This document shows positions 1 to 64,000 of a stretch of DNA of 64,000 nt, piece by piece. The first letter of the stretch is position 1, and each line of letters starts with the position of its first letter. The DNA comes from Serratia quinivorans (GTDB taxonomy: Bacteria; Pseudomonadota; Gammaproteobacteria; Enterobacterales; Enterobacteriaceae): the NCBI GenBank assembly GCA_900457075.1, contig UGYN01000002.1:682001-746000 (forward strand), written 5' to 3'. The notes beneath the pieces were generated by a model. The model was given only the letters and a program-made list of their open reading frames with translations, searched no databases and was not told the origin of the DNA. The position numbers and the translations under genes were made by a program.

Positions 1-629
1 GCGATATAAAACGGGCATTCACGAATGTAATGGCAGTTACGGCCCAGGCAGTTGGCTTTATCGGTGCTGAGCTTGATCCACAGCGGATCGTCAATCGACA
101 GTTGATAATGGTCGCGCAGCCCGTCCCACTCATGGCGGCTAAGCGCCTTGCTCAGCTTCTGGCACAGCGCCTGCTCTTCGCCGCTCGAAGGCGCAAGTTC
201 GTCACCCAGAAACAGCATCAGGTCGCCCTGCTCGCTCACGTCAGTGCAGAGCGCCGCCAGGTTACGCGGGCAAACATAGCGCCCGCGGCCAAAGGCACCG
301 GTAAATTTCAGATCGGGTATGATCTTCTTCAGCAGCGGCAAATCCTTGCTGTAGATCTGATCCTGCAGTGCCACGTTGGCGGTGCTGACCACCAGAGGTT
401 TACTCTCTGCGCGGCCGACGGCGATCCCCGGGATCAGGTATGACAAGGTTTTACCTACGCCGGTCGGAGCCTCAATCGCCAGATGGCGCGGGTAATCACC
501 GGCCAGCGTTTTTGCCACTTCGGCGATCATCTGCCGTTGCGGTGCACGGGAAATAAAATCCGGTATTTGCTGCTGCAGGGCTTTGTACCACTGGCCAATC
601 TGATCTTTAACTGCGGGGGAGAGCGCCAT
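1..629 (-). CDS. dinG: ATP-dependent DNA helicase DinG (5' part only)
   Basis: This is the first ~209 codons of DinG, an XPD-like superfamily 2 helicase with an iron-sulfur cluster that unwinds R-loops and D-loops and is damage-inducible in E. coli. The gene runs off the left edge of the window. The start MALSPAVKDQIGQWYKALQQ, the Walker A stretch EAPTGVGKT near residue 55, and the first Fe-S cysteines (NCLGRNCHYIRECPF) at the window edge are all visible on the minus strand. The ATG lies at 629-627. The helicase motifs further downstream lie outside the window, so integrity cannot be judged. The family assignment is firm. Confidence 0.95.
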   Translation of the reverse strand, partial: MALSPAVKDQIGQWYKALQQQIPDFISRAPQRQMIAEVAKTLAGDYPRHLAIEAPTGVGKTLSYLIPGIAVGRAESKPLVVSTANVALQDQIYSKDLPLLKKIIPDLKFTGAFGRGRYVCPRNLAALCTDVSEQGDLMLFLGDELAPSSGEEQALCQKLSKALSRHEWDGLRDHYQLSIDDPLWIKLSTDKANCLGRNCHYIRECPFYI

Positions 630-643
630 TCAACTCTATATCT

Positions 644-1078
644 CTACGAAATGATGGCGCTATTGTCCCACAGACCGTCGGCCACGTCAGCCTGGCCTTC
701 AATCATTGAGGCGCGTCCCGCACTGAACGACCACTCATCCAATTGAGTGGTGGTGATCACCACCATCACATCCTGCGGACGCAACTGGAGATTCTCCGCC
801 AGCAACGCCGCCAGCCGTTGATAAAAACGCTGCTTGGTGGCGGTATCACGCGGACGGCCTATGGTGATGTAGAACAGCACATAGTCCGCTGAACGCGGGC
901 CGCCAAGATAGTCGCGATCGTAAATCAATTCGCCGGGGCGGTATTGATCGATGGCCTGAAACTTATCGGCTGCCGGAACATTGAAGGTTTCGACCAGCGC
1001 CTGGTGCAGACTGTCAGACAGGGTTTTCAGGTATTGCGCTGATTTACCCTGGTGCAAAGCGATGCGGCTGAATGGCAT
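644..1078 (-). CDS. Tautomerase family protein (4-OT/MIF-like superfamily)
   Basis: A 144-residue protein beginning MPFSRIALHQGKS. The proline immediately after the initiator methionine is the usual catalytic base of the tautomerase superfamily once Met is removed. The segment GRPRDTATKQRFYQRLAALL followed by DVMVVITTTQLDEWSFSAG matches the pattern of the longer two-module tautomerase families. Substrate is unknown. Its start lies 4 bases beyond the stop of the upstream carboxymuconolactone decarboxylase-like gene, so the two almost certainly form one leftward transcript. The pair is probably concerned with small aromatic or keto compounds, which is inference from family only. Confidence 0.85.
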   Translation of the reverse strand: MPFSRIALHQGKSAQYLKTLSDSLHQALVETFNVPAADKFQAIDQYRPGELIYDRDYLGGPRSADYVLFYITIGRPRDTATKQRFYQRLAALLAENLQLRPQDVMVVITTTQLDEWSFSAGRASMIEGQADVADGLWDNSAIIS

Positions 1079-1082
1079 GAGA

Positions 1083-1403
1083 CTACTCCTGTTTCAGTTC
1101 GCGCAGGCGCGCCACGGCAGAGGCCGCCGCAGGCCAGCCGGCATAGAACGCCAAATGGGTGATCAACTCGGCAAGCTGTTCAACGTTCACGCCATTGCGT
1201 TGGGCCAATTGCAGATGAAACGGCAATTGCTCCACACGATTAAGCGCCACCAACGCCGCCACGGTGATCAGACTGCGCTCACGCGGAGTCAGTATTGGCC
1301 GCTGCCACACGTCGTCGAATAATACGCTGTCGCTCAGTTGCGCCAGCTTGGGGGCGATGTCGCCGAACGCCTGCTGCCCGGCCTGTTGGGAAGGTTGCAT
1401 CAT
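1083..1403 (-). CDS. Carboxymuconolactone decarboxylase (CMD/AhpD-like) family protein
   Basis: A small alpha-helical protein of about 106 residues with the CMD core: LTPRERSLITVAALVALNR, then QLPFHLQLAQRNGVNVEQL and ITHLAFYAGWPAA. This is the arrangement seen in gamma-carboxymuconolactone decarboxylase subunits. The CxxC of AhpD is absent, so peroxidase activity is unlikely. The frame stays open upstream to 1679, but that extension shows no homology and lies in the porin upstream region. I chose the ATG at 1403-1401 because AGGAGA sits just before it; a second ATG follows at 1400. First gene of a two-gene unit with the tautomerase. Confidence 0.85.
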   Translation of the reverse strand: MMQPSQQAGQQAFGDIAPKLAQLSDSVLFDDVWQRPILTPRERSLITVAALVALNRVEQLPFHLQLAQRNGVNVEQLAELITHLAFYAGWPAAASAVARLRELKQE

Positions 1404-1795
1404 TTTCTCCTGTCGATTTAGCAATAGCCTGAAACTACCCGCAATCACGGCAGGTAAAAATCGGGATTTTTGATATTGAAGGTCCACAAAAAACAGGATG
1501 GTTAAAACAGAGTAACGGCGCGCAAGGTAGCCCAATGTATAAATCTCACACATGATTCCTCCAGAAACCTGGAGCGACATTGTTAGCAATAAACCGACCA
1601 CCAACAGTTGTCCGAAGAAGAAATTCATTCTTCCCGCAACTTTTTTAATCGTTCGACATGGAAATGAATATTTTGTCATAAATAGATCACATAACTACGG
1701 TAAAAAACCTGCGCTGCAAACAAAACGGGCGGCACAGTGAAACAGCAGTACAACTGATGATAAGCGTCTTTCAATCGAATAAAGCAGGGTAAATC
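1404..1795. other. Intergenic region upstream of the porin
   Basis: About 390 bases, AT-richer than the flanks, separating the leftward CMD gene from the rightward porin. It must carry the promoters of both. I looked for a micF-like antisense RNA, which sits divergently upstream of ompC in E. coli, but found no convincing hairpin with a T run on the minus strand. No individual OmpR box could be assigned with confidence. Confidence 0.4.
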
Positions 1796-2893
1796 ATGAA
1801 ACGTAATCTTCTGGCCGTTATTATTCCGGCACTTTTAATTGCGCAGACAGCACAGGCAGCAGAAATCTATAATAAAGACGGCAACAAACTTGATTTTTAC
1901 GGCCGCGTAAAAGCACTGCACTATTTCTCTGACGATGCCGGTAATGATGGCGATAAAACCTATGTGCGTATCGGTTTTAAAGGCGCTACTCAAATTAACG
2001 ATATGCTGACTGGTTATGGCCAGTGGGAATATCAGATTTCAGCTAACCATTCTGAATCCGACAGCGCGAAAGACACCAAGACTCGTCTGGGCTTCGCCGG
2101 TCTGAAATATAAAGATATCGGTTCATTCGACTACGGCCGCAACTACGGCATTATCTATGACGTCGGCGCCTGGACGGATATGCTGCCTGAGTTCGGTGAT
2201 GATGCCTACGTCAAGACCGACAACTTTATGAACGGCCGTACCAACGGCGTAGCCACCTACCGTAACAACGACTTCTTCGGCCTGGTTGAAGGTCTGAAAT
2301 TCGCGGTTCAGTACCAGGGCAAAAACGAAAACGACGGTCGTTCCAACAGCAAGGCGAATGGCGACGGCTGGGGCCTGTCTTCCAGCTATGAAATCATCGA
2401 CGGCCTGAGCGTCGGTGCTGCCTACGCCTCTTCCAACCGTACCGCCGGCCAAAAAGCAGGCACCTTCGGTAAAGGCGATAAAGCGGATATCTGGGCCGGT
2501 GGCCTGAAATACGACAATAACGACGTTTATTTGGCAGCGACCTACTCGCAAAGCCGTAATATCGCGCCTATTTCCGGCACCGCGACCATCAATAATAATT
2601 CTACCTCCGTTAGCGGCTTTGCCAATAAGGCGGAAGGTCTGGAATTGGTTGCGCAATATCAATTCGACTTCGGTCTGCGTCCATCGCTGGGTTATGTTCA
2701 GCAGAAAGGCAAAGATATTGAAGGCATCGGCGACGCCGACCTGGTGAAATATATCGACGTTGGCGCTTACTACTATTTCAACAAGAACATGTCGACCTAC
2801 GTCGATTATAAAATCAACCAACTCGACGGCGATAATAAGCTGGGTCTGAAAGACGACAACGTCATCGCCGTCGCCCTGACCTACCAGTTCTGA
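1796..2893 (+). CDS. General porin, OmpC/OmpF/OmpN family
   Basis: A 365-residue outer-membrane trimeric beta-barrel porin. It has a 21-residue signal peptide (cleavage after AQA, mature start [16 protein letters not shown]) and the family-typical first strands. GYGQWEYQ and the L3 constriction region [26 protein letters not shown] are present, and it ends VALTYQF with the C-terminal phenylalanine recognised by the BAM machinery. It mediates passive diffusion of small hydrophilic solutes. The length matches the family. Which named porin it is (OmpC, OmpF or OmpN) cannot be decided from sequence alone. A Rho-independent terminator follows about 60 bases after the stop, so it is monocistronic. 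Confidence 0.96.
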
Positions 2894-2951
2894 TGTGATG
2901 AATAACCACCACTGCAAACCTTAGCTTCACTTGATACCCAGAGTCATTTCG

Positions 2952-2975
2952 CCGGGCGGCAACGCCCGGTTTTTT
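2952..2975 (+). terminator. Rho-independent terminator of the porin gene
   Basis: A perfect 7-bp stem, CCGGGCG with CGCCCGG around a GCAA tetraloop, is followed directly by six Ts. It sits 59 bases after the porin stop codon. Confidence 0.93.
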
Positions 2976-3084
2976 CATTTGGTGCCCTGGCCGCCCTTCG
3001 CCTCTCATCGCCGCATCAGGAAACTTGCCTTACAAAACAAACGGGTCTACATCTATATGTTGCGCAAATCAACCTGGATGACCT

Positions 3085-3936
3085 ATGCCAAACACTTCCC
3101 CATTCGAATACCACTCAGCGTTGCGCTACAGCAGTGATGAGCTGGCGCAGATCCTTTGCCACTGTTTTGAAAACTACATCGTGCGCTTCGTCATTGATGG
3201 TGACACCTTCGCCCGTCGTTTCGGTGCCGAAGACCTTAGCCTGAATGACAGCATTATCGTCACGCACCAACAGCAACCGGTAGCGCTGGCGTTGATTAGC
3301 CGCCGTGGTTTGCACAGCCGGGTATCGGCGCTGTCCATCCGACCGGAAATGCGCGGCAAAGGGTTGGGAAAAGCGCTGATGAAACGCATTGTCGCCGATG
3401 CGCGTGAGCGCGGTGACCGCCAGCTGTCGCTGGAGGTGATCGAAGGCAACGACCCCGCGATTACGCTGTACCATCAGGCTGGGCTGCAAATCGTCCGCAC
3501 GCTGACCGGGCATCTGGCAGGAGAGCAAACGGCTGGCGACATTGTGCCGCTGCAGGAAATTGATCCGCTGTTCGTCTCCCACCGCCTGATTGCCGATGGC
3601 GCCACCGACCTGCCTTGGCTAATCGCCCCGGAATCGCTGTTCAAACTGCCCGGCAAGCCCTATGCCTTTGCCCTGGAACAACACCAGGCCTATGCGGTGG
3701 TGCAGGTCGGCGCGGATAAGTGCTTTTTACGCATGATTTACGTCCCGCCGCAGCACCGTCTCCAGGGGCATGCCCGGGCGATGCTGGCCGCGTTACAGAC
3801 GAAATTCGCGTCGCTACCGCTGACGGCCAACGTTTACGTTCCCGAAGTGGCTGCCCCCTTCTTCGCCAGGCTCGGCTGGCAGCAGGACGCGTTACGCCAG
3901 TTTGAAATGACGATGACCTTAGGCACACCACAATAA
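3085..3936 (+). CDS. GNAT family N-acetyltransferase with two GNAT-like halves
   Basis: A 283-residue cytosolic acyltransferase. The first half carries the acetyl-CoA pyrophosphate loop as RPEMRGKGLGKALM (residues ~93-106), followed by the LEVIEGNDPAITLYHQAGL strand typical of GNAT C-termini. The second half repeats the fold, with YVPPQHRLQGHARAMLAAL and VPEVAAPFFARLGW. The second loop lacks the strict RxxGxG/A signature, so it may be the non-catalytic or substrate-recognition half. Substrate is unknown. It ends 21 bases before the acid phosphatase gene and could be co-transcribed with it, but no functional link is evident. Confidence 0.85.
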   Translation: MPNTSPFEYHSALRYSSDELAQILCHCFENYIVRFVIDGDTFARRFGAEDLSLNDSIIVTHQQQPVALALISRRGLHSRVSALSIRPEMRGKGLGKALMKRIVADARERGDRQLSLEVIEGNDPAITLYHQAGLQIVRTLTGHLAGEQTAGDIVPLQEIDPLFVSHRLIADGATDLPWLIAPESLFKLPGKPYAFALEQHQAYAVVQVGADKCFLRMIYVPPQHRLQGHARAMLAALQTKFASLPLTANVYVPEVAAPFFARLGWQQDALRQFEMTMTLGTPQ

Positions 3937-3957
3937 CAAGCAGAGAGTGATTCATTT

Positions 3958-4788
3958 ATGGCAGGAATAAATAAACAGAAAATGGCCCTTGGCACGGCGA
4001 TCGGTATGGCGCTACTGACTCTGGCCGGCTGCGCGCAGCCACCAAAAACCGATCTGCAGGCCCAGCAACGCCTGGCAGATCAGTCCGTGCTGGCACTGAA
4101 CTGGTTCCAGCAGTCCGGAGAATATCAGGCGCTATCGCACCAGGCGTTCAACAGCGCCAAACTGGCCTTTGATCAGGCCAAGGCCACGCCGGGCAAAAAG
4201 AAAGCCGTGGTGGTAGATCTGGACGAAACCATGCTGGACAACAGCCCGTATTCCGGCTGGCAGGCGCAGCAGGGCCAGCCTTTCGCCGCAGCCACCTGGG
4301 CCAAATGGTCGCAGGCAGAGCAAGCCGGTGCGGTTCCGGGTGCCGTGCAATTTGCCCGTTACGTCAACAGCCATCAGGGCACCATGTTCTACGTTTCCAA
4401 CCGCAAGCAGTCTGAATACGCCGCCACGGTGGCTAATATGCAGAAACTGGGCTTTACCGGCATGTCGGAAAAAACCGTGCTGCTCAGTGGTGATACCTCC
4501 AACAAGCAGCCACGCTTCGACGCCATCAAAAACGCGGGTTACGATATTGTGGTCTACGCCGGTGACAACCTGAACGACTTCGGGGCCGCGACCTACCACA
4601 AGGATAATGCACAGCGCCGCGCGTTTGTCGCCGAAAACCAAAGCAAGTTCGGCACCGAATACATCGTGCTGCCGAACCCGCTGTACGGCGACTGGGAAAG
4701 TGGCATGGCGCCGGACTATAACAAGCTGACGCCGGAGCAAAAACTGCAGATACGCCAACAGGCTATCAAGGCCTGGAACGGGCAGTAA
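3958..4788 (+). CDS. 5'-nucleotidase, lipoprotein e(P4) family (class C acid phosphatase)
   Basis: A 276-residue outer-membrane-type lipoprotein. A hydrophobic signal ends in the lipobox LAGC (Cys at residue 25). The HAD phosphatase motif VVVDLDETMLDNSPYSGWQ supplies the nucleophilic aspartate and the second aspartate. YVSNRKQ and the late YAGDNLNDFG segment complete the DDDD-superfamily active site of the Haemophilus e(P4)/hel family. Members dephosphorylate nucleotides, including NMN, in the periplasm or at the outer membrane and help in uptake of NAD precursors and phosphate. Full length, no defects seen. Confidence 0.93.
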   Translation: MAGINKQKMALGTAIGMALLTLAGCAQPPKTDLQAQQRLADQSVLALNWFQQSGEYQALSHQAFNSAKLAFDQAKATPGKKKAVVVDLDETMLDNSPYSGWQAQQGQPFAAATWAKWSQAEQAGAVPGAVQFARYVNSHQGTMFYVSNRKQSEYAATVANMQKLGFTGMSEKTVLLSGDTSNKQPRFDAIKNAGYDIVVYAGDNLNDFGAATYHKDNAQRRAFVAENQSKFGTEYIVLPNPLYGDWESGMAPDYNKLTPEQKLQIRQQAIKAWNGQ

Positions 4789-4810
4789 TCCCTGCTCACC
4801 CGCTAATCTT

Positions 4811-4849
4811 GTAGGGGCGCCGCATGCTGCGCCCGGTATTCGCCCCTAC
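4811..4849. repeat. Intergenic inverted repeat (REP-like element)
   Basis: The 9-base arms GTAGGGGCG (4811-4819) and CGCCCCTAC (4841-4849) enclose a GC-rich centre that itself contains GCATGC. There is no T run, so it is not a simple terminator. The form and its position between convergent genes fit a dispersed palindromic element of enterobacterial genomes; copy number cannot be checked here. Confidence 0.6.
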
Positions 4850-4865
4850 GGACGACGGGGCAAAG

Positions 4866-5384
4866 TTACAACAACTTATACATATAACTGGTGGCATCCA
4901 GCGCACTGCCGTTGCTTGCGAGGGCGTATTGCGGAATGCTACCCGCCAGTTGAAAACCCAACTGGCGATACATGCCCTCCGCCGTATCGCCGGTCAGGGT
5001 ATCGAGCACCAATAAATGCCGATGCTGCTCAAGTGCGCTTTGCTGCACCTGCAACATCAGGCTACGGGCAATACCCCGGCGGCGAGCGTCCGGGTGCACC
5101 ATCAGTTTTAGCACCTCGGCCCGGTGGCGACCGTTGTCCGGCATCGCCAGCAGCAGCTGCACCGTACCCACCACGCGCCCGGCATCGTATGCCACCAGCA
5201 GCAACCTTTCCCCACGCTCAATCGCCGGTAGCAGGCCACGCCAGAACGCCTGCGCCTGCTCCAGTGTGAACGGCATGATAAAACCAATGCTCGCCCCCTG
5301 GGAGACGCTGGCTTGCAGCATTTCGGCCAGTTCCGGGATCGCGTTTTGTGCCGCTTCGGCATTCAGTTGCTGTATCTCAATCAT
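4866..5384 (-). CDS. GNAT family N-acetyltransferase
   Basis: A 172-residue single-domain acetyltransferase. The central strand VVGTVQLLLAMPDN leads into LMVHPDARRRGIARSLM, which contains the RRxGIA acetyl-CoA loop (around residues 101-107). LLVLDTLTGDTAEGMYRQLGFQLAG is the characteristic last helix-strand. The substrate is not predictable. Its start is 2 bases from the stop of the XRE-cupin regulator gene, so the two genes form a compact operon. Such pairings often mean that the regulator controls the enzyme and itself, which is inference. Confidence 0.88.
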   Translation of the reverse strand: MIEIQQLNAEAAQNAIPELAEMLQASVSQGASIGFIMPFTLEQAQAFWRGLLPAIERGERLLLVAYDAGRVVGTVQLLLAMPDNGRHRAEVLKLMVHPDARRRGIARSLMLQVQQSALEQHRHLLVLDTLTGDTAEGMYRQLGFQLAGSIPQYALASNGSALDATSYMYKLL

Positions 5385-5386
5385 GA

Positions 5387-5956
5387 TTAAGGCCTGCTGA
5401 TAACAAGGGTGTAGTGGGCCGGCTCAGGGCCGGAGGCATGAAATTTTGAAGCGCCGAACAGCCGATAACGCAGACAGTCACCCGGCTCAAGCTGGAAGGT
5501 GCGCCCCTCCAGCGTCAGTTCTAGCCGCCCTGCCAGCAGCCACAAATGGTGCTCAAGCGCATGTATCGAGGGCGCGTCATAGGCAATCACCGCCCCGGCC
5601 TCGAGTGTGCATTCAATAAACTCGGCCTTATACAAGGCAGCAGGCGGTGATACCGAACGGCGATGAAAACCGCTGGCGCGATCCACCCATACCGTCTGCT
5701 GCTCACGATGCAGCAACTCCGGCGGCTCGTCCTCAACCTCGCTCAGCAGCCGCGACATGGTCAACCCATAGGCCGAGCACAGTTTGTTTAACAATGAAGC
5801 GGTCGGGCTGGTTTCAGCGCGTTCGACCCGCGACAACGTCGCCCGGCTGATGCCGGTTTGCTGCGCCAATTCCTCCAGCGACCAGCCCTGCTGCTGGCGT
5901 AAATCAGACAGTCGCTGCGCCAGTCTGAGATCGGCACTTTCCAATCCGTTATCCAT
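5387..5956 (-). CDS. XRE family transcriptional regulator with C-terminal cupin domain
   Basis: About 189 residues from the preferred start. The N-terminal helix-turn-helix covers RLSDLRQQQGWSLEELAQQT then GISRATLSRVERAETSPTAS. The C-terminal half is a small cupin with HALEHHLWLLAGRLELTLEG and LEPGDCLRYRL, which usually binds a small effector. The frame extends 10 codons further to 5986, but no ribosome binding site precedes that ATG. The ATG at 5956 gives the family-typical N-terminus MDNGLESADL. A near-palindrome of 37 bases lies just upstream, a likely autoregulatory operator. First gene of an operon with the GNAT enzyme. Confidence 0.88.
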   Translation of the reverse strand: MDNGLESADLRLAQRLSDLRQQQGWSLEELAQQTGISRATLSRVERAETSPTASLLNKLCSAYGLTMSRLLSEVEDEPPELLHREQQTVWVDRASGFHRRSVSPPAALYKAEFIECTLEAGAVIAYDAPSIHALEHHLWLLAGRLELTLEGRTFQLEPGDCLRYRLFGASKFHASGPEPAHYTLVISRP

Positions 5957-5978
5957 GATTAAGTCTCTGATACAAAAA

Positions 5979-6015
5979 AATCCCATATAAGAGAAATAAT
6001 CTCAAATACGGGATT
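5979..6015. promoter_or_regulatory. Candidate operator palindrome upstream of the XRE-cupin regulator
   Basis: Outer arms AATCCC and GGGATT, inner arms TAT/ATA and GAGA/TCTC, symmetric about base 5997; 13 of 18 arm positions pair. It lies 23-59 bases upstream of the regulator's ATG. Symmetry and position suggest an autoregulatory binding site; no binding data exist in the sequence. Confidence 0.5.
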
Positions 6016-6067
6016 CGTCAACCAGATTTTTAACTGGCACTACAACTTGGCGAAAAGTCTTTCGCTG

Positions 6068-7521
6068 TTATGACGGCAGAGCCGACGACTCTGGTACCTG
6101 CTTGTCGCTGTCGGCAACCGGCGGTGCGATCGCCGCGCAACGCCAGGCACTGAACACCGCCAGCAGCGGCGCCAATGCAAACAGCAGGAACAGCCAGCGA
6201 GCAGCGGAGGCTGCACCCTGCGCACCACCCGGCACATTCAATCCGGCCAGGTTAGCAATCATCCCGGCCAACGCAGCCCCAAAGGCGGTCGCAAACAGTT
6301 GCACCGTGGTGATCGACGCCCCGGCAATATCCTTATCGGCCTCAGGCGAAACCTGCAGAATACGCGTCAACAGATGCGGCCAGCCGAAACCAATACCAAA
6401 GCCCACCAGCGTCAGCGCAATCACAATCGGCGTCAGCCCTGCCCAATGGCCGCCAGAAGGTATCGGCATCAGCAGGCCCAATGCCAGTAGCCCCACTAAC
6501 ACCAACATCGGCCCGCTGACAATGGCCCGGCGGATGCCCGCACTGCGCCAGCCGGAACTGAGGATTTCCGATAACGTCCACCCCGCAGCCATAGTGGCCG
6601 CGATATAACCGGAAATCAGCGGGGACTGGCCGTGCAGGGTTTGCAGAAAATAAGGCACGAAGATTTCACTGGTCATGCCCACCACCAGCAGAGAGACGGT
6701 GATATACAACGAGGCCAGCGGCGAACCGCGGCGCAAAGCCCCCTTCGGCAGCAATCGGGCACGGGAGTGCGCTTCACGCTGTATCAGCCAGGCCATCATC
6801 AGCACGGCCAACGCAATGCCGCCAAGATTGACCCACGCGCTATCCGCCAGGCTACCGGCGGACACCACCATTACCGCCGTCGCCAACAACAGCAACTGAG
6901 CCAACGGTAGCGGTGCCGCCTGTTGCTGCGGTTTGCCTTTTGGCAGGATCAGGAAGGTAAACCCGGCGTACAGCACCATCACCGGCAACAGAATGCCAAA
7001 GGCCCAGCGCCAGGCATTCAGTTCGGCAAAAATGCCGCCCACCGCCGGCCCTACCAGGGTCGCGATGCCCCACATTGCCGAGATCAGCGCCATCGCCCGC
7101 GGCCATAGTTTTTGCTCAAATACCAGATTGATCATGGCGTACGAAAGCGCGAAAATCAGCCGCCGCCGAAGCCTTGCACGGTTCGGCCGAGCAGCATCAC
7201 CGGCATTGACGGCGCCAACGCGCACAGCATCGCTCCGGCAATAAAGAACAGTGACGCCACCACGTAGGCACTGCGAGCCCCGTAACCGCTGAGTAAACGA
7301 GCCGATAATGCCGAACCCAGAATCGACGCCACCACAAACAGCGTCGTATTCCAGGCATACAGACTCAGCCCGCCGATATCCTGCACCACCGAGGGCAGAA
7401 TGGTGGTAGCGACCAGAATATTGATTGCATGCAGCGCTACGCCGAGTGAGAGCGCGATCGCACTGGCACCATTTTTGCCGGAAAATAGATCGGCCCAGCG
7501 GCTATCATCGTTGGTTATCAC
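6068..7521 (-). pseudogene. MFS transporter (DHA2-like drug exporter), frameshifted
   Basis: Two overlapping frames together make a ~484-residue, 14-helix-type major facilitator. The N-terminal part (VITNDDSRWADLFSGKNG to VMLLGRTVQGFGGG) ends at a TGA near 7160. The other frame continues seamlessly with LIFALSYAMINLVFEQKLWP to the C-terminus. One base is missing in the GGCGGCGGC stretch at about 7158-7169. Everything else is well conserved, so this may be a read error rather than decay. The start is taken as GTG at 7521 because the longer open frame would run into the divergent regulator gene. It was probably an efflux pump controlled by the neighbouring divergent HTH protein. Confidence 0.8.
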
Positions 7522-7572
7522 AGTTGTCGTCCTGTTTTCAGAGGAATGGCATTGAGTTAAGAGTGATATTGC

Positions 7573-7584
7573 GTTAAATTTAAC
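7573..7584. promoter_or_regulatory. Candidate operator in the MFS/regulator divergent promoter region
   Basis: The perfect 12-base palindrome GTTAAATTTAAC is the only strong symmetric element in the 104-base gap between the divergent MFS gene and the HTH/Cys-rich regulator. It lies 41 bases upstream of the regulator start. Assignment as an operator is inference. Confidence 0.4.
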
Positions 7585-7625
7585 AAGAATTATCTTGGAA
7601 TAAGAGTAGGGCGAGGCGGAGAAAT

Positions 7626-8279
7626 ATGTCAAGAATAAACTTGGAAAATGGCGGTAGCCCCGCACAATCGGTCAGTGACCGTTTGCTGACACTATTGAAA
7701 ACCCGCGGCCCACAGCAAGCGTCTGATGCAGGAAAAGTCCTTGGTACCACCGGCGAGGCCGCGCGCCAGCAGTTCGTCAAGCTGGCGAAAGATGGGCTGG
7801 TTGAAGCCGTGGCGGAAACCCGTGGCGTCGGCCGACCAGTGCAGCTCTGGCACCTGACTGCCGCAGGCAATGCACGCTTTCCGGACACCCATTCCGAACT
7901 GACGGTACAACTGCTGCGCACCGTTCGCGACAAGCTGGGCGAACAGGCCATCGAACTGTTGATCGACACCCGCGAGCAGGAAACGCGCATTAACTACAAG
8001 CAGGCGATGGTCGGCGCCACCGATTTGCAGGAACGCGTAGCGCGCCTGACGGCGATCCGTTGTCGTGAAGGCTACATGGCCGAATCGCGCCTGCAGGAAG
8101 ACGGCTCTTTTCTGCTGGTAGAAAACCACTGCCCTATTTGCGCCGCCGCCACCGTTTGTCAGGGGTTCTGCCGCGCGGAACTGAGTGTTTTTACCGAGGT
8201 GCTGCAGGCTCAGGTTGAACGCTCAGAGCATATTCTGGCCGGTGCGCGCCGCTGCGCCTACCGTATTTCACTGCTGTAA
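7626..8279 (+). CDS. HTH transcriptional regulator with C-terminal cysteine cluster (COG2345/SufR-like)
   Basis: A 217-residue winged-helix regulator: SDRLLTLLKTRGPQQASDAG then GEAARQQFVKLAKDGLVEAV, and the wing RGVGRPVQLWHLT. The C-terminal half has NHCPICAAATVCQGFC plus a late ARRCAYRI, placing cysteines at about 169, 172, 178, 182 and 210. This resembles the Fe-S-binding DeoR/ArsR-like family that includes cyanobacterial SufR, so it may sense iron-sulfur status, redox or nitric oxide. Metal binding here is inferred from the motif. It is divergent from the MFS exporter and is the obvious candidate to regulate it. Confidence 0.85.
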   Translation: MSRINLENGGSPAQSVSDRLLTLLKTRGPQQASDAGKVLGTTGEAARQQFVKLAKDGLVEAVAETRGVGRPVQLWHLTAAGNARFPDTHSELTVQLLRTVRDKLGEQAIELLIDTREQETRINYKQAMVGATDLQERVARLTAIRCREGYMAESRLQEDGSFLLVENHCPICAAATVCQGFCRAELSVFTEVLQAQVERSEHILAGARRCAYRISLL

Positions 8280-8447
8280 CCGACATCCGGCACAAGGCAG
8301 CCCACCGGCTGGCGTCATCCGATGAGTCACCACCGGAAAGCCAGCCCATTGTTCGCTTAAAAAAGTACTGAAAAGCGTTGCTTATCCTCTGCCCGATCGG
8401 GTTTACTGGGTCCTCTAATAATAACCTTCCCTACAGAATAAAAATCC

Positions 8448-9371
8448 ATGCTAAGCCAAAGTAGTCGTAACGTCCTGCCGTTAATCGGGGCGCTGTTCAC
8501 GTTATATATTGTCTGGGGTTCGACCTACTTCGTTATTCGTCTGGGCGTAGAGAGCTGGCCGCCGCTGATGATGGCCGGCATCCGCTTTCTGGTCGCCGGC
8601 ATTGTGCTGTTTGGATTTTTAGCACTGCGCGGCCACGCATTGCCGACGGCAAAACAGTGGCTGGCTGCCGGCACCATTGGCATTTTGTTGTTGGCGGTAG
8701 GTAACGGCCTGGTAACCGTGGCAGAGCATCAGCACGTGCCCTCCGGCATTGCCGCTGTGATGGTAGCGACGGTGCCGCTGTTCACCCTGTGCTTCAGCCT
8801 GCTGTGGGGCATGCGTAATACCAAACTGGAATGGGCAGGCATTGGGCTGGGACTGGTGGGGATCGTGCTGCTGAACACCGGCAATAATCTGGTCGGCAAC
8901 CCTACCGGCGCACTGCTGATCCTGCTGGCCTCCGCCAGTTGGGCTTTTGGTTCGGTACTGGGATCGCGTATTTCACTGCCGGCCGGGCCAATGGCCGGGG
9001 CAGCCGAAATGCTGGTGGCCGGTGTGGTGTTGCTGGTCGTCAGCCAGCTCAGCGGTGAGCGTTTGACGCAAATGCCCAGCGCCAAAGGCTTCTTCGCACT
9101 GGGTTATCTGATTGTCTTCGGTTCGATGCTGGCAATTAGCGCCTATATGTTTTTGCTGAAAAACGTGCGCCCGGCGGTGGCAACCAGCTACGCCTACGTC
9201 AATCCGGTGGTGGCAGTGCTGCTCGGTATTGGCTTTGCCGGCGAATCGCTGGCCCCGCGTGAATGGGCAGCATTGGTGATTATCGTCGCGGCGGTGGTGC
9301 TGGTGACGCTGGGCAAATTCCTGTTTGCGCGTCCGACCAAAGTTCAGCCGGTCGGCAGCATTAAAGAGTGA
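8448..9371 (+). CDS. yedA: EamA family (DMT superfamily) exporter YedA
   Basis: A 307-residue inner-membrane protein with ten predicted helices in two EamA repeats. The opening LIGALFTLYIVWGSTYFVIR and the conserved SWPPLMMAGIRFLVAG, VAEHQHVPSGIAAVMVATVP and TSYAYVNPVVAVLLG closely follow E. coli YedA, a drug/metabolite transporter of uncertain natural substrate. The ATG at 8448 gives an N-terminus that aligns with YedA. No operon partner. A hairpin of 8-bp arms (AATGGCGG/CCGCCATT, 9376-9399) follows the stop but lacks a T run. Confidence 0.92.
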   Translation: MLSQSSRNVLPLIGALFTLYIVWGSTYFVIRLGVESWPPLMMAGIRFLVAGIVLFGFLALRGHALPTAKQWLAAGTIGILLLAVGNGLVTVAEHQHVPSGIAAVMVATVPLFTLCFSLLWGMRNTKLEWAGIGLGLVGIVLLNTGNNLVGNPTGALLILLASASWAFGSVLGSRISLPAGPMAGAAEMLVAGVVLLVVSQLSGERLTQMPSAKGFFALGYLIVFGSMLAISAYMFLLKNVRPAVATSYAYVNPVVAVLLGIGFAGESLAPREWAALVIIVAAVVLVTLGKFLFARPTKVQPVGSIKE

Positions 9372-9410
9372 CCAAAATGGCGGTCTGCGGGCCGCCATTC
9401 AAAACGATTC

Positions 9411-9438
9411 TTGTTTCGTCCGTTGAAGAGACTATAAT
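9411..9438 (+). promoter_or_regulatory. Predicted sigma-70 promoter for the small membrane protein
   Basis: TTGTTT (9411-9416) and a consensus TATAAT (9433-9438) are spaced 16 bases apart and lie about 36 bases upstream of the ATG at 9474. Confidence 0.6.
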
Positions 9439-9473
9439 TCCCGCTGTTCCGGGCAACCTGCGAAATTATCCCA

Positions 9474-9650
9474 ATGCTTAAAAAATCGTTCATTATCGTT
9501 ATCTTTCTGTGTGCCTTTGGTTCACTCGGCGGCGTCTTCCTGGCCGGGCTGAATATGTACACGCGCTCCACCACGCCAAGCGAAGAAACCACCACCTCCA
9601 GCGAAGCCGCCGCTACTGCTACTCCAGCAGAGAATATTCAGGCCAAGTGA
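9474..9650 (+). CDS. Small single-pass membrane protein (58 aa), function unknown
   Basis: The frame starts MLKKSFIIVIFLCAFGSLGG and has one strongly hydrophobic segment at residues 5-25, followed by a Thr/Ser/Glu/Ala-rich tail (TRSTTPSEETTTSSEAAATA). It reads as a type II or signal-anchored small protein with a periplasmic, flexible tail. A good sigma-70 promoter lies immediately upstream, and it stands alone between yedA and the convergent transporter operon. I do not recognise a family. The well-placed promoter and the codon pattern support a real gene; function cannot be inferred. Confidence 0.65.
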   Translation: MLKKSFIIVIFLCAFGSLGGVFLAGLNMYTRSTTPSEETTTSSEAAATATPAENIQAK

Positions 9651-9701
9651 TGGTAGCATGTAGCAATACCAACCTGCCGACGGCGGCGGGCGGCTGTAAG
9701 C

Positions 9702-10484
9702 TTAAAGCGACGTCACCCCAAGCGCGGCCGCCTGTTGTTCCAACCCGGCGATTTTTTGGTATGCCGAACGCGGCACCGGGCTGAAATCACCGATCAACAG
9801 GCTATCGCTCACCGCTTCACCCAGCATCGCCCTGGCCCCGGCGCGCAGTATCTCCAGCTGTTCCGGCGGGGTTTGTCGCGAGGTAATCAGCGGCAACCCC
9901 GGTACGCTGGCCGTTCGTCCAATAATTTTTAGCCCCGCCAGCGCCTGCGGCTGTGCCCGTTTCAACAGTTCCAGACTGACACAGTCAACGGCGGCAATAT
10001 CCGCCTGCCGATTCTGGATCAGCTTAATCGACTGATAATGCGCACCAGAGGCAATGGCGGCGCGGAAGAATTTTCCCTCCTGAGCCAGGGGGGCAATCAA
10101 CGCCCGCAGGCTGTTATGGCCTGACTGCGAGTCGGTACTGTTATAGGCCGCAATCCGGCCGCGAAAATCCGCCAGCCGTTCGCCGGGCTCATCATCGCGC
10201 ACCACCAGCCAACTGCTGTAATCCGGCCCTTCGCACCCCTCAACGCGATAATGATAGGTGCCAACCAGTTGCACCTGCGGCAGGCTGATGGCCAGCGGAT
10301 AGCCACAGGTTTGGCTGAGCAACAAGTCATCGCGCTGCCAGTGCTGCGCCAGATCCTGTGGCCAACTGAGCGACTCGGGCGCTTGCGGCAATCCCAGTTG
10401 CAGTAACTTGCCGCGCAGTACCCGCCAGAAGGCTTCCGCCGGTTGATGTGTCACGCCGTACATCGGTAAAGATACCTGCATCAT
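9702..10484 (-). CDS. PhnD-like phosphate/phosphonate substrate-binding family protein without signal peptide
   Basis: A 260-residue protein of the PhnD/SsuA/TauA-like periplasmic-binding fold. ADFRGRIAAYNSTDSQSGHN and AVDCVSLELLKR are the ligand-site segments typical of PhnD-like families. The N-terminus MMQVSLPMYGVTHQPAEAFW goes straight into the first beta-strand with no signal peptide, so the product should stay in the cytoplasm, unlike transport receptors. It is the last gene of the osmF-yehYXW unit, 6 bases beyond yehW. It might be a ligand-sensing or enzymatic derivative rather than a receptor; its role is unknown. Confidence 0.8.
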   Translation of the reverse strand: MMQVSLPMYGVTHQPAEAFWRVLRGKLLQLGLPQAPESLSWPQDLAQHWQRDDLLLSQTCGYPLAISLPQVQLVGTYHYRVEGCEGPDYSSWLVVRDDEPGERLADFRGRIAAYNSTDSQSGHNSLRALIAPLAQEGKFFRAAIASGAHYQSIKLIQNRQADIAAVDCVSLELLKRAQPQALAGLKIIGRTASVPGLPLITSRQTPPEQLEILRAGARAMLGEAVSDSLLIGDFSPVPRSAYQKIAGLEQQAAALGVTSL

Positions 10485-10490
10485 GTTCCC

Positions 10491-11270
10491 TTATCCGGCA
10501 GAAGAAGAAGTCACCAGCGCCTGCTGACGCCAGGCGGTGAGATGGCGTACCCAGCGCTCAAACAGCATATCGGTAATGATCGCCAACAGGGCCACCACCA
10601 CCGCGCCCTGGATCACGTAGGCAGTATTAAAGCCGCTCAGGCCAATAATAATCGGCGATCCCAGGGTTTTGGTACCAACGGTAGAAGCTATCGCCGCTGT
10701 GCCAATATTGATGATCACCGAGGTACGAATGCCGGCGACGATCACCGGCGCCGCCAGCGGCAGTTCGACGCGCCACAGGATCTGTCGGGGGCTCATCCCT
10801 ACTCCCTGCGCAATCTCGCGGGTAGCGCTGGGCACAGACTCAATCCCCGCCAGCGTGCCCTGCAAGATCGGCAGTAAACCGTACAGCACCAGCGCGATGA
10901 TCGCCGGCTGCTCACTAAAGCCCATCACCGGCACTGCGATCGCCAGTACCGCCACCGGCGGAAATGTCTGCCCCACCGCCACCAGGGTTTCCACCAATGA
11001 ACGGAACTCCTTACCGGCGCGGCGCGTTACAGCAACGCCGGCGCTGACGCCAATCACCACGGCAACCAGGCTGGAAACCGCCACCAGCAACAGATGCGCC
11101 CACACCAGTGAGATAAAGCTGTCCTGCTGATACACCGGCCGCTCCAGTTCGGGAAACCAGGCGGCAAACAGGCCGTGTAAATGATTCATGCCGAACACCA
11201 GTGCCAACAACAGGGCAAAGGTCCAGGGCAGCGGATCGCGCAGCCAGCGCAGGGCCCGAAGCGCACTCAT
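10491..11270 (-). CDS. yehW: Osmoprotectant ABC transporter permease (YehW)
   Basis: A 259-residue inner-membrane permease of the OpuC/ProW class. The transmembrane core includes [16 protein letters not shown], and the cytoplasmic EAA-like loop is [25 protein letters not shown], followed by [22 protein letters not shown]. In E. coli the yehZYXW (osmF) system imports glycine betaine-type compounds with low affinity and is RpoS/osmotically induced. The gene order here (osmF, yehY, yehX, yehW) is the same. The start overlaps the end of yehX by 4 bases, as expected of translational coupling. Confidence 0.93.
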
Positions 11271-12202
11271 GACAGCGCCTTTTGGACTATCAGATCGCTG
11301 AAATGCAGCACGCCAAGCGCTTCGCCCTGTTCACCCGTCACCGGCAAACATTCGCAGCCGCGTGCCACAAACACCGACAGCGCTTCGCGCAGGCTCATGG
11401 CGGCGGCAATAGGCTCCCCTTCCACATGGCCAGGCCGCACCCGTTGCGCTACCGTTTCCAGCGACAGCAGCTTGATACCGCGATCGCTGCGGCCAAAGAA
11501 ATCACGCACAAAATCGTTGGCCGGTGCGGTCAACAGTTCCAGCGGCGTGCCCTGTTGCACGATGCGGCCCTGATCGAGCAGCACGATGCGGTCCGCCAGT
11601 GCCAGCGCTTCATCAATGTCGTGCGTCACCAGTACGATGGTGCGTCCGGAAAGATGGTGGATACGTGCAATTTCTGTCTGCAGTGCCGCACGGGTCACCG
11701 GATCCAGTGCGCCAAAAGGCTCGTCCATCAACAGCACTTCTGGGTCGGCGGCCAACGCACGCGCCACCCCAACCCGCTGCTGCTGCCCACCAGAAAGCTG
11801 GTGCGGGTATCGACGGCGAAACAAATCCGGCTCCAGATGCAGCAGCTCCAGCAACTCGGTCACCCGATCGCGAATGCGCGCACGCGGCCATTTCAGCAGT
11901 TGCGGCACGGTGGCAATGTTCTCTTCCACCGTCCAGTGCGGAAACAGGCCGATCGACTGAATGGCGTACCCCATGCGGCGGCGCAGATCCTGCGGTTTGA
12001 ACTTCTGGATCTCTTCATCGGCAAAGTAAATTTTGCCCCGATCGTGCTCGATCAGTCGGTTGATCATTTTTAACGTGGTGGATTTCCCTGAGCCAGAGGT
12101 GCCGATCAACACGGCAAATTCGCCCTTGGCAATCCGCAGCGTAAGATCGTCCACCGCCGGCTTGCCCTGAAAAATCTTGCTGACCTGATTAAACTGAATC
12201 AT
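11267..12202 (-). CDS. yehX: Osmoprotectant ABC transporter ATP-binding protein (YehX/OsmV type)
   Basis: A 311-residue ATPase. It has Walker [10 protein letters not shown] (residues ~35-43), a Q-loop at [10 protein letters not shown], signature [16 protein letters not shown], Walker [14 protein letters not shown] and the switch histidine VTHD. The C-terminal ~60 residues ([20 protein letters not shown] and onward) form a CBS-like half, which in OpuA/OpuC systems senses ionic strength. It energises YehW and YehY. It overlaps both neighbours by 4 bases. Confidence 0.95.
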
Positions 12203-13359
12203 CGGCGTGACACTTCCAAAATTGAAACCAAAAATTTAAACAGTGAATCGACGATTACCGCCATCACGATCACCGGGATCACCCCCAGCAGCACCAGATC
12301 CAGCGCGCTGCTGAGCAGGCCCTGGAAAACGATGGCGCCAAAACCTCCGGCACCAATCAGCGCCGCCACCACCGCCATGCCGACGGTCTGCACCGCCAAA
12401 ATACGCACGCCAGTCAGGAACAACGGCAATGCCAATGGCAGCTGCACGCGCAAGAAGATCTGCCCACGCGTCAGCCCCATGCCACTGGCGGATTCAATCA
12501 CGCTGGCCGGCACGCTCTGCAATCCGGCCACTACGCTGCGCACCAGCGGCAACAGCGCATACAACACCAGGGCGACAATCGCCGGAGCCATGCCAATACC
12601 GCTGACGCCGTGTTCTGCCAGCCAGGGCAGCGCCTTCGCCAACCCGGCTAATGGCGCGATCAGCAAGCCGAACAGCGCAATCGACGGCACGGTCTGGATA
12701 ATGTTCAGAGTAGAAAATATCGGTGTTTGTAAGCGCACAGAGCGAAAGCACAGCACCCCGAGCGGAATACCAATCACCAACGCCGGCACCAGCGTGGCCA
12801 GCAAGATGGTCAAGTGCTGCAACAGTGCGGCGTCAAATACGTCCTGCCGGTTGTAGTACTCTTTCAACAGCGAAAGCTGATCCAGCTGATGGCTAAACAA
12901 CAGCACCAACGCAGGCAGCACGACCAGCAGGTTGCCCAGAATGCGCCACAAATGCGAGGCGGTAACGCGGGTCAGGGCGTCGGCGGCCATCAACAGGCTC
13001 AGCGCCAGTATCAACCAGCAGCCACTGCCCCAGGAAGTGCGTGCCAGTCTGGATCCCTCCGACGCCAACTGTTGGGCCGCATGCCCACTCAACCAGAAGG
13101 TCACTGCCAGCAACACCGAAGCCGTCAACGCGGTAAGCAACGCATTGCGCCTGACGGGTGCCAACAGGCTGAGTACCGCCAGCACCAGCATGGGCACCAG
13201 CAGCCACAGCGCCGGGCCGTGCAACAGGGAAATCAGGGAAATGCTCTTGCCCGACAGCAGGCGATTGGGGGCATAGCTGAGAAACGGCAGGCCAAATGCG
13301 GCCAGCAGCAACAGAATAAGCAGCGTCAGTAATACGCGGTTTTTTACGGCAATAATCAA
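12199..13359 (-). CDS. yehY: Osmoprotectant ABC transporter permease (YehY)
   Basis: A 386-residue permease, longer than YehW because of an N-terminal block of extra membrane helices (residues ~10-160), as in E. coli YehY. The conserved permease core is present: LVPALVIGIPLGVLCFRSVR, the EAA loop ESASGMGLTRGQIFLRVQLP, and MAVVAALIGAGGFGAIVFQG. With YehW it forms the membrane channel. It starts 46 bases after the osmF stop and overlaps yehX by 4 bases. Confidence 0.93.
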   Translation of the reverse strand: MIIAVKNRVLLTLLILLLLAAFGLPFLSYAPNRLLSGKSISLISLLHGPALWLLVPMLVLAVLSLLAPVRRNALLTALTASVLLAVTFWLSGHAAQQLASEGSRLARTSWGSGCWLILALSLLMAADALTRVTASHLWRILGNLLVVLPALVLLFSHQLDQLSLLKEYYNRQDVFDAALLQHLTILLATLVPALVIGIPLGVLCFRSVRLQTPIFSTLNIIQTVPSIALFGLLIAPLAGLAKALPWLAEHGVSGIGMAPAIVALVLYALLPLVRSVVAGLQSVPASVIESASGMGLTRGQIFLRVQLPLALPLFLTGVRILAVQTVGMAVVAALIGAGGFGAIVFQGLLSSALDLVLLGVIPVIVMAVIVDSLFKFLVSILEVSRR

Positions 13360-13405
13360 AGAAACTCTCCAGCTCCATTTTGGCCCCCAACGGGGGCCAG
13401 CGGCG

Positions 13406-14338
13406 TTACCCCTTAACCAACCCTTTCTCTTTCAGATAGGCGGCCGCCACCTGTTTGGCGTCCTGGCCTTCCACTGCAATCTGCGCATTGAGTTTTTGCA
13501 GCGTTGGGCCGTCAAGTGTTGCAAATACCGGCTTCAGCAGTTCGGCGATGTTGGCATGTTGTTTCAGCGTTGCCTCGCGGATAATCGGTGCCGGTGCGTA
13601 AATCGGCTGTACCCCTTTTGGATCTTCCAGCGTTATCAACCCCAGCGCCGCCACCGGGCCATCGGTACCGTAGGCCATGGCCGCGTTGACGCCAGAAGTT
13701 TGCTCCGCCGCCGCCTTGATGGTCACCGCCGTGTCACCGCCGGCCAGTGACAGCAACTGGTCCTGGTTCAGCTTAAAGCCGTAAGCGTTCTGGAACGCAG
13801 GCAGCGCATCCGGGCGTTCGATAAACTCTGCCGAGGCTGCCAGCTTGAACTTGCCGCCGCCGTTGATCCACTTGCCCAAATCGGCCAGCGTTTTCAGGTG
13901 ATTGGACTCCGCCACGTCCTGACGGATAGCAATGGTCCAGGTGTTGTTGGCCGGAGCCGCATCCAGCCAGACAATTTTATTCTTGTCATAATCGAGCTTC
14001 TTGACCTTTTCGAAACCGGCCTGGGCATTTTTCCACGCCGGGTCTTTTTCATCAGAGAAGAAAAATGCGCCGTTGCCGGTGTATTCCGGATAGACGTCAA
14101 TTTCGCCGGAGGTGATCGCCCCACGCAGCACCTTGGTGGTGCCGAGCTGTAATTTATTGGTGGTTTTGATGCCGTTGGATTCCAGCACCTGCACGATAAT
14201 ATTGCCGAGCAACGAGCCTTCGGTATCGATTTTGGAGCCAACGCGCACCGTGTCAGCCGCCTGTGCCACGCCGATGCTGGCAGCGAGTAAGCTCAGTGCC
14301 AAAGCTAATACGCGACCACGTGAGGGGGTGATTGCCAT
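13406..14338 (-). CDS. osmF: Osmoprotectant-binding periplasmic protein OsmF (YehZ)
   Basis: A 310-residue receptor of the OpuAC/ProX type II binding fold. The signal peptide ends GVAQA-ADTVRVGSKIDTEGSLLG. EIDVYPEYTGNG and AYGTDGPVAALGL are family hallmarks of the betaine/choline-binding site. The frame runs 25 codons further upstream, but GAGG lies just before the ATG at 14338 and the signal peptide begins there (MAITPSRGRVLALALSLLAA). It is preceded by the desaturase with only a 29-base gap, so the importer may be co-transcribed with it or have its own promoter inside the desaturase gene. Confidence 0.94.
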   Translation of the reverse strand: MAITPSRGRVLALALSLLAASIGVAQAADTVRVGSKIDTEGSLLGNIIVQVLESNGIKTTNKLQLGTTKVLRGAITSGEIDVYPEYTGNGAFFFSDEKDPAWKNAQAGFEKVKKLDYDKNKIVWLDAAPANNTWTIAIRQDVAESNHLKTLADLGKWINGGGKFKLAASAEFIERPDALPAFQNAYGFKLNQDQLLSLAGGDTAVTIKAAAEQTSGVNAAMAYGTDGPVAALGLITLEDPKGVQPIYAPAPIIREATLKQHANIAELLKPVFATLDGPTLQKLNAQIAVEGQDAKQVAAAYLKEKGLVKG

Positions 14339-14367
14339 ATTTTTTCCTCTTGTTGTGTATTTTCCGG

Positions 14368-15435
14368 CTATTTGGCCAGATCGATTGGAAAATCTTGAGA
14401 AGCGCGCTTCCATCGCACAATAAATGTCTCTGCCGGCCAGGCTTCATTTTCGCCCTGAGTTTCCCCTGGCAGCACGCCGGCATTGAACGGATGAACCTCA
14501 ACGGCAACCGGGGTAAACGCGTATTCACTTACCCACTGGCCATAGCCTGCCACCACAAATCCCTGGCTGCGCTGCCGGTATTCATCACGCTCCGCCAGAT
14601 ACACCTGCCGTAAACCGTACCACGGTAAGCCGGGGAGATCATGGTGAACTAAATGATAGTTCAGATTAAGAAACAGCAGCCGCCACGGCCAGGCTGCCTC
14701 ATTAATAATAGAACGTGCCTGCGGAGCTTCAACGGCACGATGCTCAAAAAACGATCTCACCTTGGTCAGTGCCAACGCCGGATAGCTGATGGCCAGCAGG
14801 TAAAACGCCACGCCAATGCCGTGCTGTTGTAGCCAGCTCAATACCCCCGCCAGCAGCAGCAAATGCACCAGCCACATCGTCAGAGTGCGTAATTCACCGG
14901 CGGCAATCGCTTTGGCCGCATTAGCCCCGGTGGCGACGATATCCAGTGCCGGGCCTAACAGCACGCGCCCGCTCAACGTATTGCGTACCCTGGCCAACAA
15001 CGGGTACAGCCGTGGGAAACGCTGCCATTGCGCCTGGCTGAAGTAATAGCTTTCGGGATCTTCATGCGGAATGGTCAGATGTTCATTGCGATGGTGCTGA
15101 ATATGCGTATCGCGATACAAGCCGTAGGGGTACCACACCGCCAACGGCAGCAGGCCGAATAACTGATTGAGCCGCGGCCAGCGCGTGGGATGACCGTGGA
15201 TCAGCTCGTGTTGCAGCGACATATACCAAGTGGTCAGCAGGATTAGCAATGGCGTACCCAGCCACGGCCCCAGCGTCTGCCAGTACTGCACCACGCCAAA
15301 CCAACCGCCGTAAACCGCCGCCATAATGCCCCAGGTCGGCAGCTCCAGCCGCCAGGACCAACGCTGGTTAAGCTGCTGTATCCAGAGGCGTTGGGCAGGA
15401 TGCAAATAGTGGCTGTGGCTTTTGGCTGAGGACAT
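14368..15435 (-). CDS. Membrane fatty acid desaturase
   Basis: A 355-residue integral membrane di-iron enzyme. The three histidine boxes are intact: HELIHGH (~75-81), HIQHH (~111-115) and NYHLVHH near residue 265. Several hydrophobic segments separate them. It should introduce or modify a double bond, or hydroxylate, in a lipid acyl chain or related hydrophobic substrate; which one is not predictable. It is the first gene of the leftward unit leading into osmF-yehYXW. The pairing would suit joint adaptation of membrane fluidity and osmolyte uptake, but that is inference. Confidence 0.88.
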   Translation of the reverse strand: MSSAKSHSHYLHPAQRLWIQQLNQRWSWRLELPTWGIMAAVYGGWFGVVQYWQTLGPWLGTPLLILLTTWYMSLQHELIHGHPTRWPRLNQLFGLLPLAVWYPYGLYRDTHIQHHRNEHLTIPHEDPESYYFSQAQWQRFPRLYPLLARVRNTLSGRVLLGPALDIVATGANAAKAIAAGELRTLTMWLVHLLLLAGVLSWLQQHGIGVAFYLLAISYPALALTKVRSFFEHRAVEAPQARSIINEAAWPWRLLFLNLNYHLVHHDLPGLPWYGLRQVYLAERDEYRQRSQGFVVAGYGQWVSEYAFTPVAVEVHPFNAGVLPGETQGENEAWPAETFIVRWKRASQDFPIDLAK

Positions 15436-15909
15436 GCTCTGGCTCGCTGTATGAGATTTTCCTCAGTATCAGCGAGCGGCAGGAGCGCTCAAAATAACGA
15501 AAGCGGCATAGCAAAGTTAAAAATCAGCTAGTTGCATCAACGGCCGGCGACACCACGATGAAACTTTCTCAGGATCGGCGGTTTTTCATCGCGATCTGGG
15601 GTGACACCGTGCCGCAAAGAGGCATTCGTTACCTAATTAAAGCGTGGTGCGGCGATGTTTTCCGTTCGAGAAACCGTTGTCGTTTTCCCCGTTCAATGCT
15701 GCGCCCCTTACGCCAACCCAGGCAGTGGTGGGCTGAATGATAAAAGTGACGTGACTCCTTCACTAACCCACACTGAATGAATAGTTAAACAGCCCTTAAC
15801 ATGATGATTTTTCAACAACCTTGGGTTGTATGCTTATAACCAGAAAGAATTGGTGAGCGCCTGTTACCCGCCGTTATGCTCAGATTTTTGCTTATTAAGT
15901 AGAAATATC
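15436..15909. other. Intergenic region between desaturase and MFS transporter genes
   Basis: About 470 bases that carry the divergent promoters. One short open frame (15558-15740) lacks any recognisable domain or ribosome binding site and was not called. I see no clear operator, RNA element or terminator. Confidence 0.35.
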
Positions 15910-17392
15910 ATGTCCAGTTATATTGCGGCCTCTGACGCCGCTAATTCGGCAGGGAATACTGATTTACCGACCGGTGAAGTCGTCACCCTGCGCAGCGCTG
16001 CCGACGTCTCCACGCTGGTCAATGGCGGTGCAGCCAAAAGCAACAATGCCCGCATTGTCGTAGCGATTGCACTCGGCGGCGTCTTTCTCGACGCCTACGA
16101 TCTGGGTGCACTGGCTTTCGGCATCAAAGACGTGGCGCGTGAATTCAATCTGTCGCCAACCGGCACCGGATTGATCGCCTCTGCCATTACCTTCGGCGCG
16201 ATTATCGGTGCATTTATTGGCGGCTACCTGACCGATAAAATCGGCCGTTACCGGGTATTTATGGCCGATATGTTCTTCTTCGTGATAGCCGCCTTCGCCT
16301 GCGCCTTTGCCCCCAACGAGTGGGTGCTGGGCGGCGCGCGTTTTGTAATGGGGCTGGGAGTCGGCATCGATTTACCGGTGGCCATGGCGTTTTTTGGCCG
16401 AATTTTCCAAACTGTCAGGTCGTGGTAATAAAGCAGCACGTATCGCCATGTGGTGCCCCACCTGGTATGCCGCAATCAGTATCTCTTATTTGCTGGTGTT
16501 GCTGCTGTATGCGGTACTGCCAGAGAGCCACACCGACTGGCTGTGGCGGCTGATCCTCGGCTTCGGAGCCGTTCCGGCGCTGGTGATCATCGCCATTCGC
16601 AGTCGCTATATGAGCGAATCTCCAGTGTGGGCCGCCAATCAGGGCGACCTCGACGGCGCTGCTGCCATTTTACGTCGTTCCTATAATATCAACGCCGTGG
16701 TGGCGAAAGATGCCGAACGGGGTAAACCGATGCAGGCGCGGCGTGCCTCATGGCGCAACTACGGCACGCTGCTGCAAGGGGTTTATCTGCGGCGCACGGT
16801 ACTGGCCACCGTTATCGCCGTCGCCTCGTCGTTCGCCTATAACGCCGTGGCGTTCGGGTTGCCGGTGATCCTATCGAGTTTTCTGGCGCAGTCGATGCTC
16901 AGCACGATTCTGGTATCGCTGGCGCTGAACCTGTTGTTCGCCTTTGTCGGCGGGCTAATTGCTGTGCGACTGGTGCCGACGTACGGCGCGTGGAAGATGA
17001 CGGTGCTGGGTTACGCTTTTCAACTGGCGGCGCTGTTGGGGTTGGCGCTGATTGGTCGGCCGGACAGCGGCACAGAGGCGGCGGTCTCCATCGGTATGTT
17101 GGCGCTGTTCCTGCTGGGCCAGGGATTCGGGCCGGGGTCGCACAGTATGACCTTCGCCTCGCTCAGTTACCCCACCTCGCTGCGTGGGGTAGGTGTCGGC
17201 TTCAACCAAACGCTGATGCGCTCCAGTTCGACCCTGTCACTGTTCTTGTTCCCGGTGCTGTCCGCCGCGCTGGGTACCGGCGTTTTTTGGGTGATTGCCA
17301 TTGCCCCGCTCGCCGGGCTGATTGCGCTGTTGTCAATTCGCTGGGAGCCGTCGGGCTACGATGTGGATGCAGAAGACTTCCCGCCGCGTTAA
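15910..17392 (+). pseudogene. MFS transporter (sugar/organic acid symporter type), frameshifted
   Basis: Frame one (from MSSYIAASDAANSAG) covers the first five to six helices with AFGIKDVAREFNLSPTGTGL and GGYLTDKIGRYRVFMAD. It reads into nonsense after VGIDLPVAMAF. The second frame continues exactly with LAEFSKLSGRGNKAARIAMW to the end (EPSGYDVDAEDFPPR). A run of six Ts at 16390-16395 should be five. Joined, the product would be ~493 residues with 12 helices. Substrate is unknown. It is convergent with the Gfo/Idh oxidoreductase, so both may belong to one catabolic function. Read error and genuine inactivation are both possible. Confidence 0.8.
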
Positions 17393-17394
17393 GT

Positions 17395-17419
17395 AAAACG
17401 GGCTTCGTCATGAAGCCCG
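17395..17419 (-). terminator. Terminator for the Gfo/Idh gene (minus strand)
   Basis: 8-bp stem CGGGCTTC/GAAGCCCG (17399-17406 and 17412-17419) with a 5-base loop. On the minus strand it is followed by four Ts, so it ends leftward transcription, and it may also stop the convergent MFS transcript. Confidence 0.75.
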
Positions 17420-17438
17420 CTGTCCGCGCTACAGCCGG

Positions 17439-17469
17439 CCAGTAACTTACTTAGTTATTAAGTTACTGG
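17439..17469. repeat. Inverted repeat between convergent genes
   Basis: Perfect 10-base arms CCAGTAACTT and AAGTTACTGG are separated by 11 AT-rich bases. A further partial copy (TTAGTAAGTTAA) follows. No T run. It may be a secondary terminator hairpin or a small repeat. Confidence 0.5.
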
Positions 17470-17526
17470 CTTAGTAAGTTAATAGATTGTGACGTTCTCA
17501 ACTTGTGGGCACCAAAGCCCCTCGCC

Positions 17527-18658
17527 TCAGTCGCGATTGATTTCCAGCCAGCGGCGCTGTTCGGCGGAAGCGGCAATCGCGTCCAGCACGCAGGAGACTT
17601 TCCAGCCTTCTTCAAAGTCCGGCCACATAGGGTCACCGGCGGCAATGCCGTTCACCAGGTCACGGATCTCTACCGTTTTCTGATCGTTAAAACCGATGCC
17701 ATGCCCGGCGCTAATACAAAAAGCGGCATAATCCGGATGCTTTGGCCCCACCAACAGGGTTTTAAAGCCCTGGCGTTCTGCCGGTTCATCGTGACGATAC
17801 AGCTTCAGTTCTGCCATCCGCTCCTGGGTGTAACTCAGCGTGCCCTTGGTGCCGGTGACCACATAGGTCAGCCCCATTTTGCGCCCGCAGGCAATACGTG
17901 AGGTTTCGATGGTGCCCATCGCCCCGCCGGCAAAGCGAACCAGCGCACTGGCCTGATCTTCATTTTCCACCTGATGCATCAACGTGGGGTCTTTCGCATC
18001 CGGACGCTGTTTAATGATGGTCTGCATATCGCCGGAAACCGCCACGATGTCCCCCACCAGATAGTGCGCCATATTCACGATGTGCGCCGCCAGATCGCCC
18101 AGCGCCCCCAACCCGGCCGTGGCCTTGCGGCAGTGCCAGTCGATCGCTGTACGCGGGTCGGCGAGATAATCCTCGTTGTGGGTACCGTAGAAATGCACCA
18201 CTTCGCCTATCTCGCCATTGGCAATAATTTCACGCGCCAACTGGCTGGTCGGGTTCTTCATATAGTTGAAGCCCACCAGCGTTTTGACCCCTTTGGCCCG
18301 CGCGGCCTGCACCATTTCGGCGGCGTCTTTGGCGTCCAGCGCCAGCGGTTTTTTCAGAATAGACATGTTTGCCATGGCGGATCGCCTCCAGCGCCATCTC
18401 TTTATGCAGGAAGTTGGGGGCGCAGATATCCACCACGTCTATCGACGGATCGGCCACCAGTTGACGCCAGTCACCGGTAGAACGCGAGAAACCAAATTCT
18501 GCCGCGCGCTGTTGCGCCAGCTCCGGCGTCACCTCCGCCAGCATTTCCAGCACCAGTTCCCCTTTCAGTGGAAATACCGTGGCTGCCTGCGCATAAGCAA
18601 TAGCGTGGCAGCGCCCAATGTAGCCGGTGCCAATTAAACCAACGCGTACCTGTTTCAT
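17527..18658 (-). pseudogene. Gfo/Idh/MocA family oxidoreductase, frameshifted
   Basis: The N-terminal Rossmann part MKQVRVGLIGTGYIGRCHAI to GKHVYSEK breaks in a run of six A (minus strand; 18349-18354) that should be five. The other frame resumes with PLALDAKDAAEMVQAARAKG, including the family EKP motif when corrected, and runs to the C-terminus. Joined length is ~376 residues. Members oxidise or epimerise sugars and inositols with NAD(P). GGGGAGG precedes the ATG at 18658. An imperfect palindrome TGGAATATAAATTTCA lies upstream (18735-18750) and could be a repressor site. It faces the broken MFS gene; a transporter-dehydrogenase pair is likely. Confidence 0.82.
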
Positions 18659-18900
18659 TACTCCCCTCCCCCGTTACCGATCCCATAACCTGCCAGTGTG
18701 CACAATGAAACACACCATCTGATAAATGTTTATATGGAATATAAATTTCAATAACAAGTAGGGGACAAAATAAAGATGATATTCGTGATAGCGTTCATAA
18801 AAGCTTGCAGGCTTGGATGAAACGATAAAAGGCCAGGCAGGCAACAACCGACCCAGCGGGGGTAAATGAATTTTTTATTCTAAAAAATCACCATCCGTGT

Positions 18901-19092
18901 TTAGCCTCGCCAGAAAGGCTTGCGCCCTTCTCGCCATGCCTGTGTCCGTGTCAGGCCTACATCCGCCAACTGCTCGTCATCCAACAACAACAAGGATTGG
19001 CGGGTAAGATAACGCTGCCAATAAAGTCGCCCAAGGAGAATTAATCGGGTCTGACGGGGTGCGGGTACGTCGCCAACAAGAACAGTCATCAT
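18901..19092 (-). CDS. yjiS: DUF1127 small protein (YjiS-like)
   Basis: A 63-residue basic protein whose C-terminal half, LLLLDDEQLADVGLTRTQAW then EGRKPFWRG, is the DUF1127/YjiS signature. Function in enterobacteria is unknown; in alphaproteobacteria DUF1127 proteins have been linked to RNA and phosphate or stress physiology. It is divergent from the yjiR-like gene, the same neighbour pair as in E. coli, which supports both assignments. Two consecutive ATGs are possible starts. Confidence 0.88.
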   Translation of the reverse strand: MMTVLVGDVPAPRQTRLILLGRLYWQRYLTRQSLLLLDDEQLADVGLTRTQAWREGRKPFWRG

Positions 19093-19266
19093 TCAATCTC
19101 CTTCGATTTAGCCTGAGGTTGATGATGCTGCACAGGCGAAAAACAATACAGATTCAAGCCGGCAGTATTTTTTCCATACAAAAACTGTCTCCGCCCGTCT
19201 GAATGGTCTAATTTAACTTCATCTGTACCGGTCTTTTCCTCACTCACTCTTATTTGAGGCATCTGT

Positions 19267-20715
19267 ATGACACGCTACGCCACGCTGGCCGCCATCCTCA
19301 GCCAACGCATTGAACAGGGGCTTTATCCGGCAGGCGATCGCCTGCCTTCGGTGCGTATGCTAAGCCAGGAGCACGGCGTCAGCATCAGCACGGTGCAGCA
19401 GGCTTACCGTCTGCTGGAAGAGGGACAACTGGTAGAGGCGCGGCCGAAGTCGGGTTATTTTGTGCAGACGCGGCGGACTTTGGCCGAACTGCCCACCGTG
19501 ACCCGCCCGGTGCAGCGACCGGTGGATATTTCGCAGTGGGAGCAGGTACTGGAGCTGATCCGCAACAAGCCGCGCGAAGACCTGATTCAACTGGGCCGAG
19601 GCATGCCGGATATCAGTGAACCCACGCTGAAACCCCTGATGAAAGCGCTGGGGCACACGGGCCGCCACGGCGACCTGCGTAGCCTGCACTACGACAGCAT
19701 TCAGGGCGTGCTGGGGTTGCGTGAGCAAATCGCCCGCCTGCTGCTGGATTCCGGTTGCCAGATTGATGCCGACCAGTTGGTGATCACCACCGGTTGTCAC
19801 GAAGCGCTGTCCGCCGGGCTGCGCGCCGTATGCCAACCAGGGGATATTGTGGCGGTTGACTCCCCCTGTTTTCACGGCACCATGCAGACCTTGAAAGGCT
19901 TGGGCATGAGAGCGCTGGAGATCCCCACAGATCCGCTGACCGGCATCAGCCTGGAGGCGCTGGAATTGGCGCTGGAACAGTGGCCGGTCAAAACCATCCT
20001 GTTAACCCCCAACTGCAATAACCCGCTGGGTTACATCATGCCGGAGGCGCGCAAAAAGCGTTTGCTGACGCTGGCACAGCGCTTTGACGTGACGATCATT
20101 GAAGATGACGTGTATGGGGATATCGCCTATCAATATCCTCGCCCACGCACCATAAAATCCTTCGACGAAGATGGCCGGGTGCTGCTGTGCAGCTCCTTTT
20201 CAAAAACGCTGGCCCCCGGTCTGCGCATCGGCTGGATCGCCCCCGGGCGCTATCTGGAGCGCGTGCTGCACATGAAATATATCGGTACCGGCTCCACGGC
20301 TACCCAGCCGCAGCTGGCGATTGCCGAATTTATTCGTCACGGACACTACCTGCAACACCTGCGGCGTATGCGTTCCCGCTACCAACAAAACCGCGACGTG
20401 ATGACCGGTTGGATTATGAAATATTTTCCGCCCGGTACCCGCGTCAGCCAACCCCGCGGCGGCTTTATGCTGTGGATTGAGCTGGATGAAGAGTTCGATA
20501 CCCTGCGGCTGAACCGTCATCTGGAGAAGCAGGGTGTACAGATCGCGGTCGGCAGTATTTTTTCCGCCTCCGGCAAGTACCGTAACTGTCTGCGCATCAA
20601 TTATGCCTATGCACCTAAACTGATGCCCGAGATTGAACAAGCGGTATTGCGGGTCGGCGCAACCATCCAACAGTTAATGCTGACGTTCGAAAACACATTG
20701 GCGCAATCGGATTAA
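19267..20715 (+). CDS. yjiR: MocR-type regulator: GntR HTH fused to class I aminotransferase (YjiR)
   Basis: A 482-residue fusion. The N-terminal GntR winged helix is QGLYPAGDRLPSVRMLSQEH plus STVQQAYRLLEEGQL. The C-terminal fold-type I aminotransferase domain has TPNCNNPLGYIMP, EDDVYGDIAYQYPRPRTIKS and the PLP-lysine segment LLCSSFSKTLAPGLRIGW. MocR proteins usually use bound PLP as an allosteric effector. The sequence follows E. coli YjiR closely throughout. The divergent yjiS gene 174 bases away is the natural candidate target. Confidence 0.93.
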   Translation: MTRYATLAAILSQRIEQGLYPAGDRLPSVRMLSQEHGVSISTVQQAYRLLEEGQLVEARPKSGYFVQTRRTLAELPTVTRPVQRPVDISQWEQVLELIRNKPREDLIQLGRGMPDISEPTLKPLMKALGHTGRHGDLRSLHYDSIQGVLGLREQIARLLLDSGCQIDADQLVITTGCHEALSAGLRAVCQPGDIVAVDSPCFHGTMQTLKGLGMRALEIPTDPLTGISLEALELALEQWPVKTILLTPNCNNPLGYIMPEARKKRLLTLAQRFDVTIIEDDVYGDIAYQYPRPRTIKSFDEDGRVLLCSSFSKTLAPGLRIGWIAPGRYLERVLHMKYIGTGSTATQPQLAIAEFIRHGHYLQHLRRMRSRYQQNRDVMTGWIMKYFPPGTRVSQPRGGFMLWIELDEEFDTLRLNRHLEKQGVQIAVGSIFSASGKYRNCLRINYAYAPKLMPEIEQAVLRVGATIQQLMLTFENTLAQSD

Positions 20716-20797
20716 CAGTTGGCGGGATCGGATTATCCGCACAGCATCTAACCTTCTAGAGTGAGACCTCACCCCATGAACAGGTAAGAAAGGTTTT

Positions 20798-20869
20798 ATG
20801 TCGCAATCTCAGGTGTGGTTAATCACTGGCAGTTCACGCGGTCTGGGCTGGCTCGTCGATAACCGGTAA
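20798..20869 (+). pseudogene. Relic of a short-chain dehydrogenase gene (N-terminus only)
   Basis: An ATG with AAGAAAGG upstream opens a 23-codon frame, MSQSQVWLITGSSRGLGWLV, then DNR and a stop. The first 17 residues are an exact SDR start with the cofactor loop TGSSRGLG, after which homology ends abruptly. The next gene, an AraC regulator, starts 16 bases later. It looks like the stub left after an internal deletion of an SDR gene that once lay next to this regulator. Confidence 0.7.
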
Positions 20870-20885
20870 ATCATAAGGAGTAACA

Positions 20886-21908
20886 ATGAGCAGCGATCAG
20901 ATAGCCCTGCCCAGCGCCCTGTCGGCCCGTCTGAGGACGCTGGGGGTGGATATCGAACGGGTCGGCCAGTTGGCCGGCTTGCCTGAAGGGTTACTCAGCG
21001 AGCGACATGAGAAGGTCAAGCTGTCCACCCGGCAGTTTTTCGATATCTGGCGTGCCCTCGGCCAGGTGAGCGACACCAGCTTCGGCCTGCGTCTGGGCGG
21101 CGAGGTGCCATCAGAGCATTATGATATTGCTTCGGTCGCTGCGCTGCACTCCGCCACCCTCGGCGACGCATTGCAAAAGGTTGCCCGGTACAAACGTCTG
21201 CTGTGTCCGGAGGAACTGATGCTGGTAGAGGATGGCGACAGTATCCGCCTGTACACCCGCTGGACCATGGCCAAAAGCCATGCGCCGGAATTGCTGATTG
21301 ATGCCATGTTTGCCTCGATTATTACCCTGTGCCGCCGTGGTACCGGTCAGGCGATACACCCACGAGCTATCGAACTGACCCGGCGGCCGGATCCCTCCTC
21401 ACCGCTGCCGCACTACTTCGGTTGCCCGGTGCATTTCAATGCCCCGCTGGATGTGCTGGTGTTTGACCGTGCGCTGATGCACCAACCCTTTATCACCTAC
21501 AATCAGGACATGCTGACGGTACTGTTGCCGGGGCTGGAAGTCGAACTGGCCAGATCATTGCAGGGCGACAGTCTGCCGAACCAGGTGATGGCGATCCTGG
21601 GCCGCAGCATGCGCGGCCAGCGCCCGAGCGTTAACAGCGTGGCCGCCGAGCTGTATGTCAGCCCGCGCACCCTGCAGCGTCGCTTGCAACAGCACGGCTA
21701 CAGCTACCAGCAATTGCTGGATAAAACCCGCCACCGTACCGCCTGCCAACTGTTGGCAGACACCAGTCTGGAGCTGGGGGAAATCGCCTTCGTACTCGGA
21801 TTTGAAGAATTGAATTCGTTCAGCCGCGCCTTTATGCAGTGGGAAGCACAAACGCCAAACCGCTGGCGCAACCAACGCCTTACCGGCCCCAGGGAGAACA
21901 GAGCATGA
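20886..21908 (+). CDS. AraC family transcriptional regulator
   Basis: A 340-residue regulator of the OruR/ArgR-like AraC subgroup. The N-terminal ~200 residues are an effector/dimerisation domain (LSTRQFFDIWRALGQVSDTS, FGLRLGGEV). The C-terminal double HTH contains VAAELYVSPRTLQRRLQQHG and the second recognition region IAFVLGFEELNSFSRAFMQW. AAGGAG precedes the ATG. Its stop overlaps the start of the next gene (ATGA), so the two are translationally coupled. The SDR stub upstream suggests that the regulator once controlled that dehydrogenase. Confidence 0.9.
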   Translation: MSSDQIALPSALSARLRTLGVDIERVGQLAGLPEGLLSERHEKVKLSTRQFFDIWRALGQVSDTSFGLRLGGEVPSEHYDIASVAALHSATLGDALQKVARYKRLLCPEELMLVEDGDSIRLYTRWTMAKSHAPELLIDAMFASIITLCRRGTGQAIHPRAIELTRRPDPSSPLPHYFGCPVHFNAPLDVLVFDRALMHQPFITYNQDMLTVLLPGLEVELARSLQGDSLPNQVMAILGRSMRGQRPSVNSVAAELYVSPRTLQRRLQQHGYSYQQLLDKTRHRTACQLLADTSLELGEIAFVLGFEELNSFSRAFMQWEAQTPNRWRNQRLTGPRENRA

Positions 21909-22579
21909 AAGTCATTATATTGGGCGCCAGCGGCATGGTCGGCCAGGGCGCGCTGTGCGAATGCCTGCATGACCCGCAGGTAACGGAAGTCCTCAGCATC
22001 GGCCGCAGCGCGCTGGTGCAGAGCCATGCCAAATTAAGACAGTTGACGCTGCCCGACCTGAGTGACTTATCTGCCATAGAGGCACAGCTTGCAGGTTACG
22101 ACGCCTGCTTTTTCTGCATTGGCGTCTCCTCGGCCGGCATGAACGAAGCGCGTTACCGCACCCTGACTTACGACCTGACGCTGGCCGTCGCCCGTCCGCT
22201 TGCGCGGCTGAACCCGGCGATGACCTTTATTTATGTTTCCGGCGTCGGCACCGACAGCAGCGAACGTGGCCGCAGCATGTGGGCCAGAGTCAAGGGCGCA
22301 ACCGAGAACGCCTTGCTGGCACTGACTTTCCACGCCGTGATGTTCCGTCCCGGCGCTATCGTGCCGCTGCACGGCATCCGCTCCAGAACCCGGCTGTATG
22401 ATCTGCTGTATCGGTTATTTAAACCGCTGTGGTTTGGCGCGCTTCGGCTGTTCCCCCAGCAGGTCACCACTACCGAACGCGTCGGGCTGGCGATGCTGGC
22501 AGTAGCACGCCACGAAACGGCGCTGCGGATCATCGAACCGGCAGAGATCAATCGTCTGACGCTGCCATCGGCGGGATGA
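21905..22579 (+). CDS. NAD(P)-binding Rossmann protein (NmrA/NDUFA9-like, HIM1-type)
   Basis: A 224-residue protein with the dinucleotide-binding start MKVIILGASGMVGQGALCEC (GxxGxxG at 8-14). DACFFCIGVSSAGMNEARYR and YVSGVGTDSSERGRSMWARV followed by KGATENALL resemble the atypical SDR families that include oxidoreductase HTATIP2-like proteins. Catalytic Tyr/Lys are not in canonical positions, so activity is uncertain. The ATG at 21905 overlaps the AraC stop; an in-frame ATG at 21839 lies inside the araC-type gene and is unlikely. Confidence 0.8.
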   Translation: MKVIILGASGMVGQGALCECLHDPQVTEVLSIGRSALVQSHAKLRQLTLPDLSDLSAIEAQLAGYDACFFCIGVSSAGMNEARYRTLTYDLTLAVARPLARLNPAMTFIYVSGVGTDSSERGRSMWARVKGATENALLALTFHAVMFRPGAIVPLHGIRSRTRLYDLLYRLFKPLWFGALRLFPQQVTTTERVGLAMLAVARHETALRIIEPAEINRLTLPSAG

Positions 22580-22651
22580 TTCTGCTATGTTAAAGCCGCG
22601 CGCGTGGGCCGCCTGCCCCACGCTTTCGCCACTGTGACAGAGACAGACTTC

Positions 22652-23152
22652 ATGCCGTCAAAGATTTTATTCAGCGCCTGCCTGGCCGGTTTTAAAGTTC
22701 GCTACAACGCTTCCGACAAACCTTTGCTCAACGCCACCTTGCTGCGCTGGCAGCGCGAAGGCCGCCTGGTGGTTTGCTGCCCGGAGCTGGCCGCCGGTTT
22801 TTCCACCCCACGCCCCTCGGCAGAAATCACGCCAGCCGCTGAAGGCGCCACGGTACTGGCTCAACGGGCAAGAGTGATTGAAGTCAGCGGCAGTGACGTC
22901 ACCGCCGGCTATCTGCTCGGCGCCCATCTGGCGCTGGAGACCGCACAACGGCACGACTGCCGCTTTGCCCTGCTCACCGACGGCAGCCCATCCTGCGGCA
23001 GCCAGTTTATCTACGACGGCTCTTTCAGCGGTCAAACCAAGCCCGGCAGCGGCGTCACCGCCGAACTGCTGCGCCAGAATGGCATTGAAGTGTTTTCCGA
23101 CCGTCAGATCGACGCGCTGATCGCCCGGATTGAAGCGGTGGAACAGACCTAG
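22652..23152 (+). CDS. DUF523 family protein (TudS-like desulfidase)
   Basis: A 166-residue protein with the DUF523 cysteines: FSACLAG (Cys10), VVCCPE (Cys42/43) and GSPSCG (Cys115). In the characterised member TudS, three such cysteines hold an Fe-S cluster that removes sulfur from thiouracil. The same chemistry here is inferred from these conserved residues. The frame is open from 22604, but MPSKILFSACLAG is the family-typical start. It converges with the Nudix gene, with stops overlapping by 4 bases. Confidence 0.85.
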   Translation: MPSKILFSACLAGFKVRYNASDKPLLNATLLRWQREGRLVVCCPELAAGFSTPRPSAEITPAAEGATVLAQRARVIEVSGSDVTAGYLLGAHLALETAQRHDCRFALLTDGSPSCGSQFIYDGSFSGQTKPGSGVTAELLRQNGIEVFSDRQIDALIARIEAVEQT

Positions 23153-23574
23153 CGCTGCAGATGCTGCGCCAGCCGTTGCTGCAGGTGCGAAATGCCCTGC
23201 GGATGCTGAATAAAGCGCTCGATGGCCATCATCTGCCAACGCTGCCCTTCTTCGCCAAAGCAAATGGCGGCTATCTGCTCCGGCGTGATGTGACCCAGCA
23301 TAAACCAGGTCGGCGGGTAGCCGGGGAAAATCCCTTCGTAACGCTGCCGTAAACTCACCTGCTGTGCGTCAATCTGCAAACCGAACTCTTCCAGCGTTTC
23401 CCGCTGCACGCATTGCAGCGGCGTCTCATCCCCTTCGCGCCCGCCTCCCGGCAAATCCCAGCAGCCCGGCCAGGGAATATCCGCCTTGTCATCACGCTGG
23501 TAGGTCAGCAAGTGGTTACCGCACAACAGCGCGATTTTCGCGCCGCCAAAGTATGAGTCATCAATTTGTGACAT
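23149..23574 (-). CDS. Nudix hydrolase
   Basis: A ~141-residue nucleotide pyrophosphohydrolase. The Nudix box is intact: G at the start of GGREGDE, then TPLQCVQRETLEEFGL, with the metal-binding REtLEE. A hydrophobic PGCWDLPGGG precedes it. Substrate is probably a nucleoside diphosphate derivative, not predictable further. AAGAGG lies 7 bases before the ATG at 23574, giving MSQIDDSYFGGAKIAL. An ATG at 23598 with AGGTG upstream is an alternative, adding 8 residues. Confidence 0.88.
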   Translation of the reverse strand: MSQIDDSYFGGAKIALLCGNHLLTYQRDDKADIPWPGCWDLPGGGREGDETPLQCVQRETLEEFGLQIDAQQVSLRQRYEGIFPGYPPTWFMLGHITPEQIAAICFGEEGQRWQMMAIERFIQHPQGISHLQQRLAQHLQR

Positions 23575-23688
23575 CTTGAACCTCTTAAAGAACGGCATTT
23601 TACACCTGTCCTTACCCGTTTGACTCCTCTGGTCACGGGTTACCATGGCCGATTATTTGTTTAGCCGAACAGGACAAGGTTTTTTGCC

Positions 23689-24897
23689 GTGGTGAAACCC
23701 TTTTTACGCAGTGGCAGTTTAGATGATGTGCTTGCATTGGGCGAAAATGGGCAACCGGTTTACGCCTGCGCACTGCAATTGCGAGAAACATTGCGCATTC
23801 GCCAACAGCAACAGGCGGCCGACTGCCTGGCTGTCCCGCAGCCGAACGAAACGGGTACCCGCATTGATTGGTATTCCCCTTTCCCGGGGAAAGTGACCTC
23901 CTGGCTGGCAGCGAGTGATGCCCAACGCGCGCAGGCCTTACAGTTGCTGGAACAAAGTCTGGCGACATTTCGTGATCTGGTCGCAAAGACGCAGGCCAAC
24001 CCACACCCCAGCCACCGTCTGTTTGGCGCATTGCTGGCCAGGGCAATGCAAATCCCCGACCCAAACCATATTTATTTGGTCGATGGCAAACCGGTATTGA
24101 CCTTCTGGGGCTTTATCAAGCCGTCGGCTCAGAGTCAGGATGACCCGCTGGCATGCCTGCGCCCGGCCGAAGAAGAAAAACCGACGCCTATCGCTGCCGC
24201 GCCGCGTCCGGCGGTTATTCCTACAGCCAAACCCGTACCAGAGCCGGTGATTAAGCCGCCTGCTGCCACTACGCCGGTGCAAGCACCTCGCCAATGGCGC
24301 CACTATCGCTGGATGTTGCCTGTGCTGATGCTGATTGCCCTACTGGTTACCTGGCTGAGCCGCCCAAGCGCCCCACTTGCTGAGCCTGTTGTCGCACCGC
24401 CACCGGCGTCGGCGCAACGCGCTGTAGCACCCGCATTCAAACTGCAACTGCCGTTAGCACCGGCGACGCTGATGCCACCCGCTCCGCTCCCCATTGTCAT
24501 GCCGCCGGCGGACAAACATGCGCTGGTGCTACCTGCCGACTCGGTCAAAGCCGGTTCAGTTCGTTTTCTGAACGGTAAATGGCGTGCCACTGTGGCACTC
24601 AAAGATCTGCCAACCGGTAAACGTCCCAGCCTGCAATACCGCATCAAGGAAGGCAAAGGCACTGCAAGCATTACTTACGGTGATGGCATCACCTGCCGGG
24701 TGCCGATCGAAGCCGGGCTGATGCAGTCCGGTAATCTGGTGATTAACAGTCGCACCAAAGCACGCTGCAGCGACGGCAGCCGCTACCAAATGCCGGAAAT
24801 TACCTGTACGCAAAATGAAACCGGCCCGGCAACATGCAGCGGCCGCTACGATACAGATACCCTCTATCCCATGATGTTAAAGCGCGAGAGTAAATAA
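23689..24897 (+). CDS. srfA: SrfA family protein
   Basis: A 402-residue protein starting at GTG (MVKPFLRSGSLDDVLALGE). A cytoplasmic N-terminal domain of ~155 residues is followed by a Pro/Ala-rich linker (160-200) and one transmembrane helix at about 207-224 (YRWMLPVLMLIALLVTWL). A second Pro-rich stretch leads to a periplasmic C-terminal domain with four cysteines (TCRVP, ARCSDGS, ITCTQ, ATCSG), which probably form disulfides. First gene of srfABC; the stop shares one base with the srfB start (TAATG). Known only as a putative virulence-associated locus in enterobacteria; mechanism unknown. Confidence 0.85.
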   Translation: MVKPFLRSGSLDDVLALGENGQPVYACALQLRETLRIRQQQQAADCLAVPQPNETGTRIDWYSPFPGKVTSWLAASDAQRAQALQLLEQSLATFRDLVAKTQANPHPSHRLFGALLARAMQIPDPNHIYLVDGKPVLTFWGFIKPSAQSQDDPLACLRPAEEEKPTPIAAAPRPAVIPTAKPVPEPVIKPPAATTPVQAPRQWRHYRWMLPVLMLIALLVTWLSRPSAPLAEPVVAPPPASAQRAVAPAFKLQLPLAPATLMPPAPLPIVMPPADKHALVLPADSVKAGSVRFLNGKWRATVALKDLPTGKRPSLQYRIKEGKGTASITYGDGITCRVPIEAGLMQSGNLVINSRTKARCSDGSRYQMPEITCTQNETGPATCSGRYDTDTLYPMMLKRESK

Positions 24898-27842
24898 TGC
24901 TGGCCCCCCTAACCGATTACCCACGCAGCATGACGCTGGTTCAGGATAGTGGCATTCAATTTTTGGACTTCGCCCTGACGCCGGTTCTGGATGATGAGTT
25001 TCCGGGCAAGTTTGTTCGCCAGACCGCCAGCGGCCCGCTACTACGCCTGCAATGGGATGCCGACAGTGGCAAATACCTGTTGCCCGCCCAACCGGGGCAG
25101 AGTGCTGAAGTGGTTCGGCCGGAGTTCAGCCATTCTCTGCAACAATCGCTGCAACTGCTGAATAAAACCTGGCTGCCGCTGCCTTTCTTTCGTTGTACTT
25201 CATCAGGGGTATTTTTATCAGGGCCGGATAACTGGGCCCGCATGCAGACGCTGTTACTCGATAGCCCCGACCAGGACGGCAACCTGCTGCGGGTGGTCCT
25301 GGCCTTTGATACCCGGCTCGCCGCCGCAGGCCAGGAGGCACTCGCCCCAGGCGAAAGCGATATCAATACCGGGATCGGCTTCTCGCTGGGCCATCAAAAC
25401 CATGAGCTGGGCGAGTTTCTTGATCTGACCTGGGTAGACAGTTGGCTACGTGAAGTCTTTAGCCAATCCGCGAGCAGCCTGGAACTACGCAGCGATATGG
25501 AAATAAACGCCGGGCTGAAAACCTTCGAATATCAGGCGCACTACCTCAACCTGTTGAACCTGCTCGGCAGCCAATTAACGCTGCCGCAGATAAAAATCAT
25601 CGGGGAGACGCCGCAACAGCCCGCGATCAACGTAGATCTGATTTTGGATGTCGGCAATTCACACACCTGCGGGGTGATGGTCGAAGATCATCCGCAAGAA
25701 AATAATGGCCTGAAACAGACTAATGAACTGCAGTTACGTTCGCTGTCTGCGCCGCATTGCGTTTACAACGAGTTGTTTGAAAGCCGGGTAGAGTTTGCCC
25801 AGGCGTCATTTGGCAAACCCCACCTCTCATACCAAAGCGGGCGTGATGATGCCTTTGTCTGGCCTTCCATCGTCCGCGTAGGCCGGGAGGCCGCGCAACT
25901 GGCGCTGCGGCGGGAAGGTACCGAAGGCACCACCGGCATTTCCAGCCCACGCCGTTACCTGTGGGACGAAGAACGCTATGCGCCCGGCTGGCGTTTTAAC
26001 AGCCAACAAGAACCCATGGCTGCCGCCGCGCCATTAAGCTCACTGCTCAACGACGAGGGTGTCCCCCTGTCTGCGCTGCCGGTAGAAGAGCGGTTGCCGG
26101 TTTTTGCCGCCCACTATAGTCGTAGCGCGGTCATGGCCCTGATGCTGACCGAGCTGCTGGCGCAGGCATTGATGCAAATCAACAGCGCAGCCCAACGCAC
26201 CAGGATGCCGAACACTGCGGCCCCACGGCGTCTGCGTACCATCATCCTGACTTTGCCTTCGGCGATGCCCAAGCCGGAGCGTGAAATTTTCCGCCGCCGC
26301 ATGCAGGAGGCGATTGGCCTGATATGGAAAGCCATGGGCTGGCACCCGCTGGATGCCCCGTTCAGCGCTGGGCAAGCCCGTATGCCGGTGCCACTGGTGC
26401 ATATGGAATGGGACGAAGCCACCTGCGGCCAGATGGTTTATCTGTATAACGAAACTCAGGTCAATTTTGCCGGCCGCACCGATGCCTTTTTCGCTGCCAT
26501 GGCCAGGCCGGACCGACCGCCAGTACCGGGAGAACAACCGGGAAAATCACTGCGTATCGCTTCAATCGATATCGGCGGCGGCACTACCGATCTGGCGATT
26601 ACTCAATACCGGCTGGATGATGGCGTAGGCAACAACATCAAAATCAATCCGCGTCTGTTGTTCCGTGAAGGATTTAAGCTCGCCGGCGACGACATTTTGC
26701 TGGATGTCATTGGGCAATTTATCTTGCCCGCCGTACAGCAGGCGTTCGAACAGGCCGGAGTCAGCGCCACAGCGGCGACCATGGACAAGCTGTTTGGCAA
26801 CCAGGGGCGTATGGATGGGTTTTCCACCCTGCGCCAGCAGGCCACGCTGCAGATTTTCATGCCCGCGGGGCGTGCGCTGCTTAGTGCCTATGAGGATTAC
26901 GATCCGCTGGACAGCCACGCGGAAATCGCCGCCACGCTGGGCGAACTGCTGCCACAGATGCCCACCTTGCAGGTACTGGCATTTATCAACGATGAGGTTC
27001 AGCGCGGATCCGGCAACGCCGCCTTCGACATTCTGCAGACCCCACTGGTCATCCGGCTGGGTGCCGTGCATGCCGCTTTCCTGTCCGATCGGATCGGCAT
27101 CAGTCACTGCCTGCGCCTATTGTGCGAAGTGGTGGCGTTGTATAGCTGCGATGTGTTGTTACTCACCGGCCGCCCTGCCTGTTTCCCGGGCGTTCAGGCG
27201 CTGTTGCGCCACCTGCAACCCTTGCCTGCCAGCCGAATTTTGCCGCTTGAGGGTTATCACACCCGCAGTTGGTACCCGTTTAACCAAGGCGGACGCATTG
27301 ACAATCCCAAGTCAACCGCCGCCGTGGGCGCCATGCTATGCCTGTTGGCTATCGACCTGCGGCTGGAGAGTTTTTATTTTAACGTCGGAGACTTCCAACC
27401 CTATTCCACGATTCGTCATCTGGGCATGCTGGACAGCAATAACATGCTGGCAGACGATAATGTCTACTATCGCGATATCGATCTGGACTGCGCAGACTTT
27501 GCGCTGGATCCCGACAGCTATTTCCAGCTACGTGGCCCGCTGCGTCTGGGATTCCGTCAGTTGGATAACCCGCGCTGGCCGGCATCGCCGCTCTACACCC
27601 TGACTATTACCGATGCCGCTCTGGCGCGCAAACTGGCTGGCGATGCGGTCATCAGCCTGCGTTTGGTCATCACCGGCAATGATGAGCAAGGAGCCGAAGG
27701 CGTCAGCATTGCCGAAGCCCGCCTGGCCGACGGCACGCCGGTGCCCGCAGATAGCCTGCAACTAAAACTCAATACCTTGGCTGCCAGCGCCTCTGGCGCA
27801 ACCCATTATTGGATTGACAGCGGGAGCATTTATCAGCAATGA
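24897..27842 (+). CDS. srfB: SrfB family virulence-associated protein (actin-fold ATPase-like)
   Basis: A 981-residue protein. The opening LTDYPRSMTLVQDSGIQFLD is typical of SrfB. Two glycine-rich motifs resemble the phosphate loops of the actin/Hsp70/sugar-kinase superfamily: VDLILDVGNSHTCGVM (~247-262) and IASIDIGGGTTDLAITQY (~553-570). This suggests a large ATP-binding protein with an ASKHA-like core, which is my inference. No signal peptide or transmembrane helix is apparent, so it is probably cytoplasmic. The overlap with srfC (ATGA) implies coupled translation and a stoichiometric complex with SrfA and SrfC. Confidence 0.9.
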   Translation: MLAPLTDYPRSMTLVQDSGIQFLDFALTPVLDDEFPGKFVRQTASGPLLRLQWDADSGKYLLPAQPGQSAEVVRPEFSHSLQQSLQLLNKTWLPLPFFRCTSSGVFLSGPDNWARMQTLLLDSPDQDGNLLRVVLAFDTRLAAAGQEALAPGESDINTGIGFSLGHQNHELGEFLDLTWVDSWLREVFSQSASSLELRSDMEINAGLKTFEYQAHYLNLLNLLGSQLTLPQIKIIGETPQQPAINVDLILDVGNSHTCGVMVEDHPQENNGLKQTNELQLRSLSAPHCVYNELFESRVEFAQASFGKPHLSYQSGRDDAFVWPSIVRVGREAAQLALRREGTEGTTGISSPRRYLWDEERYAPGWRFNSQQEPMAAAAPLSSLLNDEGVPLSALPVEERLPVFAAHYSRSAVMALMLTELLAQALMQINSAAQRTRMPNTAAPRRLRTIILTLPSAMPKPEREIFRRRMQEAIGLIWKAMGWHPLDAPFSAGQARMPVPLVHMEWDEATCGQMVYLYNETQVNFAGRTDAFFAAMARPDRPPVPGEQPGKSLRIASIDIGGGTTDLAITQYRLDDGVGNNIKINPRLLFREGFKLAGDDILLDVIGQFILPAVQQAFEQAGVSATAATMDKLFGNQGRMDGFSTLRQQATLQIFMPAGRALLSAYEDYDPLDSHAEIAATLGELLPQMPTLQVLAFINDEVQRGSGNAAFDILQTPLVIRLGAVHAAFLSDRIGISHCLRLLCEVVALYSCDVLLLTGRPACFPGVQALLRHLQPLPASRILPLEGYHTRSWYPFNQGGRIDNPKSTAAVGAMLCLLAIDLRLESFYFNVGDFQPYSTIRHLGMLDSNNMLADDNVYYRDIDLDCADFALDPDSYFQLRGPLRLGFRQLDNPRWPASPLYTLTITDAALARKLAGDAVISLRLVITGNDEQGAEGVSIAEARLADGTPVPADSLQLKLNTLAASASGATHYWIDSGSIYQQ

Positions 27843-30067
27843 AACCTATCACCTCCGACCGGCCCGAGCCGATAAACAGCCCTGGAAACAGCATTGCGCA
27901 GGCGATTGACTGGGTGGCGGCCACCCGGCAGCAGTCCACTCGGCTAAACCGGGAAGCCGATAACCTGACTGTCCGTCTGCGCCGCAGCTATAACCGGGCC
28001 AGGCAGTTGGACAGCGCCATGCATCAGCCTCTGGCCATCGGCCTCTATGGCCATAACGCCGCGGCCAAGGCCCACTTGTTGGCCGCACTGGCACCCGGTG
28101 CCAGGCTATTGAGCGAAGATGCCACGCTGGCGGTACGCTACAGCCGTTGTGACACCCAAAATCCTGCGTCTTACCCTGTTGCCGTTTCCCTGCTCGATGA
28201 GGCGCAGTTGGTTGCCATGATGATCGGCAGCGCATTGATGGGCGGTTTTCGTCCGGATTGGAATGCCGGTGCCATGGCCGCACATTCGCACGCACTGGAG
28301 CGTCTCCGCCAGCCGATGGCTATCGGCGGGCTGGACAGCAACGCGATGGTGGCGCTGTGGGACCACCTTGGTCATCAGGGCGGTAAATGGCAAACGCCGT
28401 TGGCGAGACACTTCTGGCCACATGCCATCTCACTGGCACCCTATTTGAGCGTTGACGACCGTGCCAGGCTGTTCGCGCCGCTTTGGGGCGAGGACCCGGC
28501 ACTGACAAGTTGTTATCGCCAGTTGGCGCATACCCTGCACGCCCTGGGCCACTGCGAGCGCCTGTACGCCCCCCACCAGGTATTGAGCCAGGATGAGGGG
28601 ATTGAGCATGCCCAGACAATCAATGCATCGGCCGGGGAAAAACTGACCGTGCTGACAGAAAATGGCGTCGAGGTAGCGATCGCGCTGGCCGATCTGGCGT
28701 GGTTGGCGGCCTCGGTCACGACAACCTTGCCAGCGAGGGGAAACGTCGGGTTACCGAACAACATCGAGCTGCTAGACCTGCCGGCCGCCAACCCATGCCC
28801 GGGTGCTGGGCTGATACAACGCATGCAGCAGGCAAAACGCGCCAATCTGCTGACTCTTGCTGCCGATGGCCTGCACGCCAGTCTGCTGCTGGTAAGCGAT
28901 GCGGCCCTTACGCCACAAGATGCCGGCCGTACGGGCAACGCGCTGGCCTACTGGGTCAGACAAACCCAGGGGGAAACCGTGGAACTACGCAGCCGCCGCA
29001 AACCGGGTTTAATCTGGGCAATCACCGCGTTCGACTCACGTCAGGAAGGGAAACCGCGCCCCGACGACGCCGTTCAACGCTATGTCGGCGAACCGGGCGA
29101 AAGTTGGGCCACCCTGCTGGCGATCGATGAAAGCGACTGCCAGCGCATGGTGGCTTGGTTGGCGACGCAGGCGTCCCCGACATTGAAGCAGGATCGCATC
29201 CTTGAACAACAGCAGGAACTGCAACGCGAACTGACTGAGAGCCTGCTCGGCAACTGGCTGCACGCCGCGGACACGCCGTTAACGCAGCAGCGCACCCAGC
29301 AGTTACTGCGCAAATTGCAGGCACAGGCAGGAATACACGGTGAACTGCTCGAGTGGCTGCTGCCGCAGTGCGATACCCTGCGCCAGCTGTATAGCCAACA
29401 CAGTAACTTGTCCGCGCCGGTGGTCGCTGCCCCGGCGTTTGATGTTGAGATCGATCTGTTTGACGAGGGAGATATGGCCTGCGTGGCCCCCATCGGGCAA
29501 AACAATGATTCGTTTGCCCAGCGCGTATTTGCCGATTGGATAAACCATCTGCGCAGCCTGCCGGACAATAACCAACTGCTGGCATTGCTGGGTGTCGGCA
29601 AGCAGCATCTGGAGATGCTGGTCGACGCATTAATCACCGCCGCCTGCCGCCTGGAAATTGCCGAATCACTGGAGCGCGCATTGACTGCCGGAGCACTGCC
29701 TGAACAGGCTGAAGACAGGCAGGTCAGCCAGGCGTTAGCGATATTGGGAGATTTCGTCACCTGGTTGGGCTTCCAGCAGCGCGAGGCGAGGTTACGCCCC
29801 GCCAGCCGAATCAATCACGGCCAACCCATATTTACTCCTCCACCGCAGCCCGCCGTGGACTGGAGTAGCCAACAACGGTTAACCAAACTGGCACCGACGC
29901 CGGCGAGAAACACCGCGTTTTATATCTATGACTGGTTGGTTGGCCTGCAGGCGCTGTTGGCGGAGAATGTGGCAACCAAGGCGGAAGGCACAATCGATGA
30001 AGCTGCACATCGGGCTTTGGCCGCCATTGTCGCCCCCCTGAACGCCGAGGCAACGCCAATGATTTAA
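27839..30067 (+). CDS. srfC: SrfC family protein (P-loop GTPase-like, degenerate motif)
   Basis: A 742-residue protein. Residues 68-79, IGLYGHNAAAKA, sit where dynamin-like or other P-loop NTPases have GxxxxGK[S/T]; the pattern here is G-HNAA-A-K-A, lacking both the second Gly and the Ser/Thr. A possible switch region, NIELLDLPAANP, follows around residue 310. The rest is helical with several Leu/Gln-rich stretches suggestive of coiled coil (LEQQQELQRELTESLLGNWL). It is probably cytoplasmic and acts with SrfB. Reports on homologues describe cytotoxic activity, as I recall for Xenorhabdus; nothing in this sequence proves it. Confidence 0.85.
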   Translation: MKPITSDRPEPINSPGNSIAQAIDWVAATRQQSTRLNREADNLTVRLRRSYNRARQLDSAMHQPLAIGLYGHNAAAKAHLLAALAPGARLLSEDATLAVRYSRCDTQNPASYPVAVSLLDEAQLVAMMIGSALMGGFRPDWNAGAMAAHSHALERLRQPMAIGGLDSNAMVALWDHLGHQGGKWQTPLARHFWPHAISLAPYLSVDDRARLFAPLWGEDPALTSCYRQLAHTLHALGHCERLYAPHQVLSQDEGIEHAQTINASAGEKLTVLTENGVEVAIALADLAWLAASVTTTLPARGNVGLPNNIELLDLPAANPCPGAGLIQRMQQAKRANLLTLAADGLHASLLLVSDAALTPQDAGRTGNALAYWVRQTQGETVELRSRRKPGLIWAITAFDSRQEGKPRPDDAVQRYVGEPGESWATLLAIDESDCQRMVAWLATQASPTLKQDRILEQQQELQRELTESLLGNWLHAADTPLTQQRTQQLLRKLQAQAGIHGELLEWLLPQCDTLRQLYSQHSNLSAPVVAAPAFDVEIDLFDEGDMACVAPIGQNNDSFAQRVFADWINHLRSLPDNNQLLALLGVGKQHLEMLVDALITAACRLEIAESLERALTAGALPEQAEDRQVSQALAILGDFVTWLGFQQREARLRPASRINHGQPIFTPPPQPAVDWSSQQRLTKLAPTPARNTAFYIYDWLVGLQALLAENVATKAEGTIDEAAHRALAAIVAPLNAEATPMI

Positions 30068-30109
30068 GGTATAGTGAAAAACCGTTTTCACCACAGGCGA
30101 ATAATAACG

Positions 30110-30955
30110 ATGAACTCTCCGTTTCTGGTTACTCCGCAATGGCTTGCGCAGCATATCAACGATGAAAACCTGGTAGTGGTTGATGTCAGGATGTCCCCGG
30201 TCGGCCTGGTGCCGAAAAAAGACATGCTCGCCGAATTTGAACGCGGCCATATCCCCGGCGCGGTGTATTTTGACATCGATGACGTCGCGGATAAAAACAC
30301 CGCATTGCCGCATATGCTGCCGACGGCAGAGGAATTCAGTGCGGCGGTGGGTCAGTTGGGCATCAGCGAACAACAGACCATCGTGTTTTATGACGAAGGC
30401 AACCAGTTCTCGGCCCCGCGCGGTTGGTGGACCTTCCGCAACTTTGGCGTGCAGCAGGTGTATGTGTTGGACGAAGGCCTGAATGGCTGGACAGCACTGG
30501 GCCAACCGCTGGCTACCGGCGCGGCTCAGCGCACGCCGCAAACCTTCAACGCCCGCTTTAATGCGGACGCGGTAGTCAATCTGCAGCAGGTGGAACAGGC
30601 GCTGAACAGCAAAGTGCAAATCCTTGATGCGCGCGCCGCACCGCGTTTTTACGCCGAAGCACCAGAACCGCGCCCCGGTCTGCACCGCGGCCATATTCCC
30701 GGCAGTATCAATATTCCTTACGGCGAACTGCTGGAAAACGGCCGTTTCAAATCGCTGGAAGCACTGAAACAAACCTTCAGCGACAAGGGCGTGAGTCTCG
30801 ACGGACCCATCATCACCAGCTGCGGCTCCGGCGTCACGGCAGCGGTGCTGGCTTTCGGCCTGCTGTCACTCGGTGCACCGCAGGTGAAACTGTATGACGG
30901 TGCCTGGACCGAATGGGGTGCGTTAAGCGGTAAGCAGCCGATCGAGCAGGACTAG
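30110..30955 (+). CDS. sseA: 3-mercaptopyruvate sulfurtransferase SseA
   Basis: A 281-residue tandem rhodanese protein. The N-terminal non-catalytic rhodanese domain (VVDVRMS, HIPGAVYFDID) is followed by the catalytic one, with HIPGSINIPYGE and the active-site loop CGSGVTA at Cys238. The CGSGVT form is typical of mercaptopyruvate rather than thiosulfate sulfurtransferases. It transfers sulfur from 3-mercaptopyruvate to thiols or cyanide in the cytoplasm. The ATG at 30110 is preferred over the frame's upstream ATG at 30074, which lies in a short stem (GTGAAAA/TTTTCAC). Its stop overlaps the convergent LysR stop. Confidence 0.94.
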   Translation: MNSPFLVTPQWLAQHINDENLVVVDVRMSPVGLVPKKDMLAEFERGHIPGAVYFDIDDVADKNTALPHMLPTAEEFSAAVGQLGISEQQTIVFYDEGNQFSAPRGWWTFRNFGVQQVYVLDEGLNGWTALGQPLATGAAQRTPQTFNARFNADAVVNLQQVEQALNSKVQILDARAAPRFYAEAPEPRPGLHRGHIPGSINIPYGELLENGRFKSLEALKQTFSDKGVSLDGPIITSCGSGVTAAVLAFGLLSLGAPQVKLYDGAWTEWGALSGKQPIEQD

Positions 30956-31848
30956 CTGTTGATCCGATCGGCGACGATCTGCGCCAGACGCTGGATCGCC
31001 GCCGAGGGGTTTTCTTCGGCACGGTGCAGCACCACAGCTAACGGGTTTAGCGCCGGCAAAGCGTCGGGTGGCAAAAGGGACAGCCCCGCCGGCAACCCGG
31101 CGTCGGTACGCACCGTTACCCCCAATCCGGCGCTGACCGCCGCCCATACGCCATTCAGGCTGCGACTGGTGAAGACGACACGCCAGGCAATACCGGCACG
31201 ATCCAGCGCCTGAGTCGCGGCGCTGCGCATCAGACAAGGGGCATCAAACATCACCAGCGGCAGAGGTTCATCCCCCTGGCGCCAGGAGGCCAGTTCAAAA
31301 TGCGGGGAGGCGATCCAGTGCATCTGCCGTTGCCCCAGCGCCTGATAAAACGGCGTGCTGATACCACCGTCCCACGCCAGCGACAAATCCAGTTGTCCTT
31401 TCAACACCCACTCGATCAGTTCAGCATTACGGGCAATACGCGCTTCGATACGCACGCGCGGATGCGCTCGGGCAAAACTGCCCAAGACCTGTGGCAAAAA
31501 GGTTTCACCGAAGTCCTCCTGTAGCCCTAACCGCACAATGCCCTGTAGATCCAAGCCACGCACTGCGGTCGCGGCCTCATCATTAAGCTCCAGCAAGCGA
31601 CGCGCGTAGCCCAACAGCGTTTCGCCGGCTTCGGTCATTACCATGCCGCGTCCGGACTTACGCAGGATGGGGATGCCAACCTGCTGTTCCAGCTTTTTCA
31701 GATGCGCGCTGACCGCCGAGGTGGATCGCCCCAGCCGCTCTGCCGCTTTAGCGAAACTGCCCAGCTCAATGCCTGTCACGTAACTGCGCAGATCGTCGAG
31801 ATCGAAGGTGACTCGCCCCATACTAACCATCCCGTTTTTAAGAACCAT
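30952..31848 (-). CDS. LysR family transcriptional regulator
   Basis: A ~298-residue LTTR. The N-terminal HTH is LDDLRSYVTGIELGSFAKAA then GRSTSAVSAHLKKLEQQVGI. The effector domain starts at IVRLGLQEDFGETFLPQVLG and includes VSAGLGVTV. It is divergent from the DUF4865 gene, a common pairing, and so probably regulates it. The start is uncertain: ATGs at 31848, 31830 and 31821 are all in frame. The last has GGATGG in front and gives MGRVTFDLDDLRSYV, close to the usual LTTR N-terminus. Confidence 0.9.
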   Translation of the reverse strand: MVLKNGMVSMGRVTFDLDDLRSYVTGIELGSFAKAAERLGRSTSAVSAHLKKLEQQVGIPILRKSGRGMVMTEAGETLLGYARRLLELNDEAATAVRGLDLQGIVRLGLQEDFGETFLPQVLGSFARAHPRVRIEARIARNAELIEWVLKGQLDLSLAWDGGISTPFYQALGQRQMHWIASPHFELASWRQGDEPLPLVMFDAPCLMRSAATQALDRAGIAWRVVFTSRSLNGVWAAVSAGLGVTVRTDAGLPAGLSLLPPDALPALNPLAVVLHRAEENPSAAIQRLAQIVADRINS

Positions 31849-31926
31849 CAGTCAAAATAATGCCGATATTACTCACAAAGATGGCGTGTCATGCTCAGCC
31901 GGTCAATCGCTTTCAGGAGAATCACC

Positions 31927-32502
31927 ATGCTTGCCATGCAATACAGTTTCACCCTGCCCGCCGATTACGATATGGCTATTATTCAGGATCGCATCAGCCG
32001 TTTCGGCCATCTGCTGGACAATGCCCCACAGTTGCTGATTAAAGCCTATCTCTACGCACAGAAAGGGGAGTACAGCGAGGAAAATCTGTACGCACCATTT
32101 TATCTGTGGAACAGCAGCACCGGCATGAGTGACTTTCTGATCGGTGAAGGTTTTAAAGGCCTCAGCCGGGCCTTTGGCTGGCCACAGGTCAGGCAATGGC
32201 TGCCCTGGGTGACGCATTTTGACCGCCTGCGACTCTCTCAAGCTACCTGCGCCACTCGCCAAACATGGCCGATTGCGCCCTATAGCGATCTGAACGTACT
32301 GCAACAACGACAGTGGGTGGCTCCCGGTGCTCTGGCCAGCATCGTTGCGTTTGACCCTACCTTCTGGCAGTTAGTACGGCTGGATTTATGGCAAGCACTA
32401 CCGACAGAGATCGCACCAAACGCCCAGTGTTACCGTATTGGCCACCTTTCCACCCCCTTTGACCACACAGCGCCGCGGGTTGACAGCCTTACTCAATATT
32501 GA
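31927..32502 (+). CDS. DUF4865 family protein
   Basis: A 191-residue soluble protein beginning MLAMQYSFTLPADYDMAIIQ. The segments RISRFGHLLDNAPQLLIKAY and YAPFYLWNSSTGMSDFLIGE, then GFKGLSRAFGWPQV, match the DUF4865 pattern, which is typically encoded beside a LysR regulator. Biochemical function is unknown; the fold suggests relation to small alpha/beta-barrel monooxygenase-like proteins (inference). AGGAGA precedes the ATG at 31927. The stop codon lies inside the Fur-type palindrome. Confidence 0.82.
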   Translation: MLAMQYSFTLPADYDMAIIQDRISRFGHLLDNAPQLLIKAYLYAQKGEYSEENLYAPFYLWNSSTGMSDFLIGEGFKGLSRAFGWPQVRQWLPWVTHFDRLRLSQATCATRQTWPIAPYSDLNVLQQRQWVAPGALASIVAFDPTFWQLVRLDLWQALPTEIAPNAQCYRIGHLSTPFDHTAPRVDSLTQY

Positions 32503-32523
32503 TAATCATTATCAATATTGAGT
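32491..32523. promoter_or_regulatory. Perfect 33-bp palindrome with a Fur box core
   Basis: The 16-base arms ACTCAATATTGATAAT (32491-32506) and ATTATCAATATTGAGT (32508-32523) are exact complements around a single C. The core TGATAAT-C-ATTATCA is the complete 7-1-7 Fur recognition motif. It covers the stop of the DUF4865 gene and lies 46 bases before the flavin monooxygenase start, so it should place that gene under iron repression. The arms extend well beyond the Fur core. Confidence 0.75.
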
Positions 32524-32568
32524 TTTCAATCAGGATCGGCAGGATGCGGATCCTTGAGGCCAACCGCT

Positions 32569-33786
32569 ATGTCACAGCCACCGATCACACCTTACACTAC
32601 CGCCTGCTGCATCGTTGGCGGTGGCCCCGCCGGGCTGATGCTCGGCTATCTGCTGGCCCGGACGGGGATAGAGGTCATAGTGCTGGAAAAGCACGCCGAT
32701 TTCCTGCGCGACTTTCGCGGCGATACCATTCACCCTTCTACCCTGGAAATCATGTATCAGCTTGGCCTGCTGGAGGAGTTGCTGGCACTGCCGCACCAGC
32801 GCGCAGAAATGCTGCATGCCGAAATCGCCGGGCGTGACATTACGCTTGCCGACTTCACCCACCTGCCGACGCGCTGCAAATTTATCGCCTTTATGCCGCA
32901 GTGGGAGTTCCTTAACTTTCTGGCGGAAAAAGCCGCCGCCTTTCCTGCGTTCAGCCTGATCAAATCGGCGAAGGTACACCAGTTATTGTACGATCGCGGC
33001 CAGGTCTGCGGGGTGCTGGCAGATACGCCGGAGGGTCCAATCCGCGTCCGCTGCCAACTGGTAATCGGCACTGACGGACGTAACTCGGTGGTACGCGAAC
33101 AGGCGGCACTCAGCAGTCACAGTTTTGGTTCGCCGCGCGATGTGCTGTGGATGAAGATCGCTAAAAAACCCGGCGATCCAGCCTGGTCGATGGGGCACAC
33201 CGGGCCAAAACAAAACTTCATCATGATCGACCGGGGTGAATACTGGCAATGTGGTTATTCAGTCGACAAGGGCAGCTTCGAGGCGATCCAACAGGATGGG
33301 CTGGAAAAGTTTTTGCTGCATCTCGCCGAGGTCGCCCCCTTCCAGGACCACCGCCTGCAGGAGATCCTCAGTTGGGATCAGGTGAAGTTATTAAGCATTC
33401 GTATCGATCGACTGGATCAATGGGCCAAACCGGGCGTGCTGTGCATTGGCGACGCCGCACACGCCATGTCGCCGATTGGCGGCGTCGGGGTGAATCTGGC
33501 GATTCAGGATGCGGTTGCTACCGCCAACGTGATTATCCCTCCGTTACGCAGCCACAGTTTGCAGCTCAAGCACCTGTTGCGCGTGCAAAAACGCCGTAAT
33601 TTCCCCACCAAAGCCACCCAGTTTCTGCAAATAAAAATGAGCCAGCGCAGGCCGAAAAAACGCCGAGGTGGCAGCGGATCCAGTCTGATGACTCGCGTCG
33701 GTAACAGCCGCTGGCTGCCACGCTTATTTGGTCGGATTATCGGACTGGGATTCCGGCGGGAATCGCCGAAACATCTTGCAGATTGA
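32569..33786 (+). CDS. FAD-dependent monooxygenase (PHBH/UbiH-like)
   Basis: A 405-residue class A flavoprotein. The N-terminal FAD-binding GxGxxG is CCIVGGGPAGLMLGYLLART, the middle DG motif is LVIGTDGRNSVVREQAAL, and the late FAD-ribityl motif is VLCIGDAAHAMSPIGGVGVN. These three fingerprints fit aromatic-compound hydroxylases. The C-terminal segment is basic (MSQRRPKKRRGG) and could associate with membrane or nucleic acid. The start at 32569 puts the FAD motif at residue ~15. Located just behind the Fur-type palindrome, it may act in siderophore-related or iron-limited metabolism; the substrate is unknown. Confidence 0.88.
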   Translation: MSQPPITPYTTACCIVGGGPAGLMLGYLLARTGIEVIVLEKHADFLRDFRGDTIHPSTLEIMYQLGLLEELLALPHQRAEMLHAEIAGRDITLADFTHLPTRCKFIAFMPQWEFLNFLAEKAAAFPAFSLIKSAKVHQLLYDRGQVCGVLADTPEGPIRVRCQLVIGTDGRNSVVREQAALSSHSFGSPRDVLWMKIAKKPGDPAWSMGHTGPKQNFIMIDRGEYWQCGYSVDKGSFEAIQQDGLEKFLLHLAEVAPFQDHRLQEILSWDQVKLLSIRIDRLDQWAKPGVLCIGDAAHAMSPIGGVGVNLAIQDAVATANVIIPPLRSHSLQLKHLLRVQKRRNFPTKATQFLQIKMSQRRPKKRRGGSGSSLMTRVGNSRWLPRLFGRIIGLGFRRESPKHLAD

Positions 33787-33830
33787 GGGTTTGCTGCGGT
33801 CAAAAATACGTAATGGGCAGAATCGATACA

Positions 33831-33869
33831 TTAATCATCTTCCAGCAGGGTAATACCCATTTTATCCAT
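33831..33869 (-). other. 12-codon remnant frame coupled to the ParS-like antitoxin gene
   Basis: The frame MDKMGITLLEDD starts with an ATG that overlaps the end of the upstream antitoxin-like gene (ATGGATAA). That is the place where a co-translated toxin gene would start. It stops after 12 codons. It may be the stub of a lost partner or chance. Confidence 0.25.
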
Positions 33870-34632
33870 GCTGCGCTCCCGCCTTTTCTATAAGAGCGGC
33901 ATGTAACACCGCAGCAGGATCTTGCTTCATCAGATCTTTGGGTTTTTTACCCTCCAACCAGCTATTGGCCGTGCCCATCCAGCTAGCAATCGACCAGGCG
34001 CTGGTGCTGTCACCAAAAACGGTCAATATGTCTTTGAGGATTTTTAGCGGCTGGTAAGCCTCATCCAATGCATAAGCCGGATAGCGGTCGTGCCCCTCAA
34101 CGTTGATCGCAAAAATCTTCCCGCGCTGCTTCCAACCGTTTGGGCCTGCGCTACGGTTGCGATTTTTAAAACCTGCCCGGTCAGAGAGTTCGGTAGATGT
34201 CAGCCAGTTGGCATCTGCCAGAAGGTACTGGCGAAGGTCCTGTTTCCTTTCTTCATTGCGGGCCTGAAACTCGGGAAAACCGGCAAAGATACTGGCGGCA
34301 GGCATAGCGTTATCGACATCCACTCGGGCCGCCGGTATCTTCCCTGTTGCAGACTTGGCGACCCTATCCCAGGCAATCTCCAGCATTTGCATCGCCGCTT
34401 TGGGATCTACTGCAGGATCATTGATCATGTCGGTAAGCTTTTTTCTCAGGGCGCTATTGCCGGCGTCATTGTTACGATCCGAATCGGTGGTATGAGCATC
34501 GGGATCAATTTCAATCACCAAAAATCGCGCCGAAGGCTTACTTGGCTTAAGCTGTTGCAGCTGATCGGCAGTAAGCATTTGCATAACAGTACGATGTCCC
34601 TGACGACGATGGGTTTGCTGTTTGAGTGTCAT
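33862..34632 (-). CDS. Probable MbcA/ParS/Xre-type antitoxin-like protein (DUF2384-like C-terminus)
   Basis: A 256-residue protein. A middle winged-helix-like part, NWLTSTELSDRAGFKNRNRS and WKQRGKIFAINVEGHDRYPA, leads to the C-terminal block SAWSIASWMGTANSWLEGKK followed by PKDLMKQDPAAVLHAAL. This is the pattern of ParS/MbcA toxin-binding domains. Such proteins normally precede a RES-domain toxin; none is here. Base composition is visibly lower in GC than the neighbours, suggesting acquisition. GGAGGA just before the ATG at 34632 fixes the start; the frame itself is open 17 codons further. The family call is from motif memory and moderately sure. Confidence 0.65.
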   Translation of the reverse strand: MTLKQQTHRRQGHRTVMQMLTADQLQQLKPSKPSARFLVIEIDPDAHTTDSDRNNDAGNSALRKKLTDMINDPAVDPKAAMQMLEIAWDRVAKSATGKIPAARVDVDNAMPAASIFAGFPEFQARNEERKQDLRQYLLADANWLTSTELSDRAGFKNRNRSAGPNGWKQRGKIFAINVEGHDRYPAYALDEAYQPLKILKDILTVFGDSTSAWSIASWMGTANSWLEGKKPKDLMKQDPAAVLHAALIEKAGAQHG

Positions 34633-34761
34633 ACTTCCTCCGGCATGCAGATATTGCGTATATTGAGTATATCTCGTATGCATTGGGTTGTCTAAATCTT
34701 CACCAGTGGTGGTTTCCTTTCAGGTTGGCCGCCGTTTCTCATTTATTACCAAGAGGTCCCT

Positions 34762-35274
34762 ATGTTCAGTATCCGCCAGGCTTTGAGCGGTGATTTAGCG
34801 CAGGTTCGTGATGTGGGCATTCGCACCTATCAGGCCCATTTTGGCGAACTTTGGCACCATAAAACAGAGTTGGACGCTTTTCTGGCGCAAGATTTTGCGG
34901 TTGAGGCATTGGAACAGACGCTGCAGGACGCGGACGTGTGCTGGTTACTGGCTTATGAAAATGACAATTTGGTGGGCTACGCACGGCTGAATTTCAACAG
35001 CCTGCTGGCGCCGACTCAAACAAGCGGTGCCGAACTGCAGAAAATCTATTTCCTGCCGGAATATGCCGGCCAGGGTTATGGCCAGCACTTTTTTGAGCAC
35101 GTACAGCAACGGGCGATCGAACGTAAGCAACAAACGCTGTGGCTGGAAGTGTTGCAGCGCAATACCAGCGCCCAGCGTTTTTACCAACGCCAGGGGCTGA
35201 GTATTTGCGGTGAAACCTGCTACACCAGCGCCCAGGGTTCCATCGGCATCTGGTATATGTCAAAACCACTGTAA
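34762..35274 (+). CDS. GNAT family N-acetyltransferase
   Basis: A 170-residue single-domain acetyltransferase starting MFSIRQALSGDLAQVRDVGI. The acetyl-CoA site is LQKIYFLPEYAGQGYGQHFF (Q-GxGxG form) and the C-terminal element is LWLEVLQRNTSAQRFYQRQG. It is most like the acetyltransferases that act on small molecules or N-termini; the substrate is not predictable. Monocistronic; AGAGG lies before the ATG. Confidence 0.88.
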   Translation: MFSIRQALSGDLAQVRDVGIRTYQAHFGELWHHKTELDAFLAQDFAVEALEQTLQDADVCWLLAYENDNLVGYARLNFNSLLAPTQTSGAELQKIYFLPEYAGQGYGQHFFEHVQQRAIERKQQTLWLEVLQRNTSAQRFYQRQGLSICGETCYTSAQGSIGIWYMSKPL

Positions 35275-35313
35275 CCGCTAGCCCGAAAACTCCAGCGCAC
35301 CGCCATCGCTTTT

Positions 35314-35394
35314 TATACCCCAGGGAAATTGGCAAGCAGCTTATTGAAGCTGCGATTTTCGGCGTAGATCACCACCACATTTTTCACATGACGC
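35314..35394 (-). pseudogene. Relic of an AcpA-like phosphoesterase gene (N-terminal fragment)
   Basis: On the minus strand an open stretch reads LRRHVKNVVVIYAENRSF, then NKLLANFPGV and a stop. VVVIYAENRSFDN is the opening active-site motif of acid phosphatase AcpA/phospholipase C-type phosphoesterases (family PF04185); here the last Asp is Asn. Nothing matching continues on either side. It lies just downstream of the DUF2165 gene. This is a decayed fragment of a larger gene. Confidence 0.6.
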
Positions 35395-35429
35395 CGCAGT
35401 TTTCTTAAAAAATCCTGCGGCTTTATCGG

Positions 35430-35941
35430 TTAGCGGACGTCGCGTTGCAGCATCAAAAATATCAGCGCCAGCGTATTGGGCACCATATACAGCATCGCAC
35501 CCAGTTGCACCGCCAGCGGGTGTTCCTTTGCCTGCCAGGCCATAAACCAGTCGCCTGCGACTACCATAAAACCGAGGCCCCATACCGCGATCGCACAGAG
35601 CGCGCCCAGCATGGCCCAGGCTTTCCCCTGGCAAAAGCCGCGTAAGAATGGCCCAGATGTTTCAACATCAGCACCACGCCAAAGCCCGCGGCGATGCCGG
35701 CCACAGACTCCAGCAAAGTGATCATCGCCAGCCCAACCTGCCCGGCCCATTCAACGTTGATAGCACGCCACATTAATCCAGGAACCTGATAGGTATCCTG
35801 CATGGCCAGCAGCGGGGCCACGGCATGTTGGGCAGTCCCGGAAAAATCGGCGGTATTGTTCAGCAGACTAAAGATCCCCCAAAGAGCCGGGAACAGTGAC
35901 AGGACGATACAACCCAGACGTGACATAGTAATTTCGTTCAT
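35430..35941 (-). pseudogene. DUF2165 family membrane protein, frameshifted
   Basis: Frame one, MNEITMSRLGCIVLSLFPAL to HLGHSYAAFARGK, loses homology. The second frame resumes with AWAMLGALCAIAVWGLGFMV and ends LALIFLMLQRDVR. One base is missing from a run of four C (35625-35628 on the plus strand). Joined length is ~170 residues with four predicted transmembrane helices, as usual for DUF2165. Function is unknown. AGGGA precedes the ATG at 35941. Both halves are otherwise well preserved. Confidence 0.78.
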
Positions 35942-36084
35942 AATTATCCCTAATTTATGGTGATGTATAACCCTGGATTCCTTGTATTGCAGCAGTTTAA
36001 CTCAGGGTAGCTAAACGGCCACTACCGTTCCACCCAACAAAGTGTTCTGAGAATCATTGCCCTTTCACTGCCCAGCCTTGAACC

Positions 36085-36783
36085 TTATATCGCCACCAGC
36101 CCGCGCACGCCGTCTTGCTCCATCGCGCTGCCTGCACCGCGCTGGACGATACTGCCGCGCGACATCACCAGATAGCGGTCCGCCAGCTCGGCGGCAAAAT
36201 CATAAAACTGTTCCACCAGCAGGATCGCCATATCCCCCTGGGCCGCCAACTGTTTGATCACTGCACCGATCTCTTTGATCACCGAAGGTTGGATCCCCTC
36301 CGTCGGCTCATCAAGGATCAACAGCTGCGGTCGGCAGGCCAGCGCACGCCCAATCGCCAATTGCTGTTGTTGGCCGCCGGAGAGATCGCCGCCGCGCCGA
36401 TCTTTCATCTGCAACAGCACCGGGAACAGTTCATAGATATGAGCCGGTACCTTGCGCGCCTGGCTGCCGGAAAAACGTGCCAGCCCCATCAGCAGATTTT
36501 CTTCCACCGTCAGGCGACCAAAGATCTCACGCCCCTGCGGCACATAGGCCACCCCGGCCTGCACCCGTTGGTGTGGTTTTCTGCCGTTAAGGCTTTCCCC
36601 CTGCCAACTGATGCCGCCACTTTTGGCCGGGATCAGCCCCATCAGACATTTCAGCAACGTGGTTTTCCCCACGCCGTTGCGCCCCAACAGGCAGGTCACT
36701 TCGCCGATATGAGCTTCAAACGACAGGCCGCGCAAAATGTGGCTGCCACCGTAATATTGATTCAGTTCATTCACTTGCAACAT
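36085..36783 (-). CDS. urtE: Urea ABC transporter ATP-binding protein UrtE
   Basis: A 232-residue LivF-type ATPase. It has Walker A GRNGVGKTT (~34-42), signature LSGGQQQQLAIGRALA, Walker B LLILDEPTEGIQPSVI and the LVEQ H-loop variant typical of the branched-chain amino acid/urea subfamily. It pairs with UrtD to power high-affinity urea import. Last gene of the atzF-uca-gntR-urtABCDE unit; it starts 8 bases after urtD. Confidence 0.94.
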   Translation of the reverse strand: MLQVNELNQYYGGSHILRGLSFEAHIGEVTCLLGRNGVGKTTLLKCLMGLIPAKSGGISWQGESLNGRKPHQRVQAGVAYVPQGREIFGRLTVEENLLMGLARFSGSQARKVPAHIYELFPVLLQMKDRRGGDLSGGQQQQLAIGRALACRPQLLILDEPTEGIQPSVIKEIGAVIKQLAAQGDMAILLVEQFYDFAAELADRYLVMSRGSIVQRGAGSAMEQDGVRGLVAI

Positions 36784-36791
36784 AGCTGCTC

Positions 36792-37598
36792 CTAGCGCCC
36801 TAAATACACTTCGATCACCTGCTCGTCGGCCTGTACCTGCGCCAATGAGCCTTCCGCCAACACCTGGCCCTGATGCAGCACCGTGACGTGGTCGGCAATG
36901 GTTTCGACAAACCCCATGTCGTGCTCCACCACCATCAGCGAATGCTTGCCCGCCAGCGAGCGGAACAGTTCGGCGGTGTACTCGGTTTCCGCGTCAGTCA
37001 TACCGGCCGCCGGTTCATCGAGCAGCAGCAGGTGCGGTTCCTGCACCAATAGCATGCCAATTTCGAGAAACTGTTTTTGCCCGTGGGACAACAGCCCGGC
37101 GGGACGATAGCGTTCATGGCCCAGCCATAGGGTTTTCAGCATTTCATCGATACGGTCGCGTTGTTCGCTGCTCAGTTTGGCGCGCAGGCAGGCCCATACC
37201 GACTTCTGAGTTTTCTGGGCGATCTCCAGATTTTCGAACACCGTCAGCGCCTCAAACACCGTGGGCTTTTGGAACTTGCGACCGATGCCGGCCTGGGCGA
37301 TCTGCATCGGATCCAGCGCGGTCAGATCGACGGTTTGATCGTAAAACACCCTGCCGCTGTCCGGCCGGGTTTTGCCGGTGATCACATCCATCAGCGTGGT
37401 TTTCCCCGCGCCATTTGGCCCGATCACGCAGCGCAGTTCACCCACACCGATCTGCAACGACAGATCGCTCAGTGCACGAAAACCGTCAAAACTGACGTTG
37501 ATCTTGTCGAGCAGCAGCACCGGATCGGTTTGCTGGCGATATTTATCGGCCGGCAGCGGCTGGGTGAACAGCTCTTCGGTCATTTGCAGCGAATTCAT
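36792..37598 (-). CDS. urtD: Urea ABC transporter ATP-binding protein UrtD
   Basis: A 268-residue LivG-type ATPase. It has Walker A GPNGAGKTT, the family-specific long Q-loop region IGRKFQKPTVFEALTVFENL, signature SHGQKQFLEIGMLL (LSHGQ variant) and Walker B LLLLDEPAAGMTDAE, then VVEHDM. The frame is open far upstream inside urtC; the ATG at 37598, overlapping the urtC stop by 4 bases, gives MNSLQMTEELFTQPL and the right family length. Confidence 0.94.
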   Translation of the reverse strand: MNSLQMTEELFTQPLPADKYRQQTDPVLLLDKINVSFDGFRALSDLSLQIGVGELRCVIGPNGAGKTTLMDVITGKTRPDSGRVFYDQTVDLTALDPMQIAQAGIGRKFQKPTVFEALTVFENLEIAQKTQKSVWACLRAKLSSEQRDRIDEMLKTLWLGHERYRPAGLLSHGQKQFLEIGMLLVQEPHLLLLDEPAAGMTDAETEYTAELFRSLAGKHSLMVVEHDMGFVETIADHVTVLHQGQVLAEGSLAQVQADEQVIEVYLGR

Positions 37599-38671
37599 TG
37601 TGATTTCCCTCTGCGCAGCAGGCCGATAACCCCTTTCGGCAGGAACAGCGTAACGACGATAAACATCAGGCCAAGAAAGAACTGCCAGTATTCCGGAATG
37701 GCCATGGTGAACCAGCTCTTGGCGCCGTTGACGATACCCGCCCCCAGCAGCGGCCCCACCAGCGTGCCGCGTCCGCCGAGCGCCACCCAGATGGCGGCTT
37801 CGATCGAGTTGGTCGGCGACATTTCGCCCGGGTTGATAATGCCCACCTGCGGCACATACAGCGCCCCGGCCAGCCCGCATAGCACCGCCGATAGCGTCCA
37901 GACAAACAGTTTGAAGCCTTTCGGATCGTAGCCGCAGAACGTCAGGCGGTTTTCCGCATCGCGCACCGCCGTCAGCACCCGACCGAATTTGCTGCGTGCC
38001 AGAGCAAAGCCGATTGCCAGACTGGCGGCCAACAGCAGCACCGTCGTCACGAACAGCGCCACCCGCGTGCCGATGGCGGTGATCGGAAAGCCCAGCAGGG
38101 TGGTGAAACCGGTAAAGCCATTGTTGCCACCAAAGCCGGTTTCGTTACGAAAGAACAGCAGCATACCGGCGTAGGTCAACGCCTGAGTCATGATGGAGAA
38201 ATACACCCCTTTGATCTTTGAGCGGAAGGCGAAGTAACCGAAGACGAAGGCCAGCACGCCGGGCACCAACACGATCAAACACAGCGCCCAGGCGAAATAC
38301 TGGGTGCCGCTCCAGAACCACGGCAATTCATTCCACGAAAGAAACGACATAAACGCCGGCAGGCCATCGCCCGCCGCCTGGCGCATCAGGTACATGCCCA
38401 TGGCATAGCCGCCGAGGGCGAAAAACAGCCCGTGCCCCAACGACAGCAGCCCGGCGTAACCCCACACCAGATCAAGCGCCACCGCCACTACTGCATAACA
38501 CAAAATTTTACCCACCAGCGTCAGGGTGTAAGTGGAGATCGCCAGCGGATGGTCTGCCGGCAACAATGCCAGAAACGGCATGATCAACAGTACCAGCAAC
38601 GCCAGCCCGCCGATGCCCAGCGCCAGTCGGGGTGCCTTCTGCAGGCCGGTTACAGTCAATGGTTGGCTCAT
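37595..38671 (-). CDS. urtC: Urea ABC transporter permease UrtC
   Basis: A 358-residue LivM-type inner-membrane permease with about ten helices. It shows DLVWGYAGLLSLGHGLFFAL, the cytoplasmic coupling loop ALARSKFGRVLTAVRDAENR and ALGGRGTLVGPLLGAGIVNG. It forms the channel with UrtB. Its start shares a base with the urtB stop and its end overlaps urtD, consistent with one polycistronic message. Confidence 0.94.
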   Translation of the reverse strand: MSQPLTVTGLQKAPRLALGIGGLALLVLLIMPFLALLPADHPLAISTYTLTLVGKILCYAVVAVALDLVWGYAGLLSLGHGLFFALGGYAMGMYLMRQAAGDGLPAFMSFLSWNELPWFWSGTQYFAWALCLIVLVPGVLAFVFGYFAFRSKIKGVYFSIMTQALTYAGMLLFFRNETGFGGNNGFTGFTTLLGFPITAIGTRVALFVTTVLLLAASLAIGFALARSKFGRVLTAVRDAENRLTFCGYDPKGFKLFVWTLSAVLCGLAGALYVPQVGIINPGEMSPTNSIEAAIWVALGGRGTLVGPLLGAGIVNGAKSWFTMAIPEYWQFFLGLMFIVVTLFLPKGVIGLLRRGKSQ

Positions 38672-40251
38672 CAGTCAATCACCCTGCCCTTGAAGGCGAA
38701 CAGTCCCTGAGGACGTTTTTGAATAAACAACACGATCAGCGCCAGGATCAGGATTTTACCCAGCACGGCCCCAATCTGCGGTTCAAGGATTTTGTTAAGA
38801 ATACCCAGGCCAAACGCCGCCACCACGGTCCCGGCCAGTTGGCCAACGCCGCCGAGCACCACTACCAGGAACGAGTCGATGATATAACCCTGGCCCAGCT
38901 CCGGCCCGACGTTGCCCAGCTGCGACAACGCCACTCCGCCCAGCCCGGCAATGCCGGAACCCAGGCCGAACGCCAGCATATCGACGCGGCCGGTGGGTAC
39001 GCCGCAGCAGGCGGCCATGGCGCGATTTTGCGTCACGGCGCGCACGTTCATACCCAGGCGGGTTTTATTCAGCAGCAACCAGGTGAGCACCAGTACCAGC
39101 ACCACAAACAGGATCACCGCGATCCGGTTCCACGGCAGCACCAGATTGGGCAGTAACTGAATGCCGCCCGACAGCCAGGCCGGGTTGGCAACCTCCACGT
39201 TTTGCGCGCCGAATAGCACCCGAACACATTGGATCAGCACCAGGCTGATGCCCCAGGTCGCCAGCAGGGTTTCCAGCGGCCGCCCATACAGATGGCGGAT
39301 CACCGTGCGCTCCAGCGCCATGCCAATACAGGCGGTGATAGTGAATGCCACCGGCAACGCCACCAGCGGATACAGTGCCAGCCACTGCGGCGCAAACTGC
39401 TGAAACAGCCCCTGCACCAGATAAGCCGAGTAGGCACCGAGCATCAGCATTTCGCCGTGCGCCATGTTGATCACCCCCAGCAGGCCGTAGGTGATCGCCA
39501 GTCCAAGCGCCGCCAACAGCAGGATCGAGCCAAGCGACAGGCCGGTAAACGCCTGGCCAATCAGATCGCCGATCATCAGCCGGTGTTTCACGCTGGTCAG
39601 GCTTTTCAACGCCTCGGCTCGCACGGCGGCGTCCGGTTCATGAGCGGCGTCGGTCATCGCCTGCAGCCGGGTTTGGGTTTCCGGCGCACCCGAATTGCCG
39701 AGCAGCCGCACCGCATTGAGACGCACTTTGGCATCGGCGTCAGTCAGTTGCAGATTGGCCAGCGCGATGCGGAGCGCCTCATGCACCCGGTCGTCTTTTT
39801 CCTGCGCCAGGCGCTGGGTCAACAGCGGTAACTGGCTGTTTTTCGCCTCCTGCTGCAGGGCCTGCGCCGCCTGTAAACGCAGCGCCGGATCTTCACTGAC
39901 CAGCTGCTGTGCCGACAACGCGTTGGCGATCAGGATCCGCAGCCGGTTATTCAGCCACAGCCTCTTCGGCGTACCGACCGGGGCAGCGCTACCCTCCAGT
40001 GGCTGATAGCGATCGCCCTGCTGGATAAAGGCATGTTTGGCCTCGTCGATCATCAGGTTTTCCTGCTTTAACGCCTGCAGTAACGGCAAACGCGCAGCGT
40101 CCGGCGCGCTCGCCCACGCCTGCAATAATTTGGCCTGCTGCGTACGGTTGGCCGCAGCAAAATCATCGGCCGGCCCCGCCTGCGCGAACATGGGCAGGCA
40201 GCACAGCAATAACCACAGATGCCTGAGATGGCTTAAAGATAAAAGTTTCAT
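38671..40251 (-). CDS. urtB: Urea ABC transporter permease UrtB
   Basis: A 526-residue protein, longer than LivH because of a ~220-residue extracytoplasmic N-terminal domain. A signal peptide (MKLLSLSHLRHLWLLLCCLP, cleaved near AQA-GPADD) leads to a helical-repeat-like region with DPALRLQAAQALQQ, typical of UrtB. The C-terminal permease has YGLLGVINMAHGEMLMLGAY and AMAACCGVPTGRVDMLAFGL. A 243-base gap with a REP-like repeat separates it from urtA. Confidence 0.94.
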   Translation of the reverse strand: MKLLSLSHLRHLWLLLCCLPMFAQAGPADDFAAANRTQQAKLLQAWASAPDAARLPLLQALKQENLMIDEAKHAFIQQGDRYQPLEGSAAPVGTPKRLWLNNRLRILIANALSAQQLVSEDPALRLQAAQALQQEAKNSQLPLLTQRLAQEKDDRVHEALRIALANLQLTDADAKVRLNAVRLLGNSGAPETQTRLQAMTDAAHEPDAAVRAEALKSLTSVKHRLMIGDLIGQAFTGLSLGSILLLAALGLAITYGLLGVINMAHGEMLMLGAYSAYLVQGLFQQFAPQWLALYPLVALPVAFTITACIGMALERTVIRHLYGRPLETLLATWGISLVLIQCVRVLFGAQNVEVANPAWLSGGIQLLPNLVLPWNRIAVILFVVLVLVLTWLLLNKTRLGMNVRAVTQNRAMAACCGVPTGRVDMLAFGLGSGIAGLGGVALSQLGNVGPELGQGYIIDSFLVVVLGGVGQLAGTVVAAFGLGILNKILEPQIGAVLGKILILALIVLFIQKRPQGLFAFKGRVID

Positions 40252-40348
40252 CAGATGTCTCGTCGCAATAGGGCATGGCTCAGTCAGCCCCCGCCGTAAC
40301 GGGGCCGGGCATTCTTGCCTAATGCTTGTCAGTTAAGGTGATCATGTT

Positions 40349-40431
40349 CCCTCTCCTTTGGGAGAGGGTTAGGGTGAGGGGATGCACTCCGACACTAGCC
40401 CCTCACCCCGGCCCTCTCCCTCGGGAGAGGG
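40349..40431. repeat. REP-like nested palindromic repeat in the urtA-urtB gap
   Basis: Two hairpins of the form CCCTCTCC/GGGAGAGGG, with loops TTT and TCG-type, flank the complementary pair GGGTGAGGGG and CCCCTCACCC, giving one large nested inverted repeat. This GAGAGGG-rich element is found scattered in many gammaproteobacterial genomes. Lying between a binding-protein gene and its permease gene, it probably stabilises the upstream urtA message and lowers expression downstream. Confidence 0.7.
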
Positions 40432-40494
40432 GGACGCCCACTTAAACAACGTCATACATTTTTAGAACTTTGCTTAACTGACCGGCATTAGGTG

Positions 40495-41763
40495 TTACTT
40501 GCCGCCTTTTACCGGGCTTTCCGACTTTTTGTCGTTGCCGGCAATGTACGGGCTCCACGGCTGGGCGCGTACCGGAGCATCGGTTTGCCACACCACGTTG
40601 AACTGGCCGTTGCCTTCAATCTCGCCAATCATCACCGGTTTGTGCAGGTGATGGTTGGTAGCATCCATAGTCAGGGTAAAGCCCGACGGCGCGGCGAAGG
40701 TCTGCCCGGCCATCGCCGCACGAACCTTATCCACGTCCGTGGTTCCGGCCTTCTCTACCGCCTGCGCCCACATGTGGATGCCGACATAGGTGGCTTCCAT
40801 CGGGTCATTGGTCACGGCGGTAGCATAGTTCGGCAGGTTGTGCGCCTTGGCATAAGCGCGCCATTCGCTGACGAACTGCTTGTTGGTCGGGTTATCCACC
40901 GATTCGAAGTAGTTCCAGGCCGCCAGGTTACCCACCAGCGGTTTGGTGTCGATGCCGCGCAGCTCTTCTTCCCCTACCGAGAAGGCGATCACCGGCACGT
41001 CGGTGGCCTTGATGCCCTGATTGGCCAGCTCTTTGTAGAATGGGACGTTGGAATCACCGTTGATGGTGGAGATCACCGCCGTTTTGCCACCGGCAGAGAA
41101 TTTCTTGATGTTGGCGACAATGGTCTGGTAGTCGCTGTAACCAAACGGCGTATAGACCTCTTCGATGTCTTTATCCTGAATGCCTTTCGAGTGTAAGAAG
41201 GCGCGCAGGATCTTGTTGGTGGTACGCGGATAAACGTAGTCAGTGCCCAGCAGGAAGAAGCGTTTCGCCGATCCGCCGTCTTCGCTCAGCAGGTATTCCA
41301 CCGCCGGGATCGCCTGCTGATTAGGGGCCGCACCGGTATAGAACACATTGGGCGACATCTCTTCCCCTTCATATTGCACCGGGTAGAACAGCAAACCGTT
41401 CAACTCTTCAAACACCGGCAACACGGATTTACGCGATACCGAAGTCCAGCAGCCAAACACCGCCGCCACCTTGTCCTGGCTCAGCAACTGACGCGCCTTT
41501 TCGGCGAACAGCGGCCAATTAGAGGCCGGATCCACCACCACCGGTTCGAGTTTTTTACCCAATACGCCGCCCTTGGCATTGATGTCATCAATGGTCATCA
41601 GTGCCACATCCTTGAGCGGCGTTTCAGAGATGGCCATGGTGCCGGACAGCGAACTCAGGATGCCGACCTTGATGGTATCGGCGGCCTGCACGCTCCAGGC
41701 CATCCCCATACCGATCATGCTGGCAGACAGCGCGAAAGCTTTTATAAAGTGACGACGTTGCAT
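40495..41763 (-). CDS. urtA: Urea ABC transporter substrate-binding protein UrtA
   Basis: A 422-residue periplasmic receptor of the Leu/Ile/Val-binding fold. An RR-containing signal peptide (MQRRHFIKAFALSASMIGMG, cleaved near VQA-ADTIKVG) is suggestive of Tat export. UrtA family segments include GILSSLSGTMAISETPLKDV, VAAVFGCWTSVSRKSVLPVF and FYPVQYEGEEMSPNVFYTGA. It binds urea with high affinity. It lies 44 bases after the gntR-type gene, so it is in the same transcript as the urea-degrading genes. Confidence 0.95.
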   Translation of the reverse strand: MQRRHFIKAFALSASMIGMGMAWSVQAADTIKVGILSSLSGTMAISETPLKDVALMTIDDINAKGGVLGKKLEPVVVDPASNWPLFAEKARQLLSQDKVAAVFGCWTSVSRKSVLPVFEELNGLLFYPVQYEGEEMSPNVFYTGAAPNQQAIPAVEYLLSEDGGSAKRFFLLGTDYVYPRTTNKILRAFLHSKGIQDKDIEEVYTPFGYSDYQTIVANIKKFSAGGKTAVISTINGDSNVPFYKELANQGIKATDVPVIAFSVGEEELRGIDTKPLVGNLAAWNYFESVDNPTNKQFVSEWRAYAKAHNLPNYATAVTNDPMEATYVGIHMWAQAVEKAGTTDVDKVRAAMAGQTFAAPSGFTLTMDATNHHLHKPVMIGEIEGNGQFNVVWQTDAPVRAQPWSPYIAGNDKKSESPVKGGK

Positions 41764-41807
41764 AGTTCAAACTCCTGATGTGTGTTGGAAAACAGGTTCA
41801 GAAAAAC

Positions 41808-42518
41808 TCACGTAGGACTGTCTGGTTGCTGGAGGCGGGCTTGATGCAACATATGCAGGGTTATTTTTCTGACCTCAGCCTTACTGACGGCAATATGGTT
41901 ACTGAGCAGCGTTTGCGCCTCCCCGGTTTGCTGTTGCAGGATCGCCCGCAAAATGGCGGCGTGTTCGTTATAGGTCGCCTCCACCCGGCTGCCCTGGGTG
42001 AAGTCCAGCCGACGAATGATGCGAATTTTCTCGGTCAGGTCGCGATGAATGCGTGCCATTTCGCCGTTGCCCGCCGCCGCCACCAGCGCCATATGGAACT
42101 GTTCGTCGTGCAGCGAAACAGTTTTGCCGTCTTCCAACCGTGGCTCGTCGATCCAGAAACTGCCGAGCGCCTCCAGTTGCAACGGCATTTCATCCATTGG
42201 CCGTGCGCACAGCCGTTTAACCGCCTCACACTCCAGCACGATGCGCAGGTCATACAGCTCCTCGAAGTAGGCAAAATCGAACGGTCGCACCTGCCAACCG
42301 CTACGGAAATGCACTTCGACATACCCCTCGCGCTCCAGCCAAAACAAAGCCTGACGTACCGGCGTGCGGCTGACGTCCATGCGCAGCGCCACTTCGTTTT
42401 CGCTAAAGCGGTCGCCCGGCAGCAGCTGAAAATCAAAAATATCGTCCTTGAGCTGCAGGTAGATGCGCTCCGCCAGCCCCTCCGGCCGCGCCTTGTTGCG
42501 GTTATTGGTGATTTGCAT
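41808..42518 (-). CDS. GntR family (FCD subfamily) regulator of the urea operon
   Basis: A 236-residue regulator. The N-terminal winged helix is LAERIYLQLKDDIFDFQLLP then RFSENEVALRMDVSRTPVRQ. The C-terminal all-helical FCD domain (DLRIVLECEAVKRLC, HDEQFHMALVAAAGN, YNEHAAILRAILQQ) has the Asp/His residues that bind metal and ligand. AGAGAGG fixes the start at 42518. It lies inside the operon between uca and urtA, so it is most likely a local, ligand-relieved repressor; the palindrome before atzF is a candidate binding site. Confidence 0.9.
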   Translation of the reverse strand: MQITNNRNKARPEGLAERIYLQLKDDIFDFQLLPGDRFSENEVALRMDVSRTPVRQALFWLEREGYVEVHFRSGWQVRPFDFAYFEELYDLRIVLECEAVKRLCARPMDEMPLQLEALGSFWIDEPRLEDGKTVSLHDEQFHMALVAAAGNGEMARIHRDLTEKIRIIRRLDFTQGSRVEATYNEHAAILRAILQQQTGEAQTLLSNHIAVSKAEVRKITLHMLHQARLQQPDSPT

Positions 42519-42569
42519 CGCATTCCTCTCTGCGGGTGCAGCCTGCCGCGCCCCGACGATTAAACAGGG

Positions 42570-45500
42570 TTAACTGGCGTGCTCCAGCCACAGCAGGGCG
42601 TCGCCCGGCCCGACCGGCCGCCCCTGCTGACAACTGATGCGTTTGATGATCCCGGCGCGCGGCGCGGTGACCGCCAGCTCCATTTTCATTGCCTCCACCA
42701 CGATCAGTGGCTGGCCGGCTTCGACCTGCTGCCCCGGAGTCACCAGGATCTTCCACACGCTGCCGTTCAGGTCGGCGCTGACCAGATAACCATCAACCTC
42801 TTCTTCATCATCCTGTGGCGGCAGCAACTGGGCCTCGGCTTCGCCCTCCTCTTCCTGCCAGCGCGTCACTTCATGGCTGAACGCCTGCTGCTGGCGCTGC
42901 TGGAAGGCGCTGATGTCTTCGGCGTTGTCCGCCAGGAAACGGCTGTATTCGGCAAAATCAAACTCGCTGTTCTCAATACGGACCTGCGCGCGCCCTTCGC
43001 GGAACGCCTCGCGCTGCTCATCCAGCTCCTGTTCGCTGACCGGATAGAAACGCACCTGATCAAAGAAGTGCAGCAGCCAGGGCTCACCGACGCTGAACTG
43101 CGGATTTTTGAGGAATTTGTTCCAGATCGGCAGCGTGCGCCCGACCAACTGGTAGCCCCCCGGTGAGTCCATGCCATAGATGCACATGTACATGCCGCCG
43201 ATGCCGACCGTGCCTTCGGCGGTATGGGTACGCGCCGGGTTATATTTGGAACTGAGTAGCCGGTGACGCGGGTCAATCGGTACCGCGCAGGGTGCGCCGA
43301 GGTAAACATCGCCCAGCCCGAGGATCAGGTAACTGGCATCAAAAATGATGTCGCGCACCTGCTCACGCGTGCTGAGCCCGTTGATACGTTGAATAAAATC
43401 GACGTTGTTTGGTAGCCAGGGCGCGGACGAACGCACCGTCTGTTGATAGCGTTCCACCGCCCCCAGAGTGGCAGAATCTTCAAACGCCATTGGCAGGTAA
43501 ACCGTGCGCGTCGGCACCTTCAGTTGGCTGACATCGCCCAATGCCTGTTCGCGTGCCAGCAAGCGCGCCAATAAATCGGCCTGGCCCAGAACGCGGCTGT
43601 CATAGCGGATCTGCAGCGATCGCACGCCGGGTGCCAGCTCCTCGACGCCGGGGATCGCGTCCTGCTTGAGCGACTGCATCAGCAGATGAATGCGTAGTCG
43701 CAGCGCCAGACTGAGCACGTTGTCGCCATATTCCAGCAAAATGTAGCCGTCACCGGCCTGGCGATAGACCACTGCCGGGCGGCTGTCGGTCGCCGGCAGT
43801 GCCGCCAGGATAGCGGCAGAAACCGTGGCACCCGGCGTCAGATCCGGTGCCGGCAAGGTGATGGCCTTCACCGCCGCCAGCGCTTCGATACTGCCAAGCT
43901 GCGCCTGTTCCAGCGATTGCGCCTGTTTGAAACCAATCGGATGGAAGCGAATGCGATCGCCTGGTTTCACCTGGCCGACCTTCCACAGCTCGGCCCTGGC
44001 AATGGTCACCGGGCAGACGAAACCACCGAGGCTCGGGCCGTCACGGGTGAGGATCACCGGAAAATCACCGGTGAAGTTAATGGCACCGATGGCGTATTCG
44101 CAGTCGTGTACGTTGGACGGATGCAGCCCTGCCTCGCCTCCGTCCTGCCGCGCCCACTCAGGTTTTGGCCCGGACAGGCGCACCCCCAGCCGGTTGGAGT
44201 TGTAATGCACCTGCCACTCGGTGGCAAAGAAACGGTCGATCGACTCTGGGGTAAAGAAGTCCGGTGCGCCGTGCGGCCCATACAGCACGCCGATGTTCCA
44301 CAGATTGCCGTACTCTGGGATCAGGCTTTCATCCATCGCCTGCGGCGCGGCAATCGGTGCCGTCGTGGTGGTCGCGGCCAATGCCGGTTGCGACACCGCC
44401 AACATATCCGCCACCCGCAGGGTCCGTCCGGCGTGACCGCCAAACTGTCCCAGAGCAAAGGTCGAACGGCTGCCCAGATAGACCGGCACGTCAAAACCAT
44501 TGCGCACCGCCAGATAGGTGCGGCATCCGTGCCGGGCGCGGCCCATCGTCAGTACCTGCCCGGCCCGAACCGCCACCGGCTGCCAGTAATTTAGCGCTTC
44601 GCCATCCAAATCTGCCGGGCAGTCCGCACCGGTCAGCGCAACAGTGGCGTCGCAATGAAAACGCAGGGTTGGCCCCTGCAGGGTAAACTCCAGCCCGGCG
44701 GCGCTGGGATGATTGCCGACAATGCGGTTGGCCAGCCGGAAAGCAAAGTCGTCCATCGGCCCGGACGGCGGCACGCCAATATCCCAATAGCCGACGCGGC
44801 CGGGATAATCCTGCACGCTGCTGTAAGTGCCCGGTTGCAGCACTTCGATACTGCTGGGCTGGAAGCGGAAACTGTCCAGCATGCGGGTCCACACGCTACC
44901 GGTCTGGAACTCCGCGGTGGCAATCACCTGCCGCAGGTAATCCAGATTCGTCGCGATGCCGTGCAGCCGGGTGGCATCCAGCGCCAGGCGCATTTTCTCC
45001 AGCGCCTGTTGGCGATCCTCGCCGTGAACAATCAACTTGGCGATCATAGGGTCGTAAAATGCCGACACTTCACTGCCGGTGGCGACCCAACCGTCCACCC
45101 GTACCCCATCAGGGAAATGCACCTCGGTCAGTACGCCCGGGCTGGGCTGGAAGTTTTTCAGCGGATCTTCGGCATAGATACGCACCTCAATCGATGCCCC
45201 CTGCGGTGGGCGTTGCAGCGCCGCCCCAGTCCAGCGCATCCCCCGCCGCCACCTGCAGCATGCATTCGATCAGGTCCAGCCCGGTCACACTTTCAGTCAC
45301 CGGATGCTCCACCTGCAGACGGGTGTTCACTTCGAGGAAATAAAACTCGTCGCGCGCGCCGTCGTAGATAAACTCCACGGTGCCGGCGCTGCGATAATTA
45401 ACCGACGCCCCAGTGCCACCGCCGCCTGATGCAGCGCCTGACGGGTGGCCGTCGGCAGGTTCGGTGCCGGGGTCTCTTCCACCACTTTCTGGTTGCGGCG

Positions 45501-46193
45501 CTGCAATGAGCAATCGCGTTCGCCGAGGGCCACCACCCAGCCCTGGCCATCACCAAAGATCTGCACTTCGACATGACGGGCCTGATCGACAAAGCGCTCG
45601 ATAAAGGCCCCAGAATCGCGGAAGAACTGCTCACCCAGCCGTTTCACGCTGTCGTAGGCTTCACGCAGGGCGGCTTCGTCATCGCAGCGCGTCAGGCCGA
45701 TACCGCCACCCCCGGCGGTGCTTTTCAGCATCACCGGATAGCCAATCTGTCTGGCGGCGTTGACCGCCTGCTCAACGCTGTCCAGCAGGCCAGTGCCCGG
45801 CGTCATCGGCACCTGCGCCAGCGCCGCCAGCTCACGCGCCCGGTGTTTCAGGCCGAACTCGCGAATTTGTGCCGCCGTCGGGCCGATAAAAGCGATGCCC
45901 GCCGCTTCGCAGGCGTCGGCAAACTCAGCGCTCTCGGAAAGGAACCCGTAGCCGGGGTAGATCGCCTGCGCGCCGGTTTCTGCCGCCGCCGCCAGGATCT
46001 TGTCGATACTCAGGTAGCTGTCGCTGGGTTTTTCACCGCCCAGCGACACCGCCAAATCGGCTGCGGTGACGTGCGGTGCATTGCGGTCGGCGTCGGAATA
46101 AACCGCCACGCTGGTCACTCCCAGTCGTTTCAGGGTGCGGATGGCGCGGCAGGCAATTTCGCCACGGTTGGCAATCAGTACGGTAGAAAACAT
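42570..46193 (-). pseudogene. uca: Urea carboxylase (biotin-dependent), two frameshifts
   Basis: Joined length is ~1207 residues, the normal size. Domains: biotin carboxylase with [20 protein letters not shown] and [20 protein letters not shown]; carboxyltransferase/AHS1-AHS2 region with YLILGLGDVYLGAPCAVPID; C-terminal biotinyl domain with the target lysine in EAMKME. The frame shifts at 45408-45411 (a C run one base short) and again at 45224-45227 (one base long). Correcting both restores [20 protein letters not shown] and [20 protein letters not shown]. It converts urea, ATP and bicarbonate to allophanate. Related enzymes prefer guanidine; linkage to urt and atzF favours urea. Two opposite indels suggest read error. 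Confidence 0.85.
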
Positions 46194-46195
46194 GA

Positions 46196-48031
46196 TCAAG
46201 CCCCCTTCAGGCTGGCGACATAATTGCGCCAGCCGCCAAATTCAGTGATATCCGTGGCCCCCTGCAGCGCCCAGGGTTCGCAGATAAAGCCTTTCACCCG
46301 GCGACCATCCGCCAGTAACAGCGTGCCGATACCCAGCGGCGCCGGGATCTCCGCCACCAATTCGCCAAAACGCGCCAGCGGGATTTCCCACAGTTCCACG
46401 CGGATTGCGGCACCCTGCTCGGTTTTGACCAGCCCCGGTTTTGGCGGCTGAGTATTGGCCAGCGCGTACAGCCGGTAGCAGGGTGCGGTGGTGGTTTGCT
46501 CCAGCAAAATCGCGGCACGCTGAGTGAGCTGGAAATTCAGCGGCATCCCGCTGAGGTGAGCGCCGACTACCGCTACCTGCACGTGCTGAGCCGACGGCGT
46601 CAGAGAATTCAGCGGCGGTAGCGCGCGGCCGGTCGCGCCCAACGGCAGAGCCTGAGCCTGTTGCCAGCGCAGCCCGAACGCCGCCAGCGCCCGATCGTGC
46701 CAGGCCGGAGCAACCAGCGTGATACCGGCAGGCAGGCCGTCGTCGCGCATCGGCGCAGGCAGTGCCAGCGCGCTCAGATCGGCCAGATTGGTGAAATTGG
46801 TGTAGGTGCCAAACTGCGAGTTGAACAACACCGGCTCCTGCTCCATTTCCGCCAGTGTGCGAATGGTCGGTGAGGTCGGCACCACCAGTGCGTCGAAGGG
46901 AGCCAGCCGTTGTTCAATCTGCCGCGCCAGCTCGGCACGCAGATATTCCGCTTTGTAGGCGTCACAGGCGCTGTACTTCAGGCCGTTATTGACGATGCCG
47001 CGCACCACCGGATTAATCGCCTGTGGATTGGCACTCAATATCTTCTCTACCGCCACGGTGCGTTCCGCCACCCAGGGGCCGTAATAGAGCTGATCTGCCA
47101 GAACGCGGAACGGGGTAAAATCGAGGGTTTCCAGCGTTACGCCGCAGCTTTGCAGCTGCTCCAGCGCCCGTTGAAATGCCTGCTCGGCCTGGGTATCGCC
47201 GAAAAACTCGAGCTGCGCCGGTACTGCAAAGCGGGGGGCCGCGGGAAGACTCGCCGGGGCGGTATGGGGATTGATGCGGGAATAGGCATCGGCTGCGTCA
47301 TAGCCGCCAGCCAGTTCGGCCACCAGCGCAGCGTCTGCCACCGTCAGGGCGAATACCGACACCGTGTCATTGAGCCGACAGGCGGGTACCACGCCACGGT
47401 TCGACAGCCAGCCCTTGGTCGGTTTCAGGCCGACAATATTGTTGAATCCGGCCGGGACGCGCCCTGAACCGGCGGTATCGGTTCCCAATGAGAACGGCGT
47501 CAGACCGCGCGCCACCACCGAGGCCGAGCCGGAGCTGGAGCCACCGCTGACATAGCGACCGTCGAAACTGTTCACCACTGCGCCGTGCGGCGAACGGGTG
47601 CCGACCAGGCCGGTAGCGAACTGATCGAGATTGGTTTTACCGATCACCAGCGCACCGACGGCGCGCAGATTGGCGACGACGGCTGCATCTGCCGTCGCCT
47701 GATAGGCAAACTCCGGGCAGGCGGCGGTAGTCGGCCAGCCGCCGACATCGATATTGTCTTTGACCGCAAAAGGCACACCAAACAGCGGCAGGCGGCTGAT
47801 GTCCCCGGCGACGGCTTCAAGCCGTTGGGCCAGTTGTTGGTACTGCCCCTCCAGTTGTTCAGCGCTGGCAAGATACAGCCAGGCATTGTCATCCGCTGGC
47901 AAATTGGCCAGCAAGGCAACCAGCGTGGCACGCACGCAGGCCATGCGCTCGCCGGCCGGGTGGGTATGATAATGATGCTGCCATTCGCTGAGGGTGAAAC
48001 CGCGTAGGCTAACGGACTGAGTCATTGGCAA
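46196..48031 (-). CDS. atzF: Allophanate hydrolase (AtzF)
   Basis: A 611-residue amidase-signature enzyme. The Ser-cisSer-Lys triad region is visible: [20 protein letters not shown] (Lys), [20 protein letters not shown], and [20 protein letters not shown]. The C-terminal ~150 residues form the AtzF-C domain ([20 protein letters not shown]), which completes decarboxylation. It hydrolyses allophanate to ammonia and CO2, finishing the urea amidolyase route. First gene of the operon, 2 bases before uca, and preceded by sigma-54 and NtrC-like sites. MPMTQ and [10 protein letters not shown] are both possible starts; the first is given. Confidence 0.93.
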
Positions 48032-48035
48032 AATT

Positions 48036-48055
48036 CCATCTGGTACACAAGATGG
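48036..48055. promoter_or_regulatory. Candidate GntR-type operator at the atzF transcription start
   Basis: CCATCTGGTACACAAGATGG has perfect 6-base outer arms (CCATCT/AGATGG) around GGTACACA, a core like FCD-type GntR sites (TGGTnnACCA/TTGTnnACAA). It covers the predicted start of the sigma-54 transcript and ends 5 bases before the atzF ATG, so a bound repressor would block initiation. Confidence 0.5.
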
Positions 48056-48064
48056 GATTCATAG

Positions 48065-48080
48065 AGCAACCGGCGTGCCA
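48065..48080 (-). promoter_or_regulatory. Sigma-54 promoter of the atzF-uca-gntR-urtABCDE operon
   Basis: On the minus strand TGGCACGCCGGTTGCT matches the -24/-12 consensus TGGCACG-N4-TTGCA/T at every conserved base. It is oriented toward atzF, with the start of transcription expected near 48053. This implies control by an enhancer-binding protein, most simply NtrC under nitrogen limitation. Confidence 0.85.
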
Positions 48081-48141
48081 ATTTTTAATCGGCTGATTTC
48101 AATAAAATATAAGAAAAACTTATAGTAAAACGGCAAAAACC

Positions 48142-48158
48142 TGCACCAGCCGTGGGCA
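48142..48158 (-). promoter_or_regulatory. NtrC-like enhancer site (proximal)
   Basis: TGCACCAGCCGTGGGCA matches the NtrC consensus TGCACC-N5-GGTGCA fully in the left half and at 4 of 6 positions in the right half. Its centre is ~97 bases upstream of the predicted sigma-54 start. Confidence 0.55.
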
Positions 48159-48176
48159 AATGGCGAACAAAAAAGG

Positions 48177-48193
48177 TGCACTAAATAGCATTA
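48177..48193 (-). promoter_or_regulatory. NtrC-like enhancer site (distal, half strong)
   Basis: TGCACTAAATAGCATTA has the full left half-site and spacer of NtrC sites (as in TGCACTAAA at glnA) but a weak right half. The centre is 35 bases from the proximal site, about three helical turns, as in paired NtrC enhancers. Confidence 0.4.
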
Positions 48194-48642
48194 TGGCGAT
48201 ATGCCAAAATGGATCTCATTAATTAACCCTAAACTCTATGCGTATAATGGAATACCCATTTACGATTAATCAGAAATCATTAGCCTGTGGATATAATAAA
48301 TTATTTAGTTACTAAACAATGTGATTGTCTGATTATTCACACAAAAACACAAAAGGATAATGAATTGAATCATTCACCAAAAACAACAATTAAACACTAA
48401 TAAAAATCAATAATGCAAAATTAAAAACCAATAAATAATGGGAATATATTTATAACATAATGGAATTAAAGAGCCTTACCATCAACCCAGCCACCTTAAT
48501 ATAGAAAACCTTACACAAACACCGCTTATCATTGGCAAAGTGATTGGACTAACCTTGGACAGGAGTTTTTTGCTAGTGGCGACGGCCTGCACGTCAGCGC
48601 CGAACTTTCTCGCTGCCAAATCCCCTGACCCAAGGAGCTTTC
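48194..48642. other. AT-rich intergenic region before carbonic anhydrase
   Basis: About 450 bases, strongly AT-rich (poly-A and TAATAAAA-like stretches), between the divergent urea operon and the carbonic anhydrase gene. Beyond the regulatory sites listed separately I see no coding frame or stable hairpin. The composition would suit H-NS binding. Confidence 0.4.
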
Positions 48643-49254
48643 ATGACAACGATTAATCATCTGCTGGTAAAAAACCGCAGTTGGGCAACTCAGCAACAAT
48701 CCCGCGATCCCAATTTCTTCCCGCAGTTGGCACAGGCACAGAAACCGCACATTCTGTGGATTGGCTGCTCCGACAGCCGGGTTCCCGCCGAAACTATTGT
48801 ACGTGCGCAACCCGGCGAGCTGTTTGTACACCGCAATATCGCCAACGTGGTCGAAGAGCAGGATGATAATTTGATGAGCGTGGTGCAATACGCGGTCGAA
48901 CATCTGGAGGTCGGGGCCATCGTGATTTGCGGGCATTACGGTTGCGGTGGGATCCAGGCGGCCCTGAGCAGCCGTAACACCCCCAGTAAGGACTCACTCA
49001 CACGCCGTCTCAATTCGCTACGTGCCAAACTGGAGCCACATTTGCCGGCTGAGACCGATACCCATGACGACGACCTGAATAAAGCAGCCCACGCCAACGT
49101 ACAGCTCCAGCTCAATACCCTCAGCAAAACCCAGTTAATACAACGCGCCTGGCGACACAATGCCGGGTTAACGCTGGTCGGTTGTATTTACGACATGCAT
49201 ACCGGCTTCTTAAACGTACTGGAACAGCGCAACGCTGCAGGGAGGGTGACATGA
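48643..49254 (+). CDS. Beta-class carbonic anhydrase
   Basis: A 203-residue cytosolic zinc enzyme. Zinc ligands and dyad are in place: CSDSR (Cys42, Asp44, Arg46) and GHYGCGG (His98, Cys101). It interconverts CO2 and bicarbonate. It overlaps the start of the SulP transporter gene by 4 bases (ATGA), so enzyme and transporter are made together and probably cooperate in bicarbonate supply. Proximity to the bicarbonate-consuming urea carboxylase may be coincidental, since the promoters diverge. Confidence 0.94.
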   Translation: MTTINHLLVKNRSWATQQQSRDPNFFPQLAQAQKPHILWIGCSDSRVPAETIVRAQPGELFVHRNIANVVEEQDDNLMSVVQYAVEHLEVGAIVICGHYGCGGIQAALSSRNTPSKDSLTRRLNSLRAKLEPHLPAETDTHDDDLNKAAHANVQLQLNTLSKTQLIQRAWRHNAGLTLVGCIYDMHTGFLNVLEQRNAAGRVT

Positions 49255-50747
49255 ATCGTGCCGATCTGCGTTTTGACCTGCCCGCCGGGCTGGTGGTGTT
49301 TCTGGTCGCCCTGCCGCTCAGTCTGGGCATTGCACAAGCCAGCGGCGTACCGCCGTTCGTGGGCCTATTGACCGGAGTGATCGGCGGTATTGTCGTCACC
49401 CTGCTCAGCCCTTCCCCCTTTTCGGTCAGCGGCCCGGCCGCCGGACTGGTGACCATTGTCACCGGTGCCATGTTGACGCTGGGCGACTTTTCCACCTTCT
49501 TATTCGCCCTGCTATTGGCCGGCATACTGCAACTGGCTTTCGGCCTGCTGCGCGGCGGCAAACTGGCAGCACTGATCCCCGGAGCCGTGATCCACGGCAT
49601 GTTGGCCGCCATCGGCATTTTACTGATCCTGCAACAGTTGCCGCTGGCAATGGGTTATCCGTCCGGGCATGGTCTGAGTGAAACCCCCTCCACCGAGCAA
49701 CTACGTGGGGATATTGCCCCAGCGGCGGTCATGCTTACGCTGGGTGCACTGCTACTGATTGTTTTTTGGGGGAAGTCATCGCTCAAACAGCGCCTGCGGC
49801 TGACGGCATTGCCTGGCCCGCTGGTCGCGGTGCTGTGGGGTTGTCTGTTTGTCTGGCTGGGCCAGAAGATTTGGCCCGCCATCGGCACGCTGCCACGAAT
49901 TGAATTACCGGCGGTCGACAGCGTCGAAGCGCTGCAAGGGCAATTTTCACTGCCCAACTGGCAGGCATGGCGTAACCCGGCGGTCTATCTGGTAGCCATA
50001 ACTCTGGCGATTGTTGCCAGTCTGGAAACCCTGCTGAGCCAGGAAGCGTTGAAAAAGATGGCGCCGATGATGCCGGAACCGTCGCCCGATAAAGAATTGC
50101 GCGCGCAGGGGGTGGGGAACTGCATTAGCGGGCTGCTGGGCGGCCTGCCGATTACCGCCGTCATTGTGCGTAGCTCTGCCAACGTGCAGGCCGGTGCACG
50201 CAGCCGGGTATCTATTCTGCTGCATGGCGTGCTGTTGTTGCTCAGCGCCTTGCTGTTTGCCGAACTGCTCAACAGCATTCCATTAGCCAGTCTGGCTGCA
50301 ATCCTGATCTACACCGGTTTTAAGCTGGCGCACCCGCGTATTTTTATCACTCTGTGGCGCCAGGGACTGCAACAGTTCGTCCCCTTTGCCGCCACCCTCG
50401 GCGGTATTCTGGCGTTTGGCATGCTGGCGGGTATAGCCATCGGCCTGGTCGCGCAGCTGCTGTGGAGCCTGTATCAAAGTAACCGTCACGCCCTGCGGCT
50501 GACCCGCTACGACGACCATTACCTGCTGCAGTGCCAGCAAAATCTGACCTTCCTCAATAAGATGCGGTTGAAGCATTTGCTGGGGCAGATTGAGCACAAC
50601 AGCACGGTGATTATCGATTGCGAGGGGATTAATTATCTGGACGACGATATCCGCGCGATGCTCAACGATTATCGTCAAACGGCGGCGGATAAACAGATCA
50701 ACATCAGTCTGCATCCACCGAGCAACATTCTGGTACGCAATATCTAA
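49251..50747 (+). CDS. SulP family inorganic anion (bicarbonate/sulfate) transporter with STAS domain
   Basis: A 498-residue membrane transporter with the SulP signature early in the protein (GLVVFLVALPLSLGIAQASG) and about 12-14 helices. A C-terminal STAS-like domain from residue ~420 includes LGQIEHNSTVIIDCEGINYL. The anti-sigma-factor-antagonist fold usually regulates activity. Fusion or pairing of SulP with carbonic anhydrase is widespread and points to bicarbonate as substrate. The ATG at 49251 overlaps the carbonic anhydrase stop; an upstream in-frame ATG at 49182 lies within that gene. Confidence 0.93.
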   Translation: MNRADLRFDLPAGLVVFLVALPLSLGIAQASGVPPFVGLLTGVIGGIVVTLLSPSPFSVSGPAAGLVTIVTGAMLTLGDFSTFLFALLLAGILQLAFGLLRGGKLAALIPGAVIHGMLAAIGILLILQQLPLAMGYPSGHGLSETPSTEQLRGDIAPAAVMLTLGALLLIVFWGKSSLKQRLRLTALPGPLVAVLWGCLFVWLGQKIWPAIGTLPRIELPAVDSVEALQGQFSLPNWQAWRNPAVYLVAITLAIVASLETLLSQEALKKMAPMMPEPSPDKELRAQGVGNCISGLLGGLPITAVIVRSSANVQAGARSRVSILLHGVLLLLSALLFAELLNSIPLASLAAILIYTGFKLAHPRIFITLWRQGLQQFVPFAATLGGILAFGMLAGIAIGLVAQLLWSLYQSNRHALRLTRYDDHYLLQCQQNLTFLNKMRLKHLLGQIEHNSTVIIDCEGINYLDDDIRAMLNDYRQTAADKQINISLHPPSNILVRNI

Positions 50748-50887
50748 GCTAAAACGGCGCCGGGGATAACCCCGGCGCCATGACCGGAAATCGGCAATAC
50801 GACTGAACTGGTCTGCCAGATAAAATACAGTTTGGAACGCAGCTCCCATTGATTAAGCGGCTTGGCTTTGGCGACATAATCAGTCAT
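50744..50887 (-). CDS. Possible small protein (47 aa), unsupported
   Basis: A minus-strand frame MTDYVAKAKPLNQWELRSKL, continuing YFIWQTSSVVLP, opens at 50887. The first 30 residues have a protein-like composition (charged, with aromatic WQ/YF), but the C-terminus runs through the SulP hairpin, and only AAAGA precedes the ATG. It may be a real small gene, a relic, or chance. Confidence 0.3.
   Translation of the reverse strand: MTDYVAKAKPLNQWELRSKLYFIWQTSSVVLPISGHGAGVIPGAVLA
50756..50779. terminator. Hairpin terminator between SulP gene and downstream region
   Basis: A perfect 10-bp stem GGCGCCGGGG/CCCCGGCGCC with an ATAA loop lies 9 bases after the SulP stop. No T run follows on the plus strand; on the minus strand it is followed by four Ts after one base. 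Confidence 0.7.
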
Positions 50888-51249
50888 TTTCTTTTAAACT
50901 GAGATGATATTTCCGCAACGGTATAACCAACCGTCCTTAAATTTACGCTCACCGAGCATCACACTCTGATAACAGGCGACATAAAATAGCAACGGGAAAA
51001 TACATTCTCTTTAGCACAAGGATCACTGTTACGTTATCAATGACCTTTGTAACACAGGAACCAGAACATGTTATATTTGTGTTTAAATTAAAAACGTGAA
51101 GTTAAAAACACCGATAATATCGACATCAGACTCAAACAAAAATTAATCGCTAAAGTTTTAGCGCAGCCTGCCGAAAACAAACAGCACTTCTCGCGGCAAA
51201 AAAATACTATTTGCCGCACTGGCATCTCATTGAAATTTCAGGTTGTACT

Positions 51250-52890
51250 ATGTTTGAACGATTAAAAATCTCCCACGGATTAATGGGGATTTTAACCCTG
51301 TTCTGTATTATTCAGATATTCTCCGGCGCGTGGAGCATTCTGGATGCCTCCGGTACCAATAACCGCCTTACACAAATATCCTCCGGCTTTAATCAAATCA
51401 TGGCAATGGATAATGCCTACGCTTCCGTTACCGAACTCCGCGAAGAAGTGCTTAAAGACGCACTGATGCTCACCACGCAGCCGCAAAGTAACGATACCAA
51501 AAAGTCCCTTGGTGAACTTCGTCAGCGCCTCGCAGAGGTGGATAAACTGATGGAAAAATTTTATCGGCTGTCGCTGTCTGAGCAGAGTGAAAACAAGCGC
51601 ACCAAGAACGTCAAAAATCTGTATGAAAAAGCGCGCGGCGATCTGCTTCAATTAATTGTCAGCCTGGAAGATGGTGATATCCCCCGTTTCCAGTCAATTA
51701 TGCACAATAGCTCGTCAACATATTTTATGTCTGCGCTTGACGATACTTCGGCCTACGTTGCCAACGATATTATTACTCCAGCAGCCGCTGCGGCACAGAC
51801 CAGCTATCGCCAAATGGTGCCTTTATCGCTTGCGTTCATTTTCATCTTTATTCTGCTGACCGGTGCGGTTCTGGTGTGGATCAGAAAATATGTGCTGAAC
51901 AAGATTAATCAGATTATCGACTATCAGGCCGAAATTTCGAACAGGAATTTGGATATTGAAATTAATGCCGGTGGAAATAACGAAATAGGCCGACTGATTA
52001 ACGGTCTCATCAATATGCGTAATGAGCTGGCTAATACCGTCTGCACCGTCCGGGCAGGAACGCAAAATATTTATACCGGCGTGCAGGAAATTGCAGCAGG
52101 TAACAACGACCTTTCAAGCCGCACAGAAGAACAGGCGAGTTCGCTGGAAGAAACGGCGGCCAGCATGGAGCAACTTTCTGCTACGGTGAAAAACAACGCA
52201 GATAGTGCCGCTGCTGCCACCTCGTTGGTGAAACGCGCTTCGCAAAGTGCAATCAACGGCGGTGAGATCACGCGCAAAATGGTCGTCACCATGAGCGATA
52301 TCGCCGATAGCTCACGCAAAATTGGTGATATCACCAGCGTCATCGACGGCATCGCCTTCCAAACCAATATTTTGGCACTGAATGCTGCGGTGGAGGCGGC
52401 TCGCGCTGGTGAACAAGGCCGCGGCTTTGCCGTTGTCGCCGGCGAAGTACGTAACCTTGCTCAGCGCAGCGCTCAGGCGGCCAAAGAGATTAAAACGCTG
52501 ATTGATACATCGGTGCTGCGTGTCGATCAGGGCAACGATCTGGTGGAAAACGTGAGCGGAGCCATGACGGAAATTGTTACCGCCATCGGTCAGGTAACGG
52601 AAACCATGCAAGAGATCTCAAGTGCTTCTGAAGAGCAGAGCCGTGGAATTGCACAAATTGCGCAGGCAGTTAACGAAATGGATAAGGTGACCCAGCAGAA
52701 CGCCGCGCTGGTCGAACAATCGGCTTCCGCCGCCAGTGCGCTGGAAGATCAGGCCAATCACTTGAATCAAACCGTCTCCCTTTTCAAACTCGCCACACAC
52801 GCGTCCGCCGGGGCCCACGTTCAGCCACCGGCGATAGCCGCACCGAAAGTGGTTGCTGATGATAACGGTGAGAATTGGAGCCGTTTTTGA
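51250..52890 (+). CDS. Methyl-accepting chemotaxis protein (Tar/Tsr type)
   Basis: A 546-residue transmembrane receptor. TM1 is near residues 9-30, followed by a periplasmic four-helix ligand domain (to ~190) with the Tar-like [22 protein letters not shown]2 is [20 protein letters not shown], followed by HAMP, methylation helices ([20 protein letters not shown]) and the signalling tip [20 protein letters not shown]. The protein ends NWSRF, which keeps the xWxxF form of the CheR/CheB-docking pentapeptide. It senses a small ligand, unknown. The ATG at 51250 gives the typical basic start MFERLKIS. Confidence 0.95.
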
Positions 52891-52992
52891 GGCGCTAATA
52901 GATAAGATTTGAGTTTGATTTGTTGGCACCGTGCAGGTTTCGTTTACCTGCCCCGCCTAACGGCACTGATGGGTTAACGTCGCTGGTAGAGC

Positions 52993-53014
52993 AACGCCAA
53001 CAGAATGTTGGCGT
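52993..53014. repeat. Hairpin repeat, copy A
   Basis: Arms AACGCCAAC and GTTGGCG(T/C) around AGAAT. It is nearly identical to copy B 150 bases downstream. Confidence 0.65.
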
Positions 53015-53098
53015 CAGATTGCTGACAAAGTTCTTTGCGCTTAAAAGTCTTGATTTGGGGGCTAATAAAAACAAAGGATTATGTCTTCTGATTTACCC

Positions 53099-53132
53099 CA
53101 AACATCCGAAAACCACGTTTTTCGGGTGTTTG
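53099..53132. terminator. Strong hairpin between the two repeat copies
   Basis: A 14-bp stem from CAAACATCCGAAAA with TTTTCGGGTGTTTG, one G-T pair, and a 6-base loop. A-rich and T-rich inner ends make it terminator-like for either direction. It lies between the chemoreceptor gene and the convergent yehS, and could also end a small RNA. Confidence 0.5.
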
Positions 53133-53142
53133 TCATCAGACT

Positions 53143-53165
53143 AACGCCAACAGAATGTTGGCGTT
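53143..53165. repeat. Hairpin repeat, copy B
   Basis: Perfect palindromic arms AACGCCAAC/GTTGGCGTT around AGAAT, the same element as at 52993. It lies 31 bases before the end of yehS. Confidence 0.65.
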
Positions 53166-53196
53166 GGAAAGCCGGTGCCATAAAGAGCGGCGTGAC

Positions 53197-53661
53197 TTAT
53201 GCGCCGCGCAGGCGTTGCGCTAACCCTTTGAGGAAATAGCGCAGCATCTGATCGCCACAAGGGCGGAAGTTTTTGGTGCCTTCTTTGCGGAACAGCGCGC
53301 TCAATTCCGGCTTGGAAATACGGAATTCCACGGCGGTGAAGATCTGGTGCATGTCGGTATCTTTCAACTCGAAGGCTACACGCAGTTTTTTCAACACCAG
53401 ATTGTTGGTGATTGGCAGCTCCACTTCCGGCGCCGGGAACTTGTCGTCCTTGCCACGTTTGAAGAACACCAGACCGTTCAGGAAGTGCGCCATCACTTCG
53501 TCAGGGCAGTTTTCGAACCCCGGCTCGCCTTCCTTGATGACGTAAGTGCTCATTGCCGAGACCGCAACGTCGAAATTATCCAGCTTGATAATCTCAACCA
53601 TTTTCGCGTCGTTGATACCCAGCATGTAGCGCACGCTGCGCAGCACGTCATTGTTGATCAT
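53197..53661 (-). CDS. yehS: DUF1456 family protein YehS
   Basis: A 154-residue soluble protein with two DUF1456 repeats: NDVLRSVRYMLGINDAKMVE and, in the second half, NLVLKKLRVAFELKDTDMHQ, each followed by a conserved FL+GL segment (HFLNGLVFFKRG, YFLKGLAQRLRG). It is the E. coli YehS family, function unknown. The ATG at 53661 (MINNDV) is preceded by AAAGGC; 13 further upstream codons are open but unlikely. It is the next gene after phnE2 on the same strand, 103 bases away. Confidence 0.92.
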   Translation of the reverse strand: MINNDVLRSVRYMLGINDAKMVEIIKLDNFDVAVSAMSTYVIKEGEPGFENCPDEVMAHFLNGLVFFKRGKDDKFPAPEVELPITNNLVLKKLRVAFELKDTDMHQIFTAVEFRISKPELSALFRKEGTKNFRPCGDQMLRYFLKGLAQRLRGA

Positions 53662-53764
53662 AGAATTGCCTTTAGCTTGTAAACCGGAAGGCGCGCACAT
53701 TGTAATACCCTATACTGCTACGCCTTGAATATGTGCGGCAGTATAGGGATCAGAGCGGGGTTTC

Positions 53765-54664
53765 TCAATCGATTTGGCTTTTTTGCTGATACAGCGGGAT
53801 CTCTTCGCCAATAATGTATTTATTGCGCAGGATGGATGACACTTTATCCATTATCATCACCACCACCACCAGGATCAGGGTGATAAACATCACCACGTCC
53901 CAGTTCCACAGCCGCATGTTCTCCGCATACACCAGGCCGATACCGCCGGCACCGACAAAGCCCAGCACCGCCGCAGATCGGGTGTTGGATTCAATCTGGT
54001 ACAGGCTGAGCGCCAGAAAAGTGGGGAACGACTGGGTAAAGATACCGTAACGGTGCTTTTGCAGGCCGTTGGCACCGACCGCCGTCAGGCCGCGGCTGGG
54101 GGATTTATCCACCGCTTCATGCCCTTCGGCATAGAGTTTGCCGAGGAGCCCGACGTCCTGCATGACAATAGCCAATACCCCGGCCAACGGCCCCATGCCG
54201 ACGGCACGAACAAAAATCAGCCCCCAAATGGCCATGTCGATACCGCGCAGAATATCCAGCAAACGGCGCACCAGCACCGAAATCGGCCTCAACAACGGCG
54301 TCGACATCACGTTGCGTGCGGCAAAGAACGACAGCGGCAAGGCGATCAACGAAGCGGTAATGGTGCCGGCAAACACGATGCCGATGGTGATAAATATCTG
54401 CTGGAAATAGTACATAAACGGCCAGTTAACAAAATCATGCCAGACAAACATACGCATGAAATAACGGCCAAGCTGATGACAGCCGTTAATAAACTGCGGC
54501 CAGGCTATGCCAAAGAACTGGAAGAAGAACAGGTAATACAGTGCGATAGCCGCTGCCACAATGCCGATGGTGCGCAGGTAGCGGCGTTGCTGTGAGAAGA
54601 TCTCCGGGTGCTGCTGTTTAAGCGTTTGCAGCTTTTCCGTCGAAATAGTGGGTGCCGTTATCAT
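53765..54664 (-). CDS. phnE: Phosphonate ABC transporter permease PhnE (second)
   Basis: A 299-residue permease with about six helices. The PhnE EAA-type loop reads DKSPSRGLTAVGANGLQKHR then YGIFTQSFPTFL, followed by RSAAVLGFVGAGGIGLVYAE. It partners the other PhnE to form the channel for phosphonate or phosphite. It overlaps phnE1 by 4 bases. No phosphonate-degrading C-P lyase genes follow. Confidence 0.92.
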   Translation of the reverse strand: MITAPTISTEKLQTLKQQHPEIFSQQRRYLRTIGIVAAAIALYYLFFFQFFGIAWPQFINGCHQLGRYFMRMFVWHDFVNWPFMYYFQQIFITIGIVFAGTITASLIALPLSFFAARNVMSTPLLRPISVLVRRLLDILRGIDMAIWGLIFVRAVGMGPLAGVLAIVMQDVGLLGKLYAEGHEAVDKSPSRGLTAVGANGLQKHRYGIFTQSFPTFLALSLYQIESNTRSAAVLGFVGAGGIGLVYAENMRLWNWDVVMFITLILVVVVMIMDKVSSILRNKYIIGEEIPLYQQKSQID

Positions 54665-55524
54665 TTTTTCCCCTCCACGACGCGTTTGCGCAATTCACCT
54701 GAGGTGTAATCCAGCAGCGAAACTACCAGGATAATCAGCAGCAACGTCATGCTGACCTGATCGTAGCGATCGAGCTTGATATTGGTCATCAGCTCCTGAC
54801 CAATACCGCCCGCCCCCACCAACCCCAGAATGGTCGACTGGCGGAAGTTGATTTCCAGGCGCATAAAACTGTACGAAAGAAACACCGGTTTCACCTGTGG
54901 CCACATGCCAAAACGCATGCGCTGTAACGGTGTCGCTCCGCAGGCCGTCAGCCCGCGCACCGGCTTGTTGGAGGCGGTTTCAATCGACTCATAAAACAGT
55001 TTGGTCAGGCTGCCAATGGTATGCAGCGCCAATGCCAGAAAGCCCGGAATGGCCCCGATACCGAACGCCATCACGAACATCACCGCCCACGCCAGCTCCG
55101 GCATGGTGCGTAAAAAGGCCACCAGCGTGCGGATCGCCATGCGCAACGTTGCCGGGCTATGGGTGTTGTTGGCCGCCAGAAACGCCAGAACGCCCGCCAC
55201 CAGCACTGAAAGAAGGGTCGCCGCCAGCGCCAGTTGCAGCGTTTCCCAGATCAGCGGCAGTTGAATGTTCAGCCGGTAACCCCAGTAGGCCAATGACCCC
55301 TCGGTGTGCCCGTCAGCGAACAGTAAGCGCCAGTGTAAGGTCGGGATGGTTTCTGCCAGATAATCAAAGAAATGAGGGATCGACAGCCACACGGTGTGCA
55401 GGTTGAACTCGGCGATATTGCCGGCGCCCAGGTAGAGCGCCACCAGACCGAGCGACCAGATCAGCGTCTCGCGTTTTTGCTTGCTGCGAACCTGCTGGTA
55501 ATAGTGCGCAAAATCTTTATTCAA
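54661..55524 (-). CDS. phnE: Phosphonate ABC transporter permease PhnE (first)
   Basis: A 287-residue inner-membrane permease. The loop ETASNKPVRGLTACGATPLQ and FRQSTILGLVGAGGIGQELM match PhnE. It probably forms a heterodimer with the following permease. It starts 76 bases after the phnD stop, the gap being occupied by a 12-bp hairpin that should lower expression relative to phnD. Confidence 0.92.
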   Translation of the reverse strand: MNKDFAHYYQQVRSKQKRETLIWSLGLVALYLGAGNIAEFNLHTVWLSIPHFFDYLAETIPTLHWRLLFADGHTEGSLAYWGYRLNIQLPLIWETLQLALAATLLSVLVAGVLAFLAANNTHSPATLRMAIRTLVAFLRTMPELAWAVMFVMAFGIGAIPGFLALALHTIGSLTKLFYESIETASNKPVRGLTACGATPLQRMRFGMWPQVKPVFLSYSFMRLEINFRQSTILGLVGAGGIGQELMTNIKLDRYDQVSMTLLLIILVVSLLDYTSGELRKRVVEGKK

Positions 55525-55547
55525 AATAGATTTCCATCTTATGGAAC

Positions 55548-55573
55548 AAGGGGTTCAGCACGCTGAACCCCTT
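55548..55573. terminator. Intercistronic hairpin between phnD and phnE
   Basis: A perfect 12-bp stem AAGGGGTTCAGC/GCTGAACCCCTT with a 2-base nominal loop and no T run on the minus strand. It probably protects the phnD message or partly terminates transcription, as is common after binding-protein genes. Confidence 0.65.
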
Positions 55574-55600
55574 TGGATCGATCAGGACGTAATCCGATGA

Positions 55601-56533
55601 TTAACGGTCGCCTTTGGTCAGCTCACGCTTCATATCGATGATGTTCTGGTATTCCGCCAGGGTGGTCTCGCCGATGTGCTGTTTGCCGCCCATCGCTTTG
55701 ATAAAGCACTGGTGATCGTCCTTATCCAGCTTCTTGATCGCGGTGACGACTTTGGCTTTAAACTCTGCCGGCAGCGCGTTGCTCACCAGGATTGGACCGT
55801 TCGGGATCAGCGGCGACTGCCAGATAATGCGGATCTGCTTCATCAGGTCCGGGTGATCCATACGGATCATGCGGGTGAACGCGCCGCTGGTATAACCGGT
55901 GTTGTAGTCGCCGATCATCGACGCCCAGGTCACTGCGCCTTCAAACTGACCGTTCAGTACGCCGAGGACGTCCTGCTCATGGCCACCGGAGAAGGTCACG
56001 CTGGAGAAAGTATTGTTGTATTTGTTGTCTACCGTGCCGCCAAACAGTTTCTTGAATTCCTGGTTCGGGATCAGGAAGCCGGAGGTAGAATCCGGATCGG
56101 CGAAGCCCACGGCCTTGCCTTTCAGGTCTTCCAGCTTTTTATATGGACTACCGGCTTTAACGATCACCACCGAGTGGTAACCACGGGATTGGTCGACGTC
56201 ATCAACCGCGATACCGACGATATCCACCGCTTTCGGATCCTTGATGTACACCGAGGCAAACGACGACGGCGACATGCTCAACACCAGGTCGATCTTGCCG
56301 CCCAACAGGCCCTGAATGACGCCGGAATAGTCGGAGGAGTTACGCAGTTTGGTGTCAACGCCAAGCTCCTTGTCCAGGAACTGTTTAACGCATTGGTTAT
56401 CACCAATTTGCTGGGTGGCGTTTTGCCCACCGAGAATACCCAGATTCAATACTTTGGGTGCGTCCGCTGCAGTAGCGTTAAATACCATCATCGCGCCGGC
56501 CATCAGGGTGGTCAGACTCAATACTTTTTTCAT
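55601..56533 (-). CDS. phnD: Phosphonate ABC transporter substrate-binding protein PhnD
   Basis: A 310-residue periplasmic receptor. The signal peptide is MKKVLSLTTLMAGAMMVFNA, cleaved at TAA-DAPK. PhnD motifs are KIDLVLSMSPSSFASVYIKD, GYHSVVIVKAGSPYKKLEDL and VGFADPDSTSGFLIPNQEFK, and WASMIGDYNTGY lies in the ligand-gating region. It binds phosphonates, phosphate esters or phosphite. Located 39 bases downstream of phnC. Confidence 0.94.
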   Translation of the reverse strand: MKKVLSLTTLMAGAMMVFNATAADAPKVLNLGILGGQNATQQIGDNQCVKQFLDKELGVDTKLRNSSDYSGVIQGLLGGKIDLVLSMSPSSFASVYIKDPKAVDIVGIAVDDVDQSRGYHSVVIVKAGSPYKKLEDLKGKAVGFADPDSTSGFLIPNQEFKKLFGGTVDNKYNNTFSSVTFSGGHEQDVLGVLNGQFEGAVTWASMIGDYNTGYTSGAFTRMIRMDHPDLMKQIRIIWQSPLIPNGPILVSNALPAEFKAKVVTAIKKLDKDDHQCFIKAMGGKQHIGETTLAEYQNIIDMKRELTKGDR

Positions 56534-56572
56534 TACGCTGCCTTGTGTGTAAAGGTAAAAGTGAAGAAATAC

Positions 56573-57406
56573 TCAATGGATTTGATTGGCTTCCTCGCCA
56601 TACAGCTGGTGCAGTATCCGTTCGTTCAGTTGCGACGGATGACCGTCAAACACAATTTTGCCCTGGGCAATACCAATCACCCGGGTGCAATATTCTTTCA
56701 CCAGTTCGACCGAGTGCAGATTCACCATCACCGCAATGTCGTTTTCACTGACTTTTTGCAGCGCATCCATAATGCGACGGGTGTTTTTCGGATCGAGTGA
56801 TGCCACCGGCTCATCGGCCAGCAGAATTTTGGGGTTTTGCATCAGCGCACGGCAAATCGCCACGCGCTGCATCTGACCACCGGACAGGTTCTCGGCGCGC
56901 TGCAACGCATGCGGCAGCATATTGAGCCATTGCAACAGTTCGATGGCGCGGGCGCGGTCGGCGTCATCAAACAGTTTGAAGAAGGATTTCAGGGTAGAAG
57001 TGTGGCTCAGACGACCCAACAGCACGTTGGTTATCACGTCCAACCGTGGTACCAGGCAGAAGTCCTGGAAGATCATGCCGCAACGGGCACGCCACTGGCG
57101 CATTTGGCGGGCGCTCAGTTGTGCGATGTCCTGTGCCACACCGTCATCTTCAAAGTGCAGCATCTCGCCGCAGCTCGAAGGAATGGTGCCGTTCAGGGTG
57201 TGCAGCAGAGTAGATTTACCGGCGCCGGAACGGCCGATCACCGCCACGAATTCGCCAACGTGCAGGTCGAAATTGATATCGTCCAGCACCCGTTGCTGTG
57301 ATTTATAAGCTTTGCCCAAGCCTTTTACCGATAACACCTTGCGGGAGGATAGCGGTTGTTGCCCTGGAAAGTCGGTGGTTGCTAGTTTTAACTGTGCCTG
57401 ACCCAT
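56573..57406 (-). CDS. phnC: Phosphonate ABC transporter ATP-binding protein PhnC
   Basis: A 277-residue ATPase. It has Walker [10 protein letters not shown], the Q-loop [20 protein letters not shown], signature [20 protein letters not shown] and Walker [15 protein letters not shown], with [19 protein letters not shown] after it. It energises the PhnE permeases. First gene of phnCDEE; a Pho-box-like sequence lies ~50 bases upstream. The N-terminus is ~15 residues longer than in E. coli; an internal start is possible. Confidence 0.93.
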
Positions 57407-57452
57407 ATGATTTCTCTGGTTTCAGTGGCTAATCATTATGGGCACCTATTAA

Positions 57453-57470
57453 CGAATAACTTTGTGACAA
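57453..57470 (-). promoter_or_regulatory. Pho-box-like site upstream of phnC
   Basis: On the minus strand TTGTCACAAAGTTATTCG matches 12 of 18 positions of a PhoB box such as CTGTCATAAAGTTGTCAC, including GTCA and AAAGTT. It is 47 bases upstream of the phnC start, in the right orientation. Confidence 0.5.
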
Positions 57471-57490
57471 CGGGATGATGGTTTTATGGC

Positions 57491-57519
57491 CGGGAAATGA
57501 CGAATGCCGTCATTTCCCG
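57491..57519. terminator. Hairpin after lgoD
   Basis: A perfect 12-bp stem CGGGAAATGACG/CGTCATTTCCCG with loop AATGC lies directly after the lgoD stop (minus strand). There is no T run, but the stem is strong. It separates lgoD from phnC. Confidence 0.6.
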
Positions 57520-57525
57520 CCGGGG

Positions 57526-58538
57526 TTAAAAGCGAATAAGGCCTTTAATCAGCTGCTGGTTATTGATCACCTGTTCTTCATAATGCTGCGCCAGGCTGTC
57601 GAAGTCGAACTGGTGGGACAGCATCATCCGGGCGGTGATCGCCCCTGCCGCCATCAAACGACCGACCTTGGCGAAATCCTCTTCGGTCGCATTGCGACTG
57701 CCCATCAGGGTGGTTTCTTTTTTATGGAACTCGGGGTCCGAGAATTGCAAATCCCCCTTGAACAGCCCAACAAAAACGATGCTGCCGCCGTGACGGATCA
57801 GGTTGACGGCATTGTTCATCGCCTGTCGGCTGCCGGTGGCGTCGATCACTTTCGCCGCCAGCATACCGCCAAACTGGCCACGCAGTTGGGCTTCAAACTG
57901 CCCGTCCTGCGGATCGAGCGTCGGCAGTTGCAGCACCTGCTCGACATGCCGCCGCCGTTCGGCGCTGGTATCAACCACCACCACCTGCGCCCCGTCAGCC
58001 TTGGCGATCGCCGCCACGCCCAGGCCGATGGCCCGGCCCCCACCACCAATAGCGGATCGTCCGGCGCTATGGCCGCACGGCGAACCGCATGAGCGCTGAT
58101 GGCAAACGGCTCAATCAGGGCCGCGGCCTCTGGCGCCACGTCGTCCACCGCCAGCAGGTTGCTGACCGGCACGCTGAGATACTCGCAAAAGCCGCCGTCC
58201 TGATGTACGCCAATCACCGAAATATTCTCGCAGCAGTTGGTTTTGCCACTCTGGCAGGCACCGCAATGATGGCAGGCAAGATAGGGCATCACCGTCACGC
58301 GCTGCCCTACCCGCCAGCCGGCCGTCTGACTGCCGAGACTGACAATTTCGCCGCATATTTCATGGCCCAGGACCCGCGGATAACTAAAGAAAGGTTGCTG
58401 ACCGGACCAGGCGTGAATATCCGTGCCGCAAATGCCCACGGTAATCATTTTGATCACCGCTTCGGCCTGCGCAGGAATAGGTGCCGGACGCTGCTGATAA
58501 ATTAATTTCGTTGGTTGCTCGAGAACTAATACTTTCAT
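57526..58538 (-). pseudogene. lgoD: L-galactonate 5-dehydrogenase LgoD, frameshifted
   Basis: Joined length is ~337 residues. It is a zinc-dependent medium-chain dehydrogenase: GHEICGEIVSLG, structural-zinc cysteines CHHCGACQSGKTNCCE, and the NAD loop VVGAGPIGLG once corrected. The frame breaks at 58030-58031, where GG should be GGG on the plus strand. The second frame continues VAAIAKADGAQVVVVDTSAE to the end. The sequence closely follows E. coli YjjN/LgoD, which oxidises L-galactonate to D-tagaturonate. It is divergent from lgoR. Both halves are otherwise intact, so a read error is plausible. Confidence 0.85.
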
Positions 58539-58638
58539 TTTTTTATAACCTCCCCTTTATTTATGGGAAGAGTTATTAAATAAAAGCGCCGCCAGGCATG
58601 AAGTCGGAAGCGAGATCTGTGAAGCAGTACAAAATAAA

Positions 58639-58660
58639 CCGCTTTAAATTGGTTTTAAAT
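58639..58660 (-). promoter_or_regulatory. Candidate LgoR operator upstream of lgoD
   Basis: The minus strand reads ATTTAAAACC, A, then ATTTAAAGCGG: two related 10-mers on an 11-base step. 18 of 22 bases are shared with the element before lgoT (59632-59653), and both point toward the catabolic gene. Confidence 0.55.
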
Positions 58661-58684
58661 AGATAAAAAACATCCGAGGCTCGC

Positions 58685-59590
58685 ATGAGCAGAACCCAGA
58701 ACCTGCGCCACAATGTGGTTAACCAGATGATTGACGGTATCAATAATAACCACCTGCGCTCGCCGCTGCCCTCCCAGGCCGCATTGGCCGAAATGTACAA
58801 TATCAGCCGCACCACGGTGCGCCATACGTTGACGCATTTGTTCCAACGCGGCGTGCTGGAAAAGGTCGGCGACGACTATGTGATTTTACGCCAGCCACAG
58901 CCGGAAGACGGTTTCGACTGCCAAAGCCCTTCCCTGGACGAACAGGGAAAAAGGTTCGAAAAAGCGTTCTACCAGATGATTAATCAGAAACAGCTGCGCG
59001 CCGGGGACAGCTTCAGCGAGCTGCAACTGGCGCGCGCGGTCAATGTAAGCCCGGTGGTGGTGCGGGAATTTCTGCTGCACTTCAGCCGTTACAATCTGAT
59101 CGAAAGCAGCAAGCGCGGGCAATGGCGCATGAAGCAGTTTGACCAGCGTTATGCCGAACAGCTGTTTGAGCTGCGTCAAATGCTGGAAACGCACGCCCTG
59201 TCCCACTTTATCAATCTGCCGGCGCATGACCCACGCTGGCTGCAGGCCAGGGAACTGCTGAGCCGCCACCGCCAATTACGGGAATATATCAGCGACAATT
59301 ATCGCCTGTTTTCCCAGTTGGATCGCGACTTCCACCTGCTGATCCTTTCCGCCGCCAATAACCCTTTTTTCAATCAGTCGCTGGAGATCATTTCGGTGAT
59401 TTTCCACTTCCATTATCAGTGGGATGAGACCGATCTTAAACAGCGTAATATCATTGCCATTGAAGAACACATGACCATTCTCAGCGCGCTTATTTGCCGT
59501 AACGATCAGGAAGCCATCAACGCGCTGCACCGCCATTTGGATACCGCCAAACAGTCGATGATCCGCTCACTCAATCAGACCATCGCCTGA
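58685..59590 (+). CDS. lgoR: GntR family regulator of L-galactonate genes, LgoR
   Basis: A 301-residue FCD-type GntR protein. It starts MSRTQNLRHNVVNQMIDGIN, has the HTH PLPSQAALAEMYNISRTTVR, a second winged-helix-like segment (FSELQLARAVNVSPVVVREF) and the FCD ligand domain (LFELRQMLETHALSHFINLP, FSQLDRDFHLLILSAANNPF). It is nearly colinear with E. coli YjjM/LgoR, which controls lgoT and lgoD. It is flanked by lgoD (divergent) and lgoT (same strand), as expected for a local regulator. Confidence 0.92.
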   Translation: MSRTQNLRHNVVNQMIDGINNNHLRSPLPSQAALAEMYNISRTTVRHTLTHLFQRGVLEKVGDDYVILRQPQPEDGFDCQSPSLDEQGKRFEKAFYQMINQKQLRAGDSFSELQLARAVNVSPVVVREFLLHFSRYNLIESSKRGQWRMKQFDQRYAEQLFELRQMLETHALSHFINLPAHDPRWLQARELLSRHRQLREYISDNYRLFSQLDRDFHLLILSAANNPFFNQSLEIISVIFHFHYQWDETDLKQRNIIAIEEHMTILSALICRNDQEAINALHRHLDTAKQSMIRSLNQTIA

Positions 59591-59594
59591 GCCA

Positions 59595-59626
59595 CAGGGT
59601 GTTTTTTATCGATAAAAAACACCCTG
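59595..59626. repeat. Perfect 32-bp palindrome after lgoR
   Basis: Each 16-base arm is CAGGGTGTTTTTTATC and its complement, meeting at ATCGAT. It starts 4 bases after the lgoR stop and probably terminates that gene, with the T stretch inside the stem; it might also be a binding site. Confidence 0.65.
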
Positions 59627-59631
59627 CCGTC

Positions 59632-59653
59632 ATTTAAAACCGATAAAAAGCAG
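59632..59653 (+). promoter_or_regulatory. Candidate LgoR operator upstream of lgoT
   Basis: Plus strand reads ATTTAAAACC, G, then ATAAAAAGCAG: the same tandem element as before lgoD, with 18 of 22 bases identical. It lies 163 bases upstream of the lgoT ATG. Confidence 0.55.
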
Positions 59654-59815
59654 CAAAATACTGGCTGTCGCACGGAACCGTAACAAAACCCACCGCCTAA
59701 AATATTTCGCCCTCTAGGCTTACTGCCGACCACCTGCTAATACCTTCATTAAGACACCACCCAGGGGAATACCCGGAATAATAAATATTATTAATGCGAA
59801 ATTCTGGAGGATGAA

Positions 59816-61174
59816 ATGGAAAGAAGTCATACGATTAATACCGGGAAGGAACAGGGTGAACCCTATTCCGATCACATAATTCCGATGCCGCCGGAGGGAA
59901 TGCTGGTTCGTTCGGCCAGAATTAAAAAAATTCAAACCACGGCCATGTTGTTGTTATTTTTGGCAGCCATAATCAACTTTCTTGACCGCAGTTCACTCTC
60001 GGTGGCGAACTCCACCATCCGGCAAGAAATGGGGCTGAGCGGTACCGAAATCGGCTTGTTGCTGTCGGCATTCTCCCTGGCCTATGGCATCGCCCAGTTG
60101 CCCTGCGGCCTGCTGCTGGATCGTAAAGGTCCACGCATCATGCTGGGGATCGGCATGTTTGTCTGGTCGGTATTCCAGACGCTGTCCGGCATGATCCACA
60201 ACTTTACCCAATTTATCTGGGTACGTATCGGGCTGGGAATTGGCGAAGCCCCCATGAACCCGTGCGGCGTAAAGGTGATCAACGACTGGTTCAATATCAA
60301 GGATCGCGGCATGCCGATGGGTATTTTTAATGCCGCTTCGACCATCGGGCTGGCGATCAGCCCACCGATCCTCACCGCCATGATGCTGGCCTTCGGTTGG
60401 CGCGGCATGTTTATCACCATCGGCGTATTGGGTATCGCACTGTCCATCGGCTGGTACATGCTGTACCGCAACCGACAGGACGTCAGCCTGAGCGCTCAGG
60501 AACAGGCCTATTTGAATGCCGGTAGCGTCAGCGCCCGACCTGAACCAATGAACTTTCGCGAGTGGCGAGCGCTATTCAGGAACCGTACCATGTGGGGCAT
60601 GATGATTGGCTTCAGCGGCATTAACTACACCGCCTGGCTGTACCTGGCCTGGCTGCCGGGTTATCTGCAGACCACTTACCATCTGGATCTGAAAAGCACC
60701 GGACTGCTGAGTGCCATTCCGTTCCTGTTTGGCGCCGCCGGCATGTTGTCGAACGGCTTCGTCACCGACTTTTTGGTACGTCGCGGCATGGCACCGCTAA
60801 AAAGCCGCAAAATTTGCATCGTCGCCGGTATGTTACTGTCCGCTTCCTTTACCGCCGTGGTCGCTCAGGCCACCACCACCTACAGCGCGGTATTGTTGAT
60901 CGGCATGGCGCTGTTTTGCATTCACTTTGCCGGTACCTCCTGCTGGGGCCTGATCCACGTGGCGGTGAATTCACGCATGACCGCTTCGGTCGGCAGCATT
61001 CAAAACTTCGCCAGCTTTATCTTTGCTTCATTCGCGCCAGTGGTCACCGGTTGGATCCTGGATACCACCCACTCTTTCAGCCTGGCCCTTACCCTCTGCT
61101 CCTGCTTTACCGTCATCGGCGCGCTGTCGTATATCTTCGTGGTTAAACACCCGATCGTTGACAGCGCCGCCTGA
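59816..61174 (+). CDS. lgoT: L-galactonate MFS transporter LgoT
   Basis: A 452-residue, 12-helix anion:cation symporter of the major facilitator family. Diagnostic segments: INFLDRSSLSVANSTIRQEM, GIAQLPCGLLLDRKGPRIML, GIGEAPMNPCGVKVINDWFN and IHFAGTSCWGLIHVAVNSRM. It is colinear with E. coli YjjL/LgoT, the L-galactonate permease. GGAGG precedes the ATG at 59816. It lies downstream of lgoR but with its own control region, including the shared 22-bp element. It ends 26 bases before the convergent trpS gene. Confidence 0.93.
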   Translation: MERSHTINTGKEQGEPYSDHIIPMPPEGMLVRSARIKKIQTTAMLLLFLAAIINFLDRSSLSVANSTIRQEMGLSGTEIGLLLSAFSLAYGIAQLPCGLLLDRKGPRIMLGIGMFVWSVFQTLSGMIHNFTQFIWVRIGLGIGEAPMNPCGVKVINDWFNIKDRGMPMGIFNAASTIGLAISPPILTAMMLAFGWRGMFITIGVLGIALSIGWYMLYRNRQDVSLSAQEQAYLNAGSVSARPEPMNFREWRALFRNRTMWGMMIGFSGINYTAWLYLAWLPGYLQTTYHLDLKSTGLLSAIPFLFGAAGMLSNGFVTDFLVRRGMAPLKSRKICIVAGMLLSASFTAVVAQATTTYSAVLLIGMALFCIHFAGTSCWGLIHVAVNSRMTASVGSIQNFASFIFASFAPVVTGWILDTTHSFSLALTLCSCFTVIGALSYIFVVKHPIVDSAA

Positions 61175-61200
61175 CGCTCACCCAACAGAGGGGCTGGCAC

Positions 61201-62241
<1,041 letters not shown>

Positions 62242-62250
62242 TCAACGCAA

Positions 62251-62278
62251 TAAAAATGCCGCCAGAACCGGCGGCATT
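62251..62278 (-). terminator. Attenuator terminator in the trpS leader
   Basis: Minus-strand stem AATGCCGCC/GGCGGCATT (62278-62270 and 62263-62255) with a 6-base loop, followed by TTTTT. The 5' arm can instead pair with GGCGGCA at 62306-62300, just after the leader-peptide stop, giving a mutually exclusive antiterminator. Confidence 0.88.
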
Positions 62279-62307
62279 GAAAAGAGGTGTGAATACCCGT
62301 GCCGCCT

Positions 62308-62361
62308 TTAGAAGAGGCGCCACCAGGACTGATTGAGTGTGGATTGCATCGGTATATTCAT
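62308..62361 (-). CDS. Trp-codon leader peptide of the trpS attenuator
   Basis: The 17-codon frame MNIPMQSTLNQSWWRLF has tandem Trp codons (TGG TGG, 62325-62320) placed four and five codons before the stop. Directly after them CGCCT (62319-62315) can pair with AGGCG (62307-62303), which overlaps the antiterminator strand. A ribosome stalled at the Trp codons would mask the first arm and free GGCGGCA for antitermination; one at the stop would block it. A TTGACA/TACCTT promoter (62396-62368) would start transcription almost at the ATG, so the peptide may be leaderless, or a promoter further upstream is used. Confidence 0.8.
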   Translation of the reverse strand: MNIPMQSTLNQSWWRLF

Positions 62362-62392
62362 GCTTTTAAGGTATCCCCCAGTATGGGCGTTG

Positions 62393-63301
62393 TCAATCAC
62401 CGCAGGTTGCCAAATTCAGCGCCTGTTCAGCGGCAATACGACAAAAAGCGTCAGTCAGCGGTGAAGCCGTGCGCCACGCCAGCGCCAGCGTATAGGCTAC
62501 CGGGCTGCCTGTGCCGCTCAGTTCACGGAACACCACGCCGGGGGATTGCAGTCTTGCAAACAGGGCCGGCATCAACGCGATCCCCACACCGCCCGCCACC
62601 AGCCCGCCGATAGTCTGCATCTGCCGTGCCTCCTGCACGATACGCGGACTGAATCCCGCCACCGCACAGGCCTGCAGGATCGCCGTGTGCATACCGGGGC
62701 CGTAATGCGCCGGAAACAGCACCCAGGGTTGATCGGCCAGGCTGCTCAACGTCACTTGCTGCTGCGTCGCCAGCGGGTGGTTTTCCGGCAATGCCAACAC
62801 CATGCGATCGAACAGGAAAGGCAAGATCTGCAAGCCCTCTTGCGGCGTCACCGGCAGCACCACCATGCCCATGTCGGCGCGGTCATCGCGCAGTGCGATC
62901 AATTGCTCGGCGGTCGTCGCCTCCTGCAAATGAAACTCCGCCTGCGGATGCGCCTGACGAAACTGCCGCAGGATGCCCGGCAATAGAGCGTTTACCGTGC
63001 TGTCGACGAAGGTCAGGCGCAGCGATTCGGTCAAACCGCGTGCCGCACGGCGGGTATTGCCGAGGGTGCGTTCAAACTGCGCCAACGTTCGCCGCGCCTC
63101 AATCAGAAACACTTGCCCTGCTTCGGTGATCCTGGTGACGCGGTTGCCGCGCTCCAGCAACAGCACGCCCAGCTCCTGCTCAATCTTTCGGATAGCGGCA
63201 GTCAGCGGGGGTTGTGCCATATGCAAGCGCTCGGCGGCGCGGTGAAAGCTCATTTCTTCCGCGACGGCAATAAATTGCCGCAGTTGGCGTAGTTCAATCA
63301 C
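62393..63301 (-). CDS. LysR family transcriptional regulator
   Basis: A 302-residue LTTR. The HTH is LRQLRQFIAVAEEMSFHRAA then PPLTAAIRKIEQELGVLLLE. The effector domain contains LRLTFVDSTVNALLPGILRQ and MQTIGGLVAGGVGIALMPAL. The N-terminal sequence resembles the BenM/CatM-like group that handles aromatic or aliphatic acids. It is divergent from the SDR gene at 63429 and should regulate it. Its end is 31 bases before the trpS leader peptide on the same strand. Confidence 0.93.
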   Translation of the reverse strand: MIELRQLRQFIAVAEEMSFHRAAERLHMAQPPLTAAIRKIEQELGVLLLERGNRVTRITEAGQVFLIEARRTLAQFERTLGNTRRAARGLTESLRLTFVDSTVNALLPGILRQFRQAHPQAEFHLQEATTAEQLIALRDDRADMGMVVLPVTPQEGLQILPFLFDRMVLALPENHPLATQQQVTLSSLADQPWVLFPAHYGPGMHTAILQACAVAGFSPRIVQEARQMQTIGGLVAGGVGIALMPALFARLQSPGVVFRELSGTGSPVAYTLALAWRTASPLTDAFCRIAAEQALNLATCGD

Positions 63302-63428
63302 GCAATACCTTTTTCGTATTTTGAAAGCATAAATAGAGTATTGGATGTATCAATAGCAAAAGCCAATACTTTCCCGACCGCACAGTGCTGCGCCATTCCG
63401 GTGCACCCGGCGAGAAAGGAGAGCAGTT

Positions 63429-64000
63429 ATGACGCAACGTACAGCGATTGTTACCGGCGGTTCCAGCGGTATTGGGCTGGCCATCGCTCAACAACTGGCG
63501 CAACAGGATTACCGCATCGCCATCGTGGCGCGCGACCCGCAACGCCTGCAGCAGGCGGCGCAGCAAATTGGCCCCGCTACCCGCTACTATTCGGCGGACC
63601 TGAGCCGCCGTGGGCCGGTGGAAGACGTCGTCGCCCAGTTGGCAGCCGATCTCGGCACGGTGGATGTCCTGATTAACAACGCCGGATTTACCCGGGTGAT
63701 TGCCGCCGATACGCCGTTGGCGCAGGCCGAACAAGAATGGGACGCGGTGATAGAAGGGAACCTGAAAAGTACCTTCCTGTTTACCCTGGCGATGTTGCCA
63801 CACCTGAGCAAACCGGGCGGCCGCATCATTAATCTGAGCTCAATTGCCGCCCAATGCGGCAGCGGCAGCGCGGGTGCATTAGGTTATTCCGCCGCCAAAG
63901 CCGGGGTGCAGGGTTTTACCCTCAGTCTGGCACGCGAACTTGGCGAGTTGGGGATTACCGTCAACGCCATTGCGCCAGGGTTTATCGCCGATACTCGCTT
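63429..64000 (+). CDS. SDR family oxidoreductase (3-oxoacyl-ACP reductase-like), 5' part
   Basis: The first 190 codons of a classical short-chain dehydrogenase, cut by the right edge. It has the cofactor loop TGGSSGIG (9-16), NNAG, the catalytic Ser in INLSSIAA, YSAAKAG with Tyr and Lys, and NAIAPGFI. It is FabG/YkvO-like; the substrate is unknown. AAAGGAGAG lies before the ATG. It is divergent from the LysR gene with 127 bases between, the usual regulator-target arrangement. Confidence 0.92.
   Translation, partial: MTQRTAIVTGGSSGIGLAIAQQLAQQDYRIAIVARDPQRLQQAAQQIGPATRYYSADLSRRGPVEDVVAQLAADLGTVDVLINNAGFTRVIAADTPLAQAEQEWDAVIEGNLKSTFLFTLAMLPHLSKPGGRIINLSSIAAQCGSGSAGALGYSAAKAGVQGFTLSLARELGELGITVNAIAPGFIADTR

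Follow-up and report, generated by a model that had tools for sequence, protein, structure and literature searches.

Expression of the auxiliary tryptophanyl-tRNA synthetase (TrpRS) gene trpS2 of Serratia quinivorans appears, with high probability, to be controlled by a ribosome-mediated transcription attenuator located in a short leader just upstream of the gene. This reading is supported by the sequence elements of the leader, their conservation, covariation of the pairings, and the association of the leader with a second TrpRS. The leader very probably keeps the spare enzyme off until charged tRNA-Trp runs short. It is one of a family found in Serratia, Hafnia, Salmonella, Klebsiella, Aeromonas, Vibrio, Photobacterium, Moritella, Shewanella and alteromonads.

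Transcription is predicted to begin at the AUG of the leader ORF. With ample charged tRNA-Trp, the ribosome would clear both Trp codons and reach the stop codon, region 2 would be covered or paired with region 1, the 3:4 hairpin would form, and RNA polymerase would terminate before trpS2. If charged tRNA-Trp became scarce, either through tryptophan starvation or through inhibition of the housekeeping TrpRS, the ribosome would be expected to stall on UGGUGG and mask region 1; regions 2 and 3 would then pair, the terminator would be absent, trpS2 would be transcribed, and the spare enzyme would restore the charging of tRNA-Trp.

Organization of the leader

The window (the whole stretch of DNA that was analysed, 64 kb) carries the following features, all on the minus strand.

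62391..62396 (-), -35 element TTGACA, as read in the sequence; TTG is the commonest triplet at that distance across 114 distinct upstream sequences
62368..62373 (-), -10 element TACCTT, after a 17-bp spacer, ending 6 nt before the leader ATG
62308..62361 (-), leader peptide ORF of 17 codons, MNIPMQSTLNQSWWRLF, read in the sequence, with ATG at 62361-62359 and stop codon TAA at 62310-62308
62320..62325 (-), tandem Trp codons TGGTGG, predicted ribosome stall site; read in the sequence and conserved
62315..62319 (-), region 1, CGCCT, which pairs with AGGCG at 62307-62303
62300..62307 (-), region 2, AGGCGGCA, of which AGGCG pairs with region 1 and GGCGGCA (62306-62300) with region 3
62270..62276 (-), region 3, TGCCGCC, which forms the 5' arm of the terminator and is the partner in the antiterminator pairing
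62255..62278 (-), intrinsic terminator hairpin (3:4), AATGCCGCCGGTTCTGGCGGCATT followed by TTTATTGCGT, from a terminator scan; the U-rich tail extends to 62249
62233..62242 (-), region 5, ATCCGGTGGT, a putative regulatory strand that can pair with region 3 and the apex of the terminator
62216..62220 (-), region 6, the trpS2 Shine-Dalgarno AGGAG, read in the sequence; partly paired in the predicted fold (unpaired probability 0.43)
61201..62208 (-), trpS2, auxiliary tryptophanyl-tRNA synthetase of TrpRS II type, 335 aa, start at 62208, from profile and structure matches

The leader ORF ends 99 nt upstream of trpS2. Its stop codon sits inside the 1:2 hairpin, the antiterminator pairing 2:3 amounts to 7 bp, and in an alignment of Vibrio-type leaders the helix formed by the counterpart of region 2 covaries. 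Region 5 also contributes to the 5' side of a predicted hairpin that covers the Shine-Dalgarno of trpS2. The initial annotation had recognised the two adjacent Trp codons, a 5-bp 1:2 stem across the stop codon, the pairing of GGCGGCA with TGCCGCC, and a terminator with a T run before trpS, and each of these four attenuation elements was confirmed at the positions listed. The element is longer than it was taken to be, running from the predicted promoter at 62396 to the Shine-Dalgarno at 62216, and two of its parts had been missed, namely the promoter next to the leader ATG and the strand able to pair with the Shine-Dalgarno. The gene upstream (62393-63301, minus strand) encodes a LysR-type regulator and has a stop codon that shares bases with the -35 box of the leader.

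Mini-ORFs of the form ATG...TGGTGG...stop occur nine times on the two strands of the window, and only the trpS2 leader has a terminator within 100 nt. In 40 windows generated by a first-order Markov model the mean was 2.65 such mini-ORFs, and 0.05 with a terminator. The Rfam model of the trp operon leader (RF00513, Trp_leader) matches the leader at 26.1 bits, under the gathering score of 41; searched against the whole genome it is one of 11 matches at E<=0.1, a weak result (E 0.011). When the model was applied to 14 loci, one (L003) scored 28.9 bits and the remaining 13 gave no match at E<=1.

Promoter and predicted start of transcription

The promoter of the leader is sigma-70-like, with a -10 element that matches at 3 of 6 positions. 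It would place the transcription start at the A of the leader ATG (62361), i.e., the leader mRNA is predicted to be leaderless. When 114 distinct upstream sequences were aligned at the leader ATG, a TTG near -35 and a TAnnnT-like box near -12 stood out, with little else kept. The best promoter ended 5-9 nt before the ATG in 101 of the 114, against 24% of shuffled sequences and 13 of 55 ORFs of the window, and Shine-Dalgarno-like motifs were found in only 2 of the 114 leader upstreams versus 21 of the 55 window ORFs. The control ORFs were mechanically called (>=200 aa) rather than curated genes, the scoring weights were entered by hand, and the ATG was chosen to give the peptide nearest to 17 aa; the count left out L198, L204 and L205 (without a tandem-WW leader), L211-L214, and exact duplicates. 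Because the promoter ends 5-9 nt before the ATG and there is almost no Shine-Dalgarno, a leaderless start is predicted, a reading that was formed after inspection of the data: the pattern appeared only with the distance to the ATG fixed, and a free search over 110 nt was weak (p<=0.05 in 26 of 98). The leader of the trp operon in this same genome has a GAGAG Shine-Dalgarno and a 5' UTR, whereas the trpS2 leader has no Shine-Dalgarno and is predicted to start without a 5' UTR.

A start downstream of the terminator, which had been named as grounds for rejecting attenuation, is not predicted, as the promoter points to a start at the leader ATG. A simple promoter scan found none between the terminator and trpS2, although the same scan also missed the leader promoter.

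The auxiliary synthetase and its counterpart

The product of trpS2 matches Pfam PF00579 and scores above the cut-off of TIGR00233. Against named relatives it shows 98% identity to the S. quinivorans protein. Its nearest solved relative is named tryptophanyl-tRNA synthetase II (PDB 2a4m, also 1yi8; E 5e-123), and both structures are, we assume, from Deinococcus radiodurans. A second TrpRS is encoded in the same genome (G000:C2:2595444), which bears out the earlier designation of trpS2 as auxiliary. It is 31% identical to the trpS2 product, and its best solved relatives are other ones (5v0i and 8i1w), presumably E. coli enzymes. This second, 31% identical TrpRS is labelled here as housekeeping-type. 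Upstream of its gene there is no ATG-initiated leader with WW near the stop; a GTG-start ORF of 50 codons is found there, with WW near its start.

The HAIT motif of the housekeeping enzyme contains a His; the matching position is Gln in every one of the 130 translated clade records, a count that includes duplicates (128 recognised by pattern, two on visual inspection). At the same position in 18 distant sole TrpRS there were 4 Gln and 13 His, with one unreadable. We take this His to be the equivalent of H43 of the Bacillus stearothermophilus enzyme. For that enzyme, indolmycin resistance has been reported to follow from the substitution H43N (PMC4899734). A role for TrpRS II together with nitric oxide synthase has also been reported (PMC9437257).

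Conservation and association with a second TrpRS

An ATG...TGGTGG...stop ORF ending soon after the Trp codons precedes trpS2 at 102 of 102 loci, representing 81 distinct leaders. These loci comprise the best 80 of 512 named relatives, picked for closeness, and 22 of 30 same-genus genomes; as some genomes appear twice (as named and unnamed records), the distinct leader is the counting unit. A less biased set was provided by an even sample of 394 genomes of the order, searched at a match threshold of E 1e-100, of which 65 carry the gene, 61 at >=60% identity and four at 52-57%. The tandem-Trp leader was found in 58 of the 61 (two of them, L169 and L172, by visual reading), in none of the four more divergent relatives, and in none of 18 class-level relatives at 40-56% identity. 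The tandem Trp codons and the alternative pairings are kept well beyond Serratia, where the initial annotation had proposed to look for them.

Several individual cases deserve mention. Locus L151 has a 44-codon ORF with WW in mid-peptide and was scored as without a leader. In genome G701, which has two TrpRS, a leader was not found in the 231 nt before the contig end, and G679, a genome 79% complete, has no recognisable leader. In G580 (L205) the leader is attenuator-like but has one Trp codon, not two, and a housekeeping-type TrpRS was not found; this leader may be adjusted to an enzyme that has ceased to be auxiliary.

The housekeeping-type TrpRS was searched for in 37 genomes, i.e., 15 of the 61 close ones, all four at 52-57%, and all 18 distant class-level ones. 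It was found beside trpS2 in 13 of the 15 close-clade genomes. The leader is present in 12 of the 13 genomes with a housekeeping-type TrpRS versus none of the 24 without (Fisher 7e-9, uncorrected for kinship; G158, with a second but weak and partial match, was counted among the latter). Part of this association is explained by kinship, because 22 of the 24 genomes that lack a second TrpRS belong to distant lineages. Among the 15 close genomes searched, only two, G679 and G580, are without a housekeeping-type TrpRS, and both agree with the association.

The leader is also present at one Salmonella locus, on two E. coli plasmids and in two Klebsiella records. The plasmid records that carry trpS2 with a WW leader are L215/L219 (pB379_2, E. 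coli B379), L216/L217 (Klebsiella pneumoniae) and L218 (pKTa005_5), the plasmid label of L217 being doubtful at a record length of 5.4 Mb. In L219, the order of genes is IS26 transposase, a tryptophan permease gene (mtr) incomplete at its N-terminal end, and trpS2. A near search of 5426 E. coli genomes found trpS2 in two, both times on plasmids. The records opened were 3 of 93 from plasmids, 1 of 31 from a phage collection, and 2 of 2 from E. coli genomes (one being the same plasmid as among the three). The 0.5-Mb Salmonella contigs with trpS2 in the phage collection (AFYI01000007.1, AGRM01000005.1, CAKLQH020000002.1) look chromosomal, not phage, and two Acinetobacter phage records, each 254 kb long, include a TrpRS with 62% identity to the trpS2 product.

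Alternative pairings and the output of the leader

Covariation was assessed in an alignment of 42 Vibrio-type leaders, as percent paired against shuffled alignments, with kinship inflating the counts. The 1:2 pairing is hardly above shuffles (inner part 96% paired, shuffled mean 94%; outer part 100% in both). The proximal helix of 2:3 is 100% paired (shuffled mean 96%, best 98%), with two-sided changes in 2 of 5 pairs, and the distal helix 88% (82%). For 3:4 the inner stem is 85% paired (shuffled mean 83%, best shuffle 85%) and the outer 68% (60%). The mutually exclusive pairings 1:2, 2:3 and 3:4 are present, and covariation is clear for 2:3, and for the pairing of region 3 with region 5 described below, but not for the inner stem of 3:4.

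A U-tract terminator was found in 15 of 15 distinct Serratia leaders, in 19 of 21 distinct Aeromonas leaders, and in L016 and L050; it is absent from 41 of the 42 Vibrio-type leaders and from L048. The Serratia element looks like a standard terminator-based attenuator. Since 41 of 42 Vibrio-type leaders have no canonical intrinsic terminator, termination would not be the output everywhere, and the Vibrio-type leader appears to need another output or another kind of termination. In equilibrium folding with the footprint of a stalled ribosome masked, conversion from 3:4 to 2:3 was absent in most of 17 leaders. Because 3:4 was mostly kept under these circumstances, a switch between 2:3 and 3:4 would have to be kinetic.

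The strongest competitor of plain attenuation is a composite control, which we regard as possible but the weaker proposition. The peptide would sense charged tRNA-Trp as above, and the output would also be, or in the Vibrio-type leaders mainly be, the initiation of trpS2 translation, with strand 5 hiding the Shine-Dalgarno in a 5:6 pairing and freeing it when bound to region 3 and the terminator apex. In its favour, besides the missing terminators, 5:6 is 93% paired over the Shine-Dalgarno (shuffled mean 88%, best 89%; slid versions at most 56%) and 3:5 is 92% paired (shuffled mean 85%, best 87%; slid versions at most 68%), with two-sided changes in 5 of 9 pairs among the 42 rows. Strand 5 is also complementary to the apex in 14 leaders outside the Vibrio-type set, seven without mismatch, the leaders and their segments having been picked by hand. 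The clearest case is L041, where with a stalled ribosome 2:3 forms together with strand 5 on the apex, and the Shine-Dalgarno is unpaired at 0.81, versus 0.31 with the ribosome at the stop codon.

Other observations count against composite control. When only the 5' half of 3:5 is considered, one of the slid versions reaches 99% pairing. With 2:3 rather than 3:4 forced, the Shine-Dalgarno became more open in only 5 of the 42 Vibrio-type leaders (less in none) and in 4 of 46 other leaders (less in three), while with masked footprints, stall against stop, it was more open in 8 and less open in 5 of 81. The mean unpaired values over these 81 leaders were 0.23 free, 0.23 stalled, and 0.21 with the ribosome at the stop. 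The forced-state energies are undecided, and partly unreliable where the alignment misplaces 3:4 (in L037, -13.7 versus -27.4 by conditional folding), and the order of states that would open the Shine-Dalgarno in starvation is left unaccounted for. The automatic helix helper misplaced 3:4 in several non-Serratia leaders (e.g., L179, L196, L172) and did not find the 3:5 helix in 4 of 15. General release of the Shine-Dalgarno by 2:3 had no support from conditional folding, so translational control is not claimed. Strand 5 is nevertheless probably a working part, judging from its pairing record, and its conservation and the terminator-free Vibrio-type leaders hint at translational control. As a tentative proposal, there may be one family of leaderless mRNAs in which sensing of charged tRNA-Trp acts through termination and exposure of the Shine-Dalgarno, with translation initiation as the output in the terminator-free Vibrio, Photobacterium, Moritella, alteromonads and Shewanella.

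In L072, L074, L079 and similar Vibrio loci, a pyrimidine tract CUCUUUUU lies before strand 5, about 6 nt past the 3:4 hairpin, and in L072 a forced fold has this tract paired to the 3' strand of that hairpin. Region 5 plus U was considered as a second terminator and dropped on inspection by eye, as the U-runs were inconsistently placed.

Two further explanations fare much worse than transcription attenuation by a stalled ribosome. It is highly improbable that the leader senses a Trp-bound nascent peptide, by TnaC-like arrest, or some other signal, rather than the level of charged tRNA. Arrest of the TnaC type needs conserved peptide residues, but the leader peptides vary (WWRLF, WWCCS, WWRSL, WWHSLL, WWCSI) and the residues preceding WW are not the same from one genus to the next, whereas the tandem Trp codons and pairings stay constant. 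That the hairpin serves solely to end transcription of the upstream LysR gene, which ends 31 nt before the leader ATG on the same strand, and that the Trp-rich mini-ORF is incidental, is scarcely credible, given that the WW leader stays before trpS2 at loci with differing upstream DNA, that the antiterminator pairing covaries, and that the promoter is conserved just before the leader.

Significance

The gene reaches about one-sixth of the sampled genomes of the order (65/394), as well as plasmid records of Klebsiella and E. coli. If the proposed attenuation is correct, blocking the housekeeping TrpRS by any means would induce a second enzyme whose active site has a different residue, which bears on TrpRS inhibitors as antibacterials and on the tolerance of trpS to insertion in Salmonella. 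There, trpS is reported to tolerate transposon insertions, and trpS2 was suggested by the authors as the reason (PMC3487940). In Salmonella Typhimurium, trpS2 (STM4508) is reported as 2-fold up in biofilm, together with trp genes (PMC2805695). The leader family also allows comparison across species of leaderless initiation and of a possible move from termination to translation control.

Comparison with known systems

The initial annotation had regarded attenuation of a second TrpRS as undescribed in enterobacteria. In Streptomyces it is already described, reportedly in Streptomyces coelicolor, where the auxiliary TrpRS gene likewise stands behind a ribosome-mediated attenuator; the organism belongs to a different phylum. 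The published account (Vecchione and Sello 2010, J Bacteriol 192:3565; cited in PMC4787780) concerns an antibiotic-resistant, auxiliary TrpRS whose gene is controlled by transcriptional attenuation of the ribosome-mediated type. A candidate attenuator has also been reported for trpS2 of S. avermitilis (PMC1262725). For gammaproteobacterial trpS2 there was no such report among the matches listed in the full-text literature searched, a body that leaves most subscription papers outside; older surveys of proteobacterial attenuators may contain one. The excerpts of PMC2659441 and PMC2965389 mention no trpS attenuator.

The trpS leader of S. lividans, trpL2 (MMTRTCTQLWRAA), is likewise a leader peptide before trpS, with a transcript reported as leaderless (PMC8079986), as is predicted for the Serratia leader. 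It is described as having one Trp codon and no uridine-rich sequence after it, whereas the Serratia leader has two tandem Trp codons and a U-tract terminator. With the enterobacterial trp operon attenuator (RF00513) the trpS2 leader shares tandem Trp codons followed by Arg, the 1:2, 2:3 and 3:4 pairings, and a terminator. The trpL attenuator RNA of the alphaproteobacterium Sinorhizobium meliloti is reported to have its 5' end at the ATG of the leader ORF (PMC7298713), the same 5' end as predicted here, and controls trpE(G). The trpS2 leader is a gammaproteobacterial variant of the known attenuation of an auxiliary TrpRS, and two of its features, the predicted leaderless start and a strand that can pair with the Shine-Dalgarno, make it worth testing.
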